DNA of 64,000 nt from Cupriavidus necator A5-1 (GTDB lineage Bacteria > Pseudomonadota > Gammaproteobacteria > Burkholderiales > Burkholderiaceae), in the NCBI RefSeq assembly GCF_000744095.1, contig NZ_JQLI01000008.1, positions 3,162,001 through 3,226,000 of the forward strand, in the 5' to 3' direction. The notes under the pieces were generated by a model that was not told the origin of the DNA, did not search any database, and was given only the letters and a program-made list of their open reading frames with translations. Positions 1 through 64,000 of this stretch are shown here, piece by piece (positions within the stretch are counted from its first letter, which is position 1; every line of letters begins with the position of its first letter). The translations under genes were made by a program, and so were the position numbers.

Positions 1-321
1 TATCGCGGCGCGCCCCCTGTCGCCCTCGCCGCCTTCGACCTCCTGGTCCTGCGCGGGCGGGACATCCGAGACTGGCCCATAGAGAAACGCAAAGCGGCGC
101 TGCAGAAGCTGCTAGGCGGGGTGACCGTTGGCCTGCTGTACGTGAGCGCCGTGGACGATGGTGAATGGCTCTACCAGCATGTGCGGGCCCTCGGCATGGA
201 GGGCATCGTCGCCAAGCGCGCCGGCAGCCTGTACCGGGGCGGCGCATCCGACGACTGGCGCAAGATCAAGGTGCCTGGCTACCACCGCCTAGGCAAGTTC
301 CAGCGTGAACCTCTCGCTTGA
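1..321 (+). CDS. ATP-dependent DNA ligase, C-terminal part (5' end outside window)
   Basis: The reading frame is open from base 1 and ends at TGA 319-321, giving 106 visible residues. They include an AFDLLVLRGRD segment (residues 11-21, motif III region), EGIVAKR (67-73, nucleotidyltransferase motif IV) and DWRKIK (85-90, motif V). These are hallmarks of the adenylation domain of ATP-dependent ligases of the LigD/LigC kind, which seal nicks, often in Ku-dependent end joining. Only about 16 residues follow motif V, so the usual OB-fold domain is missing. It could be a naturally short ligase or a 3'-truncated gene. It converges on the prophage lysis genes. Whether it is host DNA or prophage cargo cannot be settled here. 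Confidence 0.8.
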   Translation, partial: YRGAPPVALAAFDLLVLRGRDIRDWPIEKRKAALQKLLGGVTVGLLYVSAVDDGEWLYQHVRALGMEGIVAKRAGSLYRGGASDDWRKIKVPGYHRLGKFQREPLA

Positions 322-408
322 CTGGTACGGGCGGACTGGCGCTGCGCAGTATTGGGTCCACCCGCGCATCCAGTGTAGTGGAGGGCGTGAAACGCTGGGC
401 TTTGTCGA

Positions 409-633
409 TTAGTCCGCCACCGCCGCATCGGTGCCCTCGTCCGGCTCAATGGACTTTGCGCAGTGATCGCGATCAATCCAGTTCAGGAATCGGCAGAGGA
501 TACAGCCCCATCTCCTGCCCTGCTGCATGGCCTTGCCGGCCCGGCTTGAGATCGTCTCATCGGGACTGCCGCCCGCGATGGTGTTGACGAGCTGGTCGAA
601 GGATATGAGCAGGTTCCAAAGGTAGCGCTTCAT
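409..633 (-). CDS. Small conserved phage protein after the lysis genes
   Basis: A 74-residue protein whose start (633) overlaps the stop of the Rz-like gene by 4 bases, so it is the last gene of the lysis cassette. It contains SPDETISSRAGKA and a cysteine/histidine-bearing stretch (CILCRFLNWIDRDHC). From memory, short proteins with a P-DE-SSR start and a WIDRDHC-type end recur beside lysis genes in proteobacterial prophages, but no function is known to me. Codon use is like the neighbouring phage genes. The 87 bases between it and the ligase gene hold nothing I can identify. Confidence 0.65.
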   Translation of the reverse strand: MKRYLWNLLISFDQLVNTIAGGSPDETISSRAGKAMQQGRRWGCILCRFLNWIDRDHCAKSIEPDEGTDAAVAD

Positions 634-1172
634 GATCCCTCCGCCGGCTTCGTCCCACCCGTCAGGGCGTCGTATGACCGCTCGCAGGCTTGGCCGGCGA
701 TACGGGCGGTGTCTGCGTATTCAGCCAAGATTCCCGCGCGGCGGTCAGCCCTTTCAAGCACGTCGGCAAGCATTCCGATGGGATCGAAGGCTGTCTGGCC
801 TGCGCCGGCAGCGGCGGGATTCTGGCCGGCTCGGCTGGCGGCGAGTAGGTCGGCAACGCGGGCGCGCAGCCGGTCAGCAGCGTCGCCAGCACTGCGAGCG
901 TCGTTGCGCGCAGCCTCAAGTTCCTTCGTTGCGGCATTAGCAATCTCCGTTTGCGCCGCCGTGCGGCGTTGTTCCTCCAGGCGCGCGGCATCGACAGCCT
1001 TGACCTGGTCGAAGGCGGCCAACCTGGCGGCCTTCTCCCGATCGGTCTTCATTTCCTCGATCTGGCCGCCCAGGCGCCAGCCGTTGGTGACCCAGCCGGC
1101 GGCGAACAGCAGCGCGGCCAGCGCCCCGACCCCGATCGCGCGCCACGGTATGTTGGTCGGGATCGGGATCAT
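630..1172 (-). CDS. Rz-like inner-membrane spanin
   Basis: A 180-residue protein with a single N-terminal membrane segment (about residues 9-27) followed by a long charged, alanine-rich helix (about 35-130) with coiled-coil character. This is the layout of phage Rz/DUF2514-type i-spanins, which span the periplasm and fuse inner and outer membranes in the last step of lysis. A small lipoprotein gene is nested inside it in another frame, as in lambda Rz/Rz1. The start ATG (1172) overlaps the stop of the upstream gene as ATGA. Order is holin, lysozyme, small Cys protein, Rz. Confidence 0.8.
   Translation of the reverse strand: MIPIPTNIPWRAIGVGALAALLFAAGWVTNGWRLGGQIEEMKTDREKAARLAAFDQVKAVDAARLEEQRRTAAQTEIANAATKELEAARNDARSAGDAADRLRARVADLLAASRAGQNPAAAGAGQTAFDPIGMLADVLERADRRAGILAEYADTARIAGQACERSYDALTGGTKPAEGS
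662..937 (-). CDS. Rz1-like outer-membrane spanin lipoprotein, nested in Rz
   Basis: This frame lies entirely within the Rz-like gene. Starting at ATG 937 it encodes 91 residues: a basic start (MPQRRNLRLR), a hydrophobic stretch and a lipobox LLTG-C with the cysteine at position 24, then a proline-rich chain (PPAEPARIPPLPAQ). Short proline-rich lipoproteins nested in Rz are Rz1 o-spanins, which sit in the outer membrane and bind the C-terminus of Rz. The frame also extends upstream to 991, but the added residues would put a long arginine-rich tail before the signal, so 937 is preferred. Not verified experimentally. Confidence 0.75.
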   Translation of the reverse strand: MPQRRNLRLRATTLAVLATLLTGCAPALPTYSPPAEPARIPPLPAQARQPSIPSECLPTCLKGLTAARESWLNTQTPPVSPAKPASGHTTP

Positions 1173-1540
1173 GCTTCGTCCACGTCAGGCAGGTCGACGG
1201 TGTGCCCGCTCAGGTGGTGCGTGCTGTCACCGAGGAAGGTGATCTGGCCGGGCTGCGCGCCATTGCATCCAACGAACGAATGGCAGCATCGCCTACCCTT
1301 GGAGCTCTCCCAGTCCTGCAACACACTCGGGGTCAGGACAGGACGCTCAAAATCACCATTGAATCCCCATTTCGGTTTGTTGGCCACGTGGGGCGACGCC
1401 TCCGTTTCGCCAGGAGGGAGCCAGCCAACAGGAATCGTCTTGCCGATGGGCGTACCGTCCGGCCATAAGCAGCCCGGGCAATTGAACCGGATGCCGTAGA
1501 ACTTCCCTTCGCTGTCGCGGACGATCTTGGCCTTGCTCAT
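1169..1540 (-). CDS. Phage protein with CPGC/CHSF motifs (DUF6527-like)
   Basis: A 123-residue protein starting at 1540 behind a good AGGGAGG ribosome site. It has FNCPGC near residue 20 and a second cluster, CCHSF, near residue 85, then FLGDSTHHLSGHTVDLPD at the end. The spaced cysteines and histidines suggest a metal site. Close relatives, from memory, are small prophage proteins between lysis genes, sometimes misnamed ammonia monooxygenase or anaerobic dehydrogenase. I do not know a function. It sits between the lysozyme and Rz genes with 4-base overlaps on both sides, so it is translated with the lysis cassette. Confidence 0.6.
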   Translation of the reverse strand: MSKAKIVRDSEGKFYGIRFNCPGCLWPDGTPIGKTIPVGWLPPGETEASPHVANKPKWGFNGDFERPVLTPSVLQDWESSKGRRCCHSFVGCNGAQPGQITFLGDSTHHLSGHTVDLPDVDEA

Positions 1541-2013
1541 ACCTGCCTCCCTTCGCAGAACGCACGGGCTATTTGGCGCCGCGCCACGAGCCCACGCACC
1601 ACCTTGCCTTTGACGTTGACCCAGAGTGACAGCGCCGCACACGCGCCGGCCATATCGCCTGCATTCGCCTTGCGTGCCATGCTGCTGCTGCAGAACGCCT
1701 CCACGCCGATGTTGTAGGCGGTATCGACGAACGCCACCTTCTGCCCATCGGTCAGCGGCACATGCACGCACCCCATGACGCCCTCGGCATGCCGCGCGAG
1801 ATCGGCGTCCAATTTGGCGGCGCACTCGTTCGGCGTGTAGGTCTTGCCCCAGATCGCGTCTTCTGTCGCGCCGGTGCAGTAGGTGAGCACGCCGCCAATG
1901 TCGCGGTAGGTTTTGTAAACGGTGCCTTCGTTCGCTGGCACCACTTTCATCAGCACTGCAGCGGCCACCACCCCGACGATGGCCACCAGCCGGTTGCGCA
2001 GCGCGGGGTTCAT
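1537..2013 (-). CDS. Phage lysozyme (GH24 endolysin) with N-terminal membrane segment
   Basis: A 158-residue protein. Residues 9-25 form a weakly hydrophobic segment. It is followed by the T4-lysozyme-type catalytic triad with the family spacing: Glu29, eight residues, Asp38, five residues, Thr44. It cleaves the glycosidic bonds of peptidoglycan. An N-terminal hydrophobic segment without a clear cleavage site is what signal-anchor-release (SAR) endolysins have: they are exported by Sec and held inactive at the membrane until the holin or pinholin depolarises it. ATG 2013 is chosen because it overlaps the holin stop as ATGA; an upstream extension of the same frame reads through the holin gene and is not needed. 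Confidence 0.9.
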   Translation of the reverse strand: MNPALRNRLVAIVGVVAAAVLMKVVPANEGTVYKTYRDIGGVLTYCTGATEDAIWGKTYTPNECAAKLDADLARHAEGVMGCVHVPLTDGQKVAFVDTAYNIGVEAFCSSSMARKANAGDMAGACAALSLWVNVKGKVVRGLVARRQIARAFCEGRQV

Positions 2014-2261
2014 TTCCAAATTCCCTTGACCGTCGACCAGGCGGCCACGATGCCCGACACAGCCGCGGCGATATAGCCGATTGGCCGCACGGCCTTGCCG
2101 ATCCAGTTCAGCGCCTTGAATGCCCCGGCCGCCGCCTGGAACGCCTCGACAATGTCGGCAGTGTTCGACTCCACTCGGGCGGTTGCCTCGGTGTTGAGCT
2201 TCAGCTCTGACTCGATCGTGTTGACCCGTGCTACCAACGCCTGAAAGTTTTCTTCGTTCAT
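2010..2261 (-). CDS. Phage holin (single transmembrane segment)
   Basis: An 83-residue protein with a charged N-terminal helix (about 1-60) and one C-terminal membrane segment (PIGYIAAAVSGIVAAWSTV), ending in a short KGIWK tail. It lies directly upstream of the lysozyme gene with an ATGA overlap, the usual place for a holin, which times lysis by permeabilising the inner membrane. The start at 2261 has a GGGGAT ribosome site 8 bases upstream. An in-frame ATG at 2279 would add six residues and cannot be excluded. With a SAR-type lysozyme the partner may be a pinholin; this is inference. Confidence 0.75.
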   Translation of the reverse strand: MNEENFQALVARVNTIESELKLNTEATARVESNTADIVEAFQAAAGAFKALNWIGKAVRPIGYIAAAVSGIVAAWSTVKGIWK

Positions 2262-2312
2262 GGTGTTGATCCCCGTCATAAGCCGCCAACCCGGCGGTAC
2301 TTCATCAAATGG

Positions 2313-2513
2313 TCACGTGCAAATCATCACTACAGGTTGCTGCGCGACCGATACCGCTGGCGCCAACGAGAGCACCTCAATTGCAATCTGAGAGATTCGC
2401 CCCTTCGGATTGCTGATTGACAGCACCTCCGCTATCTCCTGGCTTACGCGCCCCTTCGGGTTCGGAATCGATATGACCTCGACAACAGTCTGGGAATTGC
2501 GGGCTGCAGTCAT
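2313..2513 (-). CDS. Small phage protein built of three 17-residue repeats
   Basis: A 66-residue protein made almost wholly of a 17-residue unit repeated at residues 7-23, 24-40 and 41-57, with consensus SQ-x2-x-EV-[IL]-S-I-x-NPKGR-[VI]. Regular SQ...EVL units of this sort occur in small virion-associated proteins downstream of tail genes in some siphoviruses; that parallel is from memory. It begins just after the stop of the LamG-like tail gene. Function is unknown. The even spacing of short beta-prone repeats suggests a fibrous or solenoid element. Confidence 0.6.
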   Translation of the reverse strand: MTAARNSQTVVEVISIPNPKGRVSQEIAEVLSISNPKGRISQIAIEVLSLAPAVSVAQQPVVMICT

Positions 2514-3521
2514 TTACGCGCACTCCACACCAAACTCGGCAGCATTGAGATTGGTTTTGGTCCAAGCTGCGCTGGTAGCCGGATCTGTTTCGCGAATCTC
2601 GCTGTAGTAGAGTTGCGAAGTGCCGAGCGCCTGCGCGGTACCCGAATAGTCTGTGCCGGCCGAGCGGGTCACAGCCTTCACCAATCGGTCCCCGGCATCA
2701 TCCTTCAGGGCAGCAATGCTCAGTTGCACCCCGAAAATATTGACCGGAGTGTGCGAAATATCGCTGAATCCATAGGTGTCCTTCTGCGTGACGGTGCTAC
2801 TTTCCACGTAGTCGGTAGTGTTCGGCGTCGCATCGTCGACCAGCGTGTAATGCGTGGAGCCCGAACTCGTCGCCCATGCAGCGTTGGCGCCATCCGATGT
2901 CGGATACAAGGTGTCGATGCGGACGTCGCCCAGGAAGTTATTGTTGCTCGATCCACTCTGGTCGCAGACATAGAGGTCATCGAACGTCATAGCGTTGTTG
3001 TTGCCGACCGCCCCTAATCGGATCTGATTTGCCGAAGCATTGGCTGTACTCTTTGTGTCTTGGCCAGTTGCCACGGTTATCCAATCGACTCCATTCACGC
3101 GCACCTTGCACGAGTTGGCCGAGATAGAGTCGGCAATGGTGACTTTGAACTCGATGAAGTAGAAATTGCCAGTTGTAAGCGCAGAAGTTGACGTTCCCCC
3201 AGAAAGCGCCGTGCCATTGCGCGTCACAGACAACGTCCCATCCAAATTCAATCGCAAGTCGCACTGTACGTTGCCAGCATCCAGCAACGTAAATATTACC
3301 TGCGAAGCGAGGGCACTAAAATTTACGGCGCTGCCAACTACAAAGCTGGCACTCGGAGGAAGAGTCTTGATGGCATGCGATGTTCCAGGGACCGACATCG
3401 CGCCGCCGCCGCGCCGTCCTGACGTTGCACCGATGGATACCGCACCGAACAAAGAGGTCCACTTCTTCGTGATATCCGCCGTCGCGTAGTGGTCATACCC
3501 ATCCATAAAGATCAGTGACAT
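2514..3521 (-). CDS. Tail protein with LamG/concanavalin-like fold (possible receptor binding)
   Basis: A 335-residue protein. It opens with a FMDGYDHY segment and reads as alternating short beta strands with many Thr, Ser and Asn and few charged residues, including LRLNLDGTLSVTRNG, FYFIEFKVTIAD and MTFDDLYVCDQSG. These are typical of concanavalin A-like/LamG jelly-roll domains on phage tails. Such proteins are usually distal tail or receptor-binding parts. It is the last long gene of the tail operon, before the lysis genes, which agrees with a tip component. The host ligand cannot be inferred. Confidence 0.65.
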   Translation of the reverse strand: MSLIFMDGYDHYATADITKKWTSLFGAVSIGATSGRRGGGAMSVPGTSHAIKTLPPSASFVVGSAVNFSALASQVIFTLLDAGNVQCDLRLNLDGTLSVTRNGTALSGGTSTSALTTGNFYFIEFKVTIADSISANSCKVRVNGVDWITVATGQDTKSTANASANQIRLGAVGNNNAMTFDDLYVCDQSGSSNNNFLGDVRIDTLYPTSDGANAAWATSSGSTHYTLVDDATPNTTDYVESSTVTQKDTYGFSDISHTPVNIFGVQLSIAALKDDAGDRLVKAVTRSAGTDYSGTAQALGTSQLYYSEIRETDPATSAAWTKTNLNAAEFGVECA

Positions 3522-3531
3522 TCCATTGCCC

Positions 3532-4833
3532 CTATCGAGTTCCTGCTAGCGAAAAGCCGATATCTGCCAGCGTCGCGTCGGGCGTTGCTGGCGCTACCAC
3601 CCTGAGGATGTCGCCGGCAGCGAAGGTCGTCTGCGACGCCATGATGAAAGTCGCGGTCGTGGCGCCCGCTGCGAATCGCATAGTTCCCACGGATGCGCCG
3701 TTCTTCTGGATATCGAAGTCCGTCTGGGCCGTAGCGGCCGTGCCCGCAGCGCCTCGGCTGTTCGTCAGGCCCGCGGGGAAAATGACTTGGCGCGGGAATG
3801 GCAAGCGCACGAGCACCGCGCTTGCCGCCGGTACGCCGTTGTAGGTTCCGCCCACGTCGTAGGGCGGATCGTAGAACTCGATGCCAGTCTCGTCGGATTT
3901 CACCCGCACCGACTTGCCAGCCTTTCCCGAATAGCTGGCAGGCGCATCGCTCAAGCCTGTGAAAGTCGTGGCGCCAACATTTCCCGCCGCCTTCACATTG
4001 GTCCCGTCCTGGTACAACTGGGCAACGCTCCCTTGCGCCACTGCCACACCGGTTCCGGTGGCCCCCTTGATGGTTACCGTGAAGCTCCCGGTGGTGTTAT
4101 TGGTGACAATCCACGCCCGTGGACCGGTACCCAGCGGGACAATGACGTTGATGTTTGCGGTGATAGCGCCCGTCAGGTTTATCACCTGATTGTTTGCCTC
4201 AGTCGCGGTCAACGTCACATCGACTCCACCGGCAACGTCCTTGTTCAGTCTTCCCGTCAGGAATATCCGCGCAAGTTCTCCAAGGACAGCCTTGCCCTCC
4301 CCGGCTTCAAGCCGCTCGTCGAGCGAGTTGTAGGTTGTTCCAAGGGCGGTGCTTATCAGAGCAGCCAGGAAGTCCGCCGCATTCGGGAACACCGGTGCCA
4401 CGCGGGTAATGGCGCCGAACGCTGAGCCGGTCCAGACCACCGAGTAAATAGGCTCTGCCGAGGACGTGACCACATTCGGCTGGCCACCGGCGTCCACTTC
4501 CACGTAGTAGGTGGCGGCCGACTTGCCGGAGAAACTCAAGGTGGCCGCGCTCACCAACTGCAGCACCTTCGAGAGCGAGATGCGCCACGTATAGCCCGGC
4601 TGCATCGTCAGGTTCGACCCGCTTGTCGACGGAGCGAAGCTGCCGTAGCCAATCAGAGCCGTTGACCCGAACATGCCCTCAAACGCCGTGACCGCAGTGG
4701 CAGCGCTGGACGCACCGCCCTGTGTGGCGGCCTGCAGCGCGTCCACGGCGGCCTTGATGATCCCGTAGTTGCCGTTGTGCTTGGAGATGTAGTTGGCATC
4801 ACCGATGGAAAAGGTTGCGAGTTCAATGGTCAC
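3532..4833 (-). CDS. Tail fibre or baseplate-associated protein
   Basis: A 433-residue protein starting MTIELATFSIGDANYISKHNGNYGIIKAAVDAL. Its middle (about 215-280) is rich in beta strands with Thr/Val/Asn (VTLTATEANNQVINLTGAITANI). It then has a FTGLSDAPASYSGKAGKSVRVKSDETGIEF segment, which resembles a hinge found in many phage tail fibres. The C-terminal third is a likely trimeric beta domain (RQVIFPAG, ATATFIMASQTTFAAGDILRV). It overlaps nothing but follows the 151-aa tail protein directly. Fibre function is inferred from composition and gene order. Confidence 0.65.
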   Translation of the reverse strand: MTIELATFSIGDANYISKHNGNYGIIKAAVDALQAATQGGASSAATAVTAFEGMFGSTALIGYGSFAPSTSGSNLTMQPGYTWRISLSKVLQLVSAATLSFSGKSAATYYVEVDAGGQPNVVTSSAEPIYSVVWTGSAFGAITRVAPVFPNAADFLAALISTALGTTYNSLDERLEAGEGKAVLGELARIFLTGRLNKDVAGGVDVTLTATEANNQVINLTGAITANINVIVPLGTGPRAWIVTNNTTGSFTVTIKGATGTGVAVAQGSVAQLYQDGTNVKAAGNVGATTFTGLSDAPASYSGKAGKSVRVKSDETGIEFYDPPYDVGGTYNGVPAASAVLVRLPFPRQVIFPAGLTNSRGAAGTAATAQTDFDIQKNGASVGTMRFAAGATTATFIMASQTTFAAGDILRVVAPATPDATLADIGFSLAGTR

Positions 4834-5289
4834 TTAGCGAATCTCCTGAAGAACGCCGCCCCGGAAGATCGCCGAGGAACCATAAGGCACGACGCCATAG
4901 CCACCGTAGGTGGCCAGCTCACCATAGGACAGCGGCCGACCATCGATCGTGAGATCAACGATGGAGCCCACCGACAGGTCCGCCAAATTGACGTTGACCA
5001 CCGTGTAGGTACCGGGAAGCTCCTTCGAGAAGCCCACCACCTCATACTGGCCGGTGGCAGATCGTCTCAGCCGGCAGGCGTTGCCGGTGTCGGCATAGAG
5101 GAGTTCATCGTTGCCGCGTGCGATCGGCACATTGCGCAGCGGATCCTTCTCGCCGATATCGACGTCAACGGCATAGATGGTGTTCAGGCCGTCCGTTACC
5201 AGCAGCGCTGGCCGGGTCAGGATCTTGCCGTCCATCTCGGCCCTGGCATCACGGATCTGCGCCGAGACCAGATTGGTGAGGATGCTCAT
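4834..5289 (-). CDS. Phage tail protein (unknown role)
   Basis: A 151-residue protein beginning MSILTNLVSAQIRDARAEMDGKILTRPALL and ending in a glycine/tyrosine-rich segment (YGELATYGGYGVVPYGSSAIFRG). Its stop abuts the start of the fibre-like gene at 4833 and its start overlaps the upstream 484-aa gene by 4 bases. Position between the baseplate-hub-like protein and the fibre suggests a structural tail-tip component. No catalytic motif is visible. Confidence 0.55.
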   Translation of the reverse strand: MSILTNLVSAQIRDARAEMDGKILTRPALLVTDGLNTIYAVDVDIGEKDPLRNVPIARGNDELLYADTGNACRLRRSATGQYEVVGFSKELPGTYTVVNVNLADLSVGSIVDLTIDGRPLSYGELATYGGYGVVPYGSSAIFRGGVLQEIR

Positions 5290-6740
5290 GCGACAAACCC
5301 CTGTAGCTCAAGAACCGCTGGCGCGTTGCGTGCCAGGTTGCGGGTGTAGTCAGTGACGCAAAAGCACGTACCGTCCGGAAGCTGCAGGATGTCGCCCGGC
5401 TCGATGCGAGGATCGTCGACGATAGAGGCGCCCCACGACGTCGCGCTGCGCGCTCGGTACGCCAGCTCACGCACCGCCACTGCCTGGGCGTGGGCCTCAT
5501 TCACGATCAGATCATTCTCGATGTCCTCGACGTTCTCGGTCCAAATCGACGCAGCGCTGTTCTTCGCCTCAGTGGTATTGCGGCCGTGCACGAAGTCGTA
5601 TGGCGTGCCCCAGACCTCATAGATCCCGGTGCCGATGGAAGCCAGAATCAGCAGCACCACCAGCTCGGCCGCGCCGTGGACAATCTTGCCGACCGGCGCC
5701 GTCGGCCCGCCAAACGGCGGCGCAATGTCCGGCAGCGCGCTGTACACCTTCATGGCGAGAATCAGCCCGACGAGGGTCGGCGCCCATGCCACCGTGGTCA
5801 GCAGGATCTCGCCACTGGTGGTCGTGAGCTGCTTGTACTCCTCGTCGCAGACGGGCAGCAACCCGCCATTGGCGGACTGTTTGATCACCAGCCTGGTGTT
5901 CTCCGCTCGCTGGGTAGCGTCATCGGAGAACGAGATGCTCTTGCGCTGATGCAGTTGAAAGAACCCAGCCGTGATGGTCGCGTCAGCCAGCTTGGCATCC
6001 TGCTGCGCCACCTTTGTCAGTTGAGGATCCAGCCACTTGAGCCGCAAGCTTGACAGTGCGGGCACTGAGCGGCCACCGCTGACCGCGACAATGCGTGCCT
6101 CATCGAGCACGATGTCCGTTGCGCGCCCAAGCTCGCGAGATTGAGTCGTTAGACGCCCCAGTCCGTCGAAGCGCGGTGCGAGCCCGAGGGGCAGCAGCAG
6201 CTGCTCAAGCATGTCCCAGGCGGTCAGGTCCGCGAGCTGGGTATTGCTATGCATCGTCGTGACTGGCGATGGGGGAAGGATGATCTCGTCATCGTTGAGC
6301 CCGAGTGCCCGTCCGATCTGTCGCGCAATCTCGGTCAGCGGCGTCGCCACGGGGAAGAAGTCCGTCACCCGCCGCACGCTACGCCAGGCCGGCGTGGCAT
6401 CTGGACTACGGGCGGTCAGCGTGAGCCGGCGCGTGCCACGCTCGATCCGATAGTCGTTGACTGATTCGATGATCCCCAGCCACAGGATCTGGCCATCCAG
6501 CTTCAACTCGAGAATCTGCCCGGCCTTTGGTTGGCTGGCGCCGTACAGCTCAAGATGCCAGGTCAGCGAGGCGGAAAGCTCGCGCGGCGACTGGCGCAGC
6601 GTCTCGGAAACGTAGGCCGACAGGTCGATGGCATCGGTGGCAGCACCGGTGCGCACATCACGGATGGATGCCGTCGGGTGGAGAATCAGCGCCACCGTGC
6701 GCAGCGCGTCCTTGTCGACCGGAGACCAGCGCCCGTCCAT
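5286..6740 (-). CDS. Baseplate hub-like tail protein
   Basis: A 484-residue protein. The N-terminal 90 residues (DLSAYVSETLRQSPRELSASLTWHLEL, GQILELKLDGQILWLGIIESVNDY) have the look of the beta domains of gp27/gpD-type hub proteins. They are followed by a GRALGLNDDEIILPP region and a LLLPLGLAPRFDGLGRLTTQS segment found in phage late control/hub proteins. The C-terminal third carries RIEPGDILQLPDGTCFCVTDYTR, another beta module. The hub forms the tip ring below the tail tube. Start ATG 6740 overlaps the previous stop by one base (TAATG), a sign of translational coupling. Confidence 0.6.
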   Translation of the reverse strand: MDGRWSPVDKDALRTVALILHPTASIRDVRTGAATDAIDLSAYVSETLRQSPRELSASLTWHLELYGASQPKAGQILELKLDGQILWLGIIESVNDYRIERGTRRLTLTARSPDATPAWRSVRRVTDFFPVATPLTEIARQIGRALGLNDDEIILPPSPVTTMHSNTQLADLTAWDMLEQLLLPLGLAPRFDGLGRLTTQSRELGRATDIVLDEARIVAVSGGRSVPALSSLRLKWLDPQLTKVAQQDAKLADATITAGFFQLHQRKSISFSDDATQRAENTRLVIKQSANGGLLPVCDEEYKQLTTTSGEILLTTVAWAPTLVGLILAMKVYSALPDIAPPFGGPTAPVGKIVHGAAELVVLLILASIGTGIYEVWGTPYDFVHGRNTTEAKNSAASIWTENVEDIENDLIVNEAHAQAVAVRELAYRARSATSWGASIVDDPRIEPGDILQLPDGTCFCVTDYTRNLARNAPAVLELQGFVA

Positions 6741-7285
6741 TACAGTTTCCCCAGGATGCGCAAGCGCAGTTCAACGTCGAAATTGATGTAGCCTGCCTCA
6801 TTGAAGATCACGTGGTTCAGCGAGATGCCGTCCCCGCCCCCTACAGTCAGCGACACCAACGCCACCTCGTAACCGTTGGCGTTGACGTAGCTGGGATACC
6901 AATTCACCCGCGCTACCGCGGGATCGGGCGGATTCGACCAGTGAGCAACCAGCATGCGCAGCTGATCGACCGTCATCGATAGGCCGCCATCGGCATTCCA
7001 GCGCTCGACCACCTCAACGTCGCGCAGCTTGCCTTGCCAAAGCGTATTCGAGGCCCCGCCGAGGGTGCGCGTGCTTGCCCAGGTCGGCGCGATGATCGCG
7101 TCGCCATCCATATTGGTCCACTGATCGGGCGCCCGCGCGTAGTCGTAGGTGCCGAGTGTTGGATGCACAAGCCGACCATTACCGACTGCTGCGCCGACCG
7201 CCGGCAACACTGAAATCGTGATCTGCTCGGTCCCGGTGGACGCATCGCCTATAGTGAAGCTCGCAGAGCTGGTCAGGACGGTCAT
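6740..7285 (-). CDS. Phage tail protein (distal tail-like)
   Basis: A 181-residue beta-rich protein (ASFTIGDASTGTEQITISVLPAVG, GRLVHPTLGTYDYARAPDQWTNMDGDAII, TLGGASNTLWQGKLRDVEVVERW). Its position between the Ig-like tail proteins and the hub-like protein, and its length, would fit a distal tail or tail-tip connector protein, but sequence alone does not prove it. It overlaps its neighbours by 1 and 4 bases. Confidence 0.55.
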   Translation of the reverse strand: MTVLTSSASFTIGDASTGTEQITISVLPAVGAAVGNGRLVHPTLGTYDYARAPDQWTNMDGDAIIAPTWASTRTLGGASNTLWQGKLRDVEVVERWNADGGLSMTVDQLRMLVAHWSNPPDPAVARVNWYPSYVNANGYEVALVSLTVGGGDGISLNHVIFNEAGYINFDVELRLRILGKL

Positions 7286-8376
7286 AGTGCATCCTCCACC
7301 GTTGCGCTAGCGCTCAGGTCCATCGACCCCGGGGCGTCGCAGTGAATCGTTGCAGCAGCTTCCCCATGCCCATCTGAGCCAGCGGGATGCCGTACGATCG
7401 AGGCGTCTCCAACTACGGACAGAACCACTGAGGCGCCCGAAACTGGCTCACCAGCGTCACCCACCACACGTACCAGCACCGGCACGTTTCGGTCTTTTCG
7501 CGGGGCCTTCAGCGGTAGCGGCTTTGTCAGGTGAGTGCCAAGCGGCACCGGATACCAGCCTCGAATCACCGACTGGCAAGCGCCATCAACCGCGTCGTCG
7601 ACCACCTGAAATGCCAATAGTCGGCGATATATGCGATCCCAAGCGTAGACGACGTCGCTACCGGCTGGGGCGGGCGATCGCACCGTATGCAGAACCTCTC
7701 CGGTGGCGTAGTCCACAAGGTTCAGTAGCCCATTAGCTGTTGCCACATAACAGCGGCGCTCGTCCTCCGGCAGGATATCCGTCGGCGTCCCGGCAACATT
7801 GATGTGGCGAATCAGCGCGCCAGTCGTCCAGTTATAGACGCCAATCTTATTGGCCCCGCCCTCGCTGCTGGTATAGAGCACAGCTAGGTTCTGTTGCCGG
7901 TCAACCATGGCAACGTGGACGCCAAACGCCCCGAAATCGGCGGGATCGCGTCGCGTGCCAGGAATCTCTGCATAGCTGATGCCGTCCACCTCAAAGAAGC
8001 TTCCCGTGATGGAGTGCTGCCAGAGCGAGCCATCACGCGCCTGGACGAACCCGTAGTCGAAGAGACTCCCAGGGTTAGCCCCTCGGCCCATGAACTCGCC
8101 GGTCACCGCATTGAACTTCCACCACATGGTTTCGAAGCCCGGCCAGTAAATCCGACCAGTCACGCCGACCACCACGATGACTGCATCAGCTGTCGCTGTC
8201 TTCTCTTGAGTCACAAACATCCCATATACGCCGCCCAATGTCTCGGCATAGATTCTTGGAGGCGTTACGAGATGCCCGTTGTATAGCGCTCCGAGCCCTG
8301 ACCCGCTCGGTATACCCGCCCACTCTGCCGGCAGCCGATAGCGGATGGGGCTCGATTGAAATATCTGGCGAAACAT
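7282..8376 (-). CDS. Tail protein: beta-propeller-like body with C-terminal Ig-like domain
   Basis: A 364-residue protein when started at ATG 8376, which overlaps the upstream stop as TGATG; an upstream extension of the frame runs through the neighbouring gene and is rejected. Residues about 50-270 contain repeated blades resembling YVTN/WD-type propellers (FGVHVAMVDRQQNLAVLYTSS, KIGVYNWTTGALIRHINVAGTPTDI, CYVATANGLLNLVDYATGEVLHTV). The last 65 residues (VPVLVRVVGDAGEPVSGASVVLSV) match the bacterial Ig-like (Big_1/invasin) pattern. Both are common on phage tails, where Ig-like domains weakly bind surface glycans. Specific target unknown. Confidence 0.6.
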   Translation of the reverse strand: MFRQIFQSSPIRYRLPAEWAGIPSGSGLGALYNGHLVTPPRIYAETLGGVYGMFVTQEKTATADAVIVVVGVTGRIYWPGFETMWWKFNAVTGEFMGRGANPGSLFDYGFVQARDGSLWQHSITGSFFEVDGISYAEIPGTRRDPADFGAFGVHVAMVDRQQNLAVLYTSSEGGANKIGVYNWTTGALIRHINVAGTPTDILPEDERRCYVATANGLLNLVDYATGEVLHTVRSPAPAGSDVVYAWDRIYRRLLAFQVVDDAVDGACQSVIRGWYPVPLGTHLTKPLPLKAPRKDRNVPVLVRVVGDAGEPVSGASVVLSVVGDASIVRHPAGSDGHGEAAATIHCDAPGSMDLSASATVEDAL

Positions 8377-9299
8377 CAGAATTTCACCTCCGCCGTAATC
8401 GTCGGCATTCCACCGGCGGCATTTGGCGCGATATAGGTATTCCACGCCCACCCATTGCTGTCCGTCGCGCTTTGCAGAAGCTCCAACGCGCCCGGGCCGA
8501 TCAGTGCCCAATCGACGGTCTCGTCCTTGCACGGCTCGCTGTTCGAGCCGAGAACGCGGGTCTTGATGGAGCTTGCACGACCCTTTGCCAGCGGCGTGAC
8601 TGCAACCGGATCGGAGATCGTCGCCGGGCGCGGGGAGCTGGCGAACACAGTGAGCTGAGCACCAACCAGCGCCACGAAGATGTCATGCCGTGGGCTATAC
8701 CAAGCACCTACATTGGCACCGATGAATGCGACACCACCGACCTGCGTCTTCTTGACCCAATCGTAGAAGACCACCGTGCCGTTGCCGAACGCGACTGCGA
8801 GGACGTTGGTATCGCGAGTACGGGATATCGTCGCGCTGTCACCGATAGCGGCGCCGCTGAGACTGGCCTCGTATGCCCAAGAGCCAACGAGCGTGAGGGG
8901 CTTCGATTGCACGTTCGTGCCCGCGAAGTGGAGGTAGCGATCCGGCGTGCGCACCTGCGCTCCGACTACATAGCCCGTGGCTTCCGAGCCAAGGACCAAA
9001 TCGCCAAAAGTGGCAGCTCGCTTGTTGAACTTGTAGAGCCTGCTTTCTTCGGAGGAATCGTGGACCAGGTACTCACCGGGATTCTGCAGGTCCAGTGCAA
9101 ATGCATTGGCACGTGCCTGAGCTGCTCGAAGGTAGGCGTGGCCATCCAACTGAACCACGTGCAAGCCGCCCTTGGCGAAACTGAACGTGTAGAGGCCAAT
9201 GTCATCGTCGTAAAGCGCAGAACCACCCGCCGATGGGTCTGTGACCAACGAACCGTTCGCCACGATATTGAAAGGACCCGCCAGCAGTTCAAGTGCCAT
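8376..9299 (-). CDS. Tail protein: propeller-like body with C-terminal Ig-like domain
   Basis: A 307-residue protein starting MALELLAGPFNIV at 9299; an upstream Met at 9383 would overlap the previous gene heavily. The body has repeated beta blades (YTFSFAKGGLHVVQLDGHAY, LAVAFGNGTVVFYDWVKKTQVGG). The end (SSIKTRVLGSNSEPCKDETVDWALIGPG ... SATDSNGWAWNTYIAPNAAG) again looks like a Big_1-type Ig domain, with the usual D-x-x-G-x-A pattern. It has the same body-plus-Ig plan as the next gene downstream, so the two may be diverged copies. Structural role in the tail is inferred. Confidence 0.55.
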   Translation of the reverse strand: MALELLAGPFNIVANGSLVTDPSAGGSALYDDDIGLYTFSFAKGGLHVVQLDGHAYLRAAQARANAFALDLQNPGEYLVHDSSEESRLYKFNKRAATFGDLVLGSEATGYVVGAQVRTPDRYLHFAGTNVQSKPLTLVGSWAYEASLSGAAIGDSATISRTRDTNVLAVAFGNGTVVFYDWVKKTQVGGVAFIGANVGAWYSPRHDIFVALVGAQLTVFASSPRPATISDPVAVTPLAKGRASSIKTRVLGSNSEPCKDETVDWALIGPGALELLQSATDSNGWAWNTYIAPNAAGGMPTITAEVKF

Positions 9300-9510
9300 G
9301 CTCGGCCTCGATGACAGCAGCGCCGGAGAGTCCCGCGGGATCGTATTTCGCCCAGGCGCGCCCTTGCGCGTCCGTACGCCCACCCAAAGGCGTCACGACG
9401 CCGGGGCCGCTGGCCACCGACCACAAGACGGCAACGTTGGGCGGCCCATCGAACACCACTATGGCGGTCGCATCCGCGCGCAAGGGATTGGATAGCACGC
9501 GCAGGCTCAT
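9289..9510 (-). CDS. Stand-alone Ig-like (Big_1) small tail protein
   Basis: A 73-residue protein that is essentially one bacterial Ig-like domain: SLRVLSNPLRADATAIVVFDG, NVAVLWSVASGPGVVTPLGG, RTDAQGRAWAKYDPAGLSGAAVIEAEHG. The TDAQGRAWAKY stretch is the typical T-D-x-x-G-x-A strand of Big_1 domains. It overlaps the tape measure stop by 4 bases upstream and the next gene's start by 11 bases downstream. It may be a decoration on the tail tube or tip. Confidence 0.6.
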   Translation of the reverse strand: MSLRVLSNPLRADATAIVVFDGPPNVAVLWSVASGPGVVTPLGGRTDAQGRAWAKYDPAGLSGAAVIEAEHGT

Positions 9511-12500
9511 CGCGTTGCCGCCATCCGGGCAAGCTCGCCACCCAGCCAGTCTTGCAGCGTCCAGTGGAGGGCGTTGTCCGGGATCTGCAACTGGAAGCTG
9601 GTTGGCGCCGGTTGCAGGTGCGGTGCGCCGGACGCGGCGGGCGCGGACACCAGACCACCTCCGGCGAATCGCGCCACCGCGCTCGATCGGGCAAACGCCG
9701 CCGGATGGACCGCGCCCCGGAATTGCGATGCCGCCGATCGCACCGCCGAACCACCGCGGTTCACCCAGTTCAGGAAGCCGACACCGACATCGCGCACGGC
9801 CGAGGCACGCACGACGTACTCCTGGTCGGAAAGCAGCGCCGGGATGCTGTCGCTGGTGGTGGTGCCAGGGCCGCGAATGTAGCCGCCGTCCGCCTTCTTT
9901 ACAGCACCACCCCCACCCCCGATCCCGACAAAGGACAGCACCGTGTCTATGGTGCCCCCCATGTTCCCAAACAACGAATCGAACAGCTTCTCGCCCAGCT
10001 TCTTTCCGATGGTATTCAGTAGAGAGTTGACGACCCCCTTCGCAAACTCGTTCACCGCCTTCGACGCGCTCTTTGCGCCGGTCACGACGTCTTGAAACAT
10101 CGTTCCGAAGCCAGTAATGAACGACGTCTTCGCCACCTGCTGGACATCGGTGGATGCCTTCTTGAGCCCCTCGATTTCTACTCTGACCTGCTCCGCATTG
10201 GACTTGATCTGGATTGATGGGGACGCTGCGGCAAGCTTATCGAGTTCTTGCTGCAGCCGCTCAAGATCCGGTAGCGCTTGGTCCCTGATTGGGCGGAACG
10301 CCCTCTCCAAAGAATCGCCTTCGAAACCTTGACCCTGCAGCAGCTGGCTAGACCGTTGCAGGCGCCCCAGGATTTCGTCAATTTGACCTTTGATGCGTTG
10401 GAAATCTGCCTGATCCACCTCCAGGCGAATTTTTTGCTCGACCACGTCCGGCGACAGCAGTTCGGGGTTGGCCTTGGACATCTCCATCAGATCCCGATTG
10501 CGCGCACGCACGTTCTTTTCGATCTGCTCGCGAGTGAGGGTGCCGGTGGCGGAATCAACCTCAGTCTGAACGCCAGTGGCCTGCGCCTCCAGCAAGCGCT
10601 TCGCCCGATCACGCTCAGTATTGGATTCGCGTATCGCCTGTGTGCGATCCTGCTCCAGCTTGAGGTTGCGCGTGTTCAGCTGCTGGATTTCTGTCTCCAG
10701 CTTCTTGTTCTGGGTGGAAATCTGCACCCGCTCGTTCGGGTTCTTGGGGTTCTGGCCGCCCAAGCTCCCCTGCTCGGCCTGAAGTTTCTCGATCAGCTTC
10801 CGGTTGCGAGACTCTTCGGCATCAATGCCGTCGGTGACGATCTTCAGGCGCTGGTCATAGTAGGCGCTGATACCAACGAGGCTGTCCTTGTAGGCGCGCT
10901 CGTTCTCCGCCTGGTCGAACGCCAGAGCGTCTTTCTTGAGCGTCAATTCCTGATCGAGCGTCGCCTTCAACTGATCGAAATCGGCCTTCGCTGCGGCATT
11001 CTGCGTGCCAAGCCCTGAGGCGCCGGCGCCCTGCCGGCGCGCCTCCGCGATCGCGTCATTTCGGGCCTTGGTGACCTCGGCCAGGCGCTTCGGATCGAAC
11101 TTCGGGTTGTCCTTCTGGAGCTCAGGCGTCTCCGACACAGCCTTGGCGAAAGCGGAGTTGATCTCCTTGATGTCGTCGGCCGCCTTCTGGGACGTGCTGC
11201 GGTGCTTCTTGACCAGGTCCGTGAAGTCCTGCAACGCGCCGCTGTTCTTGAGACCGATCTTGCCGACGGCCTTTTCCTGCTCTGCAGCCTGCTTGTCGAC
11301 TGCCTGCTGTTGCAGCTTTCCAAGTTCCTCGAGGGCCGCCAACTGCTGCCTCGCCTGGTTCAGCTCCCGATCTCGCGAGCCACGGGAGAGCTTTTCGCCG
11401 TTGCTCAGGATGAACGGCCGCATGCCGCTCGGGCCCGGCTGCTGCGCAGCGCCTTCGAGCAACGCGATCCTGTTGCGGAGTGCATCCTGTCCCGCCTTGT
11501 TCTCCCCGATATCCCCCGCCCCGAACTTCAGCTCCCGCTTCATGCGGGCAATCTTGTCACGGGTAGTCTGCACCGACACGTCGATGCCATTGAGCGAGTC
11601 CTTCGCCGCACTGCCGAACGACGCCCAAGCGGCCACGCCGGTGATCAGCAAGGCGACGATCCCGATGGGACCGCCCAGCAGGCCGGCGACGCGCGAAAGC
11701 ACGCCTGCGGCGCCGGTCGGCCCCATGGCCGTCGCAAGTGCTGTTTGGGCTGCGGCATGCGCTGACGCAGCAGCCGCCGCACGCTGCTGAGCGGGCACGA
11801 GCACCGTCTCCGCCAGCGCCAGCCGCTGCATACCTGCAGCGGCCGCCACCGCGGCCTCAGCCTCGGCAAGCAGCAAACCGGTATGGATCCGAACGGCATC
11901 CGCATGCGCCACCTTCGCCCGCAGATCCGCCAGCGTGGCAGCGGTAGCCGCCCGAGTGGCAGCATCGCCGCCGAGGGTTGCACTGGTCGCCGCGGTGATA
12001 GCGCCGGCAACGCCCTCCAGCACTCCACGCACCACCTGGAATACCTTGAGCGCCGCGTATGCCTGCCCGAGCGCAACCACGGCTTCGCGATGCTCGAGCA
12101 GGAAGCCAGCCACCCGGCGCAGGCCCTGCCCGAGGTCGACCAGACCCTCCGCAAAGCTCCGCATCGTCTGCACGGTCTGCGGATTGAGCTGGATCGACTT
12201 GACCTTGTCTCCCTCGCGCTCGATTGTGACGAAGGCGTCGGCCGCCTCCCCCAGCCCTTCCTTGATGGCATCGAAGAGCGGCTTGAAACCCTCGGCCGCC
12301 GCGCGCGTCGCCCCCTCCTTCAGGCTGGAGAGCCGGCCGTCGAAGGTGTCACCGAAGCGCGCGGACGCGGCCTCGAAGCCCTGCAGCCGGTCCATCAGGA
12401 ACTTGAACAGGCCTTCGCTCGAAGCCTTGGCGCGCTTGATGTCCTCGTCCTTGATGCCCAGCGCAGTGGCCAGGGTGGAGCCCGACGGCGTGATGCCGCC

Positions 12501-13151
12501 CTGCACCAGATCACGCAACTCCTGAATCACCTGGTTCGAGTTCAAGCCGAGCGACTTGACCGCGTTGACACCGGTCACGGTCAACTGGCGCACCTGCTCG
12601 AGCGTCAGCTTGGCGGCCAGCGCCGGCCCAAGGATCGCTTGGAAAGCGCGAACGAGTTCCTCGCTGTTGGCGGCTGTGGCCAGCGCGTCGTTGTTCAGGT
12701 CCGCGATGATCTTGCGCGAGATGCCCAGAGCCTGGTTCAGGCTGACAGCCTTGCCGTCGATCGTGATCATCGAGGACAGGATGCCGGCCATCCCAAGCTC
12801 AGCCGTCTCCATACTGGCAGAGAACTTGATGCCCGCTTCCGGCAGGCCAGTCAAAGCCGCCTTCACGGCCTGCAACGCCTGACCGATGATGAAGATTCCG
12901 GCAGCAACAGTGCCGATGCTCTTCAGGCCCGCGACGCTCTGACCGATCGATCGGACTTCGTCGCCGACCTTCGCCAGCTCTCCAGCCGTTGAGCGGGCGG
13001 TCGTCTGGACGCCCTGCAGGCCTGACTGCACGCCGGTGAGATTCTTGCCTGCGTCGTCGGTCTTCTTCAGCGCGGACGCAAAGTCGCGCAGAGCGGCCAA
13101 GGCCCGCTCGTTTGCGAGATTGATCCGGTAGCTGATCTCACGTTCGGTCAT
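9507..13151 (-). CDS. Tail tape measure protein
   Basis: A 1214-residue protein, the longest in the prophage, directly after the frameshifted tail chaperone gene. It has a long N-terminal coiled region, a tape-measure core (about residues 150-290, with GITPSGSTLATALGIKDEDIKRAKASS and GDTFDGRLSSLKEG), hydrophobic segments (GGPIGIVALLITGVAAWASFG), long Glu/Lys/Gln-rich coiled coils (about 680-1000) and the family's typical end (GGYIRGPGTTTSDSIPALLSDQEYVVRASAV). It sets tail length and is ejected with DNA. At roughly 1.5 angstrom per residue this implies a tail near 180 nm; that figure uses the general rule, not data. The start ATG overlaps the chaperone-extension stop (ATGA). Confidence 0.92.
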   Translation of the reverse strand: MTEREISYRINLANERALAALRDFASALKKTDDAGKNLTGVQSGLQGVQTTARSTAGELAKVGDEVRSIGQSVAGLKSIGTVAAGIFIIGQALQAVKAALTGLPEAGIKFSASMETAELGMAGILSSMITIDGKAVSLNQALGISRKIIADLNNDALATAANSEELVRAFQAILGPALAAKLTLEQVRQLTVTGVNAVKSLGLNSNQVIQELRDLVQGGITPSGSTLATALGIKDEDIKRAKASSEGLFKFLMDRLQGFEAASARFGDTFDGRLSSLKEGATRAAAEGFKPLFDAIKEGLGEAADAFVTIEREGDKVKSIQLNPQTVQTMRSFAEGLVDLGQGLRRVAGFLLEHREAVVALGQAYAALKVFQVVRGVLEGVAGAITAATSATLGGDAATRAATAATLADLRAKVAHADAVRIHTGLLLAEAEAAVAAAAGMQRLALAETVLVPAQQRAAAAASAHAAAQTALATAMGPTGAAGVLSRVAGLLGGPIGIVALLITGVAAWASFGSAAKDSLNGIDVSVQTTRDKIARMKRELKFGAGDIGENKAGQDALRNRIALLEGAAQQPGPSGMRPFILSNGEKLSRGSRDRELNQARQQLAALEELGKLQQQAVDKQAAEQEKAVGKIGLKNSGALQDFTDLVKKHRSTSQKAADDIKEINSAFAKAVSETPELQKDNPKFDPKRLAEVTKARNDAIAEARRQGAGASGLGTQNAAAKADFDQLKATLDQELTLKKDALAFDQAENERAYKDSLVGISAYYDQRLKIVTDGIDAEESRNRKLIEKLQAEQGSLGGQNPKNPNERVQISTQNKKLETEIQQLNTRNLKLEQDRTQAIRESNTERDRAKRLLEAQATGVQTEVDSATGTLTREQIEKNVRARNRDLMEMSKANPELLSPDVVEQKIRLEVDQADFQRIKGQIDEILGRLQRSSQLLQGQGFEGDSLERAFRPIRDQALPDLERLQQELDKLAAASPSIQIKSNAEQVRVEIEGLKKASTDVQQVAKTSFITGFGTMFQDVVTGAKSASKAVNEFAKGVVNSLLNTIGKKLGEKLFDSLFGNMGGTIDTVLSFVGIGGGGGAVKKADGGYIRGPGTTTSDSIPALLSDQEYVVRASAVRDVGVGFLNWVNRGGSAVRSAASQFRGAVHPAAFARSSAVARFAGGGLVSAPAASGAPHLQPAPTSFQLQIPDNALHWTLQDWLGGELARMAATR

Positions 13152-13755
13152 GGGCGTCTAAGTGGTGCGCTGAATGCTTTCCAGAGTTGTTTCCAGCCCT
13201 TCTCATCGGCTTGACCGCCACGCGCGATCAGGAGCTGCTCCCGGCTACGCTCCTGCGCCTGCCTGGCAATGGCATCCGAGAAGCCCCTCAGCTGGGCCAT
13301 GGTGTAGCCCAGCACTTCTCTCAGACTGTGGCCGGCCCCGACGAGCTGTTGGGCGATGTCGAACCACCCGGGAACATCGCCTGAAGCTGGCTGGCTACTG
13401 GCTTCAGACGTTGCTCGAAAAAATCTCGGTTCACGCTAAGCACGTCCGCGAACAGATTGACCGGCACGTCCAGCTCCTGCTCGTCCAGCCAGTCCCGCTC
13501 CACGCGCGCACCAATGCAGATGACAGTAAGCAAAGCCTCCGCATGCCGCGTGAACAGGTGCACGATGTCGCCGGCCACCATTGCATCCGGCAGCACGCCG
13601 ATGTCGGCGAAGACGGGCTCCAGAGCTGACAGCATGGGGCCGAATTCCTTCACCTTGAGGGGGGTAATCCGAACCTGACGCTCGCCGAAGCCCCTCTCGA
13701 TCGAGGGGCCGCCGGCGAGCTGTGTCAGTTCGGCAACGGGTGCAGGGGTGCTCAT
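13148..13755 (-). CDS. Tail assembly chaperone fusion (gpGT-like) made by -1 ribosomal frameshift
   Basis: The frame of the 144-aa chaperone can shift -1 at CCCGGGT (13366-13372; codons CCG-GGT in the zero frame, CCC-GGG after slipping). It then reads on in a frame with no start of its own near the junction: PGWFDIAQQLVGAGHSLREVLGYTMAQLRGF and onward to a TGA that overlaps the tape measure ATG. The product is about 202 residues. The W-D...Y-T-x-x-QLRGF pattern is typical of lambda T-type extensions, which recruit the tape measure protein during tail assembly. The slippery site is exactly of the X-XXY-YYZ form. Frameshifting itself is inferred. Confidence 0.8.
13321..13755 (-). CDS. Tail assembly chaperone (gpG-like)
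   Basis: A 144-residue protein made without frameshifting: MSTPAPVAELTQLAGGPSIERGFGERQVRITPLKVKEFGPMLSALEPVF, and so on. The RQVRITPLKVKEF segment and location between the major tail protein and the tape measure are typical of gpG-type chaperones. These coat the tape measure before the tube is built and are absent from the mature virion. The last 14 residues (after the slippery codons) are unlike the rest and low in complexity (STSPNSSSGPATV), as expected for the unshifted product. Confidence 0.8.
   Translation of the reverse strand: MSTPAPVAELTQLAGGPSIERGFGERQVRITPLKVKEFGPMLSALEPVFADIGVLPDAMVAGDIVHLFTRHAEALLTVICIGARVERDWLDEQELDVPVNLFADVLSVNRDFFEQRLKPVASQLQAMFPGGSTSPNSSSGPATV
13366..13372 (-). 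promoter_or_regulatory. Slippery heptamer CCCGGGT for -1 frameshifting
   Basis: On the minus strand the sequence reads C-CCG-GGT in the zero frame of the gpG-like gene, a perfect X-XXY-YYZ slippery site. Both tRNAs can re-pair after moving back one base. It lies 15 codons before the zero-frame stop, and the -1 frame is open without a stop to the tape measure start. Heptamers in this position are conserved in tailed phages. Confidence 0.75.
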
Positions 13756-13758
13756 GGA

Positions 13759-14529
13759 TTACGTCAGTTGGACCAAGCGGCCGAACTGGCCGTAGTCGCT
13801 GGCCGCGGTCTTGGTTTGGTCGCTCAAGCACGACCCGGCCAGCTCAAACGTGTTGAGGTCGTCGCTGATCATCGAGAAGTCCTTCGCCGGATCCAGGCGG
13901 GTGCGGTAGATATCGAGCACCACCTTCGGAAAGCCAGACACTGCGGTGTTGAGCCCAACGAAGCGCACCCAGTATTCGACGTTGGCGGCCGTGTACATCT
14001 TCACGCGACTCAGAGCGGCCTTCGTGTAGTCGGCCTTCAGAGGCAGCGTGTACGGGCCGCCGGTCGTCGCGTCCAGAATCTCGATCTGACCAGATTTCGA
14101 GTCCAGATCGTAGTTCGTGCCGGCCGCCAGGGTCTTCGGCGTTCCGGAGCTGTCCTTGATGGTGACGGCCGACAGATCCTGAGCAGCCAGGATGAAGACA
14201 TTGCCGACCGCGAGCGTGCCGGTAGTCGGCGAGATGATTTCGTTGGTGACCGATCCGGACGACTGGGCCACCGCGTCGCCCTGCGTGAGCAGCTGGATGT
14301 TTTCGGTGCTGATCTGGCGGAGCGAAGCCTTGAAGCTCATCTTGAGCTCGCGCGTGATACGCACAACAGTCTGCCGGTTGCCGGAATAGTTTTCCTTGGC
14401 CTCCAGCACATCGGGCTCCGCCGAGAACGAGACGTCAGCGGCGTCGCCGACCCAGCGCAGCGCCTTCGGATTGCCGGCGGTGTCGCGCTGGCCGAAGAAC
14501 AGCTTTCCCTGCCCCGAGAAGTAATCCAT
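13759..14529 (-). CDS. Major tail tube protein
   Basis: A 256-residue protein (MDYFSGQGKLFFGQRDTAGNPKALRWVGDAADVSFSAEPDVLEAKENYSG ...). The GKLFFGQRD.. GNP..LRWVGD start, the ...RITRELKMSFKASLRQISTENIQLL segment and the KVVLDIYRTRLDPAKDFSMI end are characteristic of the gpV-like tube proteins of Burkholderia and Pseudomonas siphophages. It polymerises around the tape measure to form the tail tube. It sits immediately upstream of the gpG/gpGT pair, as in lambda-type gene orders. Confidence 0.85.
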   Translation of the reverse strand: MDYFSGQGKLFFGQRDTAGNPKALRWVGDAADVSFSAEPDVLEAKENYSGNRQTVVRITRELKMSFKASLRQISTENIQLLTQGDAVAQSSGSVTNEIISPTTGTLAVGNVFILAAQDLSAVTIKDSSGTPKTLAAGTNYDLDSKSGQIEILDATTGGPYTLPLKADYTKAALSRVKMYTAANVEYWVRFVGLNTAVSGFPKVVLDIYRTRLDPAKDFSMISDDLNTFELAGSCLSDQTKTAASDYGQFGRLVQLT

Positions 14530-14550
14530 GATGATCTCCAGTTTTGGCCG

Positions 14551-15003
14551 TTACGGGGCCGTGGGTTTTTCCAAGTACTCGACGACGCCCAGCACCTGGG
14601 CGCAAACCGTTTTCGTGCCTGCGCCACGGGGCATCGCCCTGTCGCCGACAATGCGCAGGTTCATGACGCGACCATCCAAGCCACCATCCTTGAACACAGC
14701 ACGCTTGATATCCGCGATCATGGCGTGCGCCTTGATCAGGGGGTTGTCGGGATCACAGGTGTCAAAGCCTTCGATCACGAACGACCGCGCCCAGGTGTTG
14801 GTGCCCGCATGCGGCCGGGTAGCGTCCTTGCTCTCGCCGGAGCCGTCATGCAACGAGGACAACGGCACCGGATCCTGCTCGTCGTTTCCAAACTCTCTGC
14901 CGAGATAGACTCGCGCGCCGATGTCGGTCGCGTAGCCATCGGCCGTGCGGATCGATTGGAGCCGCTCCTTGAGCGCCAGGAGGATGTCGAGGGCCTTGCT
15001 CAT
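14551..15003 (-). CDS. Tail terminator-like protein (gpU position)
   Basis: A 150-residue protein (MSKALDILLALKERLQSIRTADGYATDIGARVYLGREFGN ...). The short N-terminal helix, the ..IRTADGYATDIG..V..GR segment and the NTWARSFVIEGFDTCDPDNPLIKAHAMIADIKRAV pattern are typical of tail terminator/minor tail proteins, which cap the tail tube and join it to the head. It is in the gpU slot, before the tube protein, and overlaps the upstream gene as ATGA. Confidence 0.7.
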   Translation of the reverse strand: MSKALDILLALKERLQSIRTADGYATDIGARVYLGREFGNDEQDPVPLSSLHDGSGESKDATRPHAGTNTWARSFVIEGFDTCDPDNPLIKAHAMIADIKRAVFKDGGLDGRVMNLRIVGDRAMPRGAGTKTVCAQVLGVVEYLEKPTAP

Positions 15004-15326
15004 GCCTTGTTGACCCAGTAGGCAGCGACGAAGCTGTCATCCTCGTCGCGTTCGTCGATGGTGTAAGTCACCGAGGCCAGCTCGCCGAGCTCTTCCGGCG
15101 TGCCGTCGTAAATAATCGTGGTGCCACGCGGCAGAGACGCAATGTCCTCGCGCAGCACGGTGATCCGCGTACCGACCTCGGTACGATCGCCGTACTCCCC
15201 ACTGATGCGCGGCCGGCGCTCGACGACGGCGTCGAAGACCACGCTGCCGGCGCGCAGGCGCGCGTTCGCCAGGCGGCGAATGACCGACCTGGCAATGCGC
15301 TGATCAAGGGAGTACGGTGCGGCCAT
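15000..15326 (-). CDS. Head-tail joining protein (gpFII-like position)
   Basis: A 108-residue beta-rich protein with SVVFDAVVERRPRISGEYGDRTEVGTRITVL and GTTIIYDGTPEELGELASVTYTIDERDEDDS. Length and place, between the capsid cement protein and the tail terminator, fit the FII/head completion proteins that bind the connector. No direct motif proves it. Its stop overlaps the terminator start by 4 bases. Confidence 0.6.
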   Translation of the reverse strand: MAAPYSLDQRIARSVIRRLANARLRAGSVVFDAVVERRPRISGEYGDRTEVGTRITVLREDIASLPRGTTIIYDGTPEELGELASVTYTIDERDEDDSFVAAYWVNKA

Positions 15327-15340
15327 GACTTACCGGCTCG

Positions 15341-15685
15341 TCAGGTTGCCACCGGCAGGTAGGCGCCGAGCTTGATCTTGACGGTCGCGCTCGGGTTCGC
15401 CGCAGCTTCGACCGCCACGCCCACACATTGCTGCGCGGTGCTGGTCTTGTTGACCACCTTGTTGGTCGCATCCCAGAACACCCGGTCACCGACGCTGATG
15501 GCCAGGGCCGAGGTCTTGGCGATCTCGATCACCCCCTCGGTGCGGAACTCATTGGCGACGCCATTCTTGGCATCGTTGACCGCGACGCCGAACAGGCCGG
15601 CACCGAATAGGTACCCGATACCGGCCGCCACATCGGCGGCGGGGGTCAGCGTCAGGGTCTCGCCGTACTGAATGAAGTTCTTCAT
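15341..15685 (-). CDS. Capsid decoration protein (DUF2190-like)
   Basis: A 114-residue protein: MKNFIQYGETLTLTPAADVAAGIGYLFGAGLFGVAVNDAKNG, then EGVIEIAKTSALAISVGDRVFWDATNKVVN and VGVAVEAAANPSATVKIKLGAYLP. The N-K-F-x-Q-x-G-x-x-L-x-x-T...A-x-x-x-x-G-x-x-x-x...G-x-x-V...W-D pattern is that of DUF2190 proteins, which bind the outside of phage capsids as cement. It lies just after the capsid gene. Confident by pattern and gene order. Confidence 0.8.
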   Translation of the reverse strand: MKNFIQYGETLTLTPAADVAAGIGYLFGAGLFGVAVNDAKNGVANEFRTEGVIEIAKTSALAISVGDRVFWDATNKVVNKTSTAQQCVGVAVEAAANPSATVKIKLGAYLPVAT

Positions 15686-15724
15686 GATCCGATCCTTTCG
15701 AAATCAGTGGGTGGAATCGGCGGG

Positions 15725-17116
15725 TTACGCGCCTGGGTTCTTGTGCGCGCCGCGGTAATCGATGCCCGCCACACCGAAATCGATGCGGACCTTGTAGCGG
15801 GCGCCGTCCACGTCGAAGCCGTTCTGCAGCTCGAGGTACGGGTCCTGTGCGCCGTCCAGGAACGCGACCTCCAGCGCCGGGGCCTCCGCCGGATCGGCGA
15901 AGAAGTACCAGGCAGTGCCAGAAAGGCGCGGGGTATCGACGATGTCGCGCACCAAGCCGCGCACGAGGTTCGGCTTCTGCAGCTTGTTGGCGGTGTCCGG
16001 GTCGTACTGGGCGTCGTTGGTCACGCGCGCGGTACCGCCGATGCCAATCGGGCCCAGCCAGATCGCGGGGCGCAGGTCGAGATAGTCGTTGCCGCTGACA
16101 TCCTTCTGCTGCGCCATCTGCACGCGGCCGGCCTCGAAGGAGGCCACTGCCGGCGCCGCCGCGGTGCCAGCGATGTTTCCGTGGCTGGCATGGAACAGGG
16201 CCAGGCCGTCTTCCAGCGTCGGACCGGCGCCGGAATTTTCCGCCAGGCGGGCATACACGGCCGCCTCGATGGTGCGCTTGGCGGCGCGGCCAAGCATGCT
16301 GGCAAGACCGATGAACGCGCCCAGATCATCATTGATGATCATCTGGCGGCTCAGATTGATGATGTTCCCGCGGGTGCCGGCCGTGATGGAGGCCTTCTCG
16401 CCATCCGGGATGGTCTTGTTCTTGAACTCGCCGAGTTCGTTCAGCACGTCCAGGTTGCCGAGGCTGCCGACACGGTAGCGCGGATGTGCGCGGAAGTCCG
16501 ACACGCTGCCGATCGAGCAGAAGCGGCTCCAGGTATCCGGAGCGAGCGCGTAGGCCTGCTGCAGCGTCTTGTGCATCGTGTTTTCGAGCAGGATCGGGAA
16601 ATCGCTGGTGGACTGCGTGAACGCAGCCGCTACGATCTTCATCTGATCCATGCCGTCAACCTTGACGCCAGCCCGGACGAGGCATGCACGCGCCAGATCG
16701 AGCAGCTTGTAGCCACGCAGCGGATTGGCTGCGTTGGCGCGCACCGGCGAACCCTTGTCATCACGGGCGGCGGCTCGGGCCAGGATTGCCTCCGTCGCGG
16801 CCGCCCGGAATTTGTCCTGCTCATCCTCGACCGTGACGATGTTGCCGGCCACCGGCGTGCCTTCCTTGCCGAGGTGTGCCAGCAGCTTCTCGCGGGCGCC
16901 CTGCACGCTGCATTGGGTGTCGGCCTCGCAGGCAGCCATCAGATCGGCGACGCCTTCGCGGGCGCCAAAGCTGGCAAAGGCCGCGCGGATATCGGTACGA
17001 CGCTGAGCTTCGGCTTGCACGCCGCGCGCAACGGCTTCCGCCTGGCTGGCTTGGGCCGCAGAATCGGCCGGAGTTGCGGGCGCCGGTGCAGCGGCCGCCG
17101 GGTTCGGATGAGGCAT
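15725..17116 (-). CDS. Major capsid protein from internal start within the protease fusion
   Basis: Inside the fusion, Met229 (ATG at 17116) is preceded by AAGGAG six bases upstream, a near-perfect Shine-Dalgarno sequence. The codons for that stretch (LKEKH) have no other reason to be exact. Starting there gives a 463-residue protein with the Ala/Pro-rich scaffold-like segment and the whole capsid domain. This is the lambda C/Nu3 strategy, where an internal start yields excess scaffold or capsid over protease. The product is inferred, not shown. Confidence 0.6.
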   Translation of the reverse strand: MPHPNPAAAAPAPATPADSAAQASQAEAVARGVQAEAQRRTDIRAAFASFGAREGVADLMAACEADTQCSVQGAREKLLAHLGKEGTPVAGNIVTVEDEQDKFRAAATEAILARAAARDDKGSPVRANAANPLRGYKLLDLARACLVRAGVKVDGMDQMKIVAAAFTQSTSDFPILLENTMHKTLQQAYALAPDTWSRFCSIGSVSDFRAHPRYRVGSLGNLDVLNELGEFKNKTIPDGEKASITAGTRGNIINLSRQMIINDDLGAFIGLASMLGRAAKRTIEAAVYARLAENSGAGPTLEDGLALFHASHGNIAGTAAAPAVASFEAGRVQMAQQKDVSGNDYLDLRPAIWLGPIGIGGTARVTNDAQYDPDTANKLQKPNLVRGLVRDIVDTPRLSGTAWYFFADPAEAPALEVAFLDGAQDPYLELQNGFDVDGARYKVRIDFGVAGIDYRGAHKNPGA

Positions 17117-17800
17117 GTGCTTCTCCTTCAAGTTGAAAGCGGCTGCCGCCGCCGGGATGGCGCGGAAGCGAGAAAGGTCGTGGGAGGCCGCAATCGGCAT
17201 CGCCGTGGTGACCGTATCGACGAACTTCTCGGCCAGAGCCTGCTCGGCCGTGTAGTAGTGGTCGACGCCATCGGTGAGCAGAGCCAGCATCTCCTCGGCG
17301 GGCCGACCAGTCTTGGCGGCATAGCTGTTCGACATGGCCTGCGACCAGGTATCGAGGTAGTCGGCGACCTCGCGCAGCGCGACGGCATTGCCCGAGGCGT
17401 AGACCCACGGTGCGTGGATCATCAGGATGGCGTTCTCGGCCATCTCGACGGTGTCGCCGGCCATAGCGATCAGGCTGGCGATGCTCATGGCGGTGCCATC
17501 AATGCTGACCGTGACCGCGGCGCGGTGCCGCTTGAGCGCGTTGTAGATGGCGATGCCATCGGAGACCGAGCCGCCGAAGCTGTTGATGCGTACGGTAAGC
17601 TCGTCGACGTTCAGCGCCGCCACTTCCTTGACGAAGTCAGCGGCCGCCACGGACTCACCCCACCAGGATTCCCCGATATCGCCGTAAATGAAGATCTCGG
17701 CGGAGCTTGCGGCCACGCCGCCGGCAGCGACCGCCGCGGCGGCTGCGGCCGTGGCAGCGCGGGCGCGAATGCTGTACCACTTTTGGGGAGACTTGCTCAT
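15725..17800 (-). CDS. ClpP-type prohead protease fused to major capsid protein
   Basis: A single 691-residue frame. Residues 36-215 form a ClpP/S49-like maturation protease: oxyanion loop SFGGSV (74-79), catalytic Ser106 in GTAMS, catalytic His129 in MIHAPW. Residues about 229-330 are a scaffold-like Ala/Gln-rich linker. The rest is a gpT/HK97-type capsid protein (DNIINLSRQMIINDDLGAF-like core; AIWLGPIGIGGTARVTNDAQYDPDTANKLQKPNLVRGLV). The protease would cleave scaffold and itself during head maturation. Start ATG 17800 is used because homologous proteases begin close to KWYSI; the open frame extends to 17935. Only weak ribosome-binding sequence precedes 17800. Confidence 0.85.
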   Translation of the reverse strand: MSKSPQKWYSIRARAATAAAAAAVAAGGVAASSAEIFIYGDIGESWWGESVAAADFVKEVAALNVDELTVRINSFGGSVSDGIAIYNALKRHRAAVTVSIDGTAMSIASLIAMAGDTVEMAENAILMIHAPWVYASGNAVALREVADYLDTWSQAMSNSYAAKTGRPAEEMLALLTDGVDHYYTAEQALAEKFVDTVTTAMPIAASHDLSRFRAIPAAAAAFNLKEKHMPHPNPAAAAPAPATPADSAAQASQAEAVARGVQAEAQRRTDIRAAFASFGAREGVADLMAACEADTQCSVQGAREKLLAHLGKEGTPVAGNIVTVEDEQDKFRAAATEAILARAAARDDKGSPVRANAANPLRGYKLLDLARACLVRAGVKVDGMDQMKIVAAAFTQSTSDFPILLENTMHKTLQQAYALAPDTWSRFCSIGSVSDFRAHPRYRVGSLGNLDVLNELGEFKNKTIPDGEKASITAGTRGNIINLSRQMIINDDLGAFIGLASMLGRAAKRTIEAAVYARLAENSGAGPTLEDGLALFHASHGNIAGTAAAPAVASFEAGRVQMAQQKDVSGNDYLDLRPAIWLGPIGIGGTARVTNDAQYDPDTANKLQKPNLVRGLVRDIVDTPRLSGTAWYFFADPAEAPALEVAFLDGAQDPYLELQNGFDVDGARYKVRIDFGVAGIDYRGAHKNPGA

Positions 17801-17849
17801 CGCCAAGACCTGTGCATTTGGTATGCAGCAAGTCTGGCAAAAAGCGATT

Positions 17850-17878
17850 CCGGTTTTTAGGGGTAAAACCGGAATATT
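17850..17878 (-). promoter_or_regulatory. Inverted-repeat motif upstream of protease/capsid gene (copy 1)
   Basis: Fifty bases before the capsid-fusion start lies CCGGTTTTTAGGGG followed by TAAAACCGGAATATT. Read on the minus strand it forms TTCCGGTTTT-ACCCCT-AAAAACCGGAA, a hairpin or operator-like inverted repeat of about ten bases. A second, imperfect copy precedes the gpW-like gene (20160-20187). Repetition of a motif in front of two late genes suggests a regulatory or RNA-processing site. Function is unproven. Confidence 0.5.
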
Positions 17879-17935
17879 TTCAGCGGCGATGGATTCTTGC
17901 CTTGATGTAGCATCGGGCCGTGCATGCGTACCCAC

Positions 17936-17966
17936 AAAAAAAGCCCCGAAAACCGGGGCTTTTTCT
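17936..17966 (-). terminator. Rho-independent terminator (copy 1 of the duplication)
   Basis: Strong stem with GCCCCG/CGGGGC core and A/T tracts on both sides, so it could act in both directions. On the minus strand it would stop read-through from the portal block into the capsid operon, unless an antiterminator acts or the capsid operon has its own promoter downstream. Confidence 0.7.
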
Positions 17967-18017
17967 TGATTCCGAGGGGAACTTCATTCCCAGGGGAGCG
18001 GTTTCCCCCGTACCCAC

Positions 18018-18048
18018 AAAAAAAGCCCCGAAAACCGGGGCTTTTTCT
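18018..18048 (-). terminator. Rho-independent terminator (copy 2 of the duplication)
   Basis: Same hairpin as copy 1, 82 bases away, immediately after the stop of the small repeat protein gene. Two identical terminators in series between portal and capsid genes is unusual in a late operon. Confidence 0.7.
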
Positions 18049-18065
18049 TGATTCCGAGGGGAACT

Positions 18066-18329
18066 TCATTCCCAGGGGAGCGGTTTCCCCGTCATCGCCA
18101 GCGATTGGCCGACCAGCAGGACCTGGACCGTGTTGTGGGTGATCGAAGTCTGCGACAGGCGCTGGGCGCCCTGCAGAATCTGCTCCCGGCTGAGCTCCGG
18201 CCGCCGGGCCAAGATGGCCATCACGGCCGTCTCACCCAGCTGAGCCTGCTTTACCATTGGCCGCAGGGCCGGAATGGCCACCAGGGCCGCCCCCACCAGC
18301 TGAGCTTGCTCTACCATTTGCTTGATCAT
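18066..18329 (-). CDS. Small phage protein with an internal duplicated segment
   Basis: An 87-residue protein beginning at ATG 18329, which has AAGGTGA five bases upstream; a GTG three codons earlier is the alternative. Residues 4-18 (QMVEQAQLVGAALVA) and 22-36 (PMVKQAQLGETAVMA) are copies of each other, with matching DNA (about 54 bases apart). The rest is helical (ELSREQILQGAQRLSQ). It lies between the portal and protease genes. No family is recognised; it may be a moron, since a terminator follows it. Confidence 0.55.
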   Translation of the reverse strand: MIKQMVEQAQLVGAALVAIPALRPMVKQAQLGETAVMAILARRPELSREQILQGAQRLSQTSITHNTVQVLLVGQSLAMTGKPLPWE

Positions 18330-18376
18330 CGTCGTCACCTTTTCGGATCCCTAACCCAAATCATAGCTCCAGCTCC

Positions 18377-19903
18377 TCAAGCTGGAGGCACAGGCTCTAG
18401 TGGCGCATCGGCGGCAGCAGGCGCACCTCCTTTAGTGTTGGCGAAATCTGAGGCCAGCACCAGCCCCTTGTCGGCAGCTTCCTTCCTGAACTTCGTGATG
18501 TTTTCCAGCACGTCGTACGGATTGACGCCGCGCTTGCGCATGACCTCGACCTCGGATGCGAAGCCGCATTGCACCAGCAGCTGCCAGGCGAGCGCTTCCT
18601 TCATGGGGTCGATCCATGGCATGGCCTGGCCGACGAACATTGCATCGTCAGCCAGATCTGACGCCACATCCTTCGGCCGCGGCACAACTCCGGACAGGTC
18701 GGCGATCGCGACGAAAGCCTCCCATACTGGCTGAACGAACATGCCAGTGAACTCGTCGGTCAGCACGGCATAGTTGACCCACTGCTCCACCAACTCCTGC
18801 CGCTGAGACGAATAGGTGCCGTCGTAGTCGCGGCTGATGCTCGAGTAGCTGGCGCCGATGCCGGCTGATGCCGCGCGAAGTTGGCCCTGCCGAAAGGTGA
18901 GGACGTTGGGATTGGGGCGCTTGGTGTCTACCAGACCAATTTCCTCGCCCACCTGCAGGCCGTCGATGATCGTGCCGGGATCGAACCCGATCTCGCGGGG
19001 GATGGGGTTGCCCTGATCATCCCGCTGGACGTTCTCCGGGTTGAATCCATCCGGCGACAGCTTCTTGATGTAGGCGGTCAACCGTGCGGCCAGCTTGGCG
19101 GCTACCCGTTCGCTCTCCTCGTAGTCCTTGATATCCTCGATCCGGGTGATGACGCTCGCGAATTCAGAGACGCCACGCAGCTGGCCAATGCGGTCGATAG
19201 CCGCCACCTGGAGCATGTTTTCGGCGGGGATACGCTTGACGTCGGAGGCGCGCGCGAGGAAGGTGCTATCGCCCGGAAACGCCTTATACACGTAGTAGCC
19301 GGTACGACGCCCCCAAGCGTTGCGCTGGATACCCTGGCGGATGTTGGCCGCCGGGTCCTCATAATCCATCGGAACCATGTCCGGCTCGAACAACTCGAGC
19401 GAGAACGGCACCTGGCTGCCATGCTGGAGGTACGGCACTGTGCCGCGCAGCAGCTGAGAGAACGCCTCCCCGTCGCGAAACCACGTCTTCGCGACTAACC
19501 GCTGGACCTTAGCCCAGTGGTGTTCCTGAGTGACCTCGGGCAGCTTCTGCCAGTCACGCCAGGCAGCGCGCAAGTCAGCGGCATACTGCTCGTGGATGGT
19601 GCCATCCGGACGGCGTGGCTGGGGCTCGACCCCGATTCCACCCGGCCCGACGACGTTGTTCACCAGCGTGCGCAGCATTCCGCGCGAGATGTCGTGATTC
19701 CGCTCTAGATGGCGCGCCTGCGCACGCAGCCAAACTGCACCCTGCCGCACCAGCTGGTCTGGCGATGCCTGATTGCGATGGAACTTGCGCAGCCGGCTTG
19801 GCTGTGCGGCTTCATAGCTCGCCCGGAGAGCCGCTCGATCAAATAGACGGCGTCGCCCGGCAGTCGGATCGAAATACGCAACGAGCTGGTCGATCAGGTT
19901 CAT
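18377..19903 (-). CDS. Portal protein (lambda gpB family)
   Basis: A 508-residue protein starting MNLIDQLVAYFDPTAGRRRLFDRAALRASYEAAQPSRLRKF. Family features include RNHDISRGMLRTLVNNVVGPGGIGVEPQ, WFRDGEAFSQLL, FEPDMVP, GIQRNAWGRRTGYYVY, and the late GASYSSISRDYDGTYSSQRQELVEQW signature of lambda-type portals. Twelve copies form the DNA entry/exit ring at one capsid vertex. The upstream extension to 19999 is non-homologous and overlaps the gpW-like gene, so 19903 is the start. It ends with a Pro/Ala tail. Confidence 0.9.
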   Translation of the reverse strand: MNLIDQLVAYFDPTAGRRRLFDRAALRASYEAAQPSRLRKFHRNQASPDQLVRQGAVWLRAQARHLERNHDISRGMLRTLVNNVVGPGGIGVEPQPRRPDGTIHEQYAADLRAAWRDWQKLPEVTQEHHWAKVQRLVAKTWFRDGEAFSQLLRGTVPYLQHGSQVPFSLELFEPDMVPMDYEDPAANIRQGIQRNAWGRRTGYYVYKAFPGDSTFLARASDVKRIPAENMLQVAAIDRIGQLRGVSEFASVITRIEDIKDYEESERVAAKLAARLTAYIKKLSPDGFNPENVQRDDQGNPIPREIGFDPGTIIDGLQVGEEIGLVDTKRPNPNVLTFRQGQLRAASAGIGASYSSISRDYDGTYSSQRQELVEQWVNYAVLTDEFTGMFVQPVWEAFVAIADLSGVVPRPKDVASDLADDAMFVGQAMPWIDPMKEALAWQLLVQCGFASEVEVMRKRGVNPYDVLENITKFRKEAADKGLVLASDFANTKGGAPAAADAPLEPVPPA

Positions 19904-19905
19904 GG

Positions 19906-20142
19906 TCAGCGATCCAGTCTGGCGTTCAGGAAACGGATGCCGCCGGAACCCGGCACGCCGGCGGCCTGGGCCTGCTCGTTGGCCACACGAGCCTCCCATT
20001 CCTGCCTCCCCTTCCGGATCTCGGAAAGGTCCTCCATGCGCAGCACACGGTCGCCCAGCCGGGCTTCCTTGCCTTCGAGAATGGCCTGCTCGGCGGCCAA
20101 GTACTTCGCGAGCATGTCAGTGGCGGTCGTCATGGCGTCCAA
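19906..20142 (-). CDS. gpW-like head-tail joining protein
   Basis: A 78-residue helical protein (DMLAKYLAAEQAILEGKEARLGDRVLRMEDLSEIRKGRQEWEARV). The A-x-x-A-I-L-x-G-x-x-x-x-x-G-x-R-x-L-x-x-x-D-L-x-x-I-x-x-G-R-x-x-W-E pattern is the gpW family, which binds the portal after packaging and prepares it for the tail. It stands immediately before the portal gene as in lambda. A second Met (20133) is equally possible as start. Confidence 0.85.
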   Translation of the reverse strand: MDAMTTATDMLAKYLAAEQAILEGKEARLGDRVLRMEDLSEIRKGRQEWEARVANEQAQAAGVPGSGGIRFLNARLDR

Positions 20143-20159
20143 TCTATGGGAAAGTGAGT

Positions 20160-20187
20160 CCGGTTTTTAGGGGAAAAAGCGGAATAT
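20160..20187 (-). promoter_or_regulatory. Inverted-repeat motif upstream of gpW-like gene (copy 2)
   Basis: CCGGTTTTTAGGGG is repeated here exactly, followed by AAAAAGCGGAATAT, a degenerate version of the arm seen at 17850-17878. It lies 18 bases before the gpW-like start. The conserved half (CCCCTAAAAACCGG on the minus strand) is the likely recognised part. Confidence 0.45.
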
Positions 20188-20203
20188 CTGCACTCGTCGG
20201 GGA

Positions 20204-20512
20204 TTAGGTCCGGTTGATCACCTCGTAGAAGGTGGTTTTGCTGATCCCGAATTGACGGCAAACCTCATCGCGATTCCGGCCATTGAAGGCGGCGCGGATG
20301 GCCTCATCCCGTTCGCGCCGGTCTGGCGCCGGGATATAGACCTCCTGCCCACCCAGAAGCCGGCGCAGCCCGCGTTCGAGCCCCTCAATGATCGGCCTGG
20401 CAAGGTGCTCGAGCGGCGTGATCTCTTCCCGCACGATTGTCGTCAGTGCTCCGGTGAGGTCGATCGCGGCGTCAGATTGCGAGGCGTCTTCGTTCTTGAG
20501 GGGGTCGGTCAT
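20204..20512 (-). CDS. Mor-like transcription activator (putative)
   Basis: A 102-residue protein. The N-terminal half is acidic and helical (DLTGALTTIVREEITPLEHLARPIIEGLERGLRRLLGG); the C-terminal half has YIPAPDRRERDEAIRAAFNGRNRDEVCRQFGISKTTFYEVINR. A YIP segment followed by R-x-x-x-I-x-x-x-FNG-x-N-x-x-E-x-x-x-x-x-x-x-S-x-x-T-x-Y-x-x-I is the pattern of the Mor/C family of Mu-like phages, which activate middle and late promoters. Here it sits between the terminase and gpW genes and overlaps the terminase start/stop region by 4 bases. It may control the genes downstream, where the paired motif occurs. Confidence 0.65.
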   Translation of the reverse strand: MTDPLKNEDASQSDAAIDLTGALTTIVREEITPLEHLARPIIEGLERGLRRLLGGQEVYIPAPDRRERDEAIRAAFNGRNRDEVCRQFGISKTTFYEVINRT

Positions 20513-22509
20513 AGGCGGCTGCTCCAGTCGTCTGAGGCAATGGCAGTTCTTCTGGCAGGTGGTCGAGGTGCTGCCGGCGCGGCCGCCACGGAAGGCGTCG
20601 CGGTGCGCGCCGACGAGCCAGCTGGCTGGGACCGTAGGCGCTGTTCCAGCTGATCCCAGTATTTCGCCGCCTTACGGGCCAGATCGAAGTGGGTCTCCAG
20701 CCAGACGGCGTACACGGTGCAGTCCCAAGCCTCGACCCGCTTCCGGGTCGCCGTCCATTTGGATTCCTCGCCCCTGGCCGTCATCTTCGTGGTGCGCTGC
20801 TCGCCGGCCATCTGGCGAAAGAACTCGTCCGAGAGTTCGTGCGAGAAGTGCATGTAGCCCGGGCCAGGCCGGGGAATGTGGAGGCGGTTGTAGATCAGGT
20901 CCTTGGCGTGGTTCGTGCCAACGTGCCAGAGCTGCACGCCGTTGCGCTTCACGCGGCCGCGCCAGTCGATGTCCACTTTTGCCACGCCGTCCTTGATGTG
21001 CTTCTCCCGGCCAGGACGACCGGCGACGGCAAACACCTTGCGGCGGGCATATTTGGCTGCGTAGGCATAGACCGCATGCGTATTGTGACCGCGAGAGTCG
21101 ATGGCAGCGCCTTCTATGTAGAGCGTGGCGCCAGACTCGTGGGTGAACGGGGTGTCGAACAGGTACTCTGTCAGGTCATCCCAGACCTTGTCCTGCGCCG
21201 GATTCCCGAAGAACACCTGGTGATCAACCACCCATTTCTCGCACCCGCGGCCATAGGCCCACACCACCACCTCCAGCCGGTTATCCTGCGTATCCACGCC
21301 TGCGAGCAACTGCAGACCTCCGAGCGGCACCCACCGCAGTGCATAGGGCTCGGCGCGCTGCTTGATCTCGTCGACGTCGGTGCGCTCGACTTCCTGCTCC
21401 CATGCCTCGCCGCGGGTGGTGTTGACGAACGCCTTCAGCTTCGACATGTCGCCTGTCTGGGCCTTCTCGTTCGCTGCCAGGAACTCGCGCACGATATCTG
21501 ACCAGGCCACGGCCGGACTATAGGCGGTCCAGACCCCGAGAAATGCGACGTGACGGGGCGGCCGTACCACCTTGCCCTTCGCATTGCGAAACACACCATC
21601 GTGGCTGATGGTGGTGCCGTCATCCGACTGGTACCGACCCTGCTCCCAGACGCGCAAGTAGTCGGCCTGCTGAATCAGCGCGCCACAGTGAGGGCACAGG
21701 TGGCGCACGGTCTCCGGGTCGTCGTTTGTCCACTTGAACCCGTGCGCTTCTTCCTTCCCGCCCCAGGTGATCGGGTGGAAGGTGTCACATTCCGGGCAGG
21801 CGATGTGGTACCGGAACCGTTTCTCGGCAAGCTCCACCCGGCGCTCGATCAGCGACAGGCCCTTGAGCTTGGGGGTAGAGCCGCACACCAGCTTTGGGAA
21901 GGTAGCGCCCTCGGTACGCTTGGCTGCCAGCGTGACCGGGTCGCCCTCCTTCTCGACATCGCTGTCGAACGCGTCGAGCTCGTCGAGATACGCCACGTCC
22001 ACCGAGATCCGGCGGTAGTTCTTTGCCGCCTTCCCGCCGCGCAGGTGGAGCATGGAGCCGAGAAATTTCTTGGCCTGCAGCGTGTTGTCCTTGTGCCTGG
22101 CGAGGAAGGCCGGGAAGATTTCGCGCATCACCGCCACATCGCGCAGCATCGGCTCCAGCTCGGTCTTGACGAACTCGTCGCGGTCATCGTCGGCCGGCTG
22201 CCAGAGCGCCTGGTTCCGGCGCCGGTGATGGGCGAAGTAGCCCACCGCGGCGAGGATCATCTTCGTGTAGCCCACCCGGGCCGACTTCTGCAGGTCGACC
22301 TCACGGATGGCGTCATTGCCAATGCACGCGAGGATGGCGCGCTGGAACGGCCACGCGCTCCATGCCTGCTCGACATAGGAGGATTCGGCCGACAGGTAGA
22401 AGTGCGCGGCCGCCCATTCCTCGAGCGTCATCGGCTCCGGCGTGCCGAACCCTGCCAGGCCTCGGCCGAGGTGGTGCGCAATGATGGGGCGATACTGAGG
22501 CGCCAGCAT
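20509..22509 (-). CDS. Terminase large subunit (lambda gpA family)
   Basis: A 666-residue ATPase-nuclease that packages DNA into the prohead. Near the N-terminus is the adenine-binding W-x-x-A/FQRAIL region. The Walker A-like segment is QKSARVGYTK (74-83) and the Walker B is VDVAYLDELD (170-179). A CPEC...CPHC zinc pair lies at 238-241 and 272-275. The C-terminal nuclease domain includes LLAGVDTQDNRLEVVVWAYGRG and IDSRGHNTHAVYAY. This is the gpA class used by cos-type phages. It overlaps the small subunit gene by one base. Confidence 0.92.
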   Translation of the reverse strand: MLAPQYRPIIAHHLGRGLAGFGTPEPMTLEEWAAAHFYLSAESSYVEQAWSAWPFQRAILACIGNDAIREVDLQKSARVGYTKMILAAVGYFAHHRRRNQALWQPADDDRDEFVKTELEPMLRDVAVMREIFPAFLARHKDNTLQAKKFLGSMLHLRGGKAAKNYRRISVDVAYLDELDAFDSDVEKEGDPVTLAAKRTEGATFPKLVCGSTPKLKGLSLIERRVELAEKRFRYHIACPECDTFHPITWGGKEEAHGFKWTNDDPETVRHLCPHCGALIQQADYLRVWEQGRYQSDDGTTISHDGVFRNAKGKVVRPPRHVAFLGVWTAYSPAVAWSDIVREFLAANEKAQTGDMSKLKAFVNTTRGEAWEQEVERTDVDEIKQRAEPYALRWVPLGGLQLLAGVDTQDNRLEVVVWAYGRGCEKWVVDHQVFFGNPAQDKVWDDLTEYLFDTPFTHESGATLYIEGAAIDSRGHNTHAVYAYAAKYARRKVFAVAGRPGREKHIKDGVAKVDIDWRGRVKRNGVQLWHVGTNHAKDLIYNRLHIPRPGPGYMHFSHELSDEFFRQMAGEQRTTKMTARGEESKWTATRKRVEAWDCTVYAVWLETHFDLARKAAKYWDQLEQRLRSQPAGSSARTATPSVAAAPAAPRPPARRTAIASDDWSSRL

Positions 22510-23006
22510 CAGGCGGGCTCCTCTTCGTCGGGCGCTTCGATGCCCAGATCATCCAGCGTCACGGCAGCGGCAATATTTCGCGCCTTGGCCACCTCCCGGG
22601 TGATCAGCTCCACATCGTCGGCGGACAGACTCGGCAGCCGCCGCTTGAGCATGCCGGGTATTGCTTCAAGGATCCCGGACACACGCGCGCCAGCCTGCGA
22701 CAGAACCTGCTCGATGAGATGAACCGGAGCCAGCTCGCGCCGGGTGACCTCGTTCTGCAAGGCAATGCGGTCAGCCTGTTCTTTCGCCAGGCGCGCACGC
22801 TCCGCAATCAGGTCCAGACCTTCCTCTTCCGAAGCGCGACCGGCGGCAGTCTCGCGGAGGTGCCCGCAATAGGCGAGCAGCATCTGGCGACCGGTCATGC
22901 CAGCTACCAGGATCCCGCGCGCAACGAGGCTACTGACCGCTGGCTGGCTAATGCCGACCAGGCCAGCGAACTCTGCTTGCCTCATCTTCGCGTCGAGATT
23001 TATCAC
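22509..23006 (-). CDS. Terminase small subunit (Nu1-like)
   Basis: A 165-residue protein. Residues 8-35 (MRQAEFAGLVGISQPAVSSLVARGIL) form a helix-turn-helix for cos recognition. The middle (EEGLDLIAERARLAKEQADRIALQNEVTRREL) is a long coiled coil for dimerisation, as in Nu1/DUF1441 proteins. The end contacts the large subunit. It precedes the large subunit with a one-base overlap, which couples their synthesis. The candidate cos region lies just upstream. Confidence 0.88.
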   Translation of the reverse strand: MINLDAKMRQAEFAGLVGISQPAVSSLVARGILVAGMTGRQMLLAYCGHLRETAAGRASEEEGLDLIAERARLAKEQADRIALQNEVTRRELAPVHLIEQVLSQAGARVSGILEAIPGMLKRRLPSLSADDVELITREVAKARNIAAAVTLDDLGIEAPDEEEPA

Positions 23007-23193
23007 ATAACCCCCCTATGGCCGCGTCGTGACTAGAGAGCGCGCGAGGCTCGAATTACCCTTACAGCACTCCTCTTGGGAGTACCTTTCGTCACTTTTC
23101 GACGTTTGCACCAAGCCTGTGCGTCCGCCGGGCGATCGCTGGGCGTCTGCGTGACGGATATGTCACCTTTCGACGAGAATGGACGGGGCGCTG
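23007..23193. other. Candidate cos region with repeated GTCACYTTTCGACG sites
   Basis: This 187-base gap upstream of the small terminase gene has no gene. It carries GTCACTTTTCGACG (23091-23104), GTCACCTTTCGACG (23162-23175) and a weaker GTACCTTTCG (23082-23091). In lambda, cosN and the terminase-binding R sites lie exactly here, before nu1. The direct repeats are therefore candidate terminase small-subunit sites. The nicking site itself cannot be located by eye. Confidence 0.5.
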
Positions 23194-24009
23194 TCATCGA
23201 AAGGCCCTCGAGTACTTGGCCAGCGCACGCGTCATCTCACCCTCGAACGCGGTACGTGCGATCTGGTCGGCCACCTCGAAGAAGCGGAAGCGCGGCTGGT
23301 AGCCTGGCGCACGCACGAACACGAGCACCGGCACAATGTCGCTGCCGTGAATGCCACGCTTGGCATAGACCCCAGACGGCAGGGTCTGCATGCGCCCATG
23401 CATCCAGCTGCGCGCGCCTATTCGGTGCCCGCGCCGCGCCACGAAGTAGGCCACGCCGTTGATAGTCTTGAACCCGTTCGCACTGCGCCCTACCCGCTCA
23501 CGTCGCTTGCGGCTCTTGTCTGTGGCATTGGCGCGATACCCCTGTTCGCCGAAGGCTCGGAGGTAACTCAGGATCTGGACGATCTGGGCGCGGCTCATGT
23601 TGCCGTAGGCGTCTAGCTTGGCCCCGGCCGCAGGGATTGCGTACTCATCTGGCAGCATGGCGCCGATGCGCTGCAGCGCCTTCTCGAAACGCTTCCAGCC
23701 CCGGCCTCCGCCTGAGACCTCGGGCGCCAGGTACTTCACAGCAGGCGTCCCCTTGCTGGTGTCCGCCTTGAGACCCACTACTGCCTCTGGCTTGGCCGGC
23801 GTGGCCGGCTGCAGGTACACGCTGTTGATGGTGTATCGGGTGGGCCTGTCAAAGGCGCGCTGGATCTCAACGCGCTCTGCATCGCGAATCAGTCGCCCGG
23901 TCTGCGTCAACGCGACGACGCTGGCGAACGGCAGATCGCGGTTCATCAGCCGGTCGATGTCACGTATGACAGCGCCTGCATTACCACTGATGCTCAGCTT
24001 GTCGGCCAT
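23194..24009 (-). CDS. Phage protein upstream of terminase (minor tail/gpZ-like?)
   Basis: A 271-residue basic protein. The N-terminal part (LPFASVVALTQTGRLIRDAERVEIQRAFDRPTRYTINSVYL) resembles the start of gpZ-type tail completion proteins. A SRKRRERVGRSANGF stretch and a C-terminal RFRFFEVADQIARTAFEGEMTRALAKY helix follow. Its location before cos and terminase is not the usual gpZ site, so the assignment is weak. It follows the 28-aa membrane ORF by 3 bases and is likely co-translated with it. Confidence 0.5.
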   Translation of the reverse strand: MADKLSISGNAGAVIRDIDRLMNRDLPFASVVALTQTGRLIRDAERVEIQRAFDRPTRYTINSVYLQPATPAKPEAVVGLKADTSKGTPAVKYLAPEVSGGGRGWKRFEKALQRIGAMLPDEYAIPAAGAKLDAYGNMSRAQIVQILSYLRAFGEQGYRANATDKSRKRRERVGRSANGFKTINGVAYFVARRGHRIGARSWMHGRMQTLPSGVYAKRGIHGSDIVPVLVFVRAPGYQPRFRFFEVADQIARTAFEGEMTRALAKYSRAFR

Positions 24010-24012
24010 CCG

Positions 24013-24099
24013 TCAGCCCACCCGCGGCATAGGCCGCACGTCGAGCCAGACACAGACCATGATGCCGATGACCACAGAGACCAGAATCCATACGTACAT
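24013..24099 (-). CDS. 28-residue single-pass membrane protein
   Basis: A short frame, MYVWILVSVVIGIMVCVWLDVRPMPRVG, with an AGGTG ribosome site six bases upstream (an ATG six bases earlier is possible but too close to it). About residues 3-19 form one membrane segment, followed by a charged tail. It ends 3 bases before the next gene. A ribosome site, tight spacing and a coherent hydrophobic profile support it as a real small gene. Function unknown; tiny phage membrane proteins are often lysis or exclusion factors. Confidence 0.5.
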   Translation of the reverse strand: MYVWILVSVVIGIMVCVWLDVRPMPRVG

Positions 24100-24111
24100 C
24101 GTCATCACCTC

Positions 24112-24146
24112 GAAAAGAAAAAGCCCGCCGAGTCGCCTCGGACAGG
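24112..24146 (-). terminator. Probable Rho-independent terminator after the recombination genes
   Basis: On the minus strand, TCCGAG-GCGA-CTCGG followed by CGGGC and a T-rich run (TTTTTCTTTT) forms a hairpin with a U-tract. It lies between the Ref-like gene and the late block, so it probably ends the early/replication transcript, with late transcription starting downstream or by antitermination. The 181-base gap 24100-24280 has no other feature I can support. Confidence 0.6.
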
Positions 24147-24280
24147 CAAAGCCCACATCGTGGGAGGAGACACAGGTTGCGGCGCGCGTGCACGCGCCCC
24201 AGAAGCGGCGTGGCAGAGCGAAAGATTCCCCGGTGCTTTCACTTTGTTCCCCGTTGCAAAACCGTCAATGCCAGCCAGCG

Positions 24281-24580
24281 TCAGCCTCCGTTGAGCTGCG
24301 CCAGCGTTGCGTCGAGCAGATCCAGTTCCGTCATCTTGAGGATCCGCAGGTATGTCTTGTCTCCATGCACCCCGTTCTTGCCCTGGTGGCAATCCAAGTG
24401 GCAAAGCGGGATGACTAGGTGATTTCCGGCCCGCTGCGCTCCACCCTGACCCGTGCGAATGTGGTGCGCGTCGGTGGATGATTCCTGCCGCCGGTCCAGC
24501 AGCGTGCAGCAGATGCAAGCCATCTTCTTAATCCGGCCCATGTAGGCAAGTTCCGCCTTGGTCGGTGCCTTTTTGCTCAT
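24281..24580 (-). CDS. Ref-like HNH nuclease (RecA-dependent nuclease family)
   Basis: A 99-residue protein: ELAYMGRIKKMACICCTLLDR, then DAHHIRTGQGGAQRAGNHLVIPLCHLDCHQGKNGVHG. The CxxC near the start, the AHH motif and the later LCHLDCHQG cluster are those of P1 Ref-type recombination enhancement nucleases (RecA_dep_nuc) and related NinG-position HNH proteins. It overlaps the RusA-like gene by 4 bases. Together these two probably process recombination intermediates during phage replication. Confidence 0.75.
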   Translation of the reverse strand: MSKKAPTKAELAYMGRIKKMACICCTLLDRRQESSTDAHHIRTGQGGAQRAGNHLVIPLCHLDCHQGKNGVHGDKTYLRILKMTELDLLDATLAQLNGG

Positions 24581-25014
24581 GCAGCCTCCCCTGGGAACAA
24601 GCCGGTCTGCTGCGCGTGCAGCGGCTCCACGACGATCTCGGCGCGGGGATTGGCGCGGTCTATGGAATGGAATACGTGCTTCTCCCGGACTTGCCGGTCA
24701 TTGACGTAGACGCCGCGCTGGACCAGCAGCCGCTTGTCCCCCTTCCCCGAGTACCGTGCCTGCATCACGTCAAGCAGCACGGATTCGTCCAGGTCGGGCC
24801 GCTCGCTGGCGTAGAACAGGTGCAGCGTCACCCGCACCGGTCCCTCCAGCATCTGGCGCGCGGCTGGCGGAATCTGGCGCAGGGCATCGCGCTCGAACTT
24901 CCGAGCTTTATCCGACTTGATGCTGGCGGGCCGGTGCCTGATCGTGACGATCTTGCGGCTGTTGGCCTTGCTGGCAGCTTCGCCGATGATGGTGAAGGCA
25001 ATTCGGGTCGTCAT
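24577..25014 (-). CDS. RusA-family Holliday junction resolvase
   Basis: A 145-residue protein starting MTTRIAFTIIGEAASKANSRKIVTIR. RusA features include the KANSRK start, the R-P-D-L-D core (SERPDLDESVLLDVMQARY) and V-x-V-N-D-R-Q-V (residues about 112-119) with the acidic residues that bind metal. RusA dimers cut four-way junctions; phages use it to resolve branched concatemers before packaging. Start 25014 overlaps the upstream stop as ATGA; a longer version of the frame lacks homology. Confidence 0.85.
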   Translation of the reverse strand: MTTRIAFTIIGEAASKANSRKIVTIRHRPASIKSDKARKFERDALRQIPPAARQMLEGPVRVTLHLFYASERPDLDESVLLDVMQARYSGKGDKRLLVQRGVYVNDRQVREKHVFHSIDRANPRAEIVVEPLHAQQTGLFPGEAA

Positions 25015-25271
25015 GCCCCATGCCTCCGGCGCGCAGCGAACCACCCACAACGGGCGCTCGTTTCGTCCATCCACTGGCACGGCGCGACATCGGTCGGCCA
25101 AGTTGGCGTGCGAAACCAGGTCTCAAATGCTTGCCAAGCTTCGGCTCGGCGCGCGGCCTCCCAAGCAATGGTCGCCTCGCACTTTCGCGCTTCGAGCCTT
25201 CGGATGCCATCGTCATCGCCGCAGTGGTTCAGGCAGTCGCAAACCCGCAGGGAGATCGATTGGCCCGTCAT
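25011..25271 (-). CDS. Small phage protein, unknown function
   Basis: An 86-residue protein (MTGQSISLRVCDCLNHCGDDDGIRRLEARKCEATIAWEAARRAEAWQAF ...). CDCLNHC gives a cluster of three cysteines and a histidine, perhaps a metal site. The rest is amphipathic helix. It is bracketed by ATGA overlaps with the RusA-like and Lar-like genes, so it belongs to the early operon. Confidence 0.5.
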   Translation of the reverse strand: MTGQSISLRVCDCLNHCGDDDGIRRLEARKCEATIAWEAARRAEAWQAFETWFRTPTWPTDVAPCQWMDETSARCGWFAARRRHGA

Positions 25272-25711
25272 GCGCCCCCTTCAGGTGCGCTCATGGCGGC
25301 GCGGGCCTTGTTGCACTCCGCAATGGCTTCATGGTTCACGCCATCGGCCGAGGGCTTCGGCTCGGACAGCTCGATCCTGGCCACGGCGTAGCGCTTGCCC
25401 TTGGCGAGACCGAGAGCATTGAACAGGTACATGGCCTTGTCTGCGCCGGCCCGTTCGCTATGCGGCCCATCAACCGGGCGACCGGTGCCGTATTGATCCA
25501 CCTCTGCCAGCCACCACTGCGCATCGACCACCTTCCCGACGGTGGGCTGGGCGCGCTTGTTCCAGGCGTCGATAGCCTGGCCCCCAGTGCGACGGGGTGA
25601 CCCTTCAGCGCCGCAGCTGTAGCACCAGGCAACATAGAGGGGACCATCAATTGCTTTCGTCCCGGTGTCCTGTCTGCCGCAGAACGGGCAAGGCAGCAGT
25701 TTGTCAGTCAT
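25268..25711 (-). CDS. Lar-like (restriction alleviation-type) zinc-ribbon protein
   Basis: A 147-residue protein starting MTDKLLPCPFCGRQDTG. CPFCG near residue 8 and CYSCGAEGSPRRTGGQAIDAWNKRA near 30-55 match the Lar/restriction alleviation zinc-ribbon proteins (C-P-F-C-G...W-C-x-x-C-G-A...A-x-x-A-W-N-x-R). The remaining 90 residues (VDAQWWLAEVDQYGTGRPVDG ...) are an additional domain not found in Rac Lar. The true protective role is only inferred from the family. The upstream extension to 25798 lacks support. Confidence 0.7.
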   Translation of the reverse strand: MTDKLLPCPFCGRQDTGTKAIDGPLYVAWCYSCGAEGSPRRTGGQAIDAWNKRAQPTVGKVVDAQWWLAEVDQYGTGRPVDGPHSERAGADKAMYLFNALGLAKGKRYAVARIELSEPKPSADGVNHEAIAECNKARAAMSAPEGGA

Positions 25712-25994
25712 GGCTCTTAGCTCCCTCGGTTGGTGCAATGTCGTAATACACCAAGTAGTCGGGCCACTCTTCCGCAAGCGATTCGGCGTGGCCCTCATCG
25801 TCGTCCTCTACTACCACTGCGACGCACGTGGGGTAGAAGTCCGGGTTACGCCCTTCAGCTGCTATCTCTGCCTTGCGCCGCGCCGTCTCGACGGTCCAAA
25901 ACCGGTTGTATGCCGCAGCCACACGCTCAGCCTCTTCTCGGGAGGGGGCCGCAACCATGTCGTCAATCCCTTGGATATGAAGCCAGATCGGCAT
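25704..25994 (-). CDS. Small acidic phage protein, unknown
   Basis: A 96-residue protein (MPIWLHIQGIDDMVAAPSREEAERVAAAYNRFWTVETARRKAEIAAEGRNPDFYPTCVAVVVEDDDEG ...). The acidic C-terminal half and lack of cysteines or membrane segments say little about role. It begins 17 bases after the neighbouring Ser-rich gene and has an AAGGACA ribosome site. The longer frame to 26231 lies in low-complexity antisense of the Ser-rich tail and is rejected. Confidence 0.5.
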   Translation of the reverse strand: MPIWLHIQGIDDMVAAPSREEAERVAAAYNRFWTVETARRKAEIAAEGRNPDFYPTCVAVVVEDDDEGHAESLAEEWPDYLVYYDIAPTEGAKSHD

Positions 25995-26010
25995 GTCAGT
26001 TGTCCTTGAG

Positions 26011-26727
26011 TCAGTCGCAGCTGCTGGAGCTACCGCTGTCCGACGAGGAGTAGCTGTCCGAGGACGAGCTGGATCCGCTATCCCAGTTGCCCGAGGCGCC
26101 GCCCCCATCGAAGGAACCGCCGCCGCTAACCGGGGCATCCCAGCGCGAGCAGCTGGCCGGCGCGGGGGAATCGTCACGGGAAGCCAGCAGCATCGCCGCC
26201 GGCAGCAGCATGGACATACCGTCATCGGCATTGCTCGAGCTGCTCGCCGTCGGCGACGCCCCGGCGGCCGTCACTTGCCCGGCCGCGGGGCGCTGCTCGG
26301 AGCGGGTCGAATTGCCAGCAATCCCTTTCTGGGCTCGAGATTGGGGTGCTGCTCGCGAGGCTGCGGCGGCCTTTAGTCGATCGCGCTCGAACTTGATTTC
26401 GCTTCGCTCGAATCGCACTGATTCGATGATGCTGTCGAGAACTTCACGGTACTCGCTCTCCGGAACGTCGGTGAAATCGTATTGCCTGGTGCTCGCCGAC
26501 CAGATCTCATTGCCGATACGTGGGTACTGCCCAGGCATGTACGGCTTTGGAAGCTCCAAATCCCACACGTACACGATTTCACCGATGCGCGTTGTGTCTT
26601 TCCATCCGTCGCCATTGATCTTGCCAACGCCTTTCAGGATTCGTGGCATGCGCGTTGGCGGCAACGTACCGGAGCTCGGCTGCGCGTTGCCGAACAGGCG
26701 CGCGAAAAGCTTGCGAATCGCTTTCAT
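26011..26727 (-). CDS. Ser/Gly-rich phage protein with conserved N-terminus (paralogue 1)
   Basis: A 238-residue protein. It starts MKAIRKLFARLFGNAQ, like the paralogue at 28671-28952 (MKVIRHLIARLLRQ). Residues 40-95 are a small folded domain (WKDTTRIGEIVYVWDLELPKP, FTDVPESEYREVLDSIIESVRFE). Then comes a helical charged segment, a DDGMSMLLPAAMLLASRDDSPAP motif and a final 40-residue tract of Ser, Gly and Asp (SGSSSSSDSYSSSDSGSSSS-C-D). Low-complexity Ser tails occur on surface or liquid-phase proteins. No function is known. Confidence 0.55.
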   Translation of the reverse strand: MKAIRKLFARLFGNAQPSSGTLPPTRMPRILKGVGKINGDGWKDTTRIGEIVYVWDLELPKPYMPGQYPRIGNEIWSASTRQYDFTDVPESEYREVLDSIIESVRFERSEIKFERDRLKAAAASRAAPQSRAQKGIAGNSTRSEQRPAAGQVTAAGASPTASSSSNADDGMSMLLPAAMLLASRDDSPAPASCSRWDAPVSGGGSFDGGGASGNWDSGSSSSSDSYSSSDSGSSSSCD

Positions 26728-27500
26728 TTGACCTCCTTGCTGGCGCGCTGATCATTGGTCGCCTCAGCGGCGGCGAGCATGGCCCGGTAATCGTCAATGG
26801 CGGCGTCCAAGTCACCGCCCCAAAGAGTCCCGTCCAATTCGTGCTGCACCGTAAATGGCGGGTCATGCTCCATGCCTCGGCAGCGGCGCAGGAACTGATA
26901 CCGCTCGCTGCTCTTCTCCACCTCCGCCCGCGAGGATGATGCGCGGGAGAGGATGGCGCGAATTTCCGCCTTGCATTCCTCTGCACGCTCCATTGCGCTG
27001 CCATCATCGAATCGGCCGCCGACAACAGCCCATGTGCTGGCGAACTCCTGAATCTTGGTCATGACGGCGTCAACGTCCAGCCCCTGCGCCACGGGAACGG
27101 CAGGCGCGGCGGCTCGAAATTCCATGGTGCCAGGCGGCATGCTGCCGTCCACCACCACGTCGAACCCGAACAACTTTTGCGGCGCCTCGCCTTGCGGTTG
27201 CTGCGCCAGGGCGGCACTGGCGGCCTGGGCCTTGAACAGCGCGCGCGAAAGCCAGCGGATGCGGTCTTTCACCGCCGTCATCCATACGATCGGCATGAAT
27301 GCCTTGCCCGCGAGCAGATCGTCCAGGCTCGGCCGGTGGTCGTAATTCATGAAGGCGCCGTTCGCCAGCTCGTCGTCGGTCAGATTGCCCAGCGTCAGCG
27401 CCGCGCGCTCGCGGTCGTAGTAGTCGCCGTGCGGATCGTCCTCGCCATTCACGCGCCAGGTTGCGGCCGGCGTGCTGGCCGCTTTGTTCTGTTCGCTCAT
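26724..27500 (-). CDS. Phage hypothetical protein (early operon)
   Basis: A 258-residue protein. Regions: an N-terminal acidic segment (EDDPHGDYYDRERAALTLGNLTDDELANGAFMNYDHRPSLDDLLAGKAFMPIVWMTAVKDRIRWLSRAL), a middle Ala-rich linker (AQAASAALAQQPQGEAP), and an end with a helical DAAIDDYRAMLAAAEATNDQRA. The domain with TAVKDRIRWLSRALF recurs in Burkholderia prophages as uncharacterised. It overlaps its neighbours by 4 bases on each side. Function unknown. Confidence 0.5.
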   Translation of the reverse strand: MSEQNKAASTPAATWRVNGEDDPHGDYYDRERAALTLGNLTDDELANGAFMNYDHRPSLDDLLAGKAFMPIVWMTAVKDRIRWLSRALFKAQAASAALAQQPQGEAPQKLFGFDVVVDGSMPPGTMEFRAAAPAVPVAQGLDVDAVMTKIQEFASTWAVVGGRFDDGSAMERAEECKAEIRAILSRASSSRAEVEKSSERYQFLRRCRGMEHDPPFTVQHELDGTLWGGDLDAAIDDYRAMLAAAEATNDQRASKEVK

Positions 27501-27775
27501 GCCGTCACCTCGTCGAGCTGCTCGTCATGCACGGGCACGCCGCTGATCGGACGCAGGTCGGCGTCGTAGCAGTCGCCCTTGGTGTCAAAGGAGGACTCCC
27601 ACGGCCGGTCTAGCTCCTGCACGCGGATCGGACCACCTTCGACCTTGCAATGCCAGGCCGGGCCGTCGTCGAGCCAGAGCGCCGGCGCAACCACACGCAC
27701 CACGCGGCCAATGTTCTCGGGGTAGCTGTCGCGCACGATGTAGGCGACATCTCCAACTTTGCAACGAGGTTTCAT
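27497..27775 (-). CDS. Small beta-rich phage protein, unknown
   Basis: A 92-residue protein with KVGDVAYIVRDSYPENIGRVVRVVAPALWLDDGPAWHCKVEGGP. The repeated V-G-D-x-A-x-I and G-R-V-V-R-V pattern suggests a small beta barrel (SH3-like) as in other phage control proteins. Overlaps neighbours by 4 bases. The fold is a guess from pattern. Confidence 0.5.
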   Translation of the reverse strand: MKPRCKVGDVAYIVRDSYPENIGRVVRVVAPALWLDDGPAWHCKVEGGPIRVQELDRPWESSFDTKGDCYDADLRPISGVPVHDEQLDEVTA

Positions 27776-27954
27776 GCTGCCCTCCGCAACTTCTTGGCCT
27801 TCCGCTCCCGCTTTGCCTCTGCGGCGGCGATGGCGTCACGGTCTGCCTGGGTGAGTCGGCCCGGCTTGCTGGTCTGGGGTTTCGGCTTGTGCACGGCGGC
27901 GGCGCCGAGGGGCAGAGCCAGCAGCGCACCAATGGCGTTGAGAATGAGCTTCAT
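27772..27954 (-). CDS. Small protein with N-terminal signal or anchor and basic tail
   Basis: A 60-residue protein: LILNAIGALLALPLGAAAV is a hydrophobic segment of signal/anchor type and the rest (KPKPQTSKPGRLTQADRDAIAAAEAKRERKAKKLRRAA) is strongly basic. It overlaps the upstream wHTH gene (ATGA at 27951-27954). It may be a membrane-anchored small protein or a basic peptide. Function unknown. Confidence 0.45.
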   Translation of the reverse strand: MKLILNAIGALLALPLGAAAVHKPKPQTSKPGRLTQADRDAIAAAEAKRERKAKKLRRAA

Positions 27955-28295
27955 GCGGGTACCTGGTCGAAACGGAGGTGGCGGCGGGCGGGCAGGTCGA
28001 TCTCTGCGAGGCGAATGCCGAAGTAGGCGAGCAGCTGCGCCACGGGTGCGGTGATGTCCCGCGATTGGGGCTGCGGCTGGGCGGGCTCCCGCTCGGCGTT
28101 CTGCGGCAGCGCGTCCGGATCCACCAGCACCCAGATGCCGCGCGCCTGCTGAGCAATCGCCCCCGCCTGCTCGAGCAGCGACAGGTTCTTGTGCACCAGC
28201 TGGCGCGACACGGAGAGCTTCTCGGCGAAGCGGGCTGCGATCACCTCCTCGCCGCGGCGGAAGGCTTCGATCAGTTGATGACGTGCGGTCGTCAT
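27951..28295 (-). CDS. Winged helix-turn-helix phage protein
   Basis: A 114-residue protein; residues 8-60 (LIEAFRRGEEVIAARFAEKLSVSRQLVHKNLSLLEQAGAIAQQARGIWVLVDP) form a winged HTH of the kind in small phage regulators. The C-terminal half (ITAPVAQLLAYFGIRLAEIDLPARRHLRFDQVPA) resembles the C-terminus of the neighbour at 28292 (..LKLPAYRHVCYDEPEG). The two are probably paralogues. DNA-binding and control of early genes is inferred. Confidence 0.6.
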   Translation of the reverse strand: MTTARHQLIEAFRRGEEVIAARFAEKLSVSRQLVHKNLSLLEQAGAIAQQARGIWVLVDPDALPQNAEREPAQPQPQSRDITAPVAQLLAYFGIRLAEIDLPARRHLRFDQVPA

Positions 28296-28663
28296 GCCGT
28301 GGCTCCCTCGGGTTCGTCGTAGCAGACGTGCCTGTAGGCCGGCAACTTCAGCTTCGGCGCCTTAAGCGGCATGCCCCAGGCTTCCATCAGCGGCGTGATG
28401 TCGGTGCCCGAGCGGACGTGCTGGCCCGGCCTGAGCGGCCGGTATGCGGCCAGCGCTGCCAGGTCGGTCGCCGTCCAGATCTTCAGGTAGAACTTCCCCC
28501 GCTTGAGCGTCTTGGCCTTGACGAGCGACAGGGCCTGGAGCCGCCCGAGGACGTCAGCCACCGCCCCGCCGGTGCAGCCGGCCGTCTTCGCAAATTCCGT
28601 CGCGATGACGCTCTCGCCCCTGAGCAATGCCGCGCAAACCTGCTCTCTCACGGTCACGGTCAT
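28292..28663 (-). CDS. Winged helix-turn-helix phage protein (second copy)
   Basis: A 123-residue protein starting at 28663 (MTVTVREQVCAALLRGESVIATEFAKTAGCTGGAVADVLGRLQALSLV). It has the same plan as 27951-28295: HTH (residues about 5-55), a linker, then PKLKLPAYRHVCYDEPEGATA. The longer upstream frame is rejected because it runs antisense-like through the next gene. Two adjacent related regulators suggest a duplicated gene. Confidence 0.6.
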   Translation of the reverse strand: MTVTVREQVCAALLRGESVIATEFAKTAGCTGGAVADVLGRLQALSLVKAKTLKRGKFYLKIWTATDLAALAAYRPLRPGQHVRSGTDITPLMEAWGMPLKAPKLKLPAYRHVCYDEPEGATA

Positions 28664-28670
28664 GGCAGCC

Positions 28671-28952
28671 TCACTCGAAGCTGGCCGGGATATCCCAGCC
28701 GGAGCCGAACGAACCGGCGTCCGCCGAATCCCCTTCCGCGCTGAGCAGGGACAGGAGCATTGCGGCGTGCATCGGTGACACGCCCTCGTCTGCCGCCGGC
28801 GCCGCGGCGGCCGGCCGGGCACGGCGCGGTACCGAGGCAACCGCCCAGGCGCGCGCCATGCGCGACGGCGCCGGACTGGCCACTGTGGCGGGTGTTGCAG
28901 GCATGGCCGACTGGCGCAGCAGGCGCGCGATCAGGTGGCGAATCACTTTCAT
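28671..28952 (-). CDS. Small phage protein, paralogue 2 of the Ser-rich protein
   Basis: A 93-residue protein (MKVIRHLIARLLRQSAMPATPATVASPAPSRMARAWAVASVPRRARP ...). It shares the MK-[AV]-IR-x-L-x-ARL start and the acidic end DEGVSPMHAAMLLSLLSAEGDSADAGSFGSGWD with the gene at 26011-26727 (DDGMSMLLPAAMLLASRDDSPAP ... GGSFDGGGASGNWDSG). It lacks the middle domain and Ser tract. The shared ends imply common descent and perhaps a shared partner. Confidence 0.5.
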   Translation of the reverse strand: MKVIRHLIARLLRQSAMPATPATVASPAPSRMARAWAVASVPRRARPAAAAPAADEGVSPMHAAMLLSLLSAEGDSADAGSFGSGWDIPASFE

Positions 28953-29482
28953 CTCCCGTCCCCTCCAAAGTTGGGAATGAGGTCGCGGACCGCCGTCGGC
29001 ATCGGAACCGCCGCGGTGGCCACAGGCTTTGCCGGCTCGGGCGCGCCTTCCGCGCATTCCCGGACCAGCGTCCTGAGCAGCCGGGCGACCCACAGCTGCG
29101 GATGGTCACGTTCGTCACGCTCGATCTGGACCTCGACGGTCTGACCGGTGAACCGGTCGCGCGCCAGGTGCGTCAGCGTGATGCGCGCCGGCGCGAGATC
29201 CGGCCGGCCAATCTTGCCCATGTATCCCGCCGCCACGTCCGGCTTCCATTCCGCCGGGTTCACGTGCAGCGCGCGGTGGATGGTCCGCAGCAGCTGCCGG
29301 CGCTGGTTCAGGCGCTGTGTGATGTCCTGCCAGGCGCTCGCCGGCGCGAAGGCATGGCAGCAGCAGGTCCAGTCCGGGCCGGTCTTGACCTCTGCCCACA
29401 TCGGGCAGCCGTAGGCCACGCACTGGCCCGGGCGCTGGGCCGGGGTGTCCGGTGCATTCGGCGGCGTGCGGTGGAGCGTCAT
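28949..29482 (-). CDS. Phage hypothetical protein with Cys-rich N-terminus
   Basis: A 177-residue protein from ATG 29482 (MTLHRTPPNAPDTPAQRPGQCVAYGCPMWAEVKTGPDWTCCCHAFAPASAW ...). The first 50 residues hold CVAYGC and CCCH, a likely metal site, followed by ITQRLNQRRQLLRTIHRALHVNPAEWKPDVAAGYMGKIGRPD. This organisation recurs beside replication genes in proteobacterial prophages. It overlaps the replication gene by 4 bases, so a helper role in replication is possible but unproven. Confidence 0.5.
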   Translation of the reverse strand: MTLHRTPPNAPDTPAQRPGQCVAYGCPMWAEVKTGPDWTCCCHAFAPASAWQDITQRLNQRRQLLRTIHRALHVNPAEWKPDVAAGYMGKIGRPDLAPARITLTHLARDRFTGQTVEVQIERDERDHPQLWVARLLRTLVRECAEGAPEPAKPVATAAVPMPTAVRDLIPNFGGDGR

Positions 29483-30633
29483 GCGACAGCCCTCCCCTGC
29501 TTGGCTGCTTGCGCGGTCTGAATGCGGGAAATGCATTCGGGGCGGGACCAGCCCGGCCGAAGCTCCAAGCCAACGCTATGGGCCGCTTCGTTGAGCTGCA
29601 CATCCGTCATCGAGTGCAGCGGCACCGGCTTCGGCTTCGTGACCTTGGCGAGCTGCTCGTTCTGCAGCACGCGGTCGACGTAGGCCGGCAGGTTCATGAT
29701 CGGCTCGGTGGCGTCGGCCTTGGCCTTCGTGATCGCGGCGCGCATTTGGCCGATCGAGACCTTGGCGTCGATCCAACCGCTAGCCAGCGGCCAGAGCTTG
29801 GAGCGGCCTTGGATCGAGTACGTGTCGATCTCGATGCCGTGCTCGTTGGAAAAGAATCTTGCCCATTCAATCGCCGTCGTCGGGACGTTGTCGTCCAGGG
29901 CTTCGCGCGCGGGTTCTACGTTAACGTTTGACGATACTGAGGGTTTTAGATCGACTCCTCTCGACTCGACTCGACTCGACTCCGGGGGTGAGTCACCATC
30001 GAGACACCCGCGCGTCACCATCGAGTCACCTTGCGTCACCACCGCGTCACCGCTCCGAAGTTTTCGCTTGCAGGAGGGGCAAATCAGCCGGAAACCCGCG
30101 ATTTCTTGCGAGTTTTCCGTGGATTCCGAGGTGACTCGGATGATCGTCAGACTCGATGCGTCACCGCAAAGGTGACACGCGTCACCGTCTCGCTCGCGCA
30201 ATTTCTTCAAGAGCAGTTGGCGTTGCTTTCCGCCGAGCCTTTTTTGGTGACGCGGGTGACGCGCGTCACCTGTGTCACCCGCGTCACCGGTGTCACCGGT
30301 GTCACCACTCGTCGGGTGACGCAGCGTCGGCTGATCGATCCGCTGGTGTAGATGCCAGCCGGTGACGTGCCAGAATTCCTTGCCGTCGACCTCATACTCT
30401 CTCACCAGCTGGACCTCAATCAGCTCGTCAATCCACTGCATAACCCGCTCCGCCGTGGCGTCATCATCGCCAGGGAACACCTCCGCCTTGATGGTCTTCG
30501 CACTGGCAGGATGGTTGCCGCCGTCGTCGCAGAACGTCCACAGGCCAATGAACAGCAGGCGCGCGTCGCGCGACAGCTCCATTACCTGCTCGGAGGTCCA
30601 GAACTCGGGCTTGATGCTGCGGATGCGGGCCAT
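29479..30633 (-). CDS. Phage replication initiator-like protein with internal iterons
   Basis: A 384-residue protein starting MARIRSIKPEFWTSEQVMELSRDARLLFIGLWTFCDDGGNHPASAKTIKAEVFPGDD. That is a signature of phage replication proteins with an N-terminal wHTH like DnaT/lambda O. A repetitive GDTGDTGDAGDTGDARHPRH linker follows, then CHLCGDASSLTIIRV ... LICPSC (a degenerate HNH/zinc-finger with CxxC pairs but no catalytic His). The C-terminal domain (WARFFSNEHGIEID ... ITKAKADATEPIMNLPAYVDRVL) is of the DnaB/DnaC-loading type. Lambda O also carries its origin iterons inside its own gene. Start 30633 is used; upstream residues are non-homologous. Confidence 0.75.
   Translation of the reverse strand: MARIRSIKPEFWTSEQVMELSRDARLLFIGLWTFCDDGGNHPASAKTIKAEVFPGDDDATAERVMQWIDELIEVQLVREYEVDGKEFWHVTGWHLHQRIDQPTLRHPTSGDTGDTGDAGDTGDARHPRHQKRLGGKQRQLLLKKLRERDGDACHLCGDASSLTIIRVTSESTENSQEIAGFRLICPSCKRKLRSGDAVVTQGDSMVTRGCLDGDSPPESSRVESRGVDLKPSVSSNVNVEPAREALDDNVPTTAIEWARFFSNEHGIEIDTYSIQGRSKLWPLASGWIDAKVSIGQMRAAITKAKADATEPIMNLPAYVDRVLQNEQLAKVTKPKPVPLHSMTDVQLNEAAHSVGLELRPGWSRPECISRIQTAQAAKQGRAVA
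29951..29985. repeat. TCGAC tandem repeat inside replication gene
   Basis: Four exact TCGAC units (29961-29980) with one more degenerate unit before. The repeat has a 5-bp period, out of register with codons. It lies next to the GTCACC iterons and may belong to the putative origin. Confidence 0.7.
29992..30056. repeat. Six GTCACC iterons at 10-11 bp spacing (putative origin)
   Basis: GTCACC-type sites start at 29992, 30003 (degenerate GACACC), 30014, 30025, 30035 and 30046, at intervals 11, 11, 11, 10, 11, so all face the same side of the helix. The consensus unit is about GMGTCACCAYC. The period does not match codons, so it is unlikely to be protein-driven. Arrays like this inside an initiator gene are typical origins (lambda ori). 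Confidence 0.7.
30171..30186. repeat. GGTGAC-ACGC-GTCACC inverted repeat
   Basis: A perfect 6-bp inverted repeat of the iteron core within the same gene, between the 11-bp array and the 9-bp array. It could be an initiator dimer site. Not tested. Confidence 0.5.
30246..30320. repeat. GTCACC/GGTGAC cluster with 9-bp period
   Basis: GGTGAC at 30246, 30255 and 30315; GTCACC at 30265, 30274, 30283, 30292 and 30301. Most steps are 9 bp, which encodes the Gly-Asp-Thr repeat of the protein linker. Thus this array can be explained by coding repeats, yet uses the same core as the 11-bp array, and so may serve the same DNA-binding protein. Confidence 0.65.
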
Positions 30634-30643
30634 GTCTGCAACC

Positions 30644-30835
30644 TCAGCGACGCCGGCCGGCGCGTGGGAGCGCCGATTCCGCGGGGCGGTACTGCTCACC
30701 CTTGAAGCCGGACAGCCATTCCAGGTGCGCATCGGTGCCGGGCATGTGCGGGTTCTCGTCGGCCTGCTTGCCGCGGCGGAAAGCCTCGGCGCCGGCCGAA
30801 CGCACGTGCGCCCGGGGTGTAAGTTCGTGAATCAC
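30644..30835 (-). CDS. Small Rmf/CrpP-like protein
   Basis: A 63-residue protein from a GTG start (30835) with AAGGGAG upstream. The sequence ends SAGAEAFRRGKQADENPHMPGTDAHLEWLSGFKGEQ. The G-x-x-A...G...NP[YH]...H-x-x-W-x-x-G-[FW] pattern is shared by ribosome modulation factor (Rmf) and the phage-borne CrpP family. Rmf dimerises ribosomes in stationary phase; other members have diverse reported roles. Function here is open. An upstream ATG frame exists but has no good ribosome site. Confidence 0.55.
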   Translation of the reverse strand: MIHELTPRAHVRSAGAEAFRRGKQADENPHMPGTDAHLEWLSGFKGEQYRPAESALPRAGRRR

Positions 30836-30917
30836 TGCGTCTCCCTTCCCAATGCCTGGCCGTGAGTGCATGGCGTGAACTGCGGGGGTGCGAGAGCACC
30901 CCATTCACACCCCTTTC

Positions 30918-31163
30918 TCACCCCTTTCTCGCCACGACGCCGATGCGGTCGGCGTATATGCTCTTCATAACTTCCTCGCCATGAGCGCTGATCATCAGCA
31001 GCTCACGCACGAATTCGGAGAGCGACATGCCCACTTCGCATGCCCTGGCTTCCAAAGCCTCGCGGGTTTCCCAAGGCACCTTCACCTTGGGAATCTCGGC
31101 CGCCATCTTTCCGAAGAGGTTGCTACGTCCGCTGCGCGCCATGCCGTCGTCCCGGTCTGTCAT
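30918..31163 (-). CDS. Arc-type ribbon-helix-helix regulator
   Basis: An 81-residue protein. Residues 25-60 (IPKVKVPWETREALEARACEVGMSLSEFVRELLMI) form a beta strand plus two helices of the ribbon-helix-helix class, as in Arc and ParD. It follows a 32-aa ORF with an ATGA overlap and precedes the Rmf-like gene. Its place next to cro suggests early-phase control. Operator not identified. Confidence 0.65.
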   Translation of the reverse strand: MTDRDDGMARSGRSNLFGKMAAEIPKVKVPWETREALEARACEVGMSLSEFVRELLMISAHGEEVMKSIYADRIGVVARKG

Positions 31164-31258
31164 CCCGAAATCCCCGTTGGTGAACCAAACCCGTTGCCCG
31201 CTGATCGATTCCGCAGGCTCTTGTCAAACCCAGGCATGCCGCCTTTCTTGGCAGTCAT
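31160..31258 (-). CDS. 32-residue ORF coupled to the RHH regulator
   Basis: ATG at 31258, product MTAKKGGMPGFDKSLRNRSAGNGFGSPTGISG, stop overlapping the RHH start (ATGA). It is basic and glycine-rich and cannot form a globular fold. The overlap suggests that ribosomes pass from it to the RHH gene, so it may be a translational leader. No strong ribosome site is visible. Confidence 0.35.
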   Translation of the reverse strand: MTAKKGGMPGFDKSLRNRSAGNGFGSPTGISG

Positions 31259-31262
31259 GCCC

Positions 31263-31286
31263 GCGACCACTCGTGTCGGTGGTCGC
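31263..31286. promoter_or_regulatory. Perfect 8-bp inverted repeat between cro-like gene and its downstream ORF
   Basis: GCGACCAC-N8-GTGGTCGC. It follows the Cro-like gene's stop by 8 bases on the minus strand. There is no T-run on the minus strand, so an operator or mRNA hairpin is as likely as a terminator. Confidence 0.45.
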
Positions 31287-31294
31287 TTCAGTCT

Positions 31295-31543
31295 TTACGC
31301 AGGTGATGCGGCTCGGACCGCGCTGGCGGATGCGGCCTTCAATTCGCCGAAGATGTCGGGGCGCAGGGCTTCGAGCCGAACGAGCCCGCCGCTCTGCGCC
31401 GCCAGATTGCGCGCCAGGGGCCCGCTTGCCTTCGAGTGGCCGCCGGAGAGCTGGAAGAGATATGCCACGGTGGTTCCGCATCGCTGCGCGTAGCTTTCCT
31501 TCTGCTCAGGCGACAGCGTTTTCATGTATTCGGCGAGGGTCAT
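31295..31543 (-). CDS. Cro-like (YdaS-type) helix-turn-helix regulator
   Basis: An 82-residue protein (MTLAEYMKTLSPEQKESYAQRCGTTVAYLFQLSGGHSKASGPLARNLAAQSGGLVRLEALRPDIF). The FAxRCGTTxxYLxQLxxG...S..LA..IE..S.G.V..E.LRPD pattern is the YdaS/Cro family. It is the first gene from the leftward promoter, so it occupies the cro slot and should bind the TTTAGT operators to antagonise the repressor. Confidence 0.8.
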   Translation of the reverse strand: MTLAEYMKTLSPEQKESYAQRCGTTVAYLFQLSGGHSKASGPLARNLAAQSGGLVRLEALRPDIFGELKAASASAVRAASPA

Positions 31544-31574
31544 TTCGTGCCTCTATGTGAACCCGGTCACCGTA

Positions 31575-31603
31575 ACTTTAGTTCATTACTAAATATCAGG
31601 CAA
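31575..31603 (-). promoter_or_regulatory. Leftward early promoter (PR-like) with operator over the -10
   Basis: Minus strand: TTGCCT (31598-31603), 17 bases, TAAAGT (31575-31580). The palindrome TTTAGT-TCATT-ACTAAA (31577-31593) covers the -10 region. It reads into the cro-like gene. A mirror image of this arrangement occurs at 33771-33799. Predicted from sequence only. Confidence 0.65.
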
Positions 31604-31609
31604 GGGATC

Positions 31610-31642
31610 TTTAGTGATCCACGCATTTCGCTGAGCACTAAA
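31610..31642. promoter_or_regulatory. Second operator pair between cro and repressor
   Basis: TTTAGTG (31610-31616) and CACTAAA (31636-31642) form an inverted pair 19 bases apart in front of the repressor start (31661). These halves match those of the main palindrome. Binding here could autoregulate the repressor. Confidence 0.5.
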
Positions 31643-31660
31643 GCATGTTGGAATGCCGCC

Positions 31661-32203
31661 ATGGACATCCACGAGATCCGCAGGGCGCATTTGCGCGAAC
31701 TGACGAGGGAGAGAGGCTCCAAGGCCAAGCTGGCTAAGCTTTCCGAATCGTCCCCTGCATACATCAGCCAGGTGCTGAGCGAGACGACGAAGGCCAACGT
31801 CGGGGACGACCTGGCCCGCAGGATCGAACGCGCCTATGGAAAGCCGCGCGGCTGGATGGATCAGATTGGGACGCTAGAGGACCGGGAGACAGCGGCCCGG
31901 GTGGATGTACCACCGGCGCCTGTTCGCCGCGCGATCACGGAGGACGATCTACTCGAAGCCTTTGCCCTCCTCCGGGCTCTCTCCGAAGGCGCAAAGCGCG
32001 TCGCCATTGCCCAAATTAAGGCGCTCGCAGATCTGGATTCAGAAAAGCTTAATTCAGCACCTGCCGAAAACGCCACGGAACGTGATACCGTTGCCTCACG
32101 CACTTATGCCGAGAATGTCTCAAAACAAAGACAAAGGCTAAAGAGCACGCTCGAAGGTGGGGTCAACCGTGCAGGCACACGTCACAAATCTGGTGGTGGA
32201 TAG
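31661..32203 (+). CDS. CI-like repressor (XRE family, no peptidase domain)
   Basis: A 180-residue protein starting MDIHEIRRAHLRELTRERGSKAKLAKLSESSPAYISQVLSE at 31661. Residues 15-60 form an XRE helix-turn-helix. There is no LexA/S24 serine-lysine peptidase domain of the lambda type; the C-terminus is a charged helical region (ITEDDLLEAFALLRALSEGAKRVAIAQIKALADL) and a polar tail. So RecA-driven self-cleavage is unlikely and induction must work another way. It is divergent from cro across the operators. The second small gene starts within its 3' end. Confidence 0.8.
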   Translation: MDIHEIRRAHLRELTRERGSKAKLAKLSESSPAYISQVLSETTKANVGDDLARRIERAYGKPRGWMDQIGTLEDRETAARVDVPPAPVRRAITEDDLLEAFALLRALSEGAKRVAIAQIKALADLDSEKLNSAPAENATERDTVASRTYAENVSKQRQRLKSTLEGGVNRAGTRHKSGGG

Positions 32204-32405
32204 GGAGGCTGTCGAAATCGCGCAGGAGTTGTTGCGCAAAGCCACAGCGGGGGAACTCTGTGGCCTTGCGTTTGTGGCGAGGACAGTACACCGGGGATAC
32301 GAATTCGTTCTGACAGGCAATTTCAAGGCAAACCCCTTGGAAGCGGCCGGGGCGGCCGGATTGCTGGGCACGTTGGCCGAGCAGCAAGCCATTGAGCGCC
32401 TCTAG
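32157..32405 (+). CDS. Small phage protein downstream of repressor
   Basis: An 82-residue protein starting at GTG 32157, overlapping the repressor gene's last 47 bases. It has LVVDREAVEIAQELLRKATAGELCGLAFVARTVHRGYEFVLTGNFKANPLEAAGAAGLLGTLAEQQA. The A-x-x-L-L-x-x-A-x-x-G-E-[LI]-x-G-[LI]-A-[YF]-V pattern recurs in small proteins of lambdoid lysogeny regions. Function unknown. Overlap implies co-expression with the repressor in the lysogen. Confidence 0.6.
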   Translation: MGSTVQAHVTNLVVDREAVEIAQELLRKATAGELCGLAFVARTVHRGYEFVLTGNFKANPLEAAGAAGLLGTLAEQQAIERL

Positions 32406-32505
32406 CAGTCACCAGCGGCGGACCTGTTGCGATTTCGCAGCACCCACACAAGGGGTATAGGGAATGTCCTTACGGGCCGTGCGACCGTGCCCTCCTTCCC
32501 GGGTT

Positions 32506-33540
32506 CTAGAGCTGCTGTTCGAACATCTGGTCGCGAGCGGCAGCAGGCGCGTGCTCCAGCTGCGGCCCACGAATCTCGCCAGCTGACCACCTCCCCTGCG
32601 ATAGCCGGACAATCCGCTCCGCCAGCGCAATGCAAACCCAGCCCATAGCGATGCCAGCAAGGCCGTCGACGGCGTAGTGCCAAGCCAGCACAACGGTCGA
32701 TATCCAAATGAGGATCGTCCAGGGAATTGCAGCCCAAAGCGCCTTCGGCCAGTGACGAGCCACAAGCCAGGTTGCCATCGCGGTAAGCGCGACATGAAGG
32801 CTGGGCGTGGCCATAGTTCCGTAGAGCAAGCCGTTCTGTCGAACCTCACCCGCCTGGTGCCGCCCGAGATATTCCTGTAGCTCCCTGCTCAGGGAGCCAT
32901 CGAGGTACCCGAACAACTCCGGGTGATAGTACTCGGGGCCTGCGACCGGAAACACCATCGCAATAATCGTGGTGGCATAGAAAGCCAGGACGATCGCAAT
33001 GGCGAGCTCCATGTAGCTGCTCACCTTTTCGGTTTTGACCAGCGCAGCGACAACCAATAGAACGAACACCCACATCATGTAATAAATGGCCTCCCAAAAG
33101 GCCACGGGCAAGGCATTGGAGGCGATGACGAGCCGAAACAGGGGTTCCTCCAAGTCCCACAGGGCCTTGTCGTACCAGACTGTCGACGTGGTGCGGTACA
33201 CCTCGACCAAGTTCGCATTCCCGCTGATGGCCAGAACGACGAGGTACACCACGACACTGCCGACCACGATGCTGGAAGGCTTCACGACCGCCCGCCATAG
33301 CGCCGCCAGATCTACATGGCCACTGTCCTTGTCGATGTACTTGCGCACCAGCAAGACCGATTCGATAACGACCAGCAGTGACAGCAGGAGCAGAAAGCAA
33401 AATGTGTAGACGGCCGCCGCGACGATGTGATGCAGGGTCAGCAGCCCTATAGATAGCGCGCCGGCAATAAGGTGGGATGCGACTGACAGCATCATCCCCA
33501 CCATGACGAGCGGCATTATTGCGCGAGCGAAATTTCTCAT
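32506..33540 (-). CDS. PAP2_3-type multi-pass membrane protein within the immunity region
   Basis: A 344-residue protein with about seven predicted membrane segments (for example 10-30, 40-65, 88-106, 147-169, 178-200, 268-286, 290-306). It carries PSLH (246-249) and HYAVD (288-292), the second and third motifs of the PAP2/inositolphosphotransferase superfamily. Catalytic His are His249 and His288. It might act on a lipid phosphate or envelope lipid. It is minus strand, flanked by the repressor and the rightward operator, with its own GGGGG ribosome site. Position between the operators suggests expression in the lysogen, so superinfection exclusion or lysogenic conversion is a fair guess. Confidence 0.75.
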   Translation of the reverse strand: MRNFARAIMPLVMVGMMLSVASHLIAGALSIGLLTLHHIVAAAVYTFCFLLLLSLLVVIESVLLVRKYIDKDSGHVDLAALWRAVVKPSSIVVGSVVVYLVVLAISGNANLVEVYRTTSTVWYDKALWDLEEPLFRLVIASNALPVAFWEAIYYMMWVFVLLVVAALVKTEKVSSYMELAIAIVLAFYATTIIAMVFPVAGPEYYHPELFGYLDGSLSRELQEYLGRHQAGEVRQNGLLYGTMATPSLHVALTAMATWLVARHWPKALWAAIPWTILIWISTVVLAWHYAVDGLAGIAMGWVCIALAERIVRLSQGRWSAGEIRGPQLEHAPAAARDQMFEQQL

Positions 33541-33747
33541 AGTGCCCCCTTGGCTGTTTGTTTTCGCAGGCAGCCCGCCTGAGCGGACGGAGGCCGGTCT
33601 GCTAGGCTGACCCGCCCGCGGGCTCCCCCTGGCCCGTCTTTGCTGGGCAAGCGTAGACCGTGGACGGTAAGCGTCATATAGGCCAAACGATCTACCCCCT
33701 TCACCCGCCCCGTCCGGCTGACGTCCGCCGCTTCCGCGCGCAAGCAC

Positions 33748-33761
33748 ACTAAATATTTAGC
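33748..33761. promoter_or_regulatory. Extra operator half-site pair upstream of PAP2 gene
   Basis: ACTAAA-TA-TTTAGC (33748-33761) is an outward-facing pair of the same half-sites, ten bases before the -35 box of the rightward promoter. It may let the repressor or Cro influence the PAP2 promoter. Confidence 0.4.
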
Positions 33762-33770
33762 AAATTACTA

Positions 33771-33799
33771 TTGCATTTACTTTAGTGCTTGACTAAAGT
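33771..33799 (+). promoter_or_regulatory. Rightward early promoter (PL-like) with operator over the -10
   Basis: TTGCAT (33771-33776), 17 bases, TAAAGT (33794-33799). The palindrome TTTAGT-GCTTG-ACTAAA (33781-33797) overlies the -10. It mirrors the promoter at 31575-31603 in box spacing, -10 sequence and operator position. It drives the plus-strand early operon beginning at 33834. Confidence 0.65.
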
Positions 33800-33833
33800 T
33801 CTCCCAACAGCGCACCACATCCGGGAGAACTCC

Positions 33834-33965
33834 ATGCGACCCAGCACCCTCCTTCTCACCTGCATCACCGCGATCCTCGTGGTTGGTGCCGTCGCCCTGG
33901 TGCTCCTGCCGACCATGGCGGAACTGCAGCACGTCCTGACCGCCACCCTTTCCGTCACTAAGTAA
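33834..33965 (+). CDS. 43-residue membrane protein, first gene of the plus-strand operon
   Basis: ATG 33834 follows GGGAGA. Product MRPSTLLLTCITAILVVGAVALVLLPTMAELQHVLTATLSVTK. About residues 5-26 are one membrane segment. It is the first product from the PL-like promoter. Small early membrane proteins are often exclusion or toxic factors, but nothing shows that here. Confidence 0.5.
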   Translation: MRPSTLLLTCITAILVVGAVALVLLPTMAELQHVLTATLSVTK

Positions 33966-33975
33966 GGAGCCGGCC

Positions 33976-34119
33976 ATGCCCACCACCCTGCCCGCCTACG
34001 CCGTTGTCTACACGCTGCTCGGCTGCCGCTGCGTCACCCGCTTCGACAAGCTGACCGACGCCCTCATCTTCGCCGTCCGCGCGGAGAACGACGGCTGCAC
34101 CGACATTTCCGTGCACTGA
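33976..34119 (+). CDS. 47-residue phage protein
   Basis: ATG 33976, ten bases after the previous stop, with AAGGAG nearby. Product MPTTLPAYAVVYTLLGCRCVTRFDKLTDALIFAVRAENDGCTDISVH. A compact alpha/beta-like pattern with three cysteines. It has no known relatives that I recall. Confidence 0.45.
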   Translation: MPTTLPAYAVVYTLLGCRCVTRFDKLTDALIFAVRAENDGCTDISVH

Positions 34120-34132
34120 GGAGCCCCCGGCC

Positions 34133-34480
34133 ATGAACCACCAACAGGCCCGGGCAGACATCGCCGCGCAGATCGCGCTCGGCAATGTCGAATCCTTCTG
34201 CGAAGGCGATGACGCCATCCGCCACCTCAGCAAGCTCTTCATCGTGCGGAACACCCGCCGCCGCGCCGGCGAATCCGATGCCGCCTATGCAGTTCGGGTC
34301 GGCTCCTTGCTGACAGACATGCTCGACGCGATCGGGCAGGTGCTGGTCGGCGCCAACGTCAAGTACGTCCTCGCGGACGCCGCGGAGCAACCCTTGATCT
34401 GCCGCACCCGTGAGGCCTCCCTGCTGGCTGTCAGCCGTCAGGTTCAGCAAGACGTCTTGATGGCACGAGGTGTGGCATGA
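34133..34480 (+). CDS. Phage early protein, unknown
   Basis: A 115-residue mainly helical protein (MNHQQARADIAAQIALGNVESFCEGDDAIRHLSKLFIVRNTRRRAGESDAAYAVRVGSLLTDMLDAIGQVLVG ...). It is preceded by GAGGAG and overlaps the next gene by 4 bases. No cysteine cluster or membrane segment. Function unknown. Confidence 0.5.
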   Translation: MNHQQARADIAAQIALGNVESFCEGDDAIRHLSKLFIVRNTRRRAGESDAAYAVRVGSLLTDMLDAIGQVLVGANVKYVLADAAEQPLICRTREASLLAVSRQVQQDVLMARGVA

Positions 34481-34710
34481 ACGCCGATCAAGCCGCCGTC
34501 CGCCAGGCCATTGCGGCCAACCAACAGGAGGAACTGCTCCGCGAGCTGCAGGCAGCCCACCGGATCATTCGGAACACGCTCGGGATTCTCTCCGTCAGCC
34601 AGAAGGCAGTGCTCGCCGAGCGCAATGCGCGCGACGGCGTCGACGGGGAGGGTATTACCCGCGCCCATGAGCGCGAGGCTGTCATCAAGCGCGCAGGAGG
34701 TGTGGCATGA
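34477..34710 (+). CDS. Small helical phage protein
   Basis: A 77-residue protein (MNADQAAVRQAIAANQQEELLRELQAAHRIIRNTLGILSVSQKAVLAERNARDGVDGEGITRAHEREAVIKRAGGVA). One long helix with coiled-coil content, then a polar end. ATGA overlaps at both ends. Function unknown. Confidence 0.5.
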   Translation: MNADQAAVRQAIAANQQEELLRELQAAHRIIRNTLGILSVSQKAVLAERNARDGVDGEGITRAHEREAVIKRAGGVA

Positions 34711-35096
34711 ACGACCAGATTAAGGATGGTGGCCCGGCGTTCCCGTATAGCTCACTCGCCCCAGACTACGTGGCAGGCGGAATGTCTCCCACGATGTATG
34801 CCGACAACACCGGAATGACCCTGCGCGACTACTTCATCGCGCACGCGCCAGCCGAGCCGCAGCCGTGGTTCCAGCCGGTGATGCCGACGGAGTGCCCGTC
34901 CACCGTGTTTATGGACGAGGAGCGCACGACCACCTACGCCAACGCGATCGACGCCGAGCGCGCGTGCGGCGACTGCTTCATCAACGTCCACGCGAAGGCG
35001 CAAGACGCCTGGAACGCTGAACGCGACAAACAGCGCTATGTCCAGTGGCCCGCCGCGTGGGCCGACGCGATGCTCGCTGCGAGGGAGCGGCAATGA
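34707..35096 (+). CDS. Phage protein of the GGPAFP/LRDYF type
   Basis: A 129-residue protein. It contains DGGPAFPYSS, then GMTLRDYFIAHAP, and at the end AWADAMLAARERQ. The G-G-P-A-F-P ... G-M-[ST]-L-R-D-Y-F ... A-D-A-M-L-A-A-R pattern is shared by many small prophage proteins of unknown function. It overlaps neighbours by 4 bases. Confidence 0.55.
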   Translation: MNDQIKDGGPAFPYSSLAPDYVAGGMSPTMYADNTGMTLRDYFIAHAPAEPQPWFQPVMPTECPSTVFMDEERTTTYANAIDAERACGDCFINVHAKAQDAWNAERDKQRYVQWPAAWADAMLAARERQ

Positions 35097-35218
35097 AGAT
35101 CGTCCGCGCCTTGCTCTTCTGGTTCGCGATGGCTGCCGGCGTTATCGGCCTGACTGGCCTCTATGCGGCCCTCAACCCGGAGGCGCCCAGTGTTACCCCG
35201 ATCTGGAGGCAGTCGTGA
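35093..35218 (+). CDS. 41-residue membrane protein
   Basis: ATG 35093, product MKIVRALLFWFAMAAGVIGLTGLYAALNPEAPSVTPIWRQS. Residues 6-26 form one membrane segment. The stop TGA overlaps the next start (TGATG). Tight overlaps make it likely to be translated. Function unknown. Confidence 0.5.
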   Translation: MKIVRALLFWFAMAAGVIGLTGLYAALNPEAPSVTPIWRQS

Positions 35219-35349
35219 TGTTTCGCATCTTCATCAACCATCAGTGCGTCTATACGGGCCTGTTCGCCAGTTGGTGGGACGCCCATGACGCTGCCATCAA
35301 CCGCGGCTTGCTGTGCGGAGCCCGAAACGTCCAGGTGAAAGCGGCATGA
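35218..35349 (+). CDS. 43-residue phage protein
   Basis: ATG 35218 overlaps the stop of the 41-residue membrane protein; product MFRIFINHQCVYTGLFASWWDAHDAAINRGLLCGARNVQVKAA. A short beta/helix pattern. It overlaps the next gene by 4 bases. Function unknown. Confidence 0.45.
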   Translation: MFRIFINHQCVYTGLFASWWDAHDAAINRGLLCGARNVQVKAA

Positions 35350-35693
35350 AACTCTCCGAACGTCTTCTCGAAATCTTCGACGCCAAGGTCGCGGCCGAGC
35401 GCGAACAGATCAGCGCCCAAGCGCCAGACATTGATGCGCTGGGAGAGATCTTGGCGTCCGCACACTACGCCGGGTTGGAGATCCAGCCCGAGCGCATCTA
35501 TGCACAAGGGGACTCGATCTTGTTGACCTGCGGCGCCAGGGATGAGGCTGTTCTCGCCTGGATGCTGCGTAGCGGCTTCAGCCTCAAGGCCGCGGATCCA
35601 TCCGACCGCTATGTACACAACCGCCTCACCCATCCGAGGCTTACTTGCCTGGTCACCATTCTGACCTCCAAAGAGGGCGAGGTGCGGGCATGA
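35346..35693 (+). CDS. Phage early protein, unknown
   Basis: A 115-residue protein (MKLSERLLEIFDAKVAAEREQISAQAPDIDALGEILASAHYAGLEIQPERIYAQGDSILLTCGARDEAVLAWMLRSGFSLKAADP ...). A helical start and a beta end. No motif recognised. Overlaps both neighbours by 4 bases. Confidence 0.5.
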   Translation: MKLSERLLEIFDAKVAAEREQISAQAPDIDALGEILASAHYAGLEIQPERIYAQGDSILLTCGARDEAVLAWMLRSGFSLKAADPSDRYVHNRLTHPRLTCLVTILTSKEGEVRA

Positions 35694-35926
35694 GCATCCC
35701 CGGCTTCCGCGTGCGCACCGCGGAGAACAACAAGGCCTTCGCCGAACGCGTCAGCCGCGTCGGCAAGGCCGCCATCCCGCCCGGGCTGCCGTCGGCGCAG
35801 GAAGTTGTCACCGCCATCGACGGCGTCCTGCAGTGCGAGAACTTCTACTCCGCGGCGGCTCAGGATGCGCTGGCCCGCCTGGTGATCGTGCGCGAGCAGT
35901 TCGCCGCTTCCATGAAAGGGGAATGA
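35690..35926 (+). CDS. Small phage protein
   Basis: A 78-residue protein (MSIPGFRVRTAENNKAFAERVSRVGKAAIPPGLPSAQEVVTAIDGVLQCENFYSAAAQDALARLVIVREQFAASMKGE). Mostly helical. ATGA overlaps at both ends. Function unknown. Confidence 0.5.
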   Translation: MSIPGFRVRTAENNKAFAERVSRVGKAAIPPGLPSAQEVVTAIDGVLQCENFYSAAAQDALARLVIVREQFAASMKGE

Positions 35927-36168
35927 CCATGGGCGCACAAAGCATCCATCTTTGCCTGGACGTCAAAGGCTTCCTTGCCAATGCGCCAAAGAGCCGGTAC
36001 CGCGGCATGTTCAAACATGACGACGGCCGCACGATGACGCCCGACGAAGCGAAGTACCACCTCCTCGACGAGCTCGCAAAGGGAAACCTCTTCATTCCCT
36101 TCGGCAAGTGCGACAACTTCGACCCGAAGTCGGGATGTCTGGGTCACCCGGTTGGGGATGCCAAGTGA
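35923..36168 (+). CDS. Small phage protein with Cys pair at C-terminus
   Basis: An 81-residue protein from ATG 35923 (overlapping the previous stop), MTMGAQSIHLCLDVKGFLANAPKSRYRGMFKHDDGRTMTPDEAKYHLLDELAKGNLFIPFGKCDNFDPKSGCLGHPVGDAK. GKCDNFDPKSGCLGH at the end resembles a small metal or structural site. The longer upstream frame is rejected. Confidence 0.5.
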   Translation: MTMGAQSIHLCLDVKGFLANAPKSRYRGMFKHDDGRTMTPDEAKYHLLDELAKGNLFIPFGKCDNFDPKSGCLGHPVGDAK

Positions 36169-36464
36169 CCTGGCAAGCCGCCGCCTTTTTCCTGCCCGCT
36201 GCCATGGCTTTGATGGCGCTGGGCGCCTACACCAACTACCGATTCATCAAGCGCATCACTGACGGGGGGATCGCAATGAAACTGGTCAGCACCACCACCA
36301 TGATCAAGCGACTGGAGGGTCTGCTTGGCACTCGCGACCTGAGCGAGTGGGAGCAGGACTTCGTCCGAAAGCTTGCCGCTGAGGCCGCCTCCGGCCAGGT
36401 CACCGGACTCACCGGCGCCCAGGTCGACAAACTCGACGAACTGCACGGGAGGCACTTCGCATGA
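36165..36464 (+). CDS. Phage protein with N-terminal membrane segment (GTG start)
   Basis: A 99-residue frame from GTG 36165, which overlaps the previous TGA. Residues 4-24 (WQAAAFFLPAAMALMALGAYT) are a membrane segment, then a soluble helical part (MKLVSTTTMIKRLEGLLGTRDLSEWEQDFVRKLAAEAASGQVTGLTGAQVDKLDELHGRHFA). An ATG at 36276 with GGGGG before it could start a soluble-only product. One gene may therefore yield two forms. Confidence 0.5.
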   Translation: MTWQAAAFFLPAAMALMALGAYTNYRFIKRITDGGIAMKLVSTTTMIKRLEGLLGTRDLSEWEQDFVRKLAAEAASGQVTGLTGAQVDKLDELHGRHFA

Positions 36465-37114
36465 CCTGCACTCAGCAGCACTTCGAGCGCGACGTGGCCC
36501 AGCACCAGATGACGGTGATCCATGACGTCGGCGCGCACCGGCACCTGATGTTCCGTGAGCCGGGTAACAGCCCTTACTGGTTCGAGATCCTGACGTGGCC
36601 GGGCACGCTCTGCATCAAGGGCGACATGGGCACTTACGTGTTCTCGCGTCTGCAGGACATGTTCCAATTCTTCCGCACCGACGACCGCGGCGACCCAAAG
36701 AAGATCTACATCAACAAGGGCTACTGGGCCGAGAAGCTGCAGGCCGTGGACTGCGACGGGTACGGACGTGGAAGCGCCGAACGCTTCAGCGCGGAAATCT
36801 TCAAGCGTCGCGTGGTGGAGCGGTTCCGCGCTTACTGCAGCGACCGTGAGGTGGACCACGCGAAGCGACGCGAGATGTGGGAAGCGCTCCGCGAAGACGT
36901 GCTGGAAACGGCCGACGAAGGTGATGCGACTCCCGCCTTCGATTCGCTCATGGCATTCCGTGACGAGGACCATCCTCGCCTCTTCGAGGACTGCTGGGAG
37001 TGGCACTGCAAGGAGTACACGTTCCACTTCATCTGGAACCTGTACGCGATCGCCTGGGCTATCCGCCAGTACGACGCCGCCAAACTCGCCCCCCAGGCGG
37101 AGGTGGCAGCATGA
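36461..37114 (+). CDS. Conserved phage protein, unknown
   Basis: A 217-residue protein (MTCTQQHFERDVAQHQMTVIHDVGAHRHLMFREPGNSPYWFEILTWPGTLCIKGDMGTYVFSRLQDMFQFFRTDD ...). The L-x-I-x-G-D-M-G-x-Y-x-F-[ST]-R-L-x-D-M-F-x-F-F segment is highly recognisable in a family of conserved prophage proteins with no characterised member known to me. It is the largest gene of this part of the operon, ends with an ATGA overlap. Confidence 0.6.
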   Translation: MTCTQQHFERDVAQHQMTVIHDVGAHRHLMFREPGNSPYWFEILTWPGTLCIKGDMGTYVFSRLQDMFQFFRTDDRGDPKKIYINKGYWAEKLQAVDCDGYGRGSAERFSAEIFKRRVVERFRAYCSDREVDHAKRREMWEALREDVLETADEGDATPAFDSLMAFRDEDHPRLFEDCWEWHCKEYTFHFIWNLYAIAWAIRQYDAAKLAPQAEVAA

Positions 37115-37641
37115 TCCGCCGACTCCTGCTCGCCTACTCCGCCCGCCGGCCCGTCAAGATCATTTCGGATGGCAATCGGCCCTACCTCGAGCGCTATTTC
37201 GTCTGCGCCGTGTTCGGGATCCGTGTGTATCTGCACCGTTTCGTCGGCTCGGATCCGGACCGGGGCCTGCATGACCACCCCTGGCGCTGGGCCCTGTCGC
37301 TGATCCTGCTTGGCTGGTACTACGAGGCCACGCGCCAATATGGCGAGCCGCGCCCGGTGCGCTGGTTCAACTTCCTGACCGGCGACAGCTTCCACCGCGT
37401 GATCCTGTCCCCGGAGAACGAGAGCACCGATGTGTTCGACTTCTGCACGCCTGCCGAGGTCTGGTCGCTGTTCATTGTGCCGGCCAGGGACGTCAAACCC
37501 TGGGGCTTCCTTCGCTCGAAGGGGCAACTCGGCCAAGTCTTCACCCCTTTCGACTATGGCCCGGCAGGCAAGCCTGCCAAGTGGTGGATCAATGCGCCTA
37601 AAGGCCGCGACGCCGCCGGCCGCAAGGGAGGTGCCCAATGA
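37111..37641 (+). CDS. Cupin-like conserved phage protein
   Basis: A 176-residue protein starting MIRRLLLAYSARRPVKIISDGNRPYLERYFVCAVFGIRVYLHRFVGSDPDRGLHDHPWRWALSLILLGWYYE. The YLERY...YLHRF..SDPDRG.HDHPW....LIL.G-Y-E core with the LHDHPW histidines is typical of small cupin-like proteins in prophages. It may bind a metal. Function not known. Overlaps both neighbours by 4 bases. Confidence 0.55.
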   Translation: MIRRLLLAYSARRPVKIISDGNRPYLERYFVCAVFGIRVYLHRFVGSDPDRGLHDHPWRWALSLILLGWYYEATRQYGEPRPVRWFNFLTGDSFHRVILSPENESTDVFDFCTPAEVWSLFIVPARDVKPWGFLRSKGQLGQVFTPFDYGPAGKPAKWWINAPKGRDAAGRKGGAQ

Positions 37642-38198
37642 AAAGGACCTGGAAGGCATGGACCGAGGCGGATGACGCGCTGCTGCGCCAGCACTGGCAG
37701 ACAGACGCCCCTGTCAAGGACATTGCACGCGAGTTCCCCGGCCGCTCGCCAGCAGCGGTCCAGAAGCACGCCATCGATATCGGGCTGCCGGCGCGCGGGA
37801 ATGTGCGGCGACCGAAGTACTACCCCGTCTGGGAGGGAATCAAGCTTGAGTTGGCGAAGGGCCGCATGCTCAGCGCCGACGAACTCGCTAGGCGTCTGAA
37901 GGTCACGCCGCGCGCGGTACTTAAGAACCTGACCCTCAGGCACGGCACCGCGGTCCGCGTAGCTGGCTATGGCCCCGTGGTGACACGCGCGCCGGCGCCC
38001 CGGCTCTGGAGGCTCGGTAGCGGCCCGGATGCGCCGCCTCCCACCCGCAAAAGCAAGCGCGAGGTCAACCGCGACTACAACCGACGCATGCGAAAGGACC
38101 CGGAATTCTGCCTTCGAGATGAGCAAACCCGACGTCTGCGCTATGCGGAAAAGACCGGCAAGCTGATCCGCCGTGACCCCGCTGCGGCCTGGTTCTGA
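37638..38198 (+). CDS. DNA-binding protein with Myb/SANT-like and wHTH motifs
   Basis: A 186-residue basic protein. Residues 5-50 (WKAWTEADDALLRQHWQTDAPVKDIAREFPGRSPAAVQKHAIDIGLP) are a Myb/SANT-like HTH typical of phage regulators. Residues about 75-105 (GRMLSADELARRLKVTPRAVLKNLTLRHG) form another HTH. The C-terminal segment is rich in Arg. Control of the early operon is plausible. It ends 30 bases before the methyltransferase. Confidence 0.6.
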   Translation: MKRTWKAWTEADDALLRQHWQTDAPVKDIAREFPGRSPAAVQKHAIDIGLPARGNVRRPKYYPVWEGIKLELAKGRMLSADELARRLKVTPRAVLKNLTLRHGTAVRVAGYGPVVTRAPAPRLWRLGSGPDAPPPTRKSKREVNRDYNRRMRKDPEFCLRDEQTRRLRYAEKTGKLIRRDPAAAWF

Positions 38199-38228
38199 CA
38201 ACCCCAACAATGAAGGAAGCAAGCCAGC

Positions 38229-40007
38229 ATGATTCGCGACCAGTTCCTGCTCGACATTGCACCTGAGCTCATCATCGACAACTTCGCCGGCGGCGGTGGT
38301 GCCAGCTGCGGCATTGAGTTGGCCCTCGGCCGCCACGTCGACATCGCGGTCAACCACGACCCTGAGGCCGTGGCGATGCACGCCATGAACCACCCCCAAA
38401 CCGAGCACCACTGCGAAAGCGTGTGGGATGTGGACCCGCTCGACCTGGTGAAGGGGCGGCCGGTCGGCCTCGCCTGGTTCAGCCCGGACTGCAAGCATTT
38501 CAGCAAGGCCAAAGGCGGCAAGCCGCGCGACAAGAAGATCCGGGGCCTCGCCTGGGTGGCAATGCGCTGGGCGGCGCTGGTACGGCCGCGCGTCATCATC
38601 CTAGAGAACGTGGAAGAGTTCCAGACGTGGGGCCCGGTGCTGGCCGACGGGAACCCGTGCCCGAAGCGCAAGGGCGACACCTTCCGCTCTTTCGTGCGCC
38701 AGCTGCATGAGAAGGGCTACGCCGTCGAATGGCGCGAACTGCGCGCCTGCGACTATGGCGCGCCGACAATCAGGAAACGCCTGTTCTTGATCGCCCGTTG
38801 CGATGGCAAACCCATCGTCTGGCCGGAGCCGACGCACGGTGCACCGGACAGCGCCGCGGTGAAGGCGAGGCAGCGCAAGCCGTGGCGCACGGCCGCCGAG
38901 TGCATCGACTGGTCGATCCCTTGCCCGTCGATCTTCGAGCGCGCCCGCCCGCTGGCTGAGGCCACGGAGCGCCGGATCGCGCGCGGCCTGCGCCGGTATG
39001 TCATCGGTGCCGCCGATCCGTATGTTGTGAAGCTGCCTGCCAGCGCCGCGGCGCCGATCTTGACCGAGTGCGCCAACGCGTCCGGCCAGCGCAGCTTCCG
39101 CGCCGACGAGCCGCTGCGCACGCAGTGCGCCGAGGTCAAGGGCGGGCACTTCGCGCTGGCGTCCGCGACTCTGGTGCAGACCGGCTATGGCGAACGTCCC
39201 GGCCAAGCGCCGCGCGCGCCGGGGCTGGACAAGCCGCTGGGCACGGCCGTCGCCGGCGGCGTTAAGCATGCGCTGGTTTCAGCCTTCCTCGCCAAGCACT
39301 ACGGCGGCAACGAGACGCCCGGCGCAGACCTACGCGACCCGACCAGCACCATCACCGCCAAGGATCATCACGCTCTGGTGACGGCCCAGCTCGTGGGCTG
39401 CGGAGGCCGCGCCGGCCAGAGCAGGCCGCGCGACGCGGGCGAGCCGATGCAGACGATCACTGCCAAGGGTGACACCGCCATCGCCACGTCGCACTTGGTG
39501 AAGCTGCGCGGCGAGTGCACCGGCAGCTCGACCGACGCGCCGGCAACGACTGTGACCGCCGGTGGTACGCACATCGGCGAGGTTCGCGCCTTCCTGGTGA
39601 AGTACTACAGCGAGGGCGGCCAGGATCAGGACTGCCGCGACCCGATGCACACCATCCCGACCAAGGACCGACTCGGCCTGGTGACCGTGGCAGGCGAGCA
39701 GTACCAGATCGCCGACATCGGCATGCGCATGCTGGTCCCGCCTGAGCTGTACCGGGCCCAAGGCTTCCCCAGCACATACATCTTTGCCCCAACCATCGAC
39801 CCAGCCGATCCGCTGCTGGCGTTCGTACGCGAAGCCCTGATGCGCATCGGGAAGATGAAGGCTTACCGCCTGCCGCAGCACGCTCAGGTCCGTATGTGTG
39901 GCAACAGTGTCAGCCCGCCGATGGCTGCCGCACTGGTTCGTGCCAACGTGCCTGAGATGGCCAGCTGGACGGCGAAGGAATCGAAGGCGATCAAGGAGGC
40001 AGCGTGA
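38229..40007 (+). CDS. C5 DNA (cytosine) methyltransferase
   Basis: A 592-residue protein. Motif I is NFAGGGGASCG (18-28); motif IV is WFSPDCKHFSKAKGG (83-97) with catalytic Cys88 in an atypical SPDC context; ENV (126-128) is motif VI; GAPTIRKRLF (177-186) is motif VIII; GNSVSPPMAAAL near the C-terminus is motif X. The long region 292-487 between motifs VIII and X is the target domain and is repetitive. There is no restriction gene nearby, so it probably protects phage DNA or acts as a regulator. Recognition sequence unknown. It overlaps DUF5131 by 4 bases. Confidence 0.9.
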   Translation: MIRDQFLLDIAPELIIDNFAGGGGASCGIELALGRHVDIAVNHDPEAVAMHAMNHPQTEHHCESVWDVDPLDLVKGRPVGLAWFSPDCKHFSKAKGGKPRDKKIRGLAWVAMRWAALVRPRVIILENVEEFQTWGPVLADGNPCPKRKGDTFRSFVRQLHEKGYAVEWRELRACDYGAPTIRKRLFLIARCDGKPIVWPEPTHGAPDSAAVKARQRKPWRTAAECIDWSIPCPSIFERARPLAEATERRIARGLRRYVIGAADPYVVKLPASAAAPILTECANASGQRSFRADEPLRTQCAEVKGGHFALASATLVQTGYGERPGQAPRAPGLDKPLGTAVAGGVKHALVSAFLAKHYGGNETPGADLRDPTSTITAKDHHALVTAQLVGCGGRAGQSRPRDAGEPMQTITAKGDTAIATSHLVKLRGECTGSSTDAPATTVTAGGTHIGEVRAFLVKYYSEGGQDQDCRDPMHTIPTKDRLGLVTVAGEQYQIADIGMRMLVPPELYRAQGFPSTYIFAPTIDPADPLLAFVREALMRIGKMKAYRLPQHAQVRMCGNSVSPPMAAALVRANVPEMASWTAKESKAIKEAA

Positions 40008-41032
40008 GCGAGAACAGCAAGATCGAGTGGACTGACCACACCTTCAACCCGTGGGAGGGGTGCCAGAAGGTCGGCCCCGGCTGCGACCACTGCTACGCGG
40101 AGACGCGCAATGCGCGCTTCGGTGGAGGCGTGGCCGTGAACTGGGGCCCGGGCGCGCCGCGCCGGCGCACCTCGCCGGCCAACTGGCGCAAGCCGCTGGC
40201 GTGGAACGCGAACCATGACGCCTTCTTCGGCGAGCACGGCCGGCGGCAGCGCGTCTTCTGCGCCAGCCTGGCTGACGTGTTCGACAACGCCGTCGATCCG
40301 GCGTGGCGTGCCGACCTATTCCATCTCATCGAGCAAACGCCGAATCTGGACTGGCTGCTGCTGACCAAGCGGATCGGGAATGCCGATCGCATGATCAGGG
40401 AGGCGCGCATTTCCCTAGTCGGCTCGACTCGGCTGGTTGTGCCGGAGGTGCTTCCAAATGTCTGGCTGGGCGCGACGATCGTCAATCAGGCTGAGGCCGA
40501 CCGCGACATCCCGAAGCTGCTGGCTGTGCCGGCACACGTTCGGTTCCTATCGATGGAGCCGCTGCTGGGGCCGGTAGACCTGGGCGTGATCGACATCGAT
40601 GGGCATTCGGAAATCTACCCACTCAAGGGCACCGCCGGCTGCGAGGACGTCGAAGGCAATGCAGCCCCTGATTTGCCTGCAATCGACTGGGTGATTGTCG
40701 GCGGCGAAAGCGGACCCGGCGCGCGGCCTATGAGCCCAGACTGGGCGCGTTCCCTGCGCGACCAGTGCCGGCGGGCCGGCGTGCCGTTTTTGCTCAAGCA
40801 GTGGGGCGAGTTTGTCCCCTACGAGCACGATGCCCAGCCGCCCTTCCTGACTTCGCAGCATGGCGACTTCTTCGATGGACATGGACTGCCGGACTTCGAA
40901 AGCGGCGAGAGCTGCGGTGACTGGCACCGAGACGAAACCTGCAGGCTGCTCGCGCGTCGCGTTGGCAAGAAGGCCGCCGGCCGCCTGCTCGACGGCGTGC
41001 AGCACGACGGATTCCCGGGAGAAGCAGCATGA
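40004..41032 (+). CDS. DUF5131 (Gp37/Gp68 family) phage protein
   Basis: A 342-residue protein with IEWTDHTFNPWEGCQKVGPGCDHCYAE near the start, giving Cys20, Cys27 and Cys30. This Cys cluster and the later LLTKRIGNADRM, GATIVNQAEADRDIPKLLAVPAHVRFLSMEPLLGPVDL and DWVIVGGESGPGARPM segments are those of the DUF5131/Gp37-Gp68 family, common in mycobacteriophages and prophages. The cysteine pattern suggests an iron-sulfur cluster of the radical SAM kind. Activity not known to me. The neighbour is a methyltransferase. Confidence 0.8.
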   Translation: MSENSKIEWTDHTFNPWEGCQKVGPGCDHCYAETRNARFGGGVAVNWGPGAPRRRTSPANWRKPLAWNANHDAFFGEHGRRQRVFCASLADVFDNAVDPAWRADLFHLIEQTPNLDWLLLTKRIGNADRMIREARISLVGSTRLVVPEVLPNVWLGATIVNQAEADRDIPKLLAVPAHVRFLSMEPLLGPVDLGVIDIDGHSEIYPLKGTAGCEDVEGNAAPDLPAIDWVIVGGESGPGARPMSPDWARSLRDQCRRAGVPFLLKQWGEFVPYEHDAQPPFLTSQHGDFFDGHGLPDFESGESCGDWHRDETCRLLARRVGKKAAGRLLDGVQHDGFPGEAA

Positions 41033-41334
41033 AACTCTTCACCGTAGAAGTGAGCGTGACCGCCGTTGTGATCGCGGACAGCGAAAAGGAAGCGCGTTCG
41101 GTGGCCAGCTATGAGCTTCGTGACATCGTCAGCGACGCCGAGCCGGAAATCGATGTGCTCGGCGAAATCAAGGGCCTGAACCGCTTGCCGTCCAAATGGG
41201 ATCCGATGTGCTTGCCGTACGGCGGCGACGGCGAGACGCGCCTGAAAGACCTGCTGCCCGAGACCGAGCCGGTGCGCGACACCCGCACCATCGATATGTT
41301 CGAGCAGGTAGCTACGGCTGGGGAGGCAGCTTGA
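41029..41334 (+). CDS. Small phage protein
   Basis: A 101-residue protein (MKLFTVEVSVTAVVIADSEKEARSVASYELRDIVSDAEPEIDVLGEIKGLNRLPSKWDPMCLPYGGDGETRLKDLLPETEPVRD ...). It resembles small proteins that follow DUF5131 genes. Function unknown. It overlaps DUF5131 by 4 bases. Confidence 0.5.
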   Translation: MKLFTVEVSVTAVVIADSEKEARSVASYELRDIVSDAEPEIDVLGEIKGLNRLPSKWDPMCLPYGGDGETRLKDLLPETEPVRDTRTIDMFEQVATAGEAA

Positions 41335-41360
41335 GAGCTTCACCTACTCATTCCAAAGGC

Positions 41361-41885
41361 CTACTTGATCGCGGCCAGTTGGGCCGAGATTCGTTTCTTG
41401 ATGTCTTCGCAACCATCGCACATTTCACGGAGCCCAGTGAAAAAGGCATCGTGCTGAGCTGCATCCATGCTGCTGTAGAGACGAATAGCAGCTTCGACGT
41501 TCTCTCGGAATTGGCGCACGGTGCCGCTCAACATGAGGACCAACCTGACGAGTTCGGGTGTATTCAGCTCATGAAGCGGGATAGCCGTGACAGCTTTCTC
41601 AATCTCACCCAGCCCATGCTGATCGAAGTGCTTATCGCCAACGCCAATCAGGTAGAGGGCTTCCCTGTCCTTGATCTCGCTGGCCGCGTGCCCAAGCCTT
41701 TGCTGAGCTGCTGTGGCAATTTCCAAGACTGCGCCGGCCAATGTCTTCCGAGCATGCAGGCGATCCGACCGCTGAAGTCGCGTTCCTGTGCGGCCCGCCC
41801 ACCAGATAGCAGCAACCGACGCGACGGCTTGCGCCCATCCCGCGAGGGCTTGGTGGGACTCAATCCACTGAAGGATGCATGCCAT
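41361..41885 (-). CDS. Antisense-oriented membrane-anchored protein (candidate moron)
   Basis: A 174-residue protein from ATG 41885 (MACILQWIESHQALAGWAQAVASVAAIWWAGRTGTRLQRSDRLHARKTL ...). An N-terminal membrane segment (about 14-30), then a helical domain (AVLEIATAAQQRLGHAASEIKDREALYLIG ... DAFFTGLREMCDGCEDIKKRISAQLAAIK). It is the only minus-strand gene in the plus-strand operon. Its first codons overlap the start of the ASCH-like gene on the other strand (ATG and CAT share bases 41884-41885), so its promoter must lie inside that gene. The orientation suggests autonomous expression in the lysogen. Upstream frame extension lacks support. Confidence 0.6.
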   Translation of the reverse strand: MACILQWIESHQALAGWAQAVASVAAIWWAGRTGTRLQRSDRLHARKTLAGAVLEIATAAQQRLGHAASEIKDREALYLIGVGDKHFDQHGLGEIEKAVTAIPLHELNTPELVRLVLMLSGTVRQFRENVEAAIRLYSSMDAAQHDAFFTGLREMCDGCEDIKKRISAQLAAIK

Positions 41886-42594
41886 GCGTGAACTCCCGAT
41901 CTTGTTTTCTGGCGCGATGGTACGCGCCATCCTCGACGGCCGGAAGACCCAGACGCGGCGCGTGGTGAAGCCGAAGCGCGGCTGGCCAATCGACTTCGTC
42001 GGTGGCGGCCCTGTGGGCGGCCCGGACTGGAACGACCCTGCCTGTTGGGGATTCGAGGACTTGAACACCGCTATCTGGTGGCTCCTCAAGTCCGATGGCG
42101 ATGGATCAGAGCAGATCCCATGCCCCCACGGACAGCCGGGCGACCGCCTGTGGGTCCGCGAGACGTTTTTCGCCTTCGGACGCTGGGAAACGCGATTCAG
42201 CGAGAAGAAGGGCCGCGACGAATGGCATTTCGTCGACATGACGCTGAATATGGATCGGATCTACCAGTACGCCGACCCGACGCCCGACAACGCGCGCCAT
42301 CGCTCCAGCGTCACGCCGGCATGGTGGAAACGGCCAGCGATCCATATGCCCCGCGCAGCATCGCGGATTCTGTTGGATGTCGGTGGTGTGCGCGGCGAGC
42401 GGCTGAACGACTGTAGCGACGCCGATGCGATCGCCGAGGGCTGCGCCGGCGGCCACGGTTCGATCCCAGCCTACCCATACAGCGCCACGCCGCACGAGCA
42501 CTACCGCTGGCTATGGGACAGCATCAACGGCGCCGGCGCATGGGATGCCAACCCGTGGGTCTGGGTGGTCGAATTCAAGCGGGTGGAAGCATGA
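41884..42594 (+). CDS. ASCH-domain-like phage protein
   Basis: A 236-residue protein. MRELPILFSGAMVRAILDGRKTQTRRVVKP at the start is the ASCH-like pattern (P-I-L-F-x-x-x-M-V-x-A-I-L-x-G-x-K-T-Q-T-R-R). It then has QPGDRLWVRETFF and DANPWVWVVEF at the end, which complete a PUA-like beta barrel. ASCH/PUA proteins bind RNA or modified bases. In phages they occur next to DNA modification genes, as here. Start 41884 is used because homologues begin near MRELPILF; ATG 41875 adds three residues. Confidence 0.7.
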   Translation: MRELPILFSGAMVRAILDGRKTQTRRVVKPKRGWPIDFVGGGPVGGPDWNDPACWGFEDLNTAIWWLLKSDGDGSEQIPCPHGQPGDRLWVRETFFAFGRWETRFSEKKGRDEWHFVDMTLNMDRIYQYADPTPDNARHRSSVTPAWWKRPAIHMPRAASRILLDVGGVRGERLNDCSDADAIAEGCAGGHGSIPAYPYSATPHEHYRWLWDSINGAGAWDANPWVWVVEFKRVEA

Positions 42595-42863
42595 CGCGCC
42601 CCGCCCTCGCCCGCACTGCCGCCATCCTCGGCGGCAACGCAGACTTCCGACGCTTCCTGGCCGATTGCTACCCGGAGGCCTGGGCGCAGTTCGGCGCGCT
42701 GCGCGACACCGAGCGCGCTGCCGCCGTGGTCCGAGCCGTGTGCGGCATCGATTCACGCAGCGAGCTGGACCGCAACCCCTACGCCGCTCAACGCTTCCAC
42801 ACCAAGCTCGGCTTCCCCTTCAATGACTGGCGGCCGCGGCAGCCAGATCCGGAGCGCTCATGA
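42591..42863 (+). CDS. Small phage protein
   Basis: A 90-residue protein (MTRPALARTAAILGGNADFRRFLADCYPEAWAQFGALRDTERAAAVVRAVCGIDSRSELDRNPYAAQRFHTKLGFPFNDWRPRQ). The L-G-x-x-x-x-F-x-x-[FW]-L ... A-A-x-x-[VL]-R-x-x-C-x-I-x-S-R-x-E-[LI]-D pattern is shared by a family of small phage proteins of unknown role. Overlaps neighbours by 4 bases. Confidence 0.55.
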   Translation: MTRPALARTAAILGGNADFRRFLADCYPEAWAQFGALRDTERAAAVVRAVCGIDSRSELDRNPYAAQRFHTKLGFPFNDWRPRQPDPERS

Positions 42864-43315
42864 TCGAATCCATCATCAAACCCAAGCGCCCGACCGGCCC
42901 AGGCTGGATTCGCGAGACGGGAGCGGAAATCGAAGCTATCATGCGCGCCGCTGCGATGGGCTTCGCCTGCGAGGCTTGGCTGCACCCTGAATCTGGCATT
43001 GCGACGTTCAGTGCAGTCGAGGTGGCGCACGACCCCGGTCAGCCTGACCTCGGCCCCGAATACCACCTGAGCATCAGCAAGAACGATGGCCGCGGCGGGA
43101 CGCGACGCACGACCAGCGCCGAGGCGCTCTGGTGCCTGGCGCAATTCGACCTGATCGACGCCAAGGAAGACAACCACGTGCCTCACGGCCTGGTGCGCAA
43201 CTTCTGGCGGGCGGTGGCCGATAACCTGTCTGGCTATGAATGCCCCTGCGCCGACGGCGAGCCGGCCATTCGGGAGGACAAGGGCGATTATGTCTGGCGC
43301 GGGGTGACGAAATGA
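42860..43315 (+). CDS. Phage protein, unknown
   Basis: A 151-residue protein (MIESIIKPKRPTGPGWIRETGAEIEAIMRAAAMGFACEAWLHPESGIATFSAVEVAHDPGQPDLGPEYHLSISKNDGRGG ...). It ends in a CPC-containing acidic stretch (GYECPCADGEPAIREDKGDYVWRG). Its overlaps with both neighbours are 4 bases. No function is known. Confidence 0.5.
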   Translation: MIESIIKPKRPTGPGWIRETGAEIEAIMRAAAMGFACEAWLHPESGIATFSAVEVAHDPGQPDLGPEYHLSISKNDGRGGTRRTTSAEALWCLAQFDLIDAKEDNHVPHGLVRNFWRAVADNLSGYECPCADGEPAIREDKGDYVWRGVTK

Positions 43316-43560
43316 ACGGCCTCGGCGTCGGCACCTATCTCACGATGGCCGAGCTCGCAGAGTTGGTCGGCTGCCAGCCGACCAGCCACAGCTGCATGAA
43401 GCGCTGGCTCAAGAAGCACGGCTGGCCCTTCGCAGTGAATATAGCCGGGGTGCCTCAGGTGAGCCGCGCATACTACGCGGCCCGCATGACCGGGGCCGCC
43501 AACCAGAGCGCCAACGATGGCGCCGAAGACGAACCAAACTTTGAAGCACTGCTCGCATGA
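43312..43560 (+). CDS. Excisionase-like DUF4224 protein
   Basis: An 82-residue protein: YLTMAELAELVGCQPTSHSCMKRWLKKHGWPFAVNIAGVPQVSRAYYAARM. The L-T-x-x-E-L-x-x-L-x-G-x-x-x-x-x-x-x-x-x-W-L-x-x-x-G-x-x-F-x-x-x-x-x-G-x-P-x-V-x-R pattern is that of DUF4224 proteins found immediately before tyrosine integrases and thought to act as directionality factors. It overlaps the integrase by 4 bases. Confidence 0.75.
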   Translation: MNGLGVGTYLTMAELAELVGCQPTSHSCMKRWLKKHGWPFAVNIAGVPQVSRAYYAARMTGAANQSANDGAEDEPNFEALLA

Positions 43561-44654
43561 TTTCCCGCCGCAAGACTCCTGATGGCCTGCCGTTTCGCTT
43601 GTACCGGCGTGAGGGGAAATTCAAGGTCAGCTATGGGTACAAGTTGCCGAACGGAACGTGGGCATTCCGCCTGACCGCTCAGCGCAACAACCCCGATGCT
43701 GTTGCCGAGATCGACCAGGAAGCGCGCCGGCGCGCCGATGAACTGAACGGCAACTTCGTGCTGGCGGGAACCACCGAAGCCCTGATCAACGAGTACTTCA
43801 AATGGCAAACCCGTCTGCCCGCTGACAGCGAAATGCGAAAGGCGGACATCACGCTGACCGAAAATCGCGTTGAGGCCAAAAACCTGATCAAGGTGTTCGG
43901 CAAGGTCAAGCCTGCGTCGATCAAGCCCCACCACATCTACCGGTATCTGGATCGGCGAGCCGAGCTCGGTGCTCCGGCCAAGGCCAACAAAGAGATCGCC
44001 CTGCTGTCTGCTGTGCTCGAGTACGGGCGCCGCTTGGGTGAGCTGCAGATCAACCCCTGCCGCGGCATCAAGTACAACCCGACTCGGCCACGGCAAAAGT
44101 ATGTCCAGCCTCATGAGATCGCTCTCGCGCTAGAGATTGGCCGGGCCCGCGGCGGCAGCTACCTGGTACTCGCGCTCTGCGTGCACGTGGCCTACCTGAC
44201 TGTCAGCCGACCGGAAGAGATGCGCACCCTCGTTAGGCAGTCCTCGACCGAAGAGGGTCTCGTGGTTCCCGTTGGCAAGCGAAAGGGCGGCCAGATCCAG
44301 CGCACGAAGCTCGTTCGCTGGTCGCCTGCCCTGCGGAGCGCCGTGAACGAGGCTCTGGCCCTGCAGCGAACGGCGAGCGTCTATGTGTTCGGCAATACGT
44401 CGGGACAGGTGTACAGCCGCAGCGGCTGGAACACGATCTGGAAACGGCTGATGGGCTACTGCCAGGCAGCTGCCACTGAGCGCGAAATTGAGTTCAGCCC
44501 GTTCACTCTGGCCGACATGCGCCCCAGCGCCGTGACTGACCGGATGGAGGAAGGCGACGACCGCATCACGGACGCCACCGGCCACGCCGACGGCAAGATG
44601 GTGGCCAAGGTTTATGACAGGCGCAGGGTCCGGAAGGTGCGGCCAACCGCTTAG
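43557..44654 (+). CDS. Tyrosine integrase
   Basis: A 365-residue recombinase. N-terminal arm-binding domain (MISRRKTPDGLPFRLYRREGKFKVSYGYKLPNG), core-binding helices (about 85-160), catalytic domain from about 185. Catalytic residues: Arg218 (SRPEE), a D-M-R322 in place of the usual H-x-x-R, His343 (TGHAD) and nucleophile Tyr353 (KVYDRR). The first histidine of the HxxR motif is replaced, as in a known phage subgroup with K/A there. It integrates the phage, probably at the nearby tRNA-His. It overlaps the convergent DUF4145 gene by 4 bases. Confidence 0.92.
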   Translation: MISRRKTPDGLPFRLYRREGKFKVSYGYKLPNGTWAFRLTAQRNNPDAVAEIDQEARRRADELNGNFVLAGTTEALINEYFKWQTRLPADSEMRKADITLTENRVEAKNLIKVFGKVKPASIKPHHIYRYLDRRAELGAPAKANKEIALLSAVLEYGRRLGELQINPCRGIKYNPTRPRQKYVQPHEIALALEIGRARGGSYLVLALCVHVAYLTVSRPEEMRTLVRQSSTEEGLVVPVGKRKGGQIQRTKLVRWSPALRSAVNEALALQRTASVYVFGNTSGQVYSRSGWNTIWKRLMGYCQAAATEREIEFSPFTLADMRPSAVTDRMEEGDDRITDATGHADGKMVAKVYDRRRVRKVRPTA

Positions 44655-45259
44655 GCTTTAGCGCCAGGCGCTAGTTGACGGCCTCGTTTCACGCGAGCCG
44701 GCAGTTCGAAAAGTAGCTCTGCCAGCGCCTCAGCAAACCGGAGGATCCGCGCTGCCTCTTCCTCCGTTGCGTCAGGGGCGTCCTCGTCCGCGTGACGTTC
44801 ATCGTTTGCTTCTAGCCGTACCTCGTGCGCCCATGCTTTCATGTCCTCAGTGATGACATGGTCTTCAGCAGCCTTGTTGATGCGTACATAAAGGCTGCCT
44901 TCCTTGTAGTCACGCGCCTTCAGCATGTGATCGATTGCACGCGCCGAGCCAACGATGCTCAGTGAGGGCGTGCCCAAAGCCAATCTAGCCTCCCGCAACG
45001 CATTCCGGGCCTTGGCCGGGATGTCCTCAGAGTAGGTCGTCGCAGCCGGCCATGCCTGCAACCCCGAATTCGCAGGATTGGAGCGCACCATCACCCCAGC
45101 GCGGCAGCGCGCGCACTGAAAGACCCGCCAGTATTCCTTTGGGACCCCGCCTCCCGCCGTGGCTCCGATGAATGGATTTCCCACCAGGACCAAGTTGGGG
45201 GCAGAAATTCCGCAGTGTGGGCACCTTTCGGTTTCCAGATTGTTCCCAGAAAACTTCAT
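44651..45259 (-). CDS. DUF4145 protein (candidate moron)
   Basis: A 202-residue protein. CPHC near residue 14 and CARC near residue 50 make a zinc ribbon. Then come IPAKARNALREARLALGTPSLSIVGSARAIDHMLKA, KAWAHEVRLEANDERHADEDAPDATEEEAARILRFAEALAELLFELPARV. The P-x-x-x-x-x-x-x-E-A ... A-R-x-x-[LI]-[DE] ... W-A-x-x-[IV]-R ... N-x-x-x-H ... A-x-x-[IL]-L-x-F-x-E order is the DUF4145 signature. Such genes are often cargo near restriction or defence genes. It is convergent with int, at the prophage end. Antiphage function is only a possibility. Confidence 0.75.
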   Translation of the reverse strand: MKFSGNNLETERCPHCGISAPNLVLVGNPFIGATAGGGVPKEYWRVFQCARCRAGVMVRSNPANSGLQAWPAATTYSEDIPAKARNALREARLALGTPSLSIVGSARAIDHMLKARDYKEGSLYVRINKAAEDHVITEDMKAWAHEVRLEANDERHADEDAPDATEEEAARILRFAEALAELLFELPARVKRGRQLAPGAKA

Positions 45260-45299
45260 CTCCCCCTCCCTCGACCGACCGCTCGCTATGCGGTTGAAA

Positions 45300-45331
45300 T
45301 GAAAAAGCCCACCTCAACGGGTGGGCTTTTC
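45300..45331. terminator. Rho-independent terminator beyond DUF4145
   Basis: GAAAAAGCCCACC-N6-GGTGGGCTTTTC forms a strong stem with A and T tracts, usable in both directions. It lies between DUF4145 and the tRNA gene. Confidence 0.75.
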
Positions 45332-45341
45332 AAGAATCAAG

Positions 45342-45380
45342 TTCCAAAATTTGGAAGATCATCTTCCAAAAATCTTCCTA
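45342..45380. repeat. Nested palindromes in the candidate attR region
   Basis: TTCCAAA-A-TTTGGAA (45342-45356) overlaps TTTGGAAGAT-C-ATCTTCCAAA (45350-45370), both perfect, followed by another ATCTTCC. The motif CTTCCAAA or its complement therefore repeats several times in 39 bases between the integrase end and the tRNA. Integrase or excisionase arm sites are the natural candidates. Confidence 0.6.
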
Positions 45381-45417
45381 AGTCAGTGACCCTTAACCTT
45401 GGAACCTAATAAATACT

Positions 45418-45494
45418 TGGGGTGGCTGATGGGACTCGAACCCACGACGACAGGAATCACAATCCTGGACTCTACCAACTGAGCTACAGCCACC
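45418..45494 (-). tRNA. tRNA-His (GTG anticodon)
   Basis: The minus strand gives a complete cloverleaf: acceptor GGTGGCTG with the extra G-1 and C73 typical of tRNA-His, D-arm with AGCTCAGTTGGTAGAG, anticodon arm GGATTGTGATTCC (GTG, histidine), T-arm with GTTCGAACCC, and encoded CCA (45418-45420). The 3' end faces the prophage. tRNA 3' ends are favourite integration sites, and the integrase lies about 760 bases away. Confidence 0.97.
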
Positions 45495-45534
45495 GTAGAG
45501 GTCATCAGCGAAGCGCTGATCGACGAAAAACAAG

Positions 45535-45540
45535 ATTATA
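45535..45540 (-). promoter_or_regulatory. -10 box (TATAAT) of the tRNA-His promoter
   Basis: A perfect TATAAT on the minus strand lies 41 bases before the tRNA 5' end, in an AT-rich stretch unlike its surroundings. The -35 is weak. It leaves a leader of about 34 bases, as usual for tRNA genes. It is outside the candidate prophage end. Confidence 0.7.
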
Positions 45541-45592
45541 CAAACAGTTTTGCGAGATGGCTAGTATCCCGCACAATTTTTTTTGAGAGGGG

Positions 45593-45871
45593 TCACGCCC
45601 GGGGTGGGACCCACTTTGCCTCGAGCAGCACGGCTTCCTTGATTGCGGCGATGGTGTCGACTTCGGTGTCGAACTGACCGAGCAGACGGCGCGACTTGCC
45701 GTTCAATACCGCTTCCTGGAGCGCCTTGCCGGCTGCGTCAGACGTGCCGTGCTGCCAGCAGTAGCGTGCCGTCCATTTGCCATCCTGCAGCCGCTCGGCA
45801 ACCCATACCACTCGGAAGTCCTCGAAGACTTCGCCGAACGGCTCTTCCTTTTCCACTTCCGATTTTTCCAC
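45593..45871 (-). CDS. Small conserved host protein (start uncertain)
   Basis: The frame ends at 45593 and is open far upstream, but a coherent protein (VEKSEVEKEEPFGEVFEDFRVVWVAERLQDGKWTARYCWQHGTSDAAGKALQEAVLNGKSRRLLGQFDTEVDTIAAIKEAVLLEAKWVPPRA) begins near a GTG at 45871. I chose that start because upstream residues are arginine/proline-rich and look non-coding. About 92 residues. No family recognised. It follows tRNA-His in the same direction on the chromosome. Confidence 0.5.
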   Translation of the reverse strand: MEKSEVEKEEPFGEVFEDFRVVWVAERLQDGKWTARYCWQHGTSDAAGKALQEAVLNGKSRRLLGQFDTEVDTIAAIKEAVLLEAKWVPPRA

Positions 45872-46302
45872 GCTTGCCGCCTTCCCGGACCGTCCGTGCT
45901 GTCGCGCAGCCGCCAGCGGGTAGTTCACTGGCGCCCCGACCTCGGCATCGGTCCGCGTACCTGAATTCGCTTCGCCTGTGGCGATGCGAAAGATCGTATC
46001 ACGCTCATCAACCTGGCAGGCGGGCCGCTCAGCGAGTCGACGCGCGGCACCCTTGCGGCATATCAGCAATCGCGGGACTAGTGCGCGGCCCCCTCCTCGG
46101 CAGGGTTCTTGGCGGACATGCTCGAAGCGATACTTTCGCCTGAGGGACATTGACCCCCCTCGACTTCCCGTCAGGCGGCCCGCTCCCCAGCGGGCTGCCT
46201 GCCTCTTTTCCCTCCTCGCTCCTTCCGCGCCGGCAATGCGTCGAGTCGGAACCTCGGGGCGGCGCCACGGCCCAACCATCGTTAGTACAAGAAGGAATGG
46301 GA
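45872..46302. other. Intergenic region without a supported gene
   Basis: Open frames on both strands here are GC-driven and have no ribosome sites or recognisable products. If the gene ending at 45593 starts farther upstream, part of this region would be its 5' end. Confidence 0.4.
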
Positions 46303-46458
46303 ATGCGAAAGCTGTTCTGGCGGATGTCGGGAATCGTGGCGATGATGGCACTGGCGGCCGCGCTGGGCGGTTGCGCCGGCGGCGGCGTGGCGGACGGGCG
46401 GGAATCCGGCATTACGACATACGGCACGCTGGATGTCGGCGTGAGCCATACGCGCTAG
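46303..46458 (+). CDS. Small lipoprotein
   Basis: ATG 46303 follows AGAAGGA by six bases. The 51-residue product MRKLFWRMSGIVAMMALAAALGGCAGGGVADGRESGITTYGTLDVGVSHTR has a basic start, hydrophobic core and an AALGG-C lipobox with Cys24. The mature part is short and polar. Small outer-membrane lipoproteins of this type are common in Cupriavidus and Ralstonia. Function unknown. Confidence 0.65.
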   Translation: MRKLFWRMSGIVAMMALAAALGGCAGGGVADGRESGITTYGTLDVGVSHTR

Positions 46459-46534
46459 CGCGAGCGGGTGATCGATGGAACTCTAGTGCGCAGTTGCCGT
46501 CAAACCCCGGCGTCTGGCGCAGGAATACTGAGCG

Positions 46535-46566
46535 CAAAAAAAAGAGTCCGCAGCGCGGACTCTTAA
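46535..46566 (-). terminator. Rho-independent terminator
   Basis: AAGAGTCCGC and GCGGACTCTT pair with a short loop; the minus-strand side ends in eight T residues. It would end a transcript coming from the right. Confidence 0.7.
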
Positions 46567-46685
46567 CTTTAGCGATCTCAAATGCCCTGAAGGCAGTCGC
46601 AATGTACCTGTCATCCGGGAACTGCGCCATTCGGGTAAACGAAGAGCGCGAAGCGCGTCGGCGAACGGCGCCAAACAAAGCCGAC

Positions 46686-46712
46686 AAAAAAAAGCCCGCC
46701 GAAGCGGGCTGA
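46686..46712 (-). terminator. Rho-independent terminator, probably of dusA
   Basis: AGCCCGC-CGAA-GCGGGCT followed on the minus strand by eight T residues. It lies 223 bases past the dusA stop and is the first such signal downstream. Confidence 0.75.
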
Positions 46713-46934
46713 ATAATCAGTTGAAGAAAGCCCTGTATTCGAGGGCAGGCACAGTGTATGAAAGTGCCCTGCCTCGGCGAATTAGGGGAATCCCTTTGCG
46801 GACGCCAGTTTCCGGGCGAGGGGCATCTCAGGTGCCGCGCGCGCTACCCTCTGGCAAGCATGCACAATTTCGCGATTCGGATTTAGAGCAAAGGCTCGGC
46901 ATCCCCACGGAGCAGGGGCTGCCGACATCATGCA

Positions 46935-47972
46935 TTACGCCGCCAGGGGCTCGGAGGCCGGCGAACGCAAATGCTCCCGGGCCTCTTGGAACAGTGCATC
47001 CACATCCGCGCGCGTGCGTGCCGCATTCATCCGCTTTGCATCCGACAGCACGCGGCGCCAGCCCCGCCCGCCGGCAATGCCGCGGTGCAGGCCGAGCATA
47101 TGCCGCGTGACGGCACCCATATAACCGCCCCGCTCCACCAGGTCGCCGATATAGCGCTGCATCGACAGCTCGACATCCAGGCGTGAAGGCAACGGCGAAC
47201 TGGTGTCACCGTAGAAACGTGCATCCATTTCTGCCAGCACATACGGCTGGTGATAGGCCTCGCGGCCAATCATCACGCCGTCGACGTGCTGCAGGTGGCC
47301 TGCCATTTCGTCATAGCTGCCAATGCCGCCGTTGATCAGGATTTCCAGCTCAGGAAACTCCTGTTTCAGCTGGTACGCAACTTCATAGCGCAGCGGCGGG
47401 ATTTCGCGGTTCTCTTTTGGGCTCAGGCCTTTCAGGATGGCATTGCGCGCGTGGACGATAAAGGTGCCGCAGCCAGCATCGGCCACGGTGCCGACAAAAT
47501 CCCGAACAAAATCATAATGCTCGATTTTGTCGATGCCGATGCGATGTTTGACGGTCACCGGGATACTGACCGCATCACGCATCGCCTTCACGCAGTCGGC
47601 CACCAGTTGCGGCTCGGACATCAGGCAGGCACCGAATGCACCGCGCTGCACACGTTCGGACGGGCAGCCACAGTTCAGGTTGACCTCGGCGTAGCCCCAC
47701 TGCTGGCCAAGCTTTGCCGCCATGGCGAGGTCCGCCGGCTCGCTGCCGCCCAGTTGCAGCGCGACTGGATGTTCGGCTGCGTCAAAATCCAGATGCCGCG
47801 GCACGTCGCCATGCAGCAACGCGCCAGTCGTCACCATCTCGGTATACAGCCATGTGTGGCGGCTGAGTTGGCGATGGAACATGCGGCAATGACGGTCCGT
47901 CCAGTCCATCATCGGGGCCACCGAGATCCGGCGACGGCCCGCCGCGGGAACTTTACCTTGAAGATCGGTCAT
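46935..47972 (-). CDS. dusA: tRNA-dihydrouridine(20/20a) synthase
   Basis: A 345-residue FMN enzyme that reduces U20/U20a of tRNA with NADPH. Family marks are ISVAPMMDWTDRHCRMFHRQ (16-35), LYTEMVTTGALLHGD, HPVALQLGGSEP, VNLNCGCPSERVQRGAFGACLM with catalytic Cys103, VKHRIGID, FIVHARNAILKGLSPKENREIPPLRYE and INGGIGS. The N-terminal Met, length and motif order fit DusA. Some integrative elements insert in the 5' end of dusA, but here the prophage lies on its 3' side, so that is not the target. Confidence 0.95.
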   Translation of the reverse strand: MTDLQGKVPAAGRRRISVAPMMDWTDRHCRMFHRQLSRHTWLYTEMVTTGALLHGDVPRHLDFDAAEHPVALQLGGSEPADLAMAAKLGQQWGYAEVNLNCGCPSERVQRGAFGACLMSEPQLVADCVKAMRDAVSIPVTVKHRIGIDKIEHYDFVRDFVGTVADAGCGTFIVHARNAILKGLSPKENREIPPLRYEVAYQLKQEFPELEILINGGIGSYDEMAGHLQHVDGVMIGREAYHQPYVLAEMDARFYGDTSSPLPSRLDVELSMQRYIGDLVERGGYMGAVTRHMLGLHRGIAGGRGWRRVLSDAKRMNAARTRADVDALFQEAREHLRSPASEPLAA

Positions 47973-48542
47973 TTCAGATCGGATCGGCTGCGCCGATCCT
48001 TACCACTAGAGCACAACACGCCTTGGGCATGCGCGAGCCGGTTATCCGGCACAAGATAGGGTCCGGCGGCGAAGCGCGCGGTTGCGCCGCCAGCCGGAAG
48101 CTGGCCGAGTTTACCACCCCCGCATCAATTTGAAGCTGGAGCGCTCGGGGCGCCACCCTGATGTGGAGAATTCTTAACGTCCTGCGATATCGTGCGGCGG
48201 ACATTTGCTCAACCCATCTTCAGCCTTCCTGTCGACACCGACAAAAAATGCACTGAGACCGTCACACGAACCAAAACGTCTTCTATGCTAAAAGTGCGAG
48301 GTCTACCGTACATGCCATGCCTCGCCCCGGTGAGCCGATCCGGACTACGGAGCTTCGTAGTTTTTGCTGTTTGTCGCGTGACCCTGTGCGGGCGCCATTT
48401 TCGGACCCAGCATGCAGTACTCGATTGCGATGTCATCCGAACTACGCATAGCACGTTGTTAGTCGGCAATGCGGGCGTCGCAATGCTGGACAGCAGTTGC
48501 CGCAGTCGCCAATCAACATCGCACTACGGACCTGACGCCAAC
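47973..48542. other. Intergenic region upstream of the cellulose synthase-like gene
   Basis: 570 bases without a supported gene. A weak hairpin, ACTACG-N6-CGTAGT followed by TTTTT (48344-48366), lies about 180 bases before the start and may attenuate transcription. The open frame from 48192 into the gene has no ribosome site. Confidence 0.4.
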
Positions 48543-50681
48543 ATGAAGACCGAACTGCCCAAACGCTATGTCGCCTGGCTTGTCGCCATCTACGTGGCCT
48601 GCGGCCTCATCTATATGATCTGGCGGATCGGCACCATGAACGCGGCGGTGCCGTGGTTGTCCATCCCGCTCTACGCCGCGGAGCTGTATGGCTACCTGAG
48701 CGGGCTGCTGTTCGTCCTGATGACCTACCGGCTCAGCGTGCGCGAAGCGCAGCCGCCCGATCCCGGGCTGAAGGTCGACGTGTACGTGCCGACCTATAAC
48801 GAATCCGTTGACCTGTTGCGCCGCACGCTGCTGGCGGCCAAGCGGATGGACTACCCGCACGAAACCTGGCTGCTCGACGACGGCCGCCGCGATTGCATGC
48901 GCAGGCTGGCCGAAGAGCTTGGCTGCCGCTACCTGGCGCGCGACAACAACGCCCACGCCAAGGCCGGAAACCTCAACAATGCCCTGCAGTTCAGCAGCGG
49001 CGATTTCATCGCCATCTTCGATGCCGACCACGCGCCGCGCAAGGATTTCCTGGTCAAGACGCTCGGTTTCTTTCGCGATGCCGGCGTCGCCTTCGTGCAG
49101 ACGCCGCAAGATTTCTTCAATATCGATTCCTTCAACCACCGGCTGGGAAAGAAGCGTGTCTGGGACGAGCAGGCGCTGTTCTTCAAGGTCATCCAGCGCG
49201 GCAAGGATGCGTTGAATGCCGCCTTCTTCTGCGGCAGTTGTGCCGTGATCCGGCGCTCGGCGATACAGGAAATCGGTGGCTTCGCCACCGAAACGGTGAC
49301 CGAGGACGTGCATACCGCGATCAAGCTGCACAAGCGCGACTACCGTTCCGTCTATTTTGCCGAGTCACTGGCCTTCGGCCTGGCCCCGCACAGCATCGAT
49401 ACCTACCTGAAGCAACGCATGCGCTGGGGGATGGGCGCGATGCAGGTATTCCGGCGCGAGAACGTCTTGTTTGCGCGCGGCCTGACGCTGGGCCAGCGGC
49501 TGAACTATTTCGCCTCGGCGCTGTTTTTCTTCGAGGGTTGGCAGAAGCTGGTCTTCTTCCTCACGCCTCCCGCGGTCTTCCTGTCCGGCCAGATGCCGAT
49601 CGTCGCGCCGCTCGACCTGTTTCTGATGTTGTTCTGCCTGTACTACCTGCTGTCGATGCTGGTGCACCTGGAGCTGGGCCGGGGTTATAACTCGCTGTTC
49701 CTCAGCGAGCAGTACGCGATGGCGCGGCTCTTTGCCTTTATGTCAACCAGTGTCGGCCTGTTCCGGCGCAACATCCCGTTCGCGGTAACCGACAAGCAGT
49801 TGTCCGATACCGGCAAGATGTGGCTGTGGCTGTCGCCGCTACTGTTCCTCGCTGCCGTGACCGCGGCCAGCGTGCCTGTCGGGGTGTACCGCATGTACAC
49901 CGGCAGCATCCCGTTCGGCGCCGGCGTCGTGACCTTTATCTGGACCTTCGTCACGCTGCTGACCGCGGTGATCGTGGCCGTGTTCGCGCACCGCCATGCC
50001 AGCAACCGGCGCACGGAATACCGGTTCCCGTTGCGGGTGCCGGTCACGCTGACCCTGGACGGCGATACCCGCCTTGGCCTGACCTCAGACCTTTCCCCCA
50101 ACGGCGCGCTGTATATCGGTGAAGGTGTCCCAGGCCTTTCGCGCGGCGGCATGGTGGATATCGCCATCCACCTGCCCAACCTGATTGTGCGCGACGTCGC
50201 GCAGGCGACGTTCGTCAAGGCCCCGGCCGCCAATACCGGTGCCCAGACACAGATAGGCCTGCAATTCCAGTGGGACAAGGCCGGCAATACCGGCGCGCTT
50301 GAGACATTCCTGTATGGCAGCCGGCTGCAGCTCGACATGGGCAACCTGACCGAGACCGAGACGCCGCCGTTGACGCGCCTGGCCGAGCTGCTGCGCCGCG
50401 AAGGCGGTGGGCCGTCGCTGGCGCAGAGCTGGGCCGCCGGCCTGCTGATGCAGCCGTTGCGCTCCGGCATGCTGCCCGTCGCCATTGCCACCATCGAGGG
50501 CACTGCGCCGCTGCTGTTCAGCAGCATCGAACTCGACCTGAATCCCGGCACCTTGCTGCGCCAGCCGATGGCCGGCCAGCAGACAGAGCGGGCCGTCAAC
50601 CTGACCCCCACCGGCAAGCTGACCACGCCCACCGGCGACTTCCATCTCTATCAAATCGCGCCGCACATGGCCGCGGCCTGA
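48543..50681 (+). CDS. Family 2 glycosyltransferase with PilZ domain (BcsA-like)
   Basis: A 712-residue membrane enzyme. Motifs of processive beta-glucan synthases: DDG (112-114), FDADH with D160/D162, TED (253-255) and QRMRW (291-295). Four N- and C-terminal membrane clusters flank the catalytic loop (10-28, 37-62, and from about 325 onward). The C-terminal PilZ domain has RTEYR and DLSPNG, the c-di-GMP-binding RxxxR and (D/N)xSxxG motifs. It would polymerise a glucan and export it when c-di-GMP is high. No bcsB, bcsZ or bcsC is nearby. Start 48543 (MKTELPKRYV) is chosen; 16 bases later a BcsS-like gene follows the stop. Confidence 0.85.
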   Translation: MKTELPKRYVAWLVAIYVACGLIYMIWRIGTMNAAVPWLSIPLYAAELYGYLSGLLFVLMTYRLSVREAQPPDPGLKVDVYVPTYNESVDLLRRTLLAAKRMDYPHETWLLDDGRRDCMRRLAEELGCRYLARDNNAHAKAGNLNNALQFSSGDFIAIFDADHAPRKDFLVKTLGFFRDAGVAFVQTPQDFFNIDSFNHRLGKKRVWDEQALFFKVIQRGKDALNAAFFCGSCAVIRRSAIQEIGGFATETVTEDVHTAIKLHKRDYRSVYFAESLAFGLAPHSIDTYLKQRMRWGMGAMQVFRRENVLFARGLTLGQRLNYFASALFFFEGWQKLVFFLTPPAVFLSGQMPIVAPLDLFLMLFCLYYLLSMLVHLELGRGYNSLFLSEQYAMARLFAFMSTSVGLFRRNIPFAVTDKQLSDTGKMWLWLSPLLFLAAVTAASVPVGVYRMYTGSIPFGAGVVTFIWTFVTLLTAVIVAVFAHRHASNRRTEYRFPLRVPVTLTLDGDTRLGLTSDLSPNGALYIGEGVPGLSRGGMVDIAIHLPNLIVRDVAQATFVKAPAANTGAQTQIGLQFQWDKAGNTGALETFLYGSRLQLDMGNLTETETPPLTRLAELLRREGGGPSLAQSWAAGLLMQPLRSGMLPVAIATIEGTAPLLFSSIELDLNPGTLLRQPMAGQQTERAVNLTPTGKLTTPTGDFHLYQIAPHMAAA

Positions 50682-50696
50682 CAAGGAACTCCTTCT

Positions 50697-51425
50697 ATGA
50701 CGCGGTACACGCGCAAGCAGCTCACGGGCCATGCCAGCCTGACCCGCATCGCAATCATCGCCATGCTGGCAAGCCTGGCCACCTCCGTGTGGATGCCGGC
50801 GCATGCAGGCACGCTGTTTGGCGGGGCCAGCTTCGCCGGCGGCGGTGAGCGCAGCGAGTATGCCGGCGTGACCGGCAGCGCCTTGCCGGTGCCCTACCTG
50901 ACGCAGAAATTCGTGGTCAGCGACTACCACTACAGCTACGGTTCGAACGGCACCCGCGTCACGGTCAACGGGCAGGCGGCCGAAGCCGCGCTGGGGCTGC
51001 AGAAGGGCTGGGAAACCGGATGGGCAGAAATCACGGCTGGCGCCCGCTACCGCTACAACCGCGTCTCGCCCGAAGGCGCCGACAACCGCAGCGACGGCGG
51101 CGAATGGGGCCTGGCGCTGACCGTGCTCGGGCAGCAGGAGTTCGCGCAGCGCTGGCTGGCCAACGGGCTGGCCACGTACAACTTCGGGCCGAAGGCCTAT
51201 TGGGCGCGCGGACGCGTCCTGTACAAGGTGTTCGGCAAGGCGTGGGCCGGCCTGGAGCTGATCAAGCACGGCGACCCGTACTACCACTCCACCCAGGGCG
51301 GCGTGGTGGTGACCGGGATCCCGGTCACCCGAACCGTGAGCCTGGGCTTTTTTGGCGGCGTGAAGAAGACTGCCGGCGACCCGCGGGCGTTCTACGGCGG
51401 CCTTGAACTCAGCAAGTCATTCTAA
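50697..51425 (+). CDS. BcsS-like cellulose biosynthesis outer-membrane protein
   Basis: A 242-residue protein with an N-terminal signal peptide (to about residue 37, ending MPAHA) and alternating amphipathic strands (GWAEITAGARYRYNRVSPEGADNRSDGGEWGLALTVLGQQEF ... YFNFGPKAYWARGRVLYKVFGKAWAGLELIKHGDPYYHSTQGGVVV ... VSLGFFGGVKKTAGDPRAFYGGLELSKSF) that form an outer-membrane beta barrel. It matches the BcsS family pattern and follows the BcsA-like gene by 16 bases, so they form an operon. It may take part in export. Confidence 0.75.
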   Translation: MTRYTRKQLTGHASLTRIAIIAMLASLATSVWMPAHAGTLFGGASFAGGGERSEYAGVTGSALPVPYLTQKFVVSDYHYSYGSNGTRVTVNGQAAEAALGLQKGWETGWAEITAGARYRYNRVSPEGADNRSDGGEWGLALTVLGQQEFAQRWLANGLATYNFGPKAYWARGRVLYKVFGKAWAGLELIKHGDPYYHSTQGGVVVTGIPVTRTVSLGFFGGVKKTAGDPRAFYGGLELSKSF

Positions 51426-51469
51426 CCGCCCTGCACCGCCGGGACAGCAGTCCCGCGCGGCAGCGCTCG

Positions 51470-52030
51470 TCAGCGCGGCGCAGTCCGTTCGATCCAACTG
51501 GCGAACGCCGTCAGGTATTTTCCGAGGAAGTCCCTGGTCGATTCGTTGGCGATGCCGCCCTGCTCGTCCAAGAGCTTGTCAACGCCGGCGATATAGGCCT
51601 CGGGCTGCTGCAGGATCGGGACATTGAGAAACACCATCGACTGGCGCAGATGATGGTTGGCGCCAAACCCGCCGACCGCACCGGGCGAGGCGCTGATGAT
51701 GCCGCCGGGCTTGCCGTCCCAGACGCTGCTGCCATAGGGCCGCGAGCCCACGTCGATGGCGTTCTTCAGCGGTGCGGGCACCGAGCGGTTGTATTCCGGC
51801 GTCACGAACAGCACCGCATCGGCACGGCGCACGCGGTCGCGGAACGCGGTCCAGGCCTGGGGCGGCTTGTCGTCCAGGTCCTGGTTGTAGAGCTGCAGTT
51901 CGCCGATCTCGACAATCTCCAGCTTGAGCTGCGCCGGCGCCAGCGCGATCAGCGCCTTGGCCAGCTTGCGGCTATACGATTCCTTGCGCAAGCTTCCCAC
52001 CAGTACAACGACATCACGAGGATTACTCAT
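51470..52030 (-). CDS. NADPH-dependent FMN reductase
   Basis: A 186-residue flavodoxin-like reductase. GSLRKESYSRKLA near residue 12 binds FMN phosphate; LYNQDLD and DAVLFVTPEYNRSVPAPLKNAIDVGSRP complete the family's GSxRxxSxxRxLA...PEYNxSxPxxLKNAID pattern. Members reduce quinones, chromate or azo compounds in detoxification. Start 52030 gives a typical length. It is convergent with the BcsS-like gene. Confidence 0.9.
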   Translation of the reverse strand: MSNPRDVVVLVGSLRKESYSRKLAKALIALAPAQLKLEIVEIGELQLYNQDLDDKPPQAWTAFRDRVRRADAVLFVTPEYNRSVPAPLKNAIDVGSRPYGSSVWDGKPGGIISASPGAVGGFGANHHLRQSMVFLNVPILQQPEAYIAGVDKLLDEQGGIANESTRDFLGKYLTAFASWIERTAPR

Positions 52031-52168
52031 CACGGCTCCTTTGTCTGTGTGGACGGAATGGCACGGCCGACGCAGCACCCATGGGTGGCATGGTTGTCTG
52101 CGCCGGCCCAGGTACCACTCTACCCCACCCGGAACCGGCCTGCTGTCAGACGGCTGGCTGAAGACCTG

Positions 52169-53257
52169 TCAGGCTGCCTTGCCCAGCGCCGCCAGCGGAT
52201 GATCATCCGCGCGCCAGGGGCTGTCGAAGAGCGACAGCATTTTTTCGCGGCTCACATCATCGAGGCGCGCATGCTGCCAGCGCGGCTTGTGGTCCTTGTC
52301 GATGGCGAGCGCGCGAATGCCTTCCACGCCGTCGCCCTTGCGGAACACGTAATGCATCATGTCGAGCTCCATGCGCAACTCGTCCTCCAGCGACATGCTG
52401 CGCGCGCGGCGGATCTGCTCGAGCGTCACGCACAGCATCAACGGCGAGCGGCTGCGCAGCATGGCGGCGGTCTGCGCGGCCCAGTCGCCCGGCGCGTCGC
52501 TGACGGCGGCCAGGATCTCCTGCATAGTGTTGCCGGCGAACAAGGCGTCGATCTGTGCCGACAGGTCTGCCAGCGTGCTTTGCGCCGGCACGCAGTCTGC
52601 GCGGTGCGGCGCCGTGAAGCCCTCGATATGCGCCAGCACCGCATCGCCGCTGGCGAACTGCTGCGCGCGCAGCGAATCGACCAGCTCCGCGAGCCGATTG
52701 CCCGGCAGGTAGGCGTCGGCCAGCCCGGCGTAAAGCGCATCCGCTGCGCCGATCACGGTGCCGGTCAGCCCCAGGTATTCGCCGATGCGGCCCGGCGTGC
52801 GCGCAAGGAACCAGCCCCCGCCCACGTCGGGGAACAGGCCGATATTGGTTTCCGGCATCGCCATCTTCGTGCGCTCGGTGACAAGGCGCACCCGCGCGCC
52901 TTGCGAGATGCCCATGCCGCCGCCCATCACCACGCCGTCCATCAGCGCGATATAAAGCTTGGCGTAGCGGTGGACCAGGAAGTTGAGCGCGTACTCTTCC
53001 ACGAAGAACTGGTCGAGCAGCGGATCGCCCTCGTGCGCAGCCTTGTGGAAATAGCGGATATCGCCGCCTGCACAGAACGCCTTGCCGCCGGCACCGGCCA
53101 CCACTACCGCCACCACCTCGGGCGCCGCGGCCCAGTCCTGCAGCGCCTGCGTGATGGCGCGGATCATGTCGAGCGACAGGGCATTGAACGCCTGGGGGCG
53201 GTTCAGCGTCAGGTACCCGATGCCACCGCGGACCTCTGTCGTGACGAAATCAGTCAT
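52169..53257 (-). CDS. 3-hydroxyisobutyryl-CoA hydrolase-like (enoyl-CoA hydratase family)
   Basis: A 362-residue crotonase-fold enzyme: LNRPQAFNALSLDMIRAI, KAFCAGGDIRYFH, YIALMDGVVMGGGMGISQGARVRLVTERTKMAMPETNIGLFPDVGGGWFLAR. The two GGG/GGD oxyanion sites and the length (about 100 residues more than a hydratase) with a C-terminal hydrolase helix (DMMHYVFRKGDGVEGIRALAIDKDHKPRWQHARL) place it in the 3-hydroxyisobutyryl-CoA hydrolase/isomerase group of valine degradation. Substrate not proved. Confidence 0.85.
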   Translation of the reverse strand: MTDFVTTEVRGGIGYLTLNRPQAFNALSLDMIRAITQALQDWAAAPEVVAVVVAGAGGKAFCAGGDIRYFHKAAHEGDPLLDQFFVEEYALNFLVHRYAKLYIALMDGVVMGGGMGISQGARVRLVTERTKMAMPETNIGLFPDVGGGWFLARTPGRIGEYLGLTGTVIGAADALYAGLADAYLPGNRLAELVDSLRAQQFASGDAVLAHIEGFTAPHRADCVPAQSTLADLSAQIDALFAGNTMQEILAAVSDAPGDWAAQTAAMLRSRSPLMLCVTLEQIRRARSMSLEDELRMELDMMHYVFRKGDGVEGIRALAIDKDHKPRWQHARLDDVSREKMLSLFDSPWRADDHPLAALGKAA

Positions 53258-53372
53258 GTCTTACTCCTCCAATGCAACTGGGAATTTTACGCCAGTCACA
53301 CCGGCAGGCACACCCACGTGGGCAGCTTGCGGCGCATACGCAGGGCTGTGCGCATGCGCCCGCCCTCCCGCG

Positions 53373-54916
53373 TCAGGCCAGCATGAACGTCGCCACTAGC
53401 GAAGTCAGGCGCTGAGGTCTTCGAGCGAAGCGGCCGCGGCAGCGGCCTGCTCCACCAGCGCCGCGTTCTGCTGCGTCATGCTATCCATCTGCGACACCGC
53501 CACATTGACCTGCTCGATGCCGTTGGACTGCTCGTCCGAGGCCCGCGCTGATATCGCCGATGATCGCGCTGACGCGGCGCACCGCGTCGACGATGTCCTG
53601 CATCGCGCCGCCCGCGTCATCCACCAGCCCGGTGCCCTCACGCACATTGGCCACCGAAGCGCCGATCAGCGTGCGGATTTCCTTAGACGCGCTGGCGCAG
53701 CGCTGCGCCAAGTCGCGTACGTCGCCCGCCACCACCGCGAAGCCGCGACCGTGCTCGCCGGCACGCGCGGCTTCCACGGCGGCGTTCAGCGCAAGGATGT
53801 TGGTCTGGAAGGCGATCTTCTCGATCACGTCGATGATGTGGACGATCTTGCCGGCGCTGGCGTCGATCGACTGCATGGTGTTCACCACGCGCGATACGGC
53901 GCGCGGTCGCATCGGTGGCCAGCGCACGCGCTTCGCGTGCGCTGTCGGCGTTCTGGCGCACGGTGCCGGTCAGCTCTTCCATGCTGGACGCGGTCTCCTC
54001 CAGCGACGCGGCCTGCTGCTCGGTGCGCTGCGACAGGTCCGCGTTGCCGCTGGCGATCTGCTTGCTTGCCGAGGCGATCGAATCGGCGCCGCCACGCACT
54101 TCGCCCACCATCGCCACCAGGCTCTGCTGCATGCGGCCCAGCATGCCAAGCATGCGCGCGGCCTCGTTGCGCGCCGACTCGTCGGCCTGCGCTTCGCCGC
54201 CGGACACCGCCGCGGCGCTTAGGTCGCCACCGGCGATCTTCTCGAAGCGCGCGATCGCAATATCCAGCGGCTGCACCACCGAACGGCGCAGGCGCCATGC
54301 CGCCACGGTGCTGAACGCCAGCCCCAGCAACAGCACGCACACCGACAGCGTGAACAGGCTGCGGTAGCGCTGCTGCGACGCTTCGTAGACCTGCTTCGCG
54401 CTGGCCACCTGCAGCTGGCTCAGCGCCGAATTGACGGCAGTGAAGGCGATATCGAGCTTCGGGATGGTTTCGAGCACGGCCTTCATCATGGTCTCGCGGT
54501 CGCCCGCATGCAGCGCGGCAATCGTCGGCGCCACGCCCTGGCGGAAAAGCGCGTCGCGCTTGGCGGTGACGTCCTCCACCACCTTCGCTTCCTCAGCCGA
54601 GCGCGGCAACGCGAGATAGGCCTTCCATGCCCTGTCGGAATCGCGCGCAAAGCCTTCGGCGGTCGCGGCGCGGGACCTGGCATCGGCGGGGTCGGTGGCC
54701 AACGCCGCCTGATCGAGCAGCACGCGCACCAGCAGCTGGTTCGAGCGCGCCTCGGCGAGGTTGACCGCGGCCGACAGTTGCTGCTCGTAGATCTGGTGCG
54801 TGGCGTCGTTGCTGCGCGACATGCCGAGCCCCGACCGCGCCGACAATCAGCAGCAACAAGTTGGTGACGATAGTGAGGAACCACAATCTGGCTCCGATGG
54901 TAGTGTTCCTGAACAT
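53373..54916 (-). pseudogene. Methyl-accepting chemotaxis protein interrupted by four single-base indels
   Basis: Starting MFRNTTIGARLWFLTIVTNLLLLIVGAVG at 54916, the protein continues in three further frames: GMSRSNDATHQIYEQQLSAAVNLAEARSNQ..., then [59 protein letters not shown], then [44 protein letters not shown], and finally TSLVATFMLA in a fourth frame ending at 53373. Each break is one base, three insertions (near 54830, 53900 and 53545) and one deletion (near 53410), in or beside short G/C runs. All domains (membrane, ligand, HAMP, signalling hairpin) are otherwise present. It is either decaying or the assembly has errors. Confidence 0.8.
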
Positions 54917-55148
54917 TGAGGCTCCGGAGGGATAAAGGAATCGGGGCATGCGGCGCGCCGCCGCCCTCGCTCAACTACGGCGCCCCCGGCGCGTCCTTTA
55001 CCCGCTTTGACCGCCCTCGCATGCGCGACAGAATTGCGTACCAGTACATCAATCGGCAATGTGGCGAATGCGGCGCGACAGCCCTGCGCGCAGCCCGTTT
55101 GGAGTGACCCCTCGTGGCAATTCCGGCCGGAATGTGCACACTGGCGGC

Positions 55149-56015
55149 ATGAACCCTGAATCGATCGACCCCGGCCTCGTGCTGCTGGCGTTTGCGCCAG
55201 TCTTCCTGCTGACCATCGGTGCCGAAGCCCGGTACTGGGCGCGCCGCGACCCGACCGTGTACAGCCTGCGCGACACCATCTCCAACGCGGCGCTGGCGCT
55301 GATGCACCAGGCCTCGGATGCGTTCTTCCTCTGGCTGATGATCCGCACTGTCTACACCTGGTGCTACCAGCATGGCTTGCGCGAGATGCCGGAAACGCTG
55401 TGGTCATTTGCGTTGCTGCTGTTGCTGCAGGACTTCCTCTACTACTGGTTCCACCGCGCCAGCCATCGTGTGCGCTGGCTGTGGGCCTCGCACGTGACCC
55501 ACCATTCGTCGGAAGGCATGAATTTCTCGACGGCGTTCCGGCAGAGCCTGACGTATCCGCTGTCGGGCATGTGGCTATTCTGGATCCCGCTGGCGTGGAT
55601 CGGATTTACGCCGGGCTGGGTGATCCTGGCGGTGGGCCTGAACCTGGCGTTCCAGTTCTTCGTGCATACGCGGCTGGGGCGGCGCTGGCCGCTGGTGGAG
55701 ACGATCCTCAACACGCCCTCGGCCCATCGCGTGCATCACGCGAAGAACACGCAATACATCGACCGCAACTATGCCGGCGTGCTGACCATCTGGGACCGCC
55801 TGTTCGGCACCTTCGTGCCGGAACACGACGCGCCGGTGTACGGCATCACGCGCCAGGTTCGCACCCACAACCCGCTGGTGCTGACCTTTCATGAATGGCG
55901 CGACATGTTCGCCGATGCCTGGCGCGACCGCGATCTGCGCTACCTGTGGAAGCCGCCCGAATGGCGCAGCCCGCGTGCGCCGGCGGCGCCGCAGGCCATA
56001 CCGGGAGCGCAATGA
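55149..56015 (+). CDS. Fatty acid hydroxylase / sterol desaturase family membrane protein
   Basis: A 288-residue membrane protein with three diiron histidine motifs: HRASH (HxxxH), HVTHH (HxxHH) and HRVHH (HxxHH), embedded in membrane segments (LLAFAPVFLLTIGAEA, LWSFALLLLLQDFLYYW, GMWLFWIPLAWIGFTPGWVILAVGL). The family hydroxylates or desaturates lipids using O2. Ends with a proline-rich tail (RAPAAPQAIPGAQ). It stands alone. The specific lipid cannot be told. Confidence 0.85.
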   Translation: MNPESIDPGLVLLAFAPVFLLTIGAEARYWARRDPTVYSLRDTISNAALALMHQASDAFFLWLMIRTVYTWCYQHGLREMPETLWSFALLLLLQDFLYYWFHRASHRVRWLWASHVTHHSSEGMNFSTAFRQSLTYPLSGMWLFWIPLAWIGFTPGWVILAVGLNLAFQFFVHTRLGRRWPLVETILNTPSAHRVHHAKNTQYIDRNYAGVLTIWDRLFGTFVPEHDAPVYGITRQVRTHNPLVLTFHEWRDMFADAWRDRDLRYLWKPPEWRSPRAPAAPQAIPGAQ

Positions 56016-56237
56016 ACATCCCAGGAACACGCGTACAGAGGCCACCTCGCAGCCCCGCGGATATGTGTCCAAGAATAAAATTAAACCATTAATTTCTGAA
56101 CTGAAAATACGAAATTGACCAGCCGGTCGTGCCGGCTTTTACTTCCCTCCGGCGGCCCTGCGGATGCATCGCACTTCTACGGATCGTAGCCATCATCGGC
56201 AAGGGCAAACGAAGCGTCGGGTGCGGAGGTTGCGGCA

Positions 56238-58461
56238 ATGGCGAGCGCATGGTCAAGATTCACCGTAAGGACGGGCTCGCTCACGGTCCTGATGATGGCG
56301 CAGCTGCAGCCCTGCGCCGCACACGCGCAAAAGACCATCGCTGGTGATGGCACAACACAGGTCAACCTGCAGCAGCCCGCTTCTTTCAGCACATACACCG
56401 TCACCGGCGACCCGGCCTCCACGTTCGTCAATTTTGTGGGGACCGCATCGGTTCCCCTGATCGACGCGGTCACAGACGGCGGCTCAGCCAATGCCTATAC
56501 GTTGAACAACCTTGGCACGATCCACACCACTGGTGCCATGGCAGCCGGGGTCTCATTGAGCTCCGCCGCCACAGGCAGCACGGTGATCAATAACGGCCTC
56601 ATCGTCGGGGACAGCAACGGCGATGGCATTCGGATCCAGGGGCCTGGCGCTGCGGTCTGGAACCAGGGGAACATCCAGGGCGGCACCAACGGCGTGCTGC
56701 TGGGGCTCGGCGGTACGGTGACAAACCTGTCTCACGCCGCGATCGGGGCCAGCGCTGGCCACGGCGTCAACATCGTGAACCAGAGCGGTAGCGTAGCCAA
56801 TGCCGGTACGATTTCCGGCAGCCTGATCGGTGTACTGCTGGATACCGGCGGCAACGTTGTCAACGGCTCAACGGATGGTGGCACCACGATCACGCCAGGC
56901 GCGCGGATCAGCGGTGGCACCTACGGGCTGTGGATTGGCGCCAGCGGCGGCACCGTGATCAACCATGCCAGCAGTACGATCGAGGGCAACGGCCATGCCG
57001 GGATACGATTGTCGGCACCTCCGGGAGGGTAGACATCCGGCGCTGGCATCTATCAGCTGACAGGCATGCTTGCCAATGGCGGGCTGGTGGACCTGGCCTC
57101 GGCCACGGGCGGCGCCGGCCAGACGCTGACCACGCGTAACTACGCCGGCAGCGGCGGCACGCTGAGCCTGAAGACGGTGCTGGCTGCCGACGGCGCCGCA
57201 TCGGACCGCCTCGTCATCGACGGCGGCACGGCAACCGGAACCACCGGCGTGCGCATCACCAATGCCGGCGGCCAGGGCGCACTGACCGCGGCCAGCGGCA
57301 TCCTGGTGATCGATACCGCTAACGGCGGCACCACGGCGCCCACTGCGTTCGCGCTGGACGGCCGTGCGGTGGCCGGCGCTTACGAGTACCGCCTGTTCCG
57401 TGGCGGCACTGACGGCAGCAATCCGCAGGCCTCGTACCTGCGCACGGCAAAACCGCCGCAGCCGACTCCGCCCTCGCCCCCGAATCCTCCCGCTCCGCCC
57501 GCACCGATGTACCGCCCCGAAATCGCCGCCTACCTCGCCAACCAACGGCTGGTCGGTCAGATGTTCGTGCACAGCCTGCACGACCGCCTGGGCGAGCCGC
57601 AGTATGTTGAGGGCCAGCGCTTCCGCCCCGCTCCGGACAAGGCCCGCGCAGGCTGGCTGCGCGCAGCCGGCGAATGGGAAGGCAGCAAGAGCCGCGACGA
57701 CAATTTCAAGGTCAGCACCGACACCTTCCTGCTGCAGGGCGGCGCGGAACTGGCGCGCTGGAACCTGGCCAGCGACACCGACCGCCTGCACTTGGGTGCG
57801 ATGGGCAGCTACGGCAACGCCGGCAGCCATGCCGAAGCCGATGGCAACCCGGCCCGCGCGAAAGGTAGCGTGCAGGGCTGGAGCGTGGGCGCCTATGGCA
57901 CCTGGTTCAGAACGACGCGAACCGGCTCGGCGCCTATGTCGATACCTGGCTGCAATACGGCTGGTTCGACAACAAGGTCGAGAGCGAGCAACTGCCCACG
58001 GTCACGTACAACGCCAACGGCTGGGCCATCTCCGGAGAGGCGGGCTACGCCATCCCCGTGCGCGGCGGCTGGGTGGTCGAGCCGCAGGCTCAGCTTATCT
58101 ACTTGGACTACCGCGCCGACGACATTACCGAAGCAACGGCACGCGCATCACCGGCGCCGACTCCAGCGGCATGATCACACGCGTGGGAGCGCGCGCGCAT
58201 CGCACCTTCGTGCGCGACGATGGCCGCAAGGTACAGCCGTACGCGACGCTGAACTGGTGGCACACCAGCACCGACAGCAATATCTCGTTCAACCAGTTGC
58301 CGCTGGGCAGCCTGTACCCGCCCAACCGCTACGAACTCAAGCTCGGCATCAATGCCGACTTCGGCAAGCGCTGGACCGGCTGGGCCAATGTGGGCGGCGC
58401 ATGGGGCGCGCAGCGCTATTACCAGTACGCGGTGCGTGCAGGGATGAAGTACGCATGGTGA
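56238..58461 (+). pseudogene. Autotransporter with in-frame stop and frameshifts
   Basis: Starts MASAWSRFTVRTGSLTVLMMAQLQPCAAHAQ (signal peptide), then a repetitive passenger (NNGLIVGDSNGDGIRI, NQGNIQGGTNGVLLGLGGTVTNLSHAAIGAS ... HGVNIVNQSGSVANAGTISGS), a hinge with proline repeats and a barrel domain (RPEIAAYLANQRLVGQMFVHSLHDRLGEPQ ... GYAIPVRGGWVVEPQAQLIYLDYRADD ... MKYAW end). It is interrupted by TAG at 57030-57032 (in frame, next to a likely compensating indel) and by single-base deletions near 57910 and 58135. The intact original would have been about 740 residues. As with the chemoreceptor, decay and sequencing error both remain possible. Confidence 0.75.
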
Positions 58462-58482
58462 TTCCTGCGCCCGATGGCGGCG

Positions 58483-58515
58483 AAAAAAAACCGCACCATG
58501 AGGCGCGGTTCTTTG
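58483..58515 (-). terminator. Rho-independent terminator of typA
   Basis: AACCGC and GCGGTT arms with a 10-base loop; the minus-strand side continues in eight T residues. It lies 17 bases after the typA stop. Confidence 0.75.
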
Positions 58516-58531
58516 TACGGCTTGCCGCGAG

Positions 58532-60352
58532 TTACACGGCTTCGCGCGCGGCACGCTTGCGCTCGTGCTCCTTCAGGTGGCGCTTGCGCAGGCGGATGCT
58601 CTTGGGCGTGAGCTCGACCAGCTCGTCGTCGGCGATGAATTCCACCGCATATTCGAGCGACATCTGGATCGGCGGCACCAGGCGCACGGCTTCATCGGTA
58701 CCCGAAGCACGCACGTTGGTCAGCTGCTTGCCCTTGATCGGGTTGACCACCAGGTCGTTGTCGCGGCTGTGGATGCCGATGATCATGCCTTCGTACAGCG
58801 CATCGCCCGGCTTGACGAACATGCGGCCGCGGTCCTGCAGCTTCCACAGCGCATAGGCCACGGCGTCGCCGTCGTCCTGCGAAATCAGCACGCCGTTGTG
58901 GCGCTCGCCCAGGCCGCCTTCGCGCACCGGTGCGTAGTCGTCGAAGATATGGCTGATCAGGCCAGTGCCGCGCGTCAGCGTCAGGAACTCGCCCTGGAAG
59001 CCGATCAGGCCGCGGGCCGGGATGCGGTATTCCAGGCGGGTGCGACCCTTGCCGTCCGAAGCCATGTCGAGCAGTTCGCCCTTGCGGCGGCCCAGCTCTT
59101 CCATCACGGCACCCTGGTGGCCGTCTTCAACGTCCACAGTCAGCAGTTCGTACGGCTCGTGCTTGACGCCGTCGATTTCCTTGAACACCACGCGCGGACG
59201 CGACACGGCCAGCTCGTAGCCTTCGCGGCGCATGTTTTCCAGCAGGATGGTCAGGTGCAGTTCGCCGCGGCCCGACACTTCGAAGATGGTGTCGTCGCCG
59301 GTATCGGCCACGCGCAGCGCCACGTTGGACTTCAGTTCGCGGTCCAGGCGCTCGCGCAGCTGGCGGCTGGTCACGAACTTGCCTTCACGGCCGGCCAGCG
59401 GCGAGGTGTTGACGCAGAAGTTCATGGTCAGCGTCGGCTCGTCCACCTTCAGCATCGGCAGTGCGTCCTGGGCGTCCGGCGCGCACACGGTGCAGCCGAT
59501 GCCCAGTTCGTCGATACCGTTGATCAGCACGATGTCGCCGGCTTCGGCCTCGGACACGATCTCGCGCTCCAGGCCCTGGAACTTCAGCACCTGGTTGATG
59601 CGGCCCTTGATCGGGTTGCCTTCGGGGCCGAACTTGACCACCACGTCCTGCAGCGGACGCGCGCGGCCACGCGAGATGCGGCCAACGCCGATCTTGCCGA
59701 CGTAGCTGGAGTAGTCCAGCGAGATGATCTGCAGCTGCAGGGGGCCGTCCCGATCGTCGCTACGCACCGGCACCTTGTCGAGCACGGTTTCGAACAGCGG
59801 CTTCATGTCGCCGTCGCGCACGTCTTCGGTCAGGCCGGCAAAGCCGTTCAGGCCCGAAGCGTAGATCACCGGGAAGTCGAGCTGCTCGTCGGTGGCGCCC
59901 AGCTTGTCGAACAGGTCGAAGGTCTGGTTGATGACCCAGTCCGGACGCGCGCCCGGGCGGTCGATCTTGTTGACCACCACGATCGGCTTCAGGCCGAGCG
60001 CCAGCGCCTTGCGCGTGACGAAGCGGGTCTGGGGCATCGGGCCTTCGACCGCATCGACCAGCAGCAGCACGCCGTCGACCATCGACAGCACGCGCTCCAC
60101 TTCACCGCCGAAGTCGGCGTGGCCCGGGGTGTCGACGATATTGATATGGGTGCCGTTGTATTCGACGGCACAGTTCTTCGCGAGAATCGTGATCCCGCGT
60201 TCCTTTTCCAGGTCGTTCGAGTCCATCACCCGCTCGGCGACTTGCTGGTTGTCGCGGAAGGTGCCTGCCTGGCGCAGGAGCTGGTCGACCAGGGTGGTCT
60301 TGCCATGATCGACGTGGGCGATGATGGCGATATTTCGGATGGCGCGGGTCAT
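58532..60352 (-). CDS. typA: GTPase TypA/BipA, ribosome-associated
   Basis: A 606-residue translational GTPase of the EF-G family. G1 is AHVDHGKTT (12-20), G2/switch I lies near ERGITI, G3 is DTPGHADF, G4 is NKID. The C-terminal domain is BipA-specific ([59 protein letters not shown]). It binds the ribosome under stress and cold and aids large subunit assembly. ATG 60352 ([11 protein letters not shown]) starts the G domain directly; the 12 residues upstream do not belong. Confidence 0.95.
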
Positions 60353-60440
60353 TGCTGCGTCTCGCTTGGAGAATCTGAGGTAACCCAAGATTCTAGCATG
60401 TTGCAGCGCAAGACGCGTTGACCGGGCCCGCCACTTATAC

Positions 60441-60501
60441 TGTGTTTATCATTGCGGAAATTGGAATAACCAATTTCCGTTCTTGCTTATCGTTAAACAC
60501 A
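60441..60501 (+). promoter_or_regulatory. Nested inverted repeats upstream of the MarR operon
   Basis: Inner: GGAAATTGG-N5-CCAATTTCC (60456-60478). Outer: TGTGTTTA (60441-60448) pairs with TAAACACA (60494-60501). Both are perfect and share a centre to within two bases. This is the usual form of a MarR dimer operator with a second protein footprint or a hairpin. It lies 39 bases before the marR start, between typA and marR. Confidence 0.7.
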
Positions 60502-60539
60502 GACATATATTTGCCGCAGCAAAGATTGCAAAGGCAAAG

Positions 60540-61028
60540 ATGTCACAGGACCTTTCCCCGGATCGGCCAGCCCCGGATACCGGCGGCCCGTTCGATCCCG
60601 CCAGATATCAGATGAGCGACAGCGTCGGCTACCTGATGCAGCGCGCCAAGAACGGGCTGGCGCACGCGGTCGAACAGGAAGTCTGCGCACTCGACATCAC
60701 CCACGCCCAGGCGAGCTGCCTGATGATGCTCGCCACCGGGCGCGCCTCCACGGTGACCGACCTCGGCCGCGAGCTGAACACCGACATGGGCTCGGTCACG
60801 CGCCTGCTCAGCCGCATGGAAAAGCGCGGCCTGATCGAGCGCCGCCGCCGCGACGCCGACCGGCGCGTGGTGGACCTGTCGCTGACCGCGCAAGGCCAGG
60901 AGCTGGTCGAGCGCCTGCCGGCGATCTTCTGCAAGGTACTCGCCCACCACTTCCGCGGGTTTTCCGAGGACGAAGTGCAATTGCTGCGCAGCATGCTGCG
61001 CCGGGTCATCGACAACAACAGCGGGTAG
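60540..61028 (+). CDS. MarR-family repressor of the efflux operon
   Basis: A 162-residue protein. Residues about 60-120 are the winged HTH (QASCLMMLATGRASTVTDLGRELNTDMGSVTRLLSRMEKRGLIERRRRDADRRVVDLSLTAQGQEL), with the DxRxxxLxLT wing motif. Preceded by the nested inverted repeats. It leads the outer membrane factor and EmrA genes and likely represses them until an aromatic drug or acid binds. ATG 60540 with AAAGGCAAAG; an in-frame ATG at 60483 adds residues without homology. Confidence 0.9.
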   Translation: MSQDLSPDRPAPDTGGPFDPARYQMSDSVGYLMQRAKNGLAHAVEQEVCALDITHAQASCLMMLATGRASTVTDLGRELNTDMGSVTRLLSRMEKRGLIERRRRDADRRVVDLSLTAQGQELVERLPAIFCKVLAHHFRGFSEDEVQLLRSMLRRVIDNNSG

Positions 61029-61113
61029 TGAATGCACAAGCCAGACCGCCCGGTCAACCGTACTCCGCATACACCCGTAAAAAAAAGCATGGCTCCGACA
61101 ACGGAGCAACATC

Positions 61114-62655
61114 ATGAATCAAGCCCTCTCTTCCCAAGCCCCCACGCCGACGCGCTCGCGCCGGCTGGCGCGGCGCGCCGGCACGCTCGCGCTGACTGCC
61201 ATCGCCGCCGCTGCGCTGGCCGGCTGCGCGGCCCTCGGCAATTCGCACAGCACCCAGACCATGGCCGACCCGGCCGCCATGGCGAGTTCGCAAACCCTGC
61301 CTGACGAGCACGGCCAGTGGCCCTCGCAGGACTGGGTCGCACAGTTCCAGGATCCGCAGTTGAACGCGCTGGTCGATGAAGCCGTCAAGGACAACCCGAG
61401 CCTGCAGGCCGCGTTTGCCCGCGTGGAGGCGTCGCGCGCGATGGCCGACGCCACCCGCAGCGCCCTCTACCCGCACCTGGAATTCGAAGGCAGCCTGATC
61501 CGCCAGCGCTTCTCCAATAACGACCTGTTCATGGGCACGCCGCTGGCGGGCTCGTGGCAGAACCAGTCACGCCTGCAGGTGGGCCTGTCCTATGACTTCG
61601 ACTTCTGGGGCAAGAACCGCGATGCGCTCGAAGCGGCGCTGTCCGACGACCGCGCCGCCGAGGCGGAAAGCCAAGCCTCGCGCCTGATCCTGGCCACCTC
61701 GATCGCACGCAACTACGCCCGCCTCGCTGCGCTGTACGCGCAGCGCGACGTGGCCGAGCGCGCCATCGCGCAGCGCCGCGACCTGACCGACCTGTCGCGC
61801 CAGCGCCTGGCCGCCGGCCTGGATACCCAGGTCGAAACCACGCAGGCTCGCGGCACGGTGGCCGCGTCGCAAACCGACCTGCAGCGCGTCGACGAAGAAA
61901 TCGCGCTGGCGCGCAACCAGCTCGCCGCGCTGCTGGGCAAGGGCCCGGACCGCGGCCTGCAGATCCAGCGCCCGGTGCTGCTGGCGCAGCCCACGCCGAC
62001 GCTGCCGGACAACCTGACCATCGGCCTGCTGGGCCGCCGCCCTGACCTGGTCGCGGCACGCTGGCGCGTGGAAGCGGCGTCCAAGGACATCAACGTCGCC
62101 AAGAAGGAATTCCTGCCGGACGTCAGCCTGACCGCCTTCGCCGGCCTGGCCGCGCTGGATCCGTCCAACCTGCTGATGGGTATCAGCCGCACCTTCGGCA
62201 TCGGCCCGACCATCCGCCTGCCGATCTTCGAAGGCGGCAAGCTGCGCGCCAACCTGAAGGGCAAATACGCGGGCTACGACATCGCCGTGGCCAACTACAA
62301 CCAGGCACTGGTCGATGCGCTGCGGGAAACCGCCGACACCATGACCAGCATCCGCAGCGTCGACCAGCAGATCCAGACGCAGCGTGAGGCGCTGGACCTG
62401 GCCGAGCACGCCTACGCGCTGGCAACTACGCGCTACAAAGCCGGGCTGGGCACGCAGCTGACCGTGCTCAACGCGGAGAGCAACGTGCTGCAGCAGCGCC
62501 GGCTTGCGACTGACCTGCAGGCGCGCCGGCTGGACCTGCAGATGGGCCTGATGAAGGCGCTCGGCGGCGGCTACCAGGAGCCTGATGAGGGCCACGAGGG
62601 TCAAGCGAGCCACGCGCAACAACAGAACAACACCCAGGCGGGCGCCCGCGGCTGA
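61114..62655 (+). CDS. NodT-family outer membrane efflux lipoprotein
   Basis: A 513-residue outer membrane factor. Signal sequence with lipobox AALAG-C (Cys about 33). TolC-type repeats: WVAQFQDPQLNALVDEAVKDNPSLQAAFARVEASRA, LTVLNAESNVLQQRRLATDLQARRLDLQMGLMKALGGGY. Trimers form a channel-tunnel for drug export. It lies between the MarR and EmrA genes and is probably co-transcribed. The C-terminal glutamine/histidine tail is low complexity. Confidence 0.92.
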   Translation: MNQALSSQAPTPTRSRRLARRAGTLALTAIAAAALAGCAALGNSHSTQTMADPAAMASSQTLPDEHGQWPSQDWVAQFQDPQLNALVDEAVKDNPSLQAAFARVEASRAMADATRSALYPHLEFEGSLIRQRFSNNDLFMGTPLAGSWQNQSRLQVGLSYDFDFWGKNRDALEAALSDDRAAEAESQASRLILATSIARNYARLAALYAQRDVAERAIAQRRDLTDLSRQRLAAGLDTQVETTQARGTVAASQTDLQRVDEEIALARNQLAALLGKGPDRGLQIQRPVLLAQPTPTLPDNLTIGLLGRRPDLVAARWRVEAASKDINVAKKEFLPDVSLTAFAGLAALDPSNLLMGISRTFGIGPTIRLPIFEGGKLRANLKGKYAGYDIAVANYNQALVDALRETADTMTSIRSVDQQIQTQREALDLAEHAYALATTRYKAGLGTQLTVLNAESNVLQQRRLATDLQARRLDLQMGLMKALGGGYQEPDEGHEGQASHAQQQNNTQAGARG

Positions 62656-62699
62656 TCCGCGCACCCAGTGATTGCAGACAAGATTCACCAGAGAACACC

Positions 62700-63941
62700 A
62701 TGAGCAATAACCAGCAAGCGGCCGGCACCAACGCCCCCCAACCGGCACCGGCCACCCCCAACACCAACGGCAAGCGCAAGCGCATGCTGCTGTCGCTGAC
62801 CGCGGCGGTCGTGGTCGCGGGCATCGGCTACGGCGTGTACTGGGGCCTGTATGCGCGCCATTTCGAAACCACCGACGATGCCTACGTCGCCGGCAACGTG
62901 GTCCAGGTCACGCCGCTGGTGGGCGGCACGGTGGTGTCGATCGCCGCCGACGACACGCAACTGGTCACCGCCGGCCAGCCGCTGATCCAGCTCGACCGTG
63001 CCGATACGCAGGTAGCGATGGAACAGGCCGAGGCGCAGTTGGCGCAGGCCGTGCGCGAAGTGCGCACGCTCTACGTCAACAACGGCTCGCTCGCTGCCAA
63101 TGTGGCGATGCGCGAGGCCGACGTCGCCAAGGCGCGCGACGACCTGCGCCGCCGCCAGGCCATCGCCGGCTCGGGCGCGGTCTCCAATGAAGAGATCTCG
63201 CACGCGCAGTCCGCGCTCAAGGCAGCGGAATCGGCGCTGCTCGCCGCGCGCGAGCAACTCGCTTCGAACAAGGTGCTGACCGACCAGACCACGGTGGAGC
63301 AGCACCCCAACGTGCAGCGCGCCGCGGCCAACCTGCGCTCGGCGTACCTGTCGTTCGCGCGTTCGACCATGCCCGCGCCGGTGACCGGCTATGTCGCCAA
63401 GCGCTCGGTGCAGGTCGGCCAGCGCGTGGCCGCCGGTGCCCCGCTGATGGCGGTGGTGCCGCTGGACCAGGTCTGGGTCGACGCCAACTTCAAGGAAGTG
63501 CAGATCACTCACATGCGCATCGGCCAGCCAGTGACGCTGGAAGCCGACGTGTATGGCTCCAAGGTGGAGTACCACGGCAAGGTGGCCGGCTTCTCGGCCG
63601 GTACGGGCTCGGCCTTCTCGCTGCTGCCGGCACAGAACGCGACCGGCAACTGGATCAAGGTGGTGCAGCGCCTGCCGGTGCGCATCGCGCTTGACGCGCA
63701 GCAGCTCAAGGACCATCCGCTGCGCGTGGGCCTGTCGATGAATGTGACCGTCGACGTGCGCCGCGAAGAAGGCGCCGCCATGGTCAGCGCCGCGCCGGCC
63801 AAGCCGATGCAGACCGACGTCTATGAAAAGGTCGCACAGGACGCCGACCAGCTGATCTCGCGCATCATCGGCGCCAACAACGGCGGACACAGCACCGGCC
63901 TGCCCACTGCCTCCGCCAACGCCAAGCCCGCCCACACCTGA
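62700..63941 (+). CDS. EmrA-like membrane fusion protein
   Basis: A 413-residue periplasmic adaptor. N-terminal polar stretch, one membrane anchor (about 29-50), then TTDDAYVAGNVVQVTPLVGGTVVSIAADDTQLVTAGQPLIQLD (lipoyl/biotinyl half-domain), a long coiled coil (about 100-200), the second half APVTGYVAKRSVQVGQRVAAGAPLMAVVPLDQVWVDANFKEVQ and a beta-barrel domain. It links an inner-membrane MFS pump to the outer membrane lipoprotein. The next gene starts 2 bases later. Confidence 0.92.
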   Translation: MSNNQQAAGTNAPQPAPATPNTNGKRKRMLLSLTAAVVVAGIGYGVYWGLYARHFETTDDAYVAGNVVQVTPLVGGTVVSIAADDTQLVTAGQPLIQLDRADTQVAMEQAEAQLAQAVREVRTLYVNNGSLAANVAMREADVAKARDDLRRRQAIAGSGAVSNEEISHAQSALKAAESALLAAREQLASNKVLTDQTTVEQHPNVQRAAANLRSAYLSFARSTMPAPVTGYVAKRSVQVGQRVAAGAPLMAVVPLDQVWVDANFKEVQITHMRIGQPVTLEADVYGSKVEYHGKVAGFSAGTGSAFSLLPAQNATGNWIKVVQRLPVRIALDAQQLKDHPLRVGLSMNVTVDVRREEGAAMVSAAPAKPMQTDVYEKVAQDADQLISRIIGANNGGHSTGLPTASANAKPAHT

Positions 63942-63943
63942 TC

Positions 63944-64000
63944 ATGGCCAACTCCCTCACCGCCGCGCAGGCTGGCGGCAGCCAGGCGCCGGCACGGCCG
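63944..64000 (+). CDS. Start of EmrB-like MFS transporter (runs off window)
   Basis: ATG 63944, two bases after the EmrA stop. Only 19 residues are visible (MANSLTAAQAGGSQAPARP), a polar N-terminal tail typical of DHA2-type EmrB proteins before their first membrane segment. Identity is inferred from the operon, as no membrane segment is in the window. Confidence 0.6.
   Translation, partial: MANSLTAAQAGGSQAPARP

Follow-up and report, generated by a model that had tools for sequence, protein, structure and literature searches.

A predicted Aur1-like PAP2_3 membrane protein encoded in a variable cargo slot beside a prophage repressor gene in Cupriavidus necator

Introduction

What does a temperate phage gain from a membrane enzyme of the PAP2 superfamily, encoded inside its immunity region? 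The question is raised by an open reading frame in Cupriavidus necator A5-1, which lies within a stretch of 64,000 nucleotides (contig NZ_JQLI01000008.1, positions 3,162,001 to 3,226,000; hereafter the window). The original prediction described its product as a seven-segment, PAP2-type lipid phosphatase-like protein lying where lambda keeps rex, and suggested that expression in the lysogen would serve superinfection exclusion or the alteration of envelope lipids or LPS. We have examined the gene, its family and predicted fold, the same place in related prophages, and the loci in which its relatives are found.

The immunity region

The window contains prophage genes that match PHROG families for integrase, replication protein, terminase, portal, head protease, tape measure and endolysin. 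The immunity region has the following features, with all positions given in the window.

31295-31543, reverse strand: small regulator gene, divergent from the repressor gene (PHROG "transcriptional repressor" at 1.9e-4, with two better matches of unknown function); we take it to be Cro-like from its position
31576-31594, no strand: operator-like palindrome on the repressor side (pattern CTTTAGTN5ACTAAA), between the divergent repressor and small regulator genes
31626-31643, no strand: weaker operator-like palindrome in the same intergenic region
31661-32203, forward strand: phage repressor gene (PHROG matches "transcriptional regulator" and "repressor")
32169-32405, forward strand: conserved small open reading frame that overlaps the 3' end of the repressor gene and forms the left border of the cargo slot
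32506-33540, reverse strand: gene for the PAP2_3/Aur1-like membrane enzyme (P0001), ATG start, 344 amino acids (from the open reading frame list, Pfam and the structure model)
33545-33551, reverse strand: ribosome-binding-like AAGGGGG, 4 bases 5' of the ATG at 33540, read from the letters
33780-33798, no strand: operator-like palindrome on the side of the rightward operon (CTTTAGTN5ACTAAA pattern)
33834-33965, forward strand: called gene with which the conserved rightward operon begins (gene calling and sister comparison)

With up to two mismatches allowed, the palindrome pattern has five matches in the window, which fall at three places once the strands of each palindrome are merged. The expected number is 0.06, and none of 100 shuffles reached five. 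The gene is therefore flanked, as had been proposed, by the repressor gene and a rightward operator-like site. It is antisense to the repressor gene and converges on its 3' end. In lambda, rexAB is transcribed together with cI, on the same strand; since the PAP2_3 gene lies on the strand opposite the repressor gene, it can have no transcript in common with it. The comparison with the rex slot thus holds for the place and fails for the regulation, and a Rex-like operon is ruled out.

The reading frame itself is real, with 344 amino acids from the ATG at 33540, and its product matches Pfam PAP2_3 (PF14378) well above the curated cut-off (E 2.2e-23; 83.5 bits against 27). The choice of start is less certain: a GTG start would extend the protein to 413 amino acids, and the gene caller picks an ATG 24 bases inward, at 33516, which gives 336. 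Codon use resembles that of the neighbouring genes. These features bear on whether the gene is an inert passenger, recently captured and neither expressed nor functional. Its G+C content (59.0%) lies below that of the prophage (63.5%), though the repressor gene is equally low (59.3%), and a consensus scan of 31400-34200, which is weak for G+C-rich hosts, found no promoter or terminator patterns. The low G+C, the lack of a promoter pattern and the single copy found in phage data (see below) would all suit a passenger; the open frame, the ribosome-binding-like site 5' of the ATG, and the conserved residues kept at 55-56% identity to the nearest relative argue against one, and we consider it improbable.

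Family, motifs and predicted fold

P0001 also matches the PAP2 profile (5.7e-10; 39.5 bits against a cut-off of 27.2). The two motifs that had been read as catalytic, PSLH and HYAVD, were both found by script, and the earlier numbering of His249 and His288 is correct.

32665-32679, reverse strand: HYAVD, with the predicted catalytic His288 and Asp292 (residues 288-292; script search)
32794-32805, reverse strand: PSLH, with the predicted catalytic His249 (residues 246-249; script search)
32935-32952, reverse strand: FPVAGP (residues 197-202; script search)

The His/His/Asp triad of H249, H288 and D292, which belongs to C2 and C3 of the PAP2 superfamily, is intact. Besides the triad, D124, Y153, G201, P202 and W287 are conserved in all 76 aligned rows. 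Rows were pre-filtered for PSLH- and HYAVD-type motifs and for length, which removed five of 80 relatives (L055, L058, L093 and L097, without PS[LMF]H or HYxxD, and the short L101), so the invariance at PSLH and HYAVD is partly a product of selection.

The classical motifs of PAP2 phosphatases are K-x6-R-P (C1) and S-R-x5-H-x3-D (C3). Neither is matched in P0001, whose C3 stretch reads STVVLAWHYAVD. K-x6-R-P occurs somewhere in three of the 76 rows, and position 282, which holds the Arg of the classical C3, is Ser in 52 rows, Thr in 24 and Arg in none. This speaks against a lipid phosphate phosphatase of the classical kind, whether like LpxE, PgpB or undecaprenyl diphosphatase, with lipid A or the carrier lipid as its substrate, as does the style of the motifs that are present: in the profile alignment, PSLH and S-T-x5-H-Y occur as in AUR1, a profile that P0001 matches at 5.4e-6. 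On the side of such a phosphatase is an NCBIfam LpxE match, which is weak (5.3e-4; 19.7 bits against a cut-off of 177). The NCBIfam model for phosphoinositol dihydroceramide synthase, NF052609, is absent among the P0001 matches at E <= 1, and four of the 76 rows match it (best 2.9e-8).

An AlphaFold2 model of P0001 made with 76 sequences (pLDDT 92.2, pTM 0.88) was used for fold searches, while a one-sequence model (pLDDT 50.5) was left out. The 76-sequence model has, by our count, about eight membrane-length helices, and the hydropathy plot has nine peaks, some overlapping, so the count of seven segments does not hold. The best solved fold is that of Aur1 (9vj4, Z 16.6, rmsd 5.0, 241 residues aligned, model residues 5-313), and the second is again Aur1 (9ivc, Z 16.1, rmsd 6.5, 251 residues). 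LpxE (6ebu) aligns with Z 14.0 and rmsd 2.6 over 162 residues, covering model residues 121-310; below it in the list are G6PC1, a sphingomyelin synthase-related protein and PgpB (8bm3, Z 11.4; 4px7, Z 9.2). Foldseek returned a single match below 1e-3, Aur1 9ivc at 3.6e-4, with a TM of 0.40 that denotes a loose global superposition. No BFVD entry matched below 1e-3, the best being a Terrestrivirus PAP2 protein at 0.018.

The core of LpxE fits more tightly than that of Aur1, which counts in favour of a phosphatase, and the catalytic core alone is therefore not decisive. Against this, the Aur1 alignment reaches from residue 5 to 313 and that of LpxE only from 121 to 310. In the model, the N-terminal helices together with the motif style favour Aur1 over LpxE, and we regard a classical phosphatase as quite unlikely. 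Of the protein as first described, the PAP2_3 assignment with its catalytic residues stands; as modelled, P0001 belongs to a Tad-linked lineage and would better go by the name of an Aur1-like PAP2_3 protein. Judging from the predicted fold and the intact triad, it is probably an active lipid-phosphate enzyme.

A variable slot in sister prophages

Sister prophages were found by searches with the flanking genes, and four of their slots were compared (L025, L032, L033 and L163). Two more distant repressor matches with different gene content, L026 and L027, were excluded from the sister count. When two flank proteins were searched against 398 genomes of the family, three further matches appeared that do not belong to the own genome, all of them weak (L156, L157 and L160). 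The comparison defines one further feature.

32406-33823, no strand: variable cargo slot, where neither L025 nor L032 matches at the DNA level; the L033 match resumes earlier, at 33737

The window is 91% identical to L025 (IMGVR 2751185824) up to 32404 and 90% again from 33833. For L032 the figures are 67% up to 32403 and 85% from 33824, and for L033 75% up to 32396 and 79% from 33737. The flanks are thus common to three sisters with a non-homologous insert between them, as is expected of a moron or hotspot cargo, and since the flanks are alike and the contents differ, we read the interval as a variable cargo slot. That the PAP2_3 gene is lysogeny cargo (a moron) is the conclusion that we hold with the greatest confidence.

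The contents of the sister slots are diverse. The slot of L025 holds a pair of HipA_2 and DUF3037 genes (L025 10847-12399), two small genes and a lipoprotein-like gene; that of L033 holds a DEDDh exonuclease gene and a lipoprotein-like gene; that of L163 encodes a 173-amino-acid protein (in a PHROG of unknown function), a secreted-looking protein and a lipoprotein-like protein; and in that of L032 no gene was called. Pfam matches to these occupants include HipA_2 (5.9e-84), DUF3037 (1.1e-27) and RNase_T (2.9e-10). PADLOC has no match for P0001; among the sister occupants it recognizes a candidate defence pair in L025 (PDC-M66A, 4.6e-8; PDC-M66B, 5.1e-28) and DEDDh in L033 (4.7e-26). Candidate defence genes are therefore present in two of the four sister slots, while three of the four hold or include genes without a known defence link and one is empty. 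The presence of candidate defence genes among the occupants makes an anti-phage role of the PAP2_3 gene more credible.

The lipoprotein-like genes (L025 13204-13929, L033 8975-9523 and L163 7633-8358) are divergent from the rightward operon and occupy the place of the PAP2_3 gene. Lipoprotein-like, as well as SLATT-like, is a tentative label, given in part by position.

A hotspot for antiviral systems between cI and the integrase gene has been described for a P2-related phage of Vibrionaceae (Rousset et al., 2022; PMC9122126). This hotspot adjoins cI, so that cargo beside a repressor gene is of a known kind.

Relatives and the Tad/Flp pilus loci

In the phage data searched, the PAP2_3 gene is carried by one prophage only. 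A tblastn search of 50,697 phage records found no relative of P0001, and PHROG has no family for it (best match 0.16). IMG/VR was scanned twice by patterns, an approach that picks up whatever has the patterns in common, and a single contig was returned; its 21,032 bases are identical to those of the window, so it comes from the same genome. Two other PAP2 types matched one and nine phage records, all weakly and without annotation, and four PAP2 relatives likewise have no PHROG.

Several possible sources were set aside. An ordinary phage family is ruled out by the lack of a PHROG and of any match in the phage records; spread by plasmids, by the finding of just two weak partial matches; and the genus as a source, by 60 genomes with a full-length match in the own genome only and one weak partial match elsewhere. 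Among 399 genomes of the order, 14 have a match to P0001 at 1e-6, and in four of these, the own genome not counted, it covers most of the protein. The 398 genomes searched in the phylum include 4 with a match, which is full-length in the own genome and partial in the other three.

A scan of genome contigs with P0001 alone found no relative; the alignment-based scan yielded 319, of which 80 were kept. In a midpoint-rooted tree of 76 rows, P0001 pairs with a protein of Rugamonas (L038; 55-56% identity) with support of 100/98, within a group of 18 rows, mostly Betaproteobacteria, that is itself supported at 100/99. Tad/Flp genes in the flanks were marked by matches to the host's own Tad proteins. 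At least two lie near 12 of the 17 relatives in this clade, which are non-phage loci, against 3 of 63 other relatives, a number that still includes the five dropped from alignment and tree. The Fisher p of 4e-8 treats related loci as independent and flanks of unequal length as comparable. The clade loci without Tad matches are L043 and L051 (GT2, GtrA-like and methyltransferase set) and L052 (partial set); also outside the twelve are L040, a contig of 3.5 kb, and L046, which showed no marker. The linkage is seen for chromosomal relatives, the P0001 copy itself being in a prophage. That the P0001 lineage is Tad-linked is highly probable. The names CpaB, CpaC, CpaE, TadE, TadG and GtrA-like are tentative, given in part by position.

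In L038 and L041, the PAP2_3 gene comes directly after a Tad-locus gene that encodes a large membrane protein and has no Pfam match, and Pfam finds GT2, a methyltransferase and Peptidase_A24 in L038. The host's own Tad locus (G000:C8:1092001-1112000) encodes Flp pilins (Pfam Flp_Fap), GT87, a homologue of the large membrane protein (39-44% identity) and matches to the GT2, GtrA-like and methyltransferase set; at E 0.001 it contains no PAP2_3 gene. Three other genomes of the genus (L151, L152 and L153) have, next to the Tad glycosyltransferase module, a PAP2_3 gene of a different subfamily.

Two further features lie towards the right end of the prophage.

43557-44654, forward strand: integrase gene (phrog_1)
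45417-45466, no strand: right attachment site at tRNA-His, whose 50 bp are repeated without a change 1.15 kb to the left of window position 1

It is one of three tandem elements (G000:C8:3095078-3207466; L034-L037 plus window 1-45466) that have copies of the tRNA-His 3' end as their borders. About 10 kb in length, the leftmost element has an integrase 99% like that of the window prophage, and it carries a second, different PAP2_3 gene (L034 3862-4887, reverse strand) less than 1 kb inside its left end. At E 0.001, the genome has two PAP2_3 genes, both in tRNA-His elements. In the rightward operon, the 592-amino-acid open reading frame at 38229-40007 may encode a DNA cytosine methyltransferase, to judge by a motif.

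Proposed role

We propose that P0001, with its PAP2_3/Aur1 fold, is an enzyme integral to the membrane, that its gene was captured from a lineage found mostly in Betaproteobacteria and normally housed in Tad/Flp-pilus loci beside glycosyltransferase genes, and that it would serve as lysogeny cargo in the variable slot beside the repressor gene of the tRNA-His prophage. By analogy with the PAP2 and Aur1 families, a lipid-linked substrate would have its phosphate attacked by one His of the active-site triad (H249, H288 and D292) with help from the other His and the Asp, and the phospho-group or phospho-headgroup would then be released or handed to an acceptor. If the gene is expressed in the lysogen, an effect on the envelope or pilus is likely. 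Since the lineage is Tad-pilus-linked and the protein Aur1-like, we would think first of glycolipid chemistry connected with the pilus, rather than of LPS. The envelope or the Tad-pilus glycolipid of the lysogen would be altered, with reduced adsorption or DNA entry of rival phages as the leading proposed effect.

We see about an even chance that P0001 is cargo whose target is the envelope or pilus and whose leading, though not sole, use is an anti-phage one. Exclusion of competing phages, taken by itself, is a plausible but tentative suggestion. It has to be weighed against a gain for the host alone, in which P0001 alters the envelope or Tad-pilus glycolipid, with consequences for attachment, biofilm or stress tolerance, and leaves other phages unaffected. 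The Tad linkage of the clade, the absence of a PAP2_3 gene from the host Tad locus and the PAP2_3 gene in another mobile element located at this tRNA-His are all in keeping with this; the candidate defence genes in the same slot of two of the four sister prophages are not, and we find this explanation somewhat doubtful. The most specific form of our proposal, in which a temperate phage captured an Aur1-like phosphotransferase of Tad-pilus glycolipid modules that, from the immunity region, remodels the pilus or glycolipid and excludes the phages that depend on them, is unlikely in all its parts together.

The original prediction held a PAP2_3 enzyme in this role to be, as far as known, undescribed, and searches of mainly open-licence PMC papers showed no PAP2 enzyme in it. 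Within the accessible open-licence PMC literature, we likewise found no paper on the function of the PAP2_3 proteins of Tad-pilus loci. If P0001 does exclude phages, membrane-lipid or pilus-glycolipid chemistry would join the means by which prophages protect their hosts, and there would be a first handle on the role of PAP2_3 proteins in Tad-pilus loci. The cargo slot, with its HipA-like/DUF3037 pair and DEDDh exonuclease in sisters, is a compact hunting ground where this group of phages may yield new anti-phage genes.

Comparison with known systems

The PAP2_3 gene has the place of lambda rexAB, with the repressor gene on one side and a second operator or operator-like site on the other; rex is read with cI, whereas the PAP2_3 gene is antisense and convergent. 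With the antiviral hotspots of prophages (PMC9122126) the locus shares variable cargo between conserved phage genes, one of those hotspots also being beside cI, and it differs in that no PAP2 enzyme is among the cargo described in the available part of that paper. LpxE and PgpB have the catalytic core fold in common with P0001, which lacks their classical C1 motif and the Arg of C3 and has an extra N-terminal region. Aur1 (inositol phosphorylceramide synthase) resembles P0001 in fold over both the core and the N-terminal helices and in the style of the motifs PSLH and S-T-x5-H-Y-x2-D, at an identity of 18%. The Tad-linked PAP2_3 proteins, such as those of Rugamonas apoptosis (L038) and Azoarcus sp. 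Aa7 (L041), match P0001 over its full length, at 34-56% identity and with the same motifs; they are chromosomal and sit in pilus loci, whereas P0001 is encoded in a prophage.
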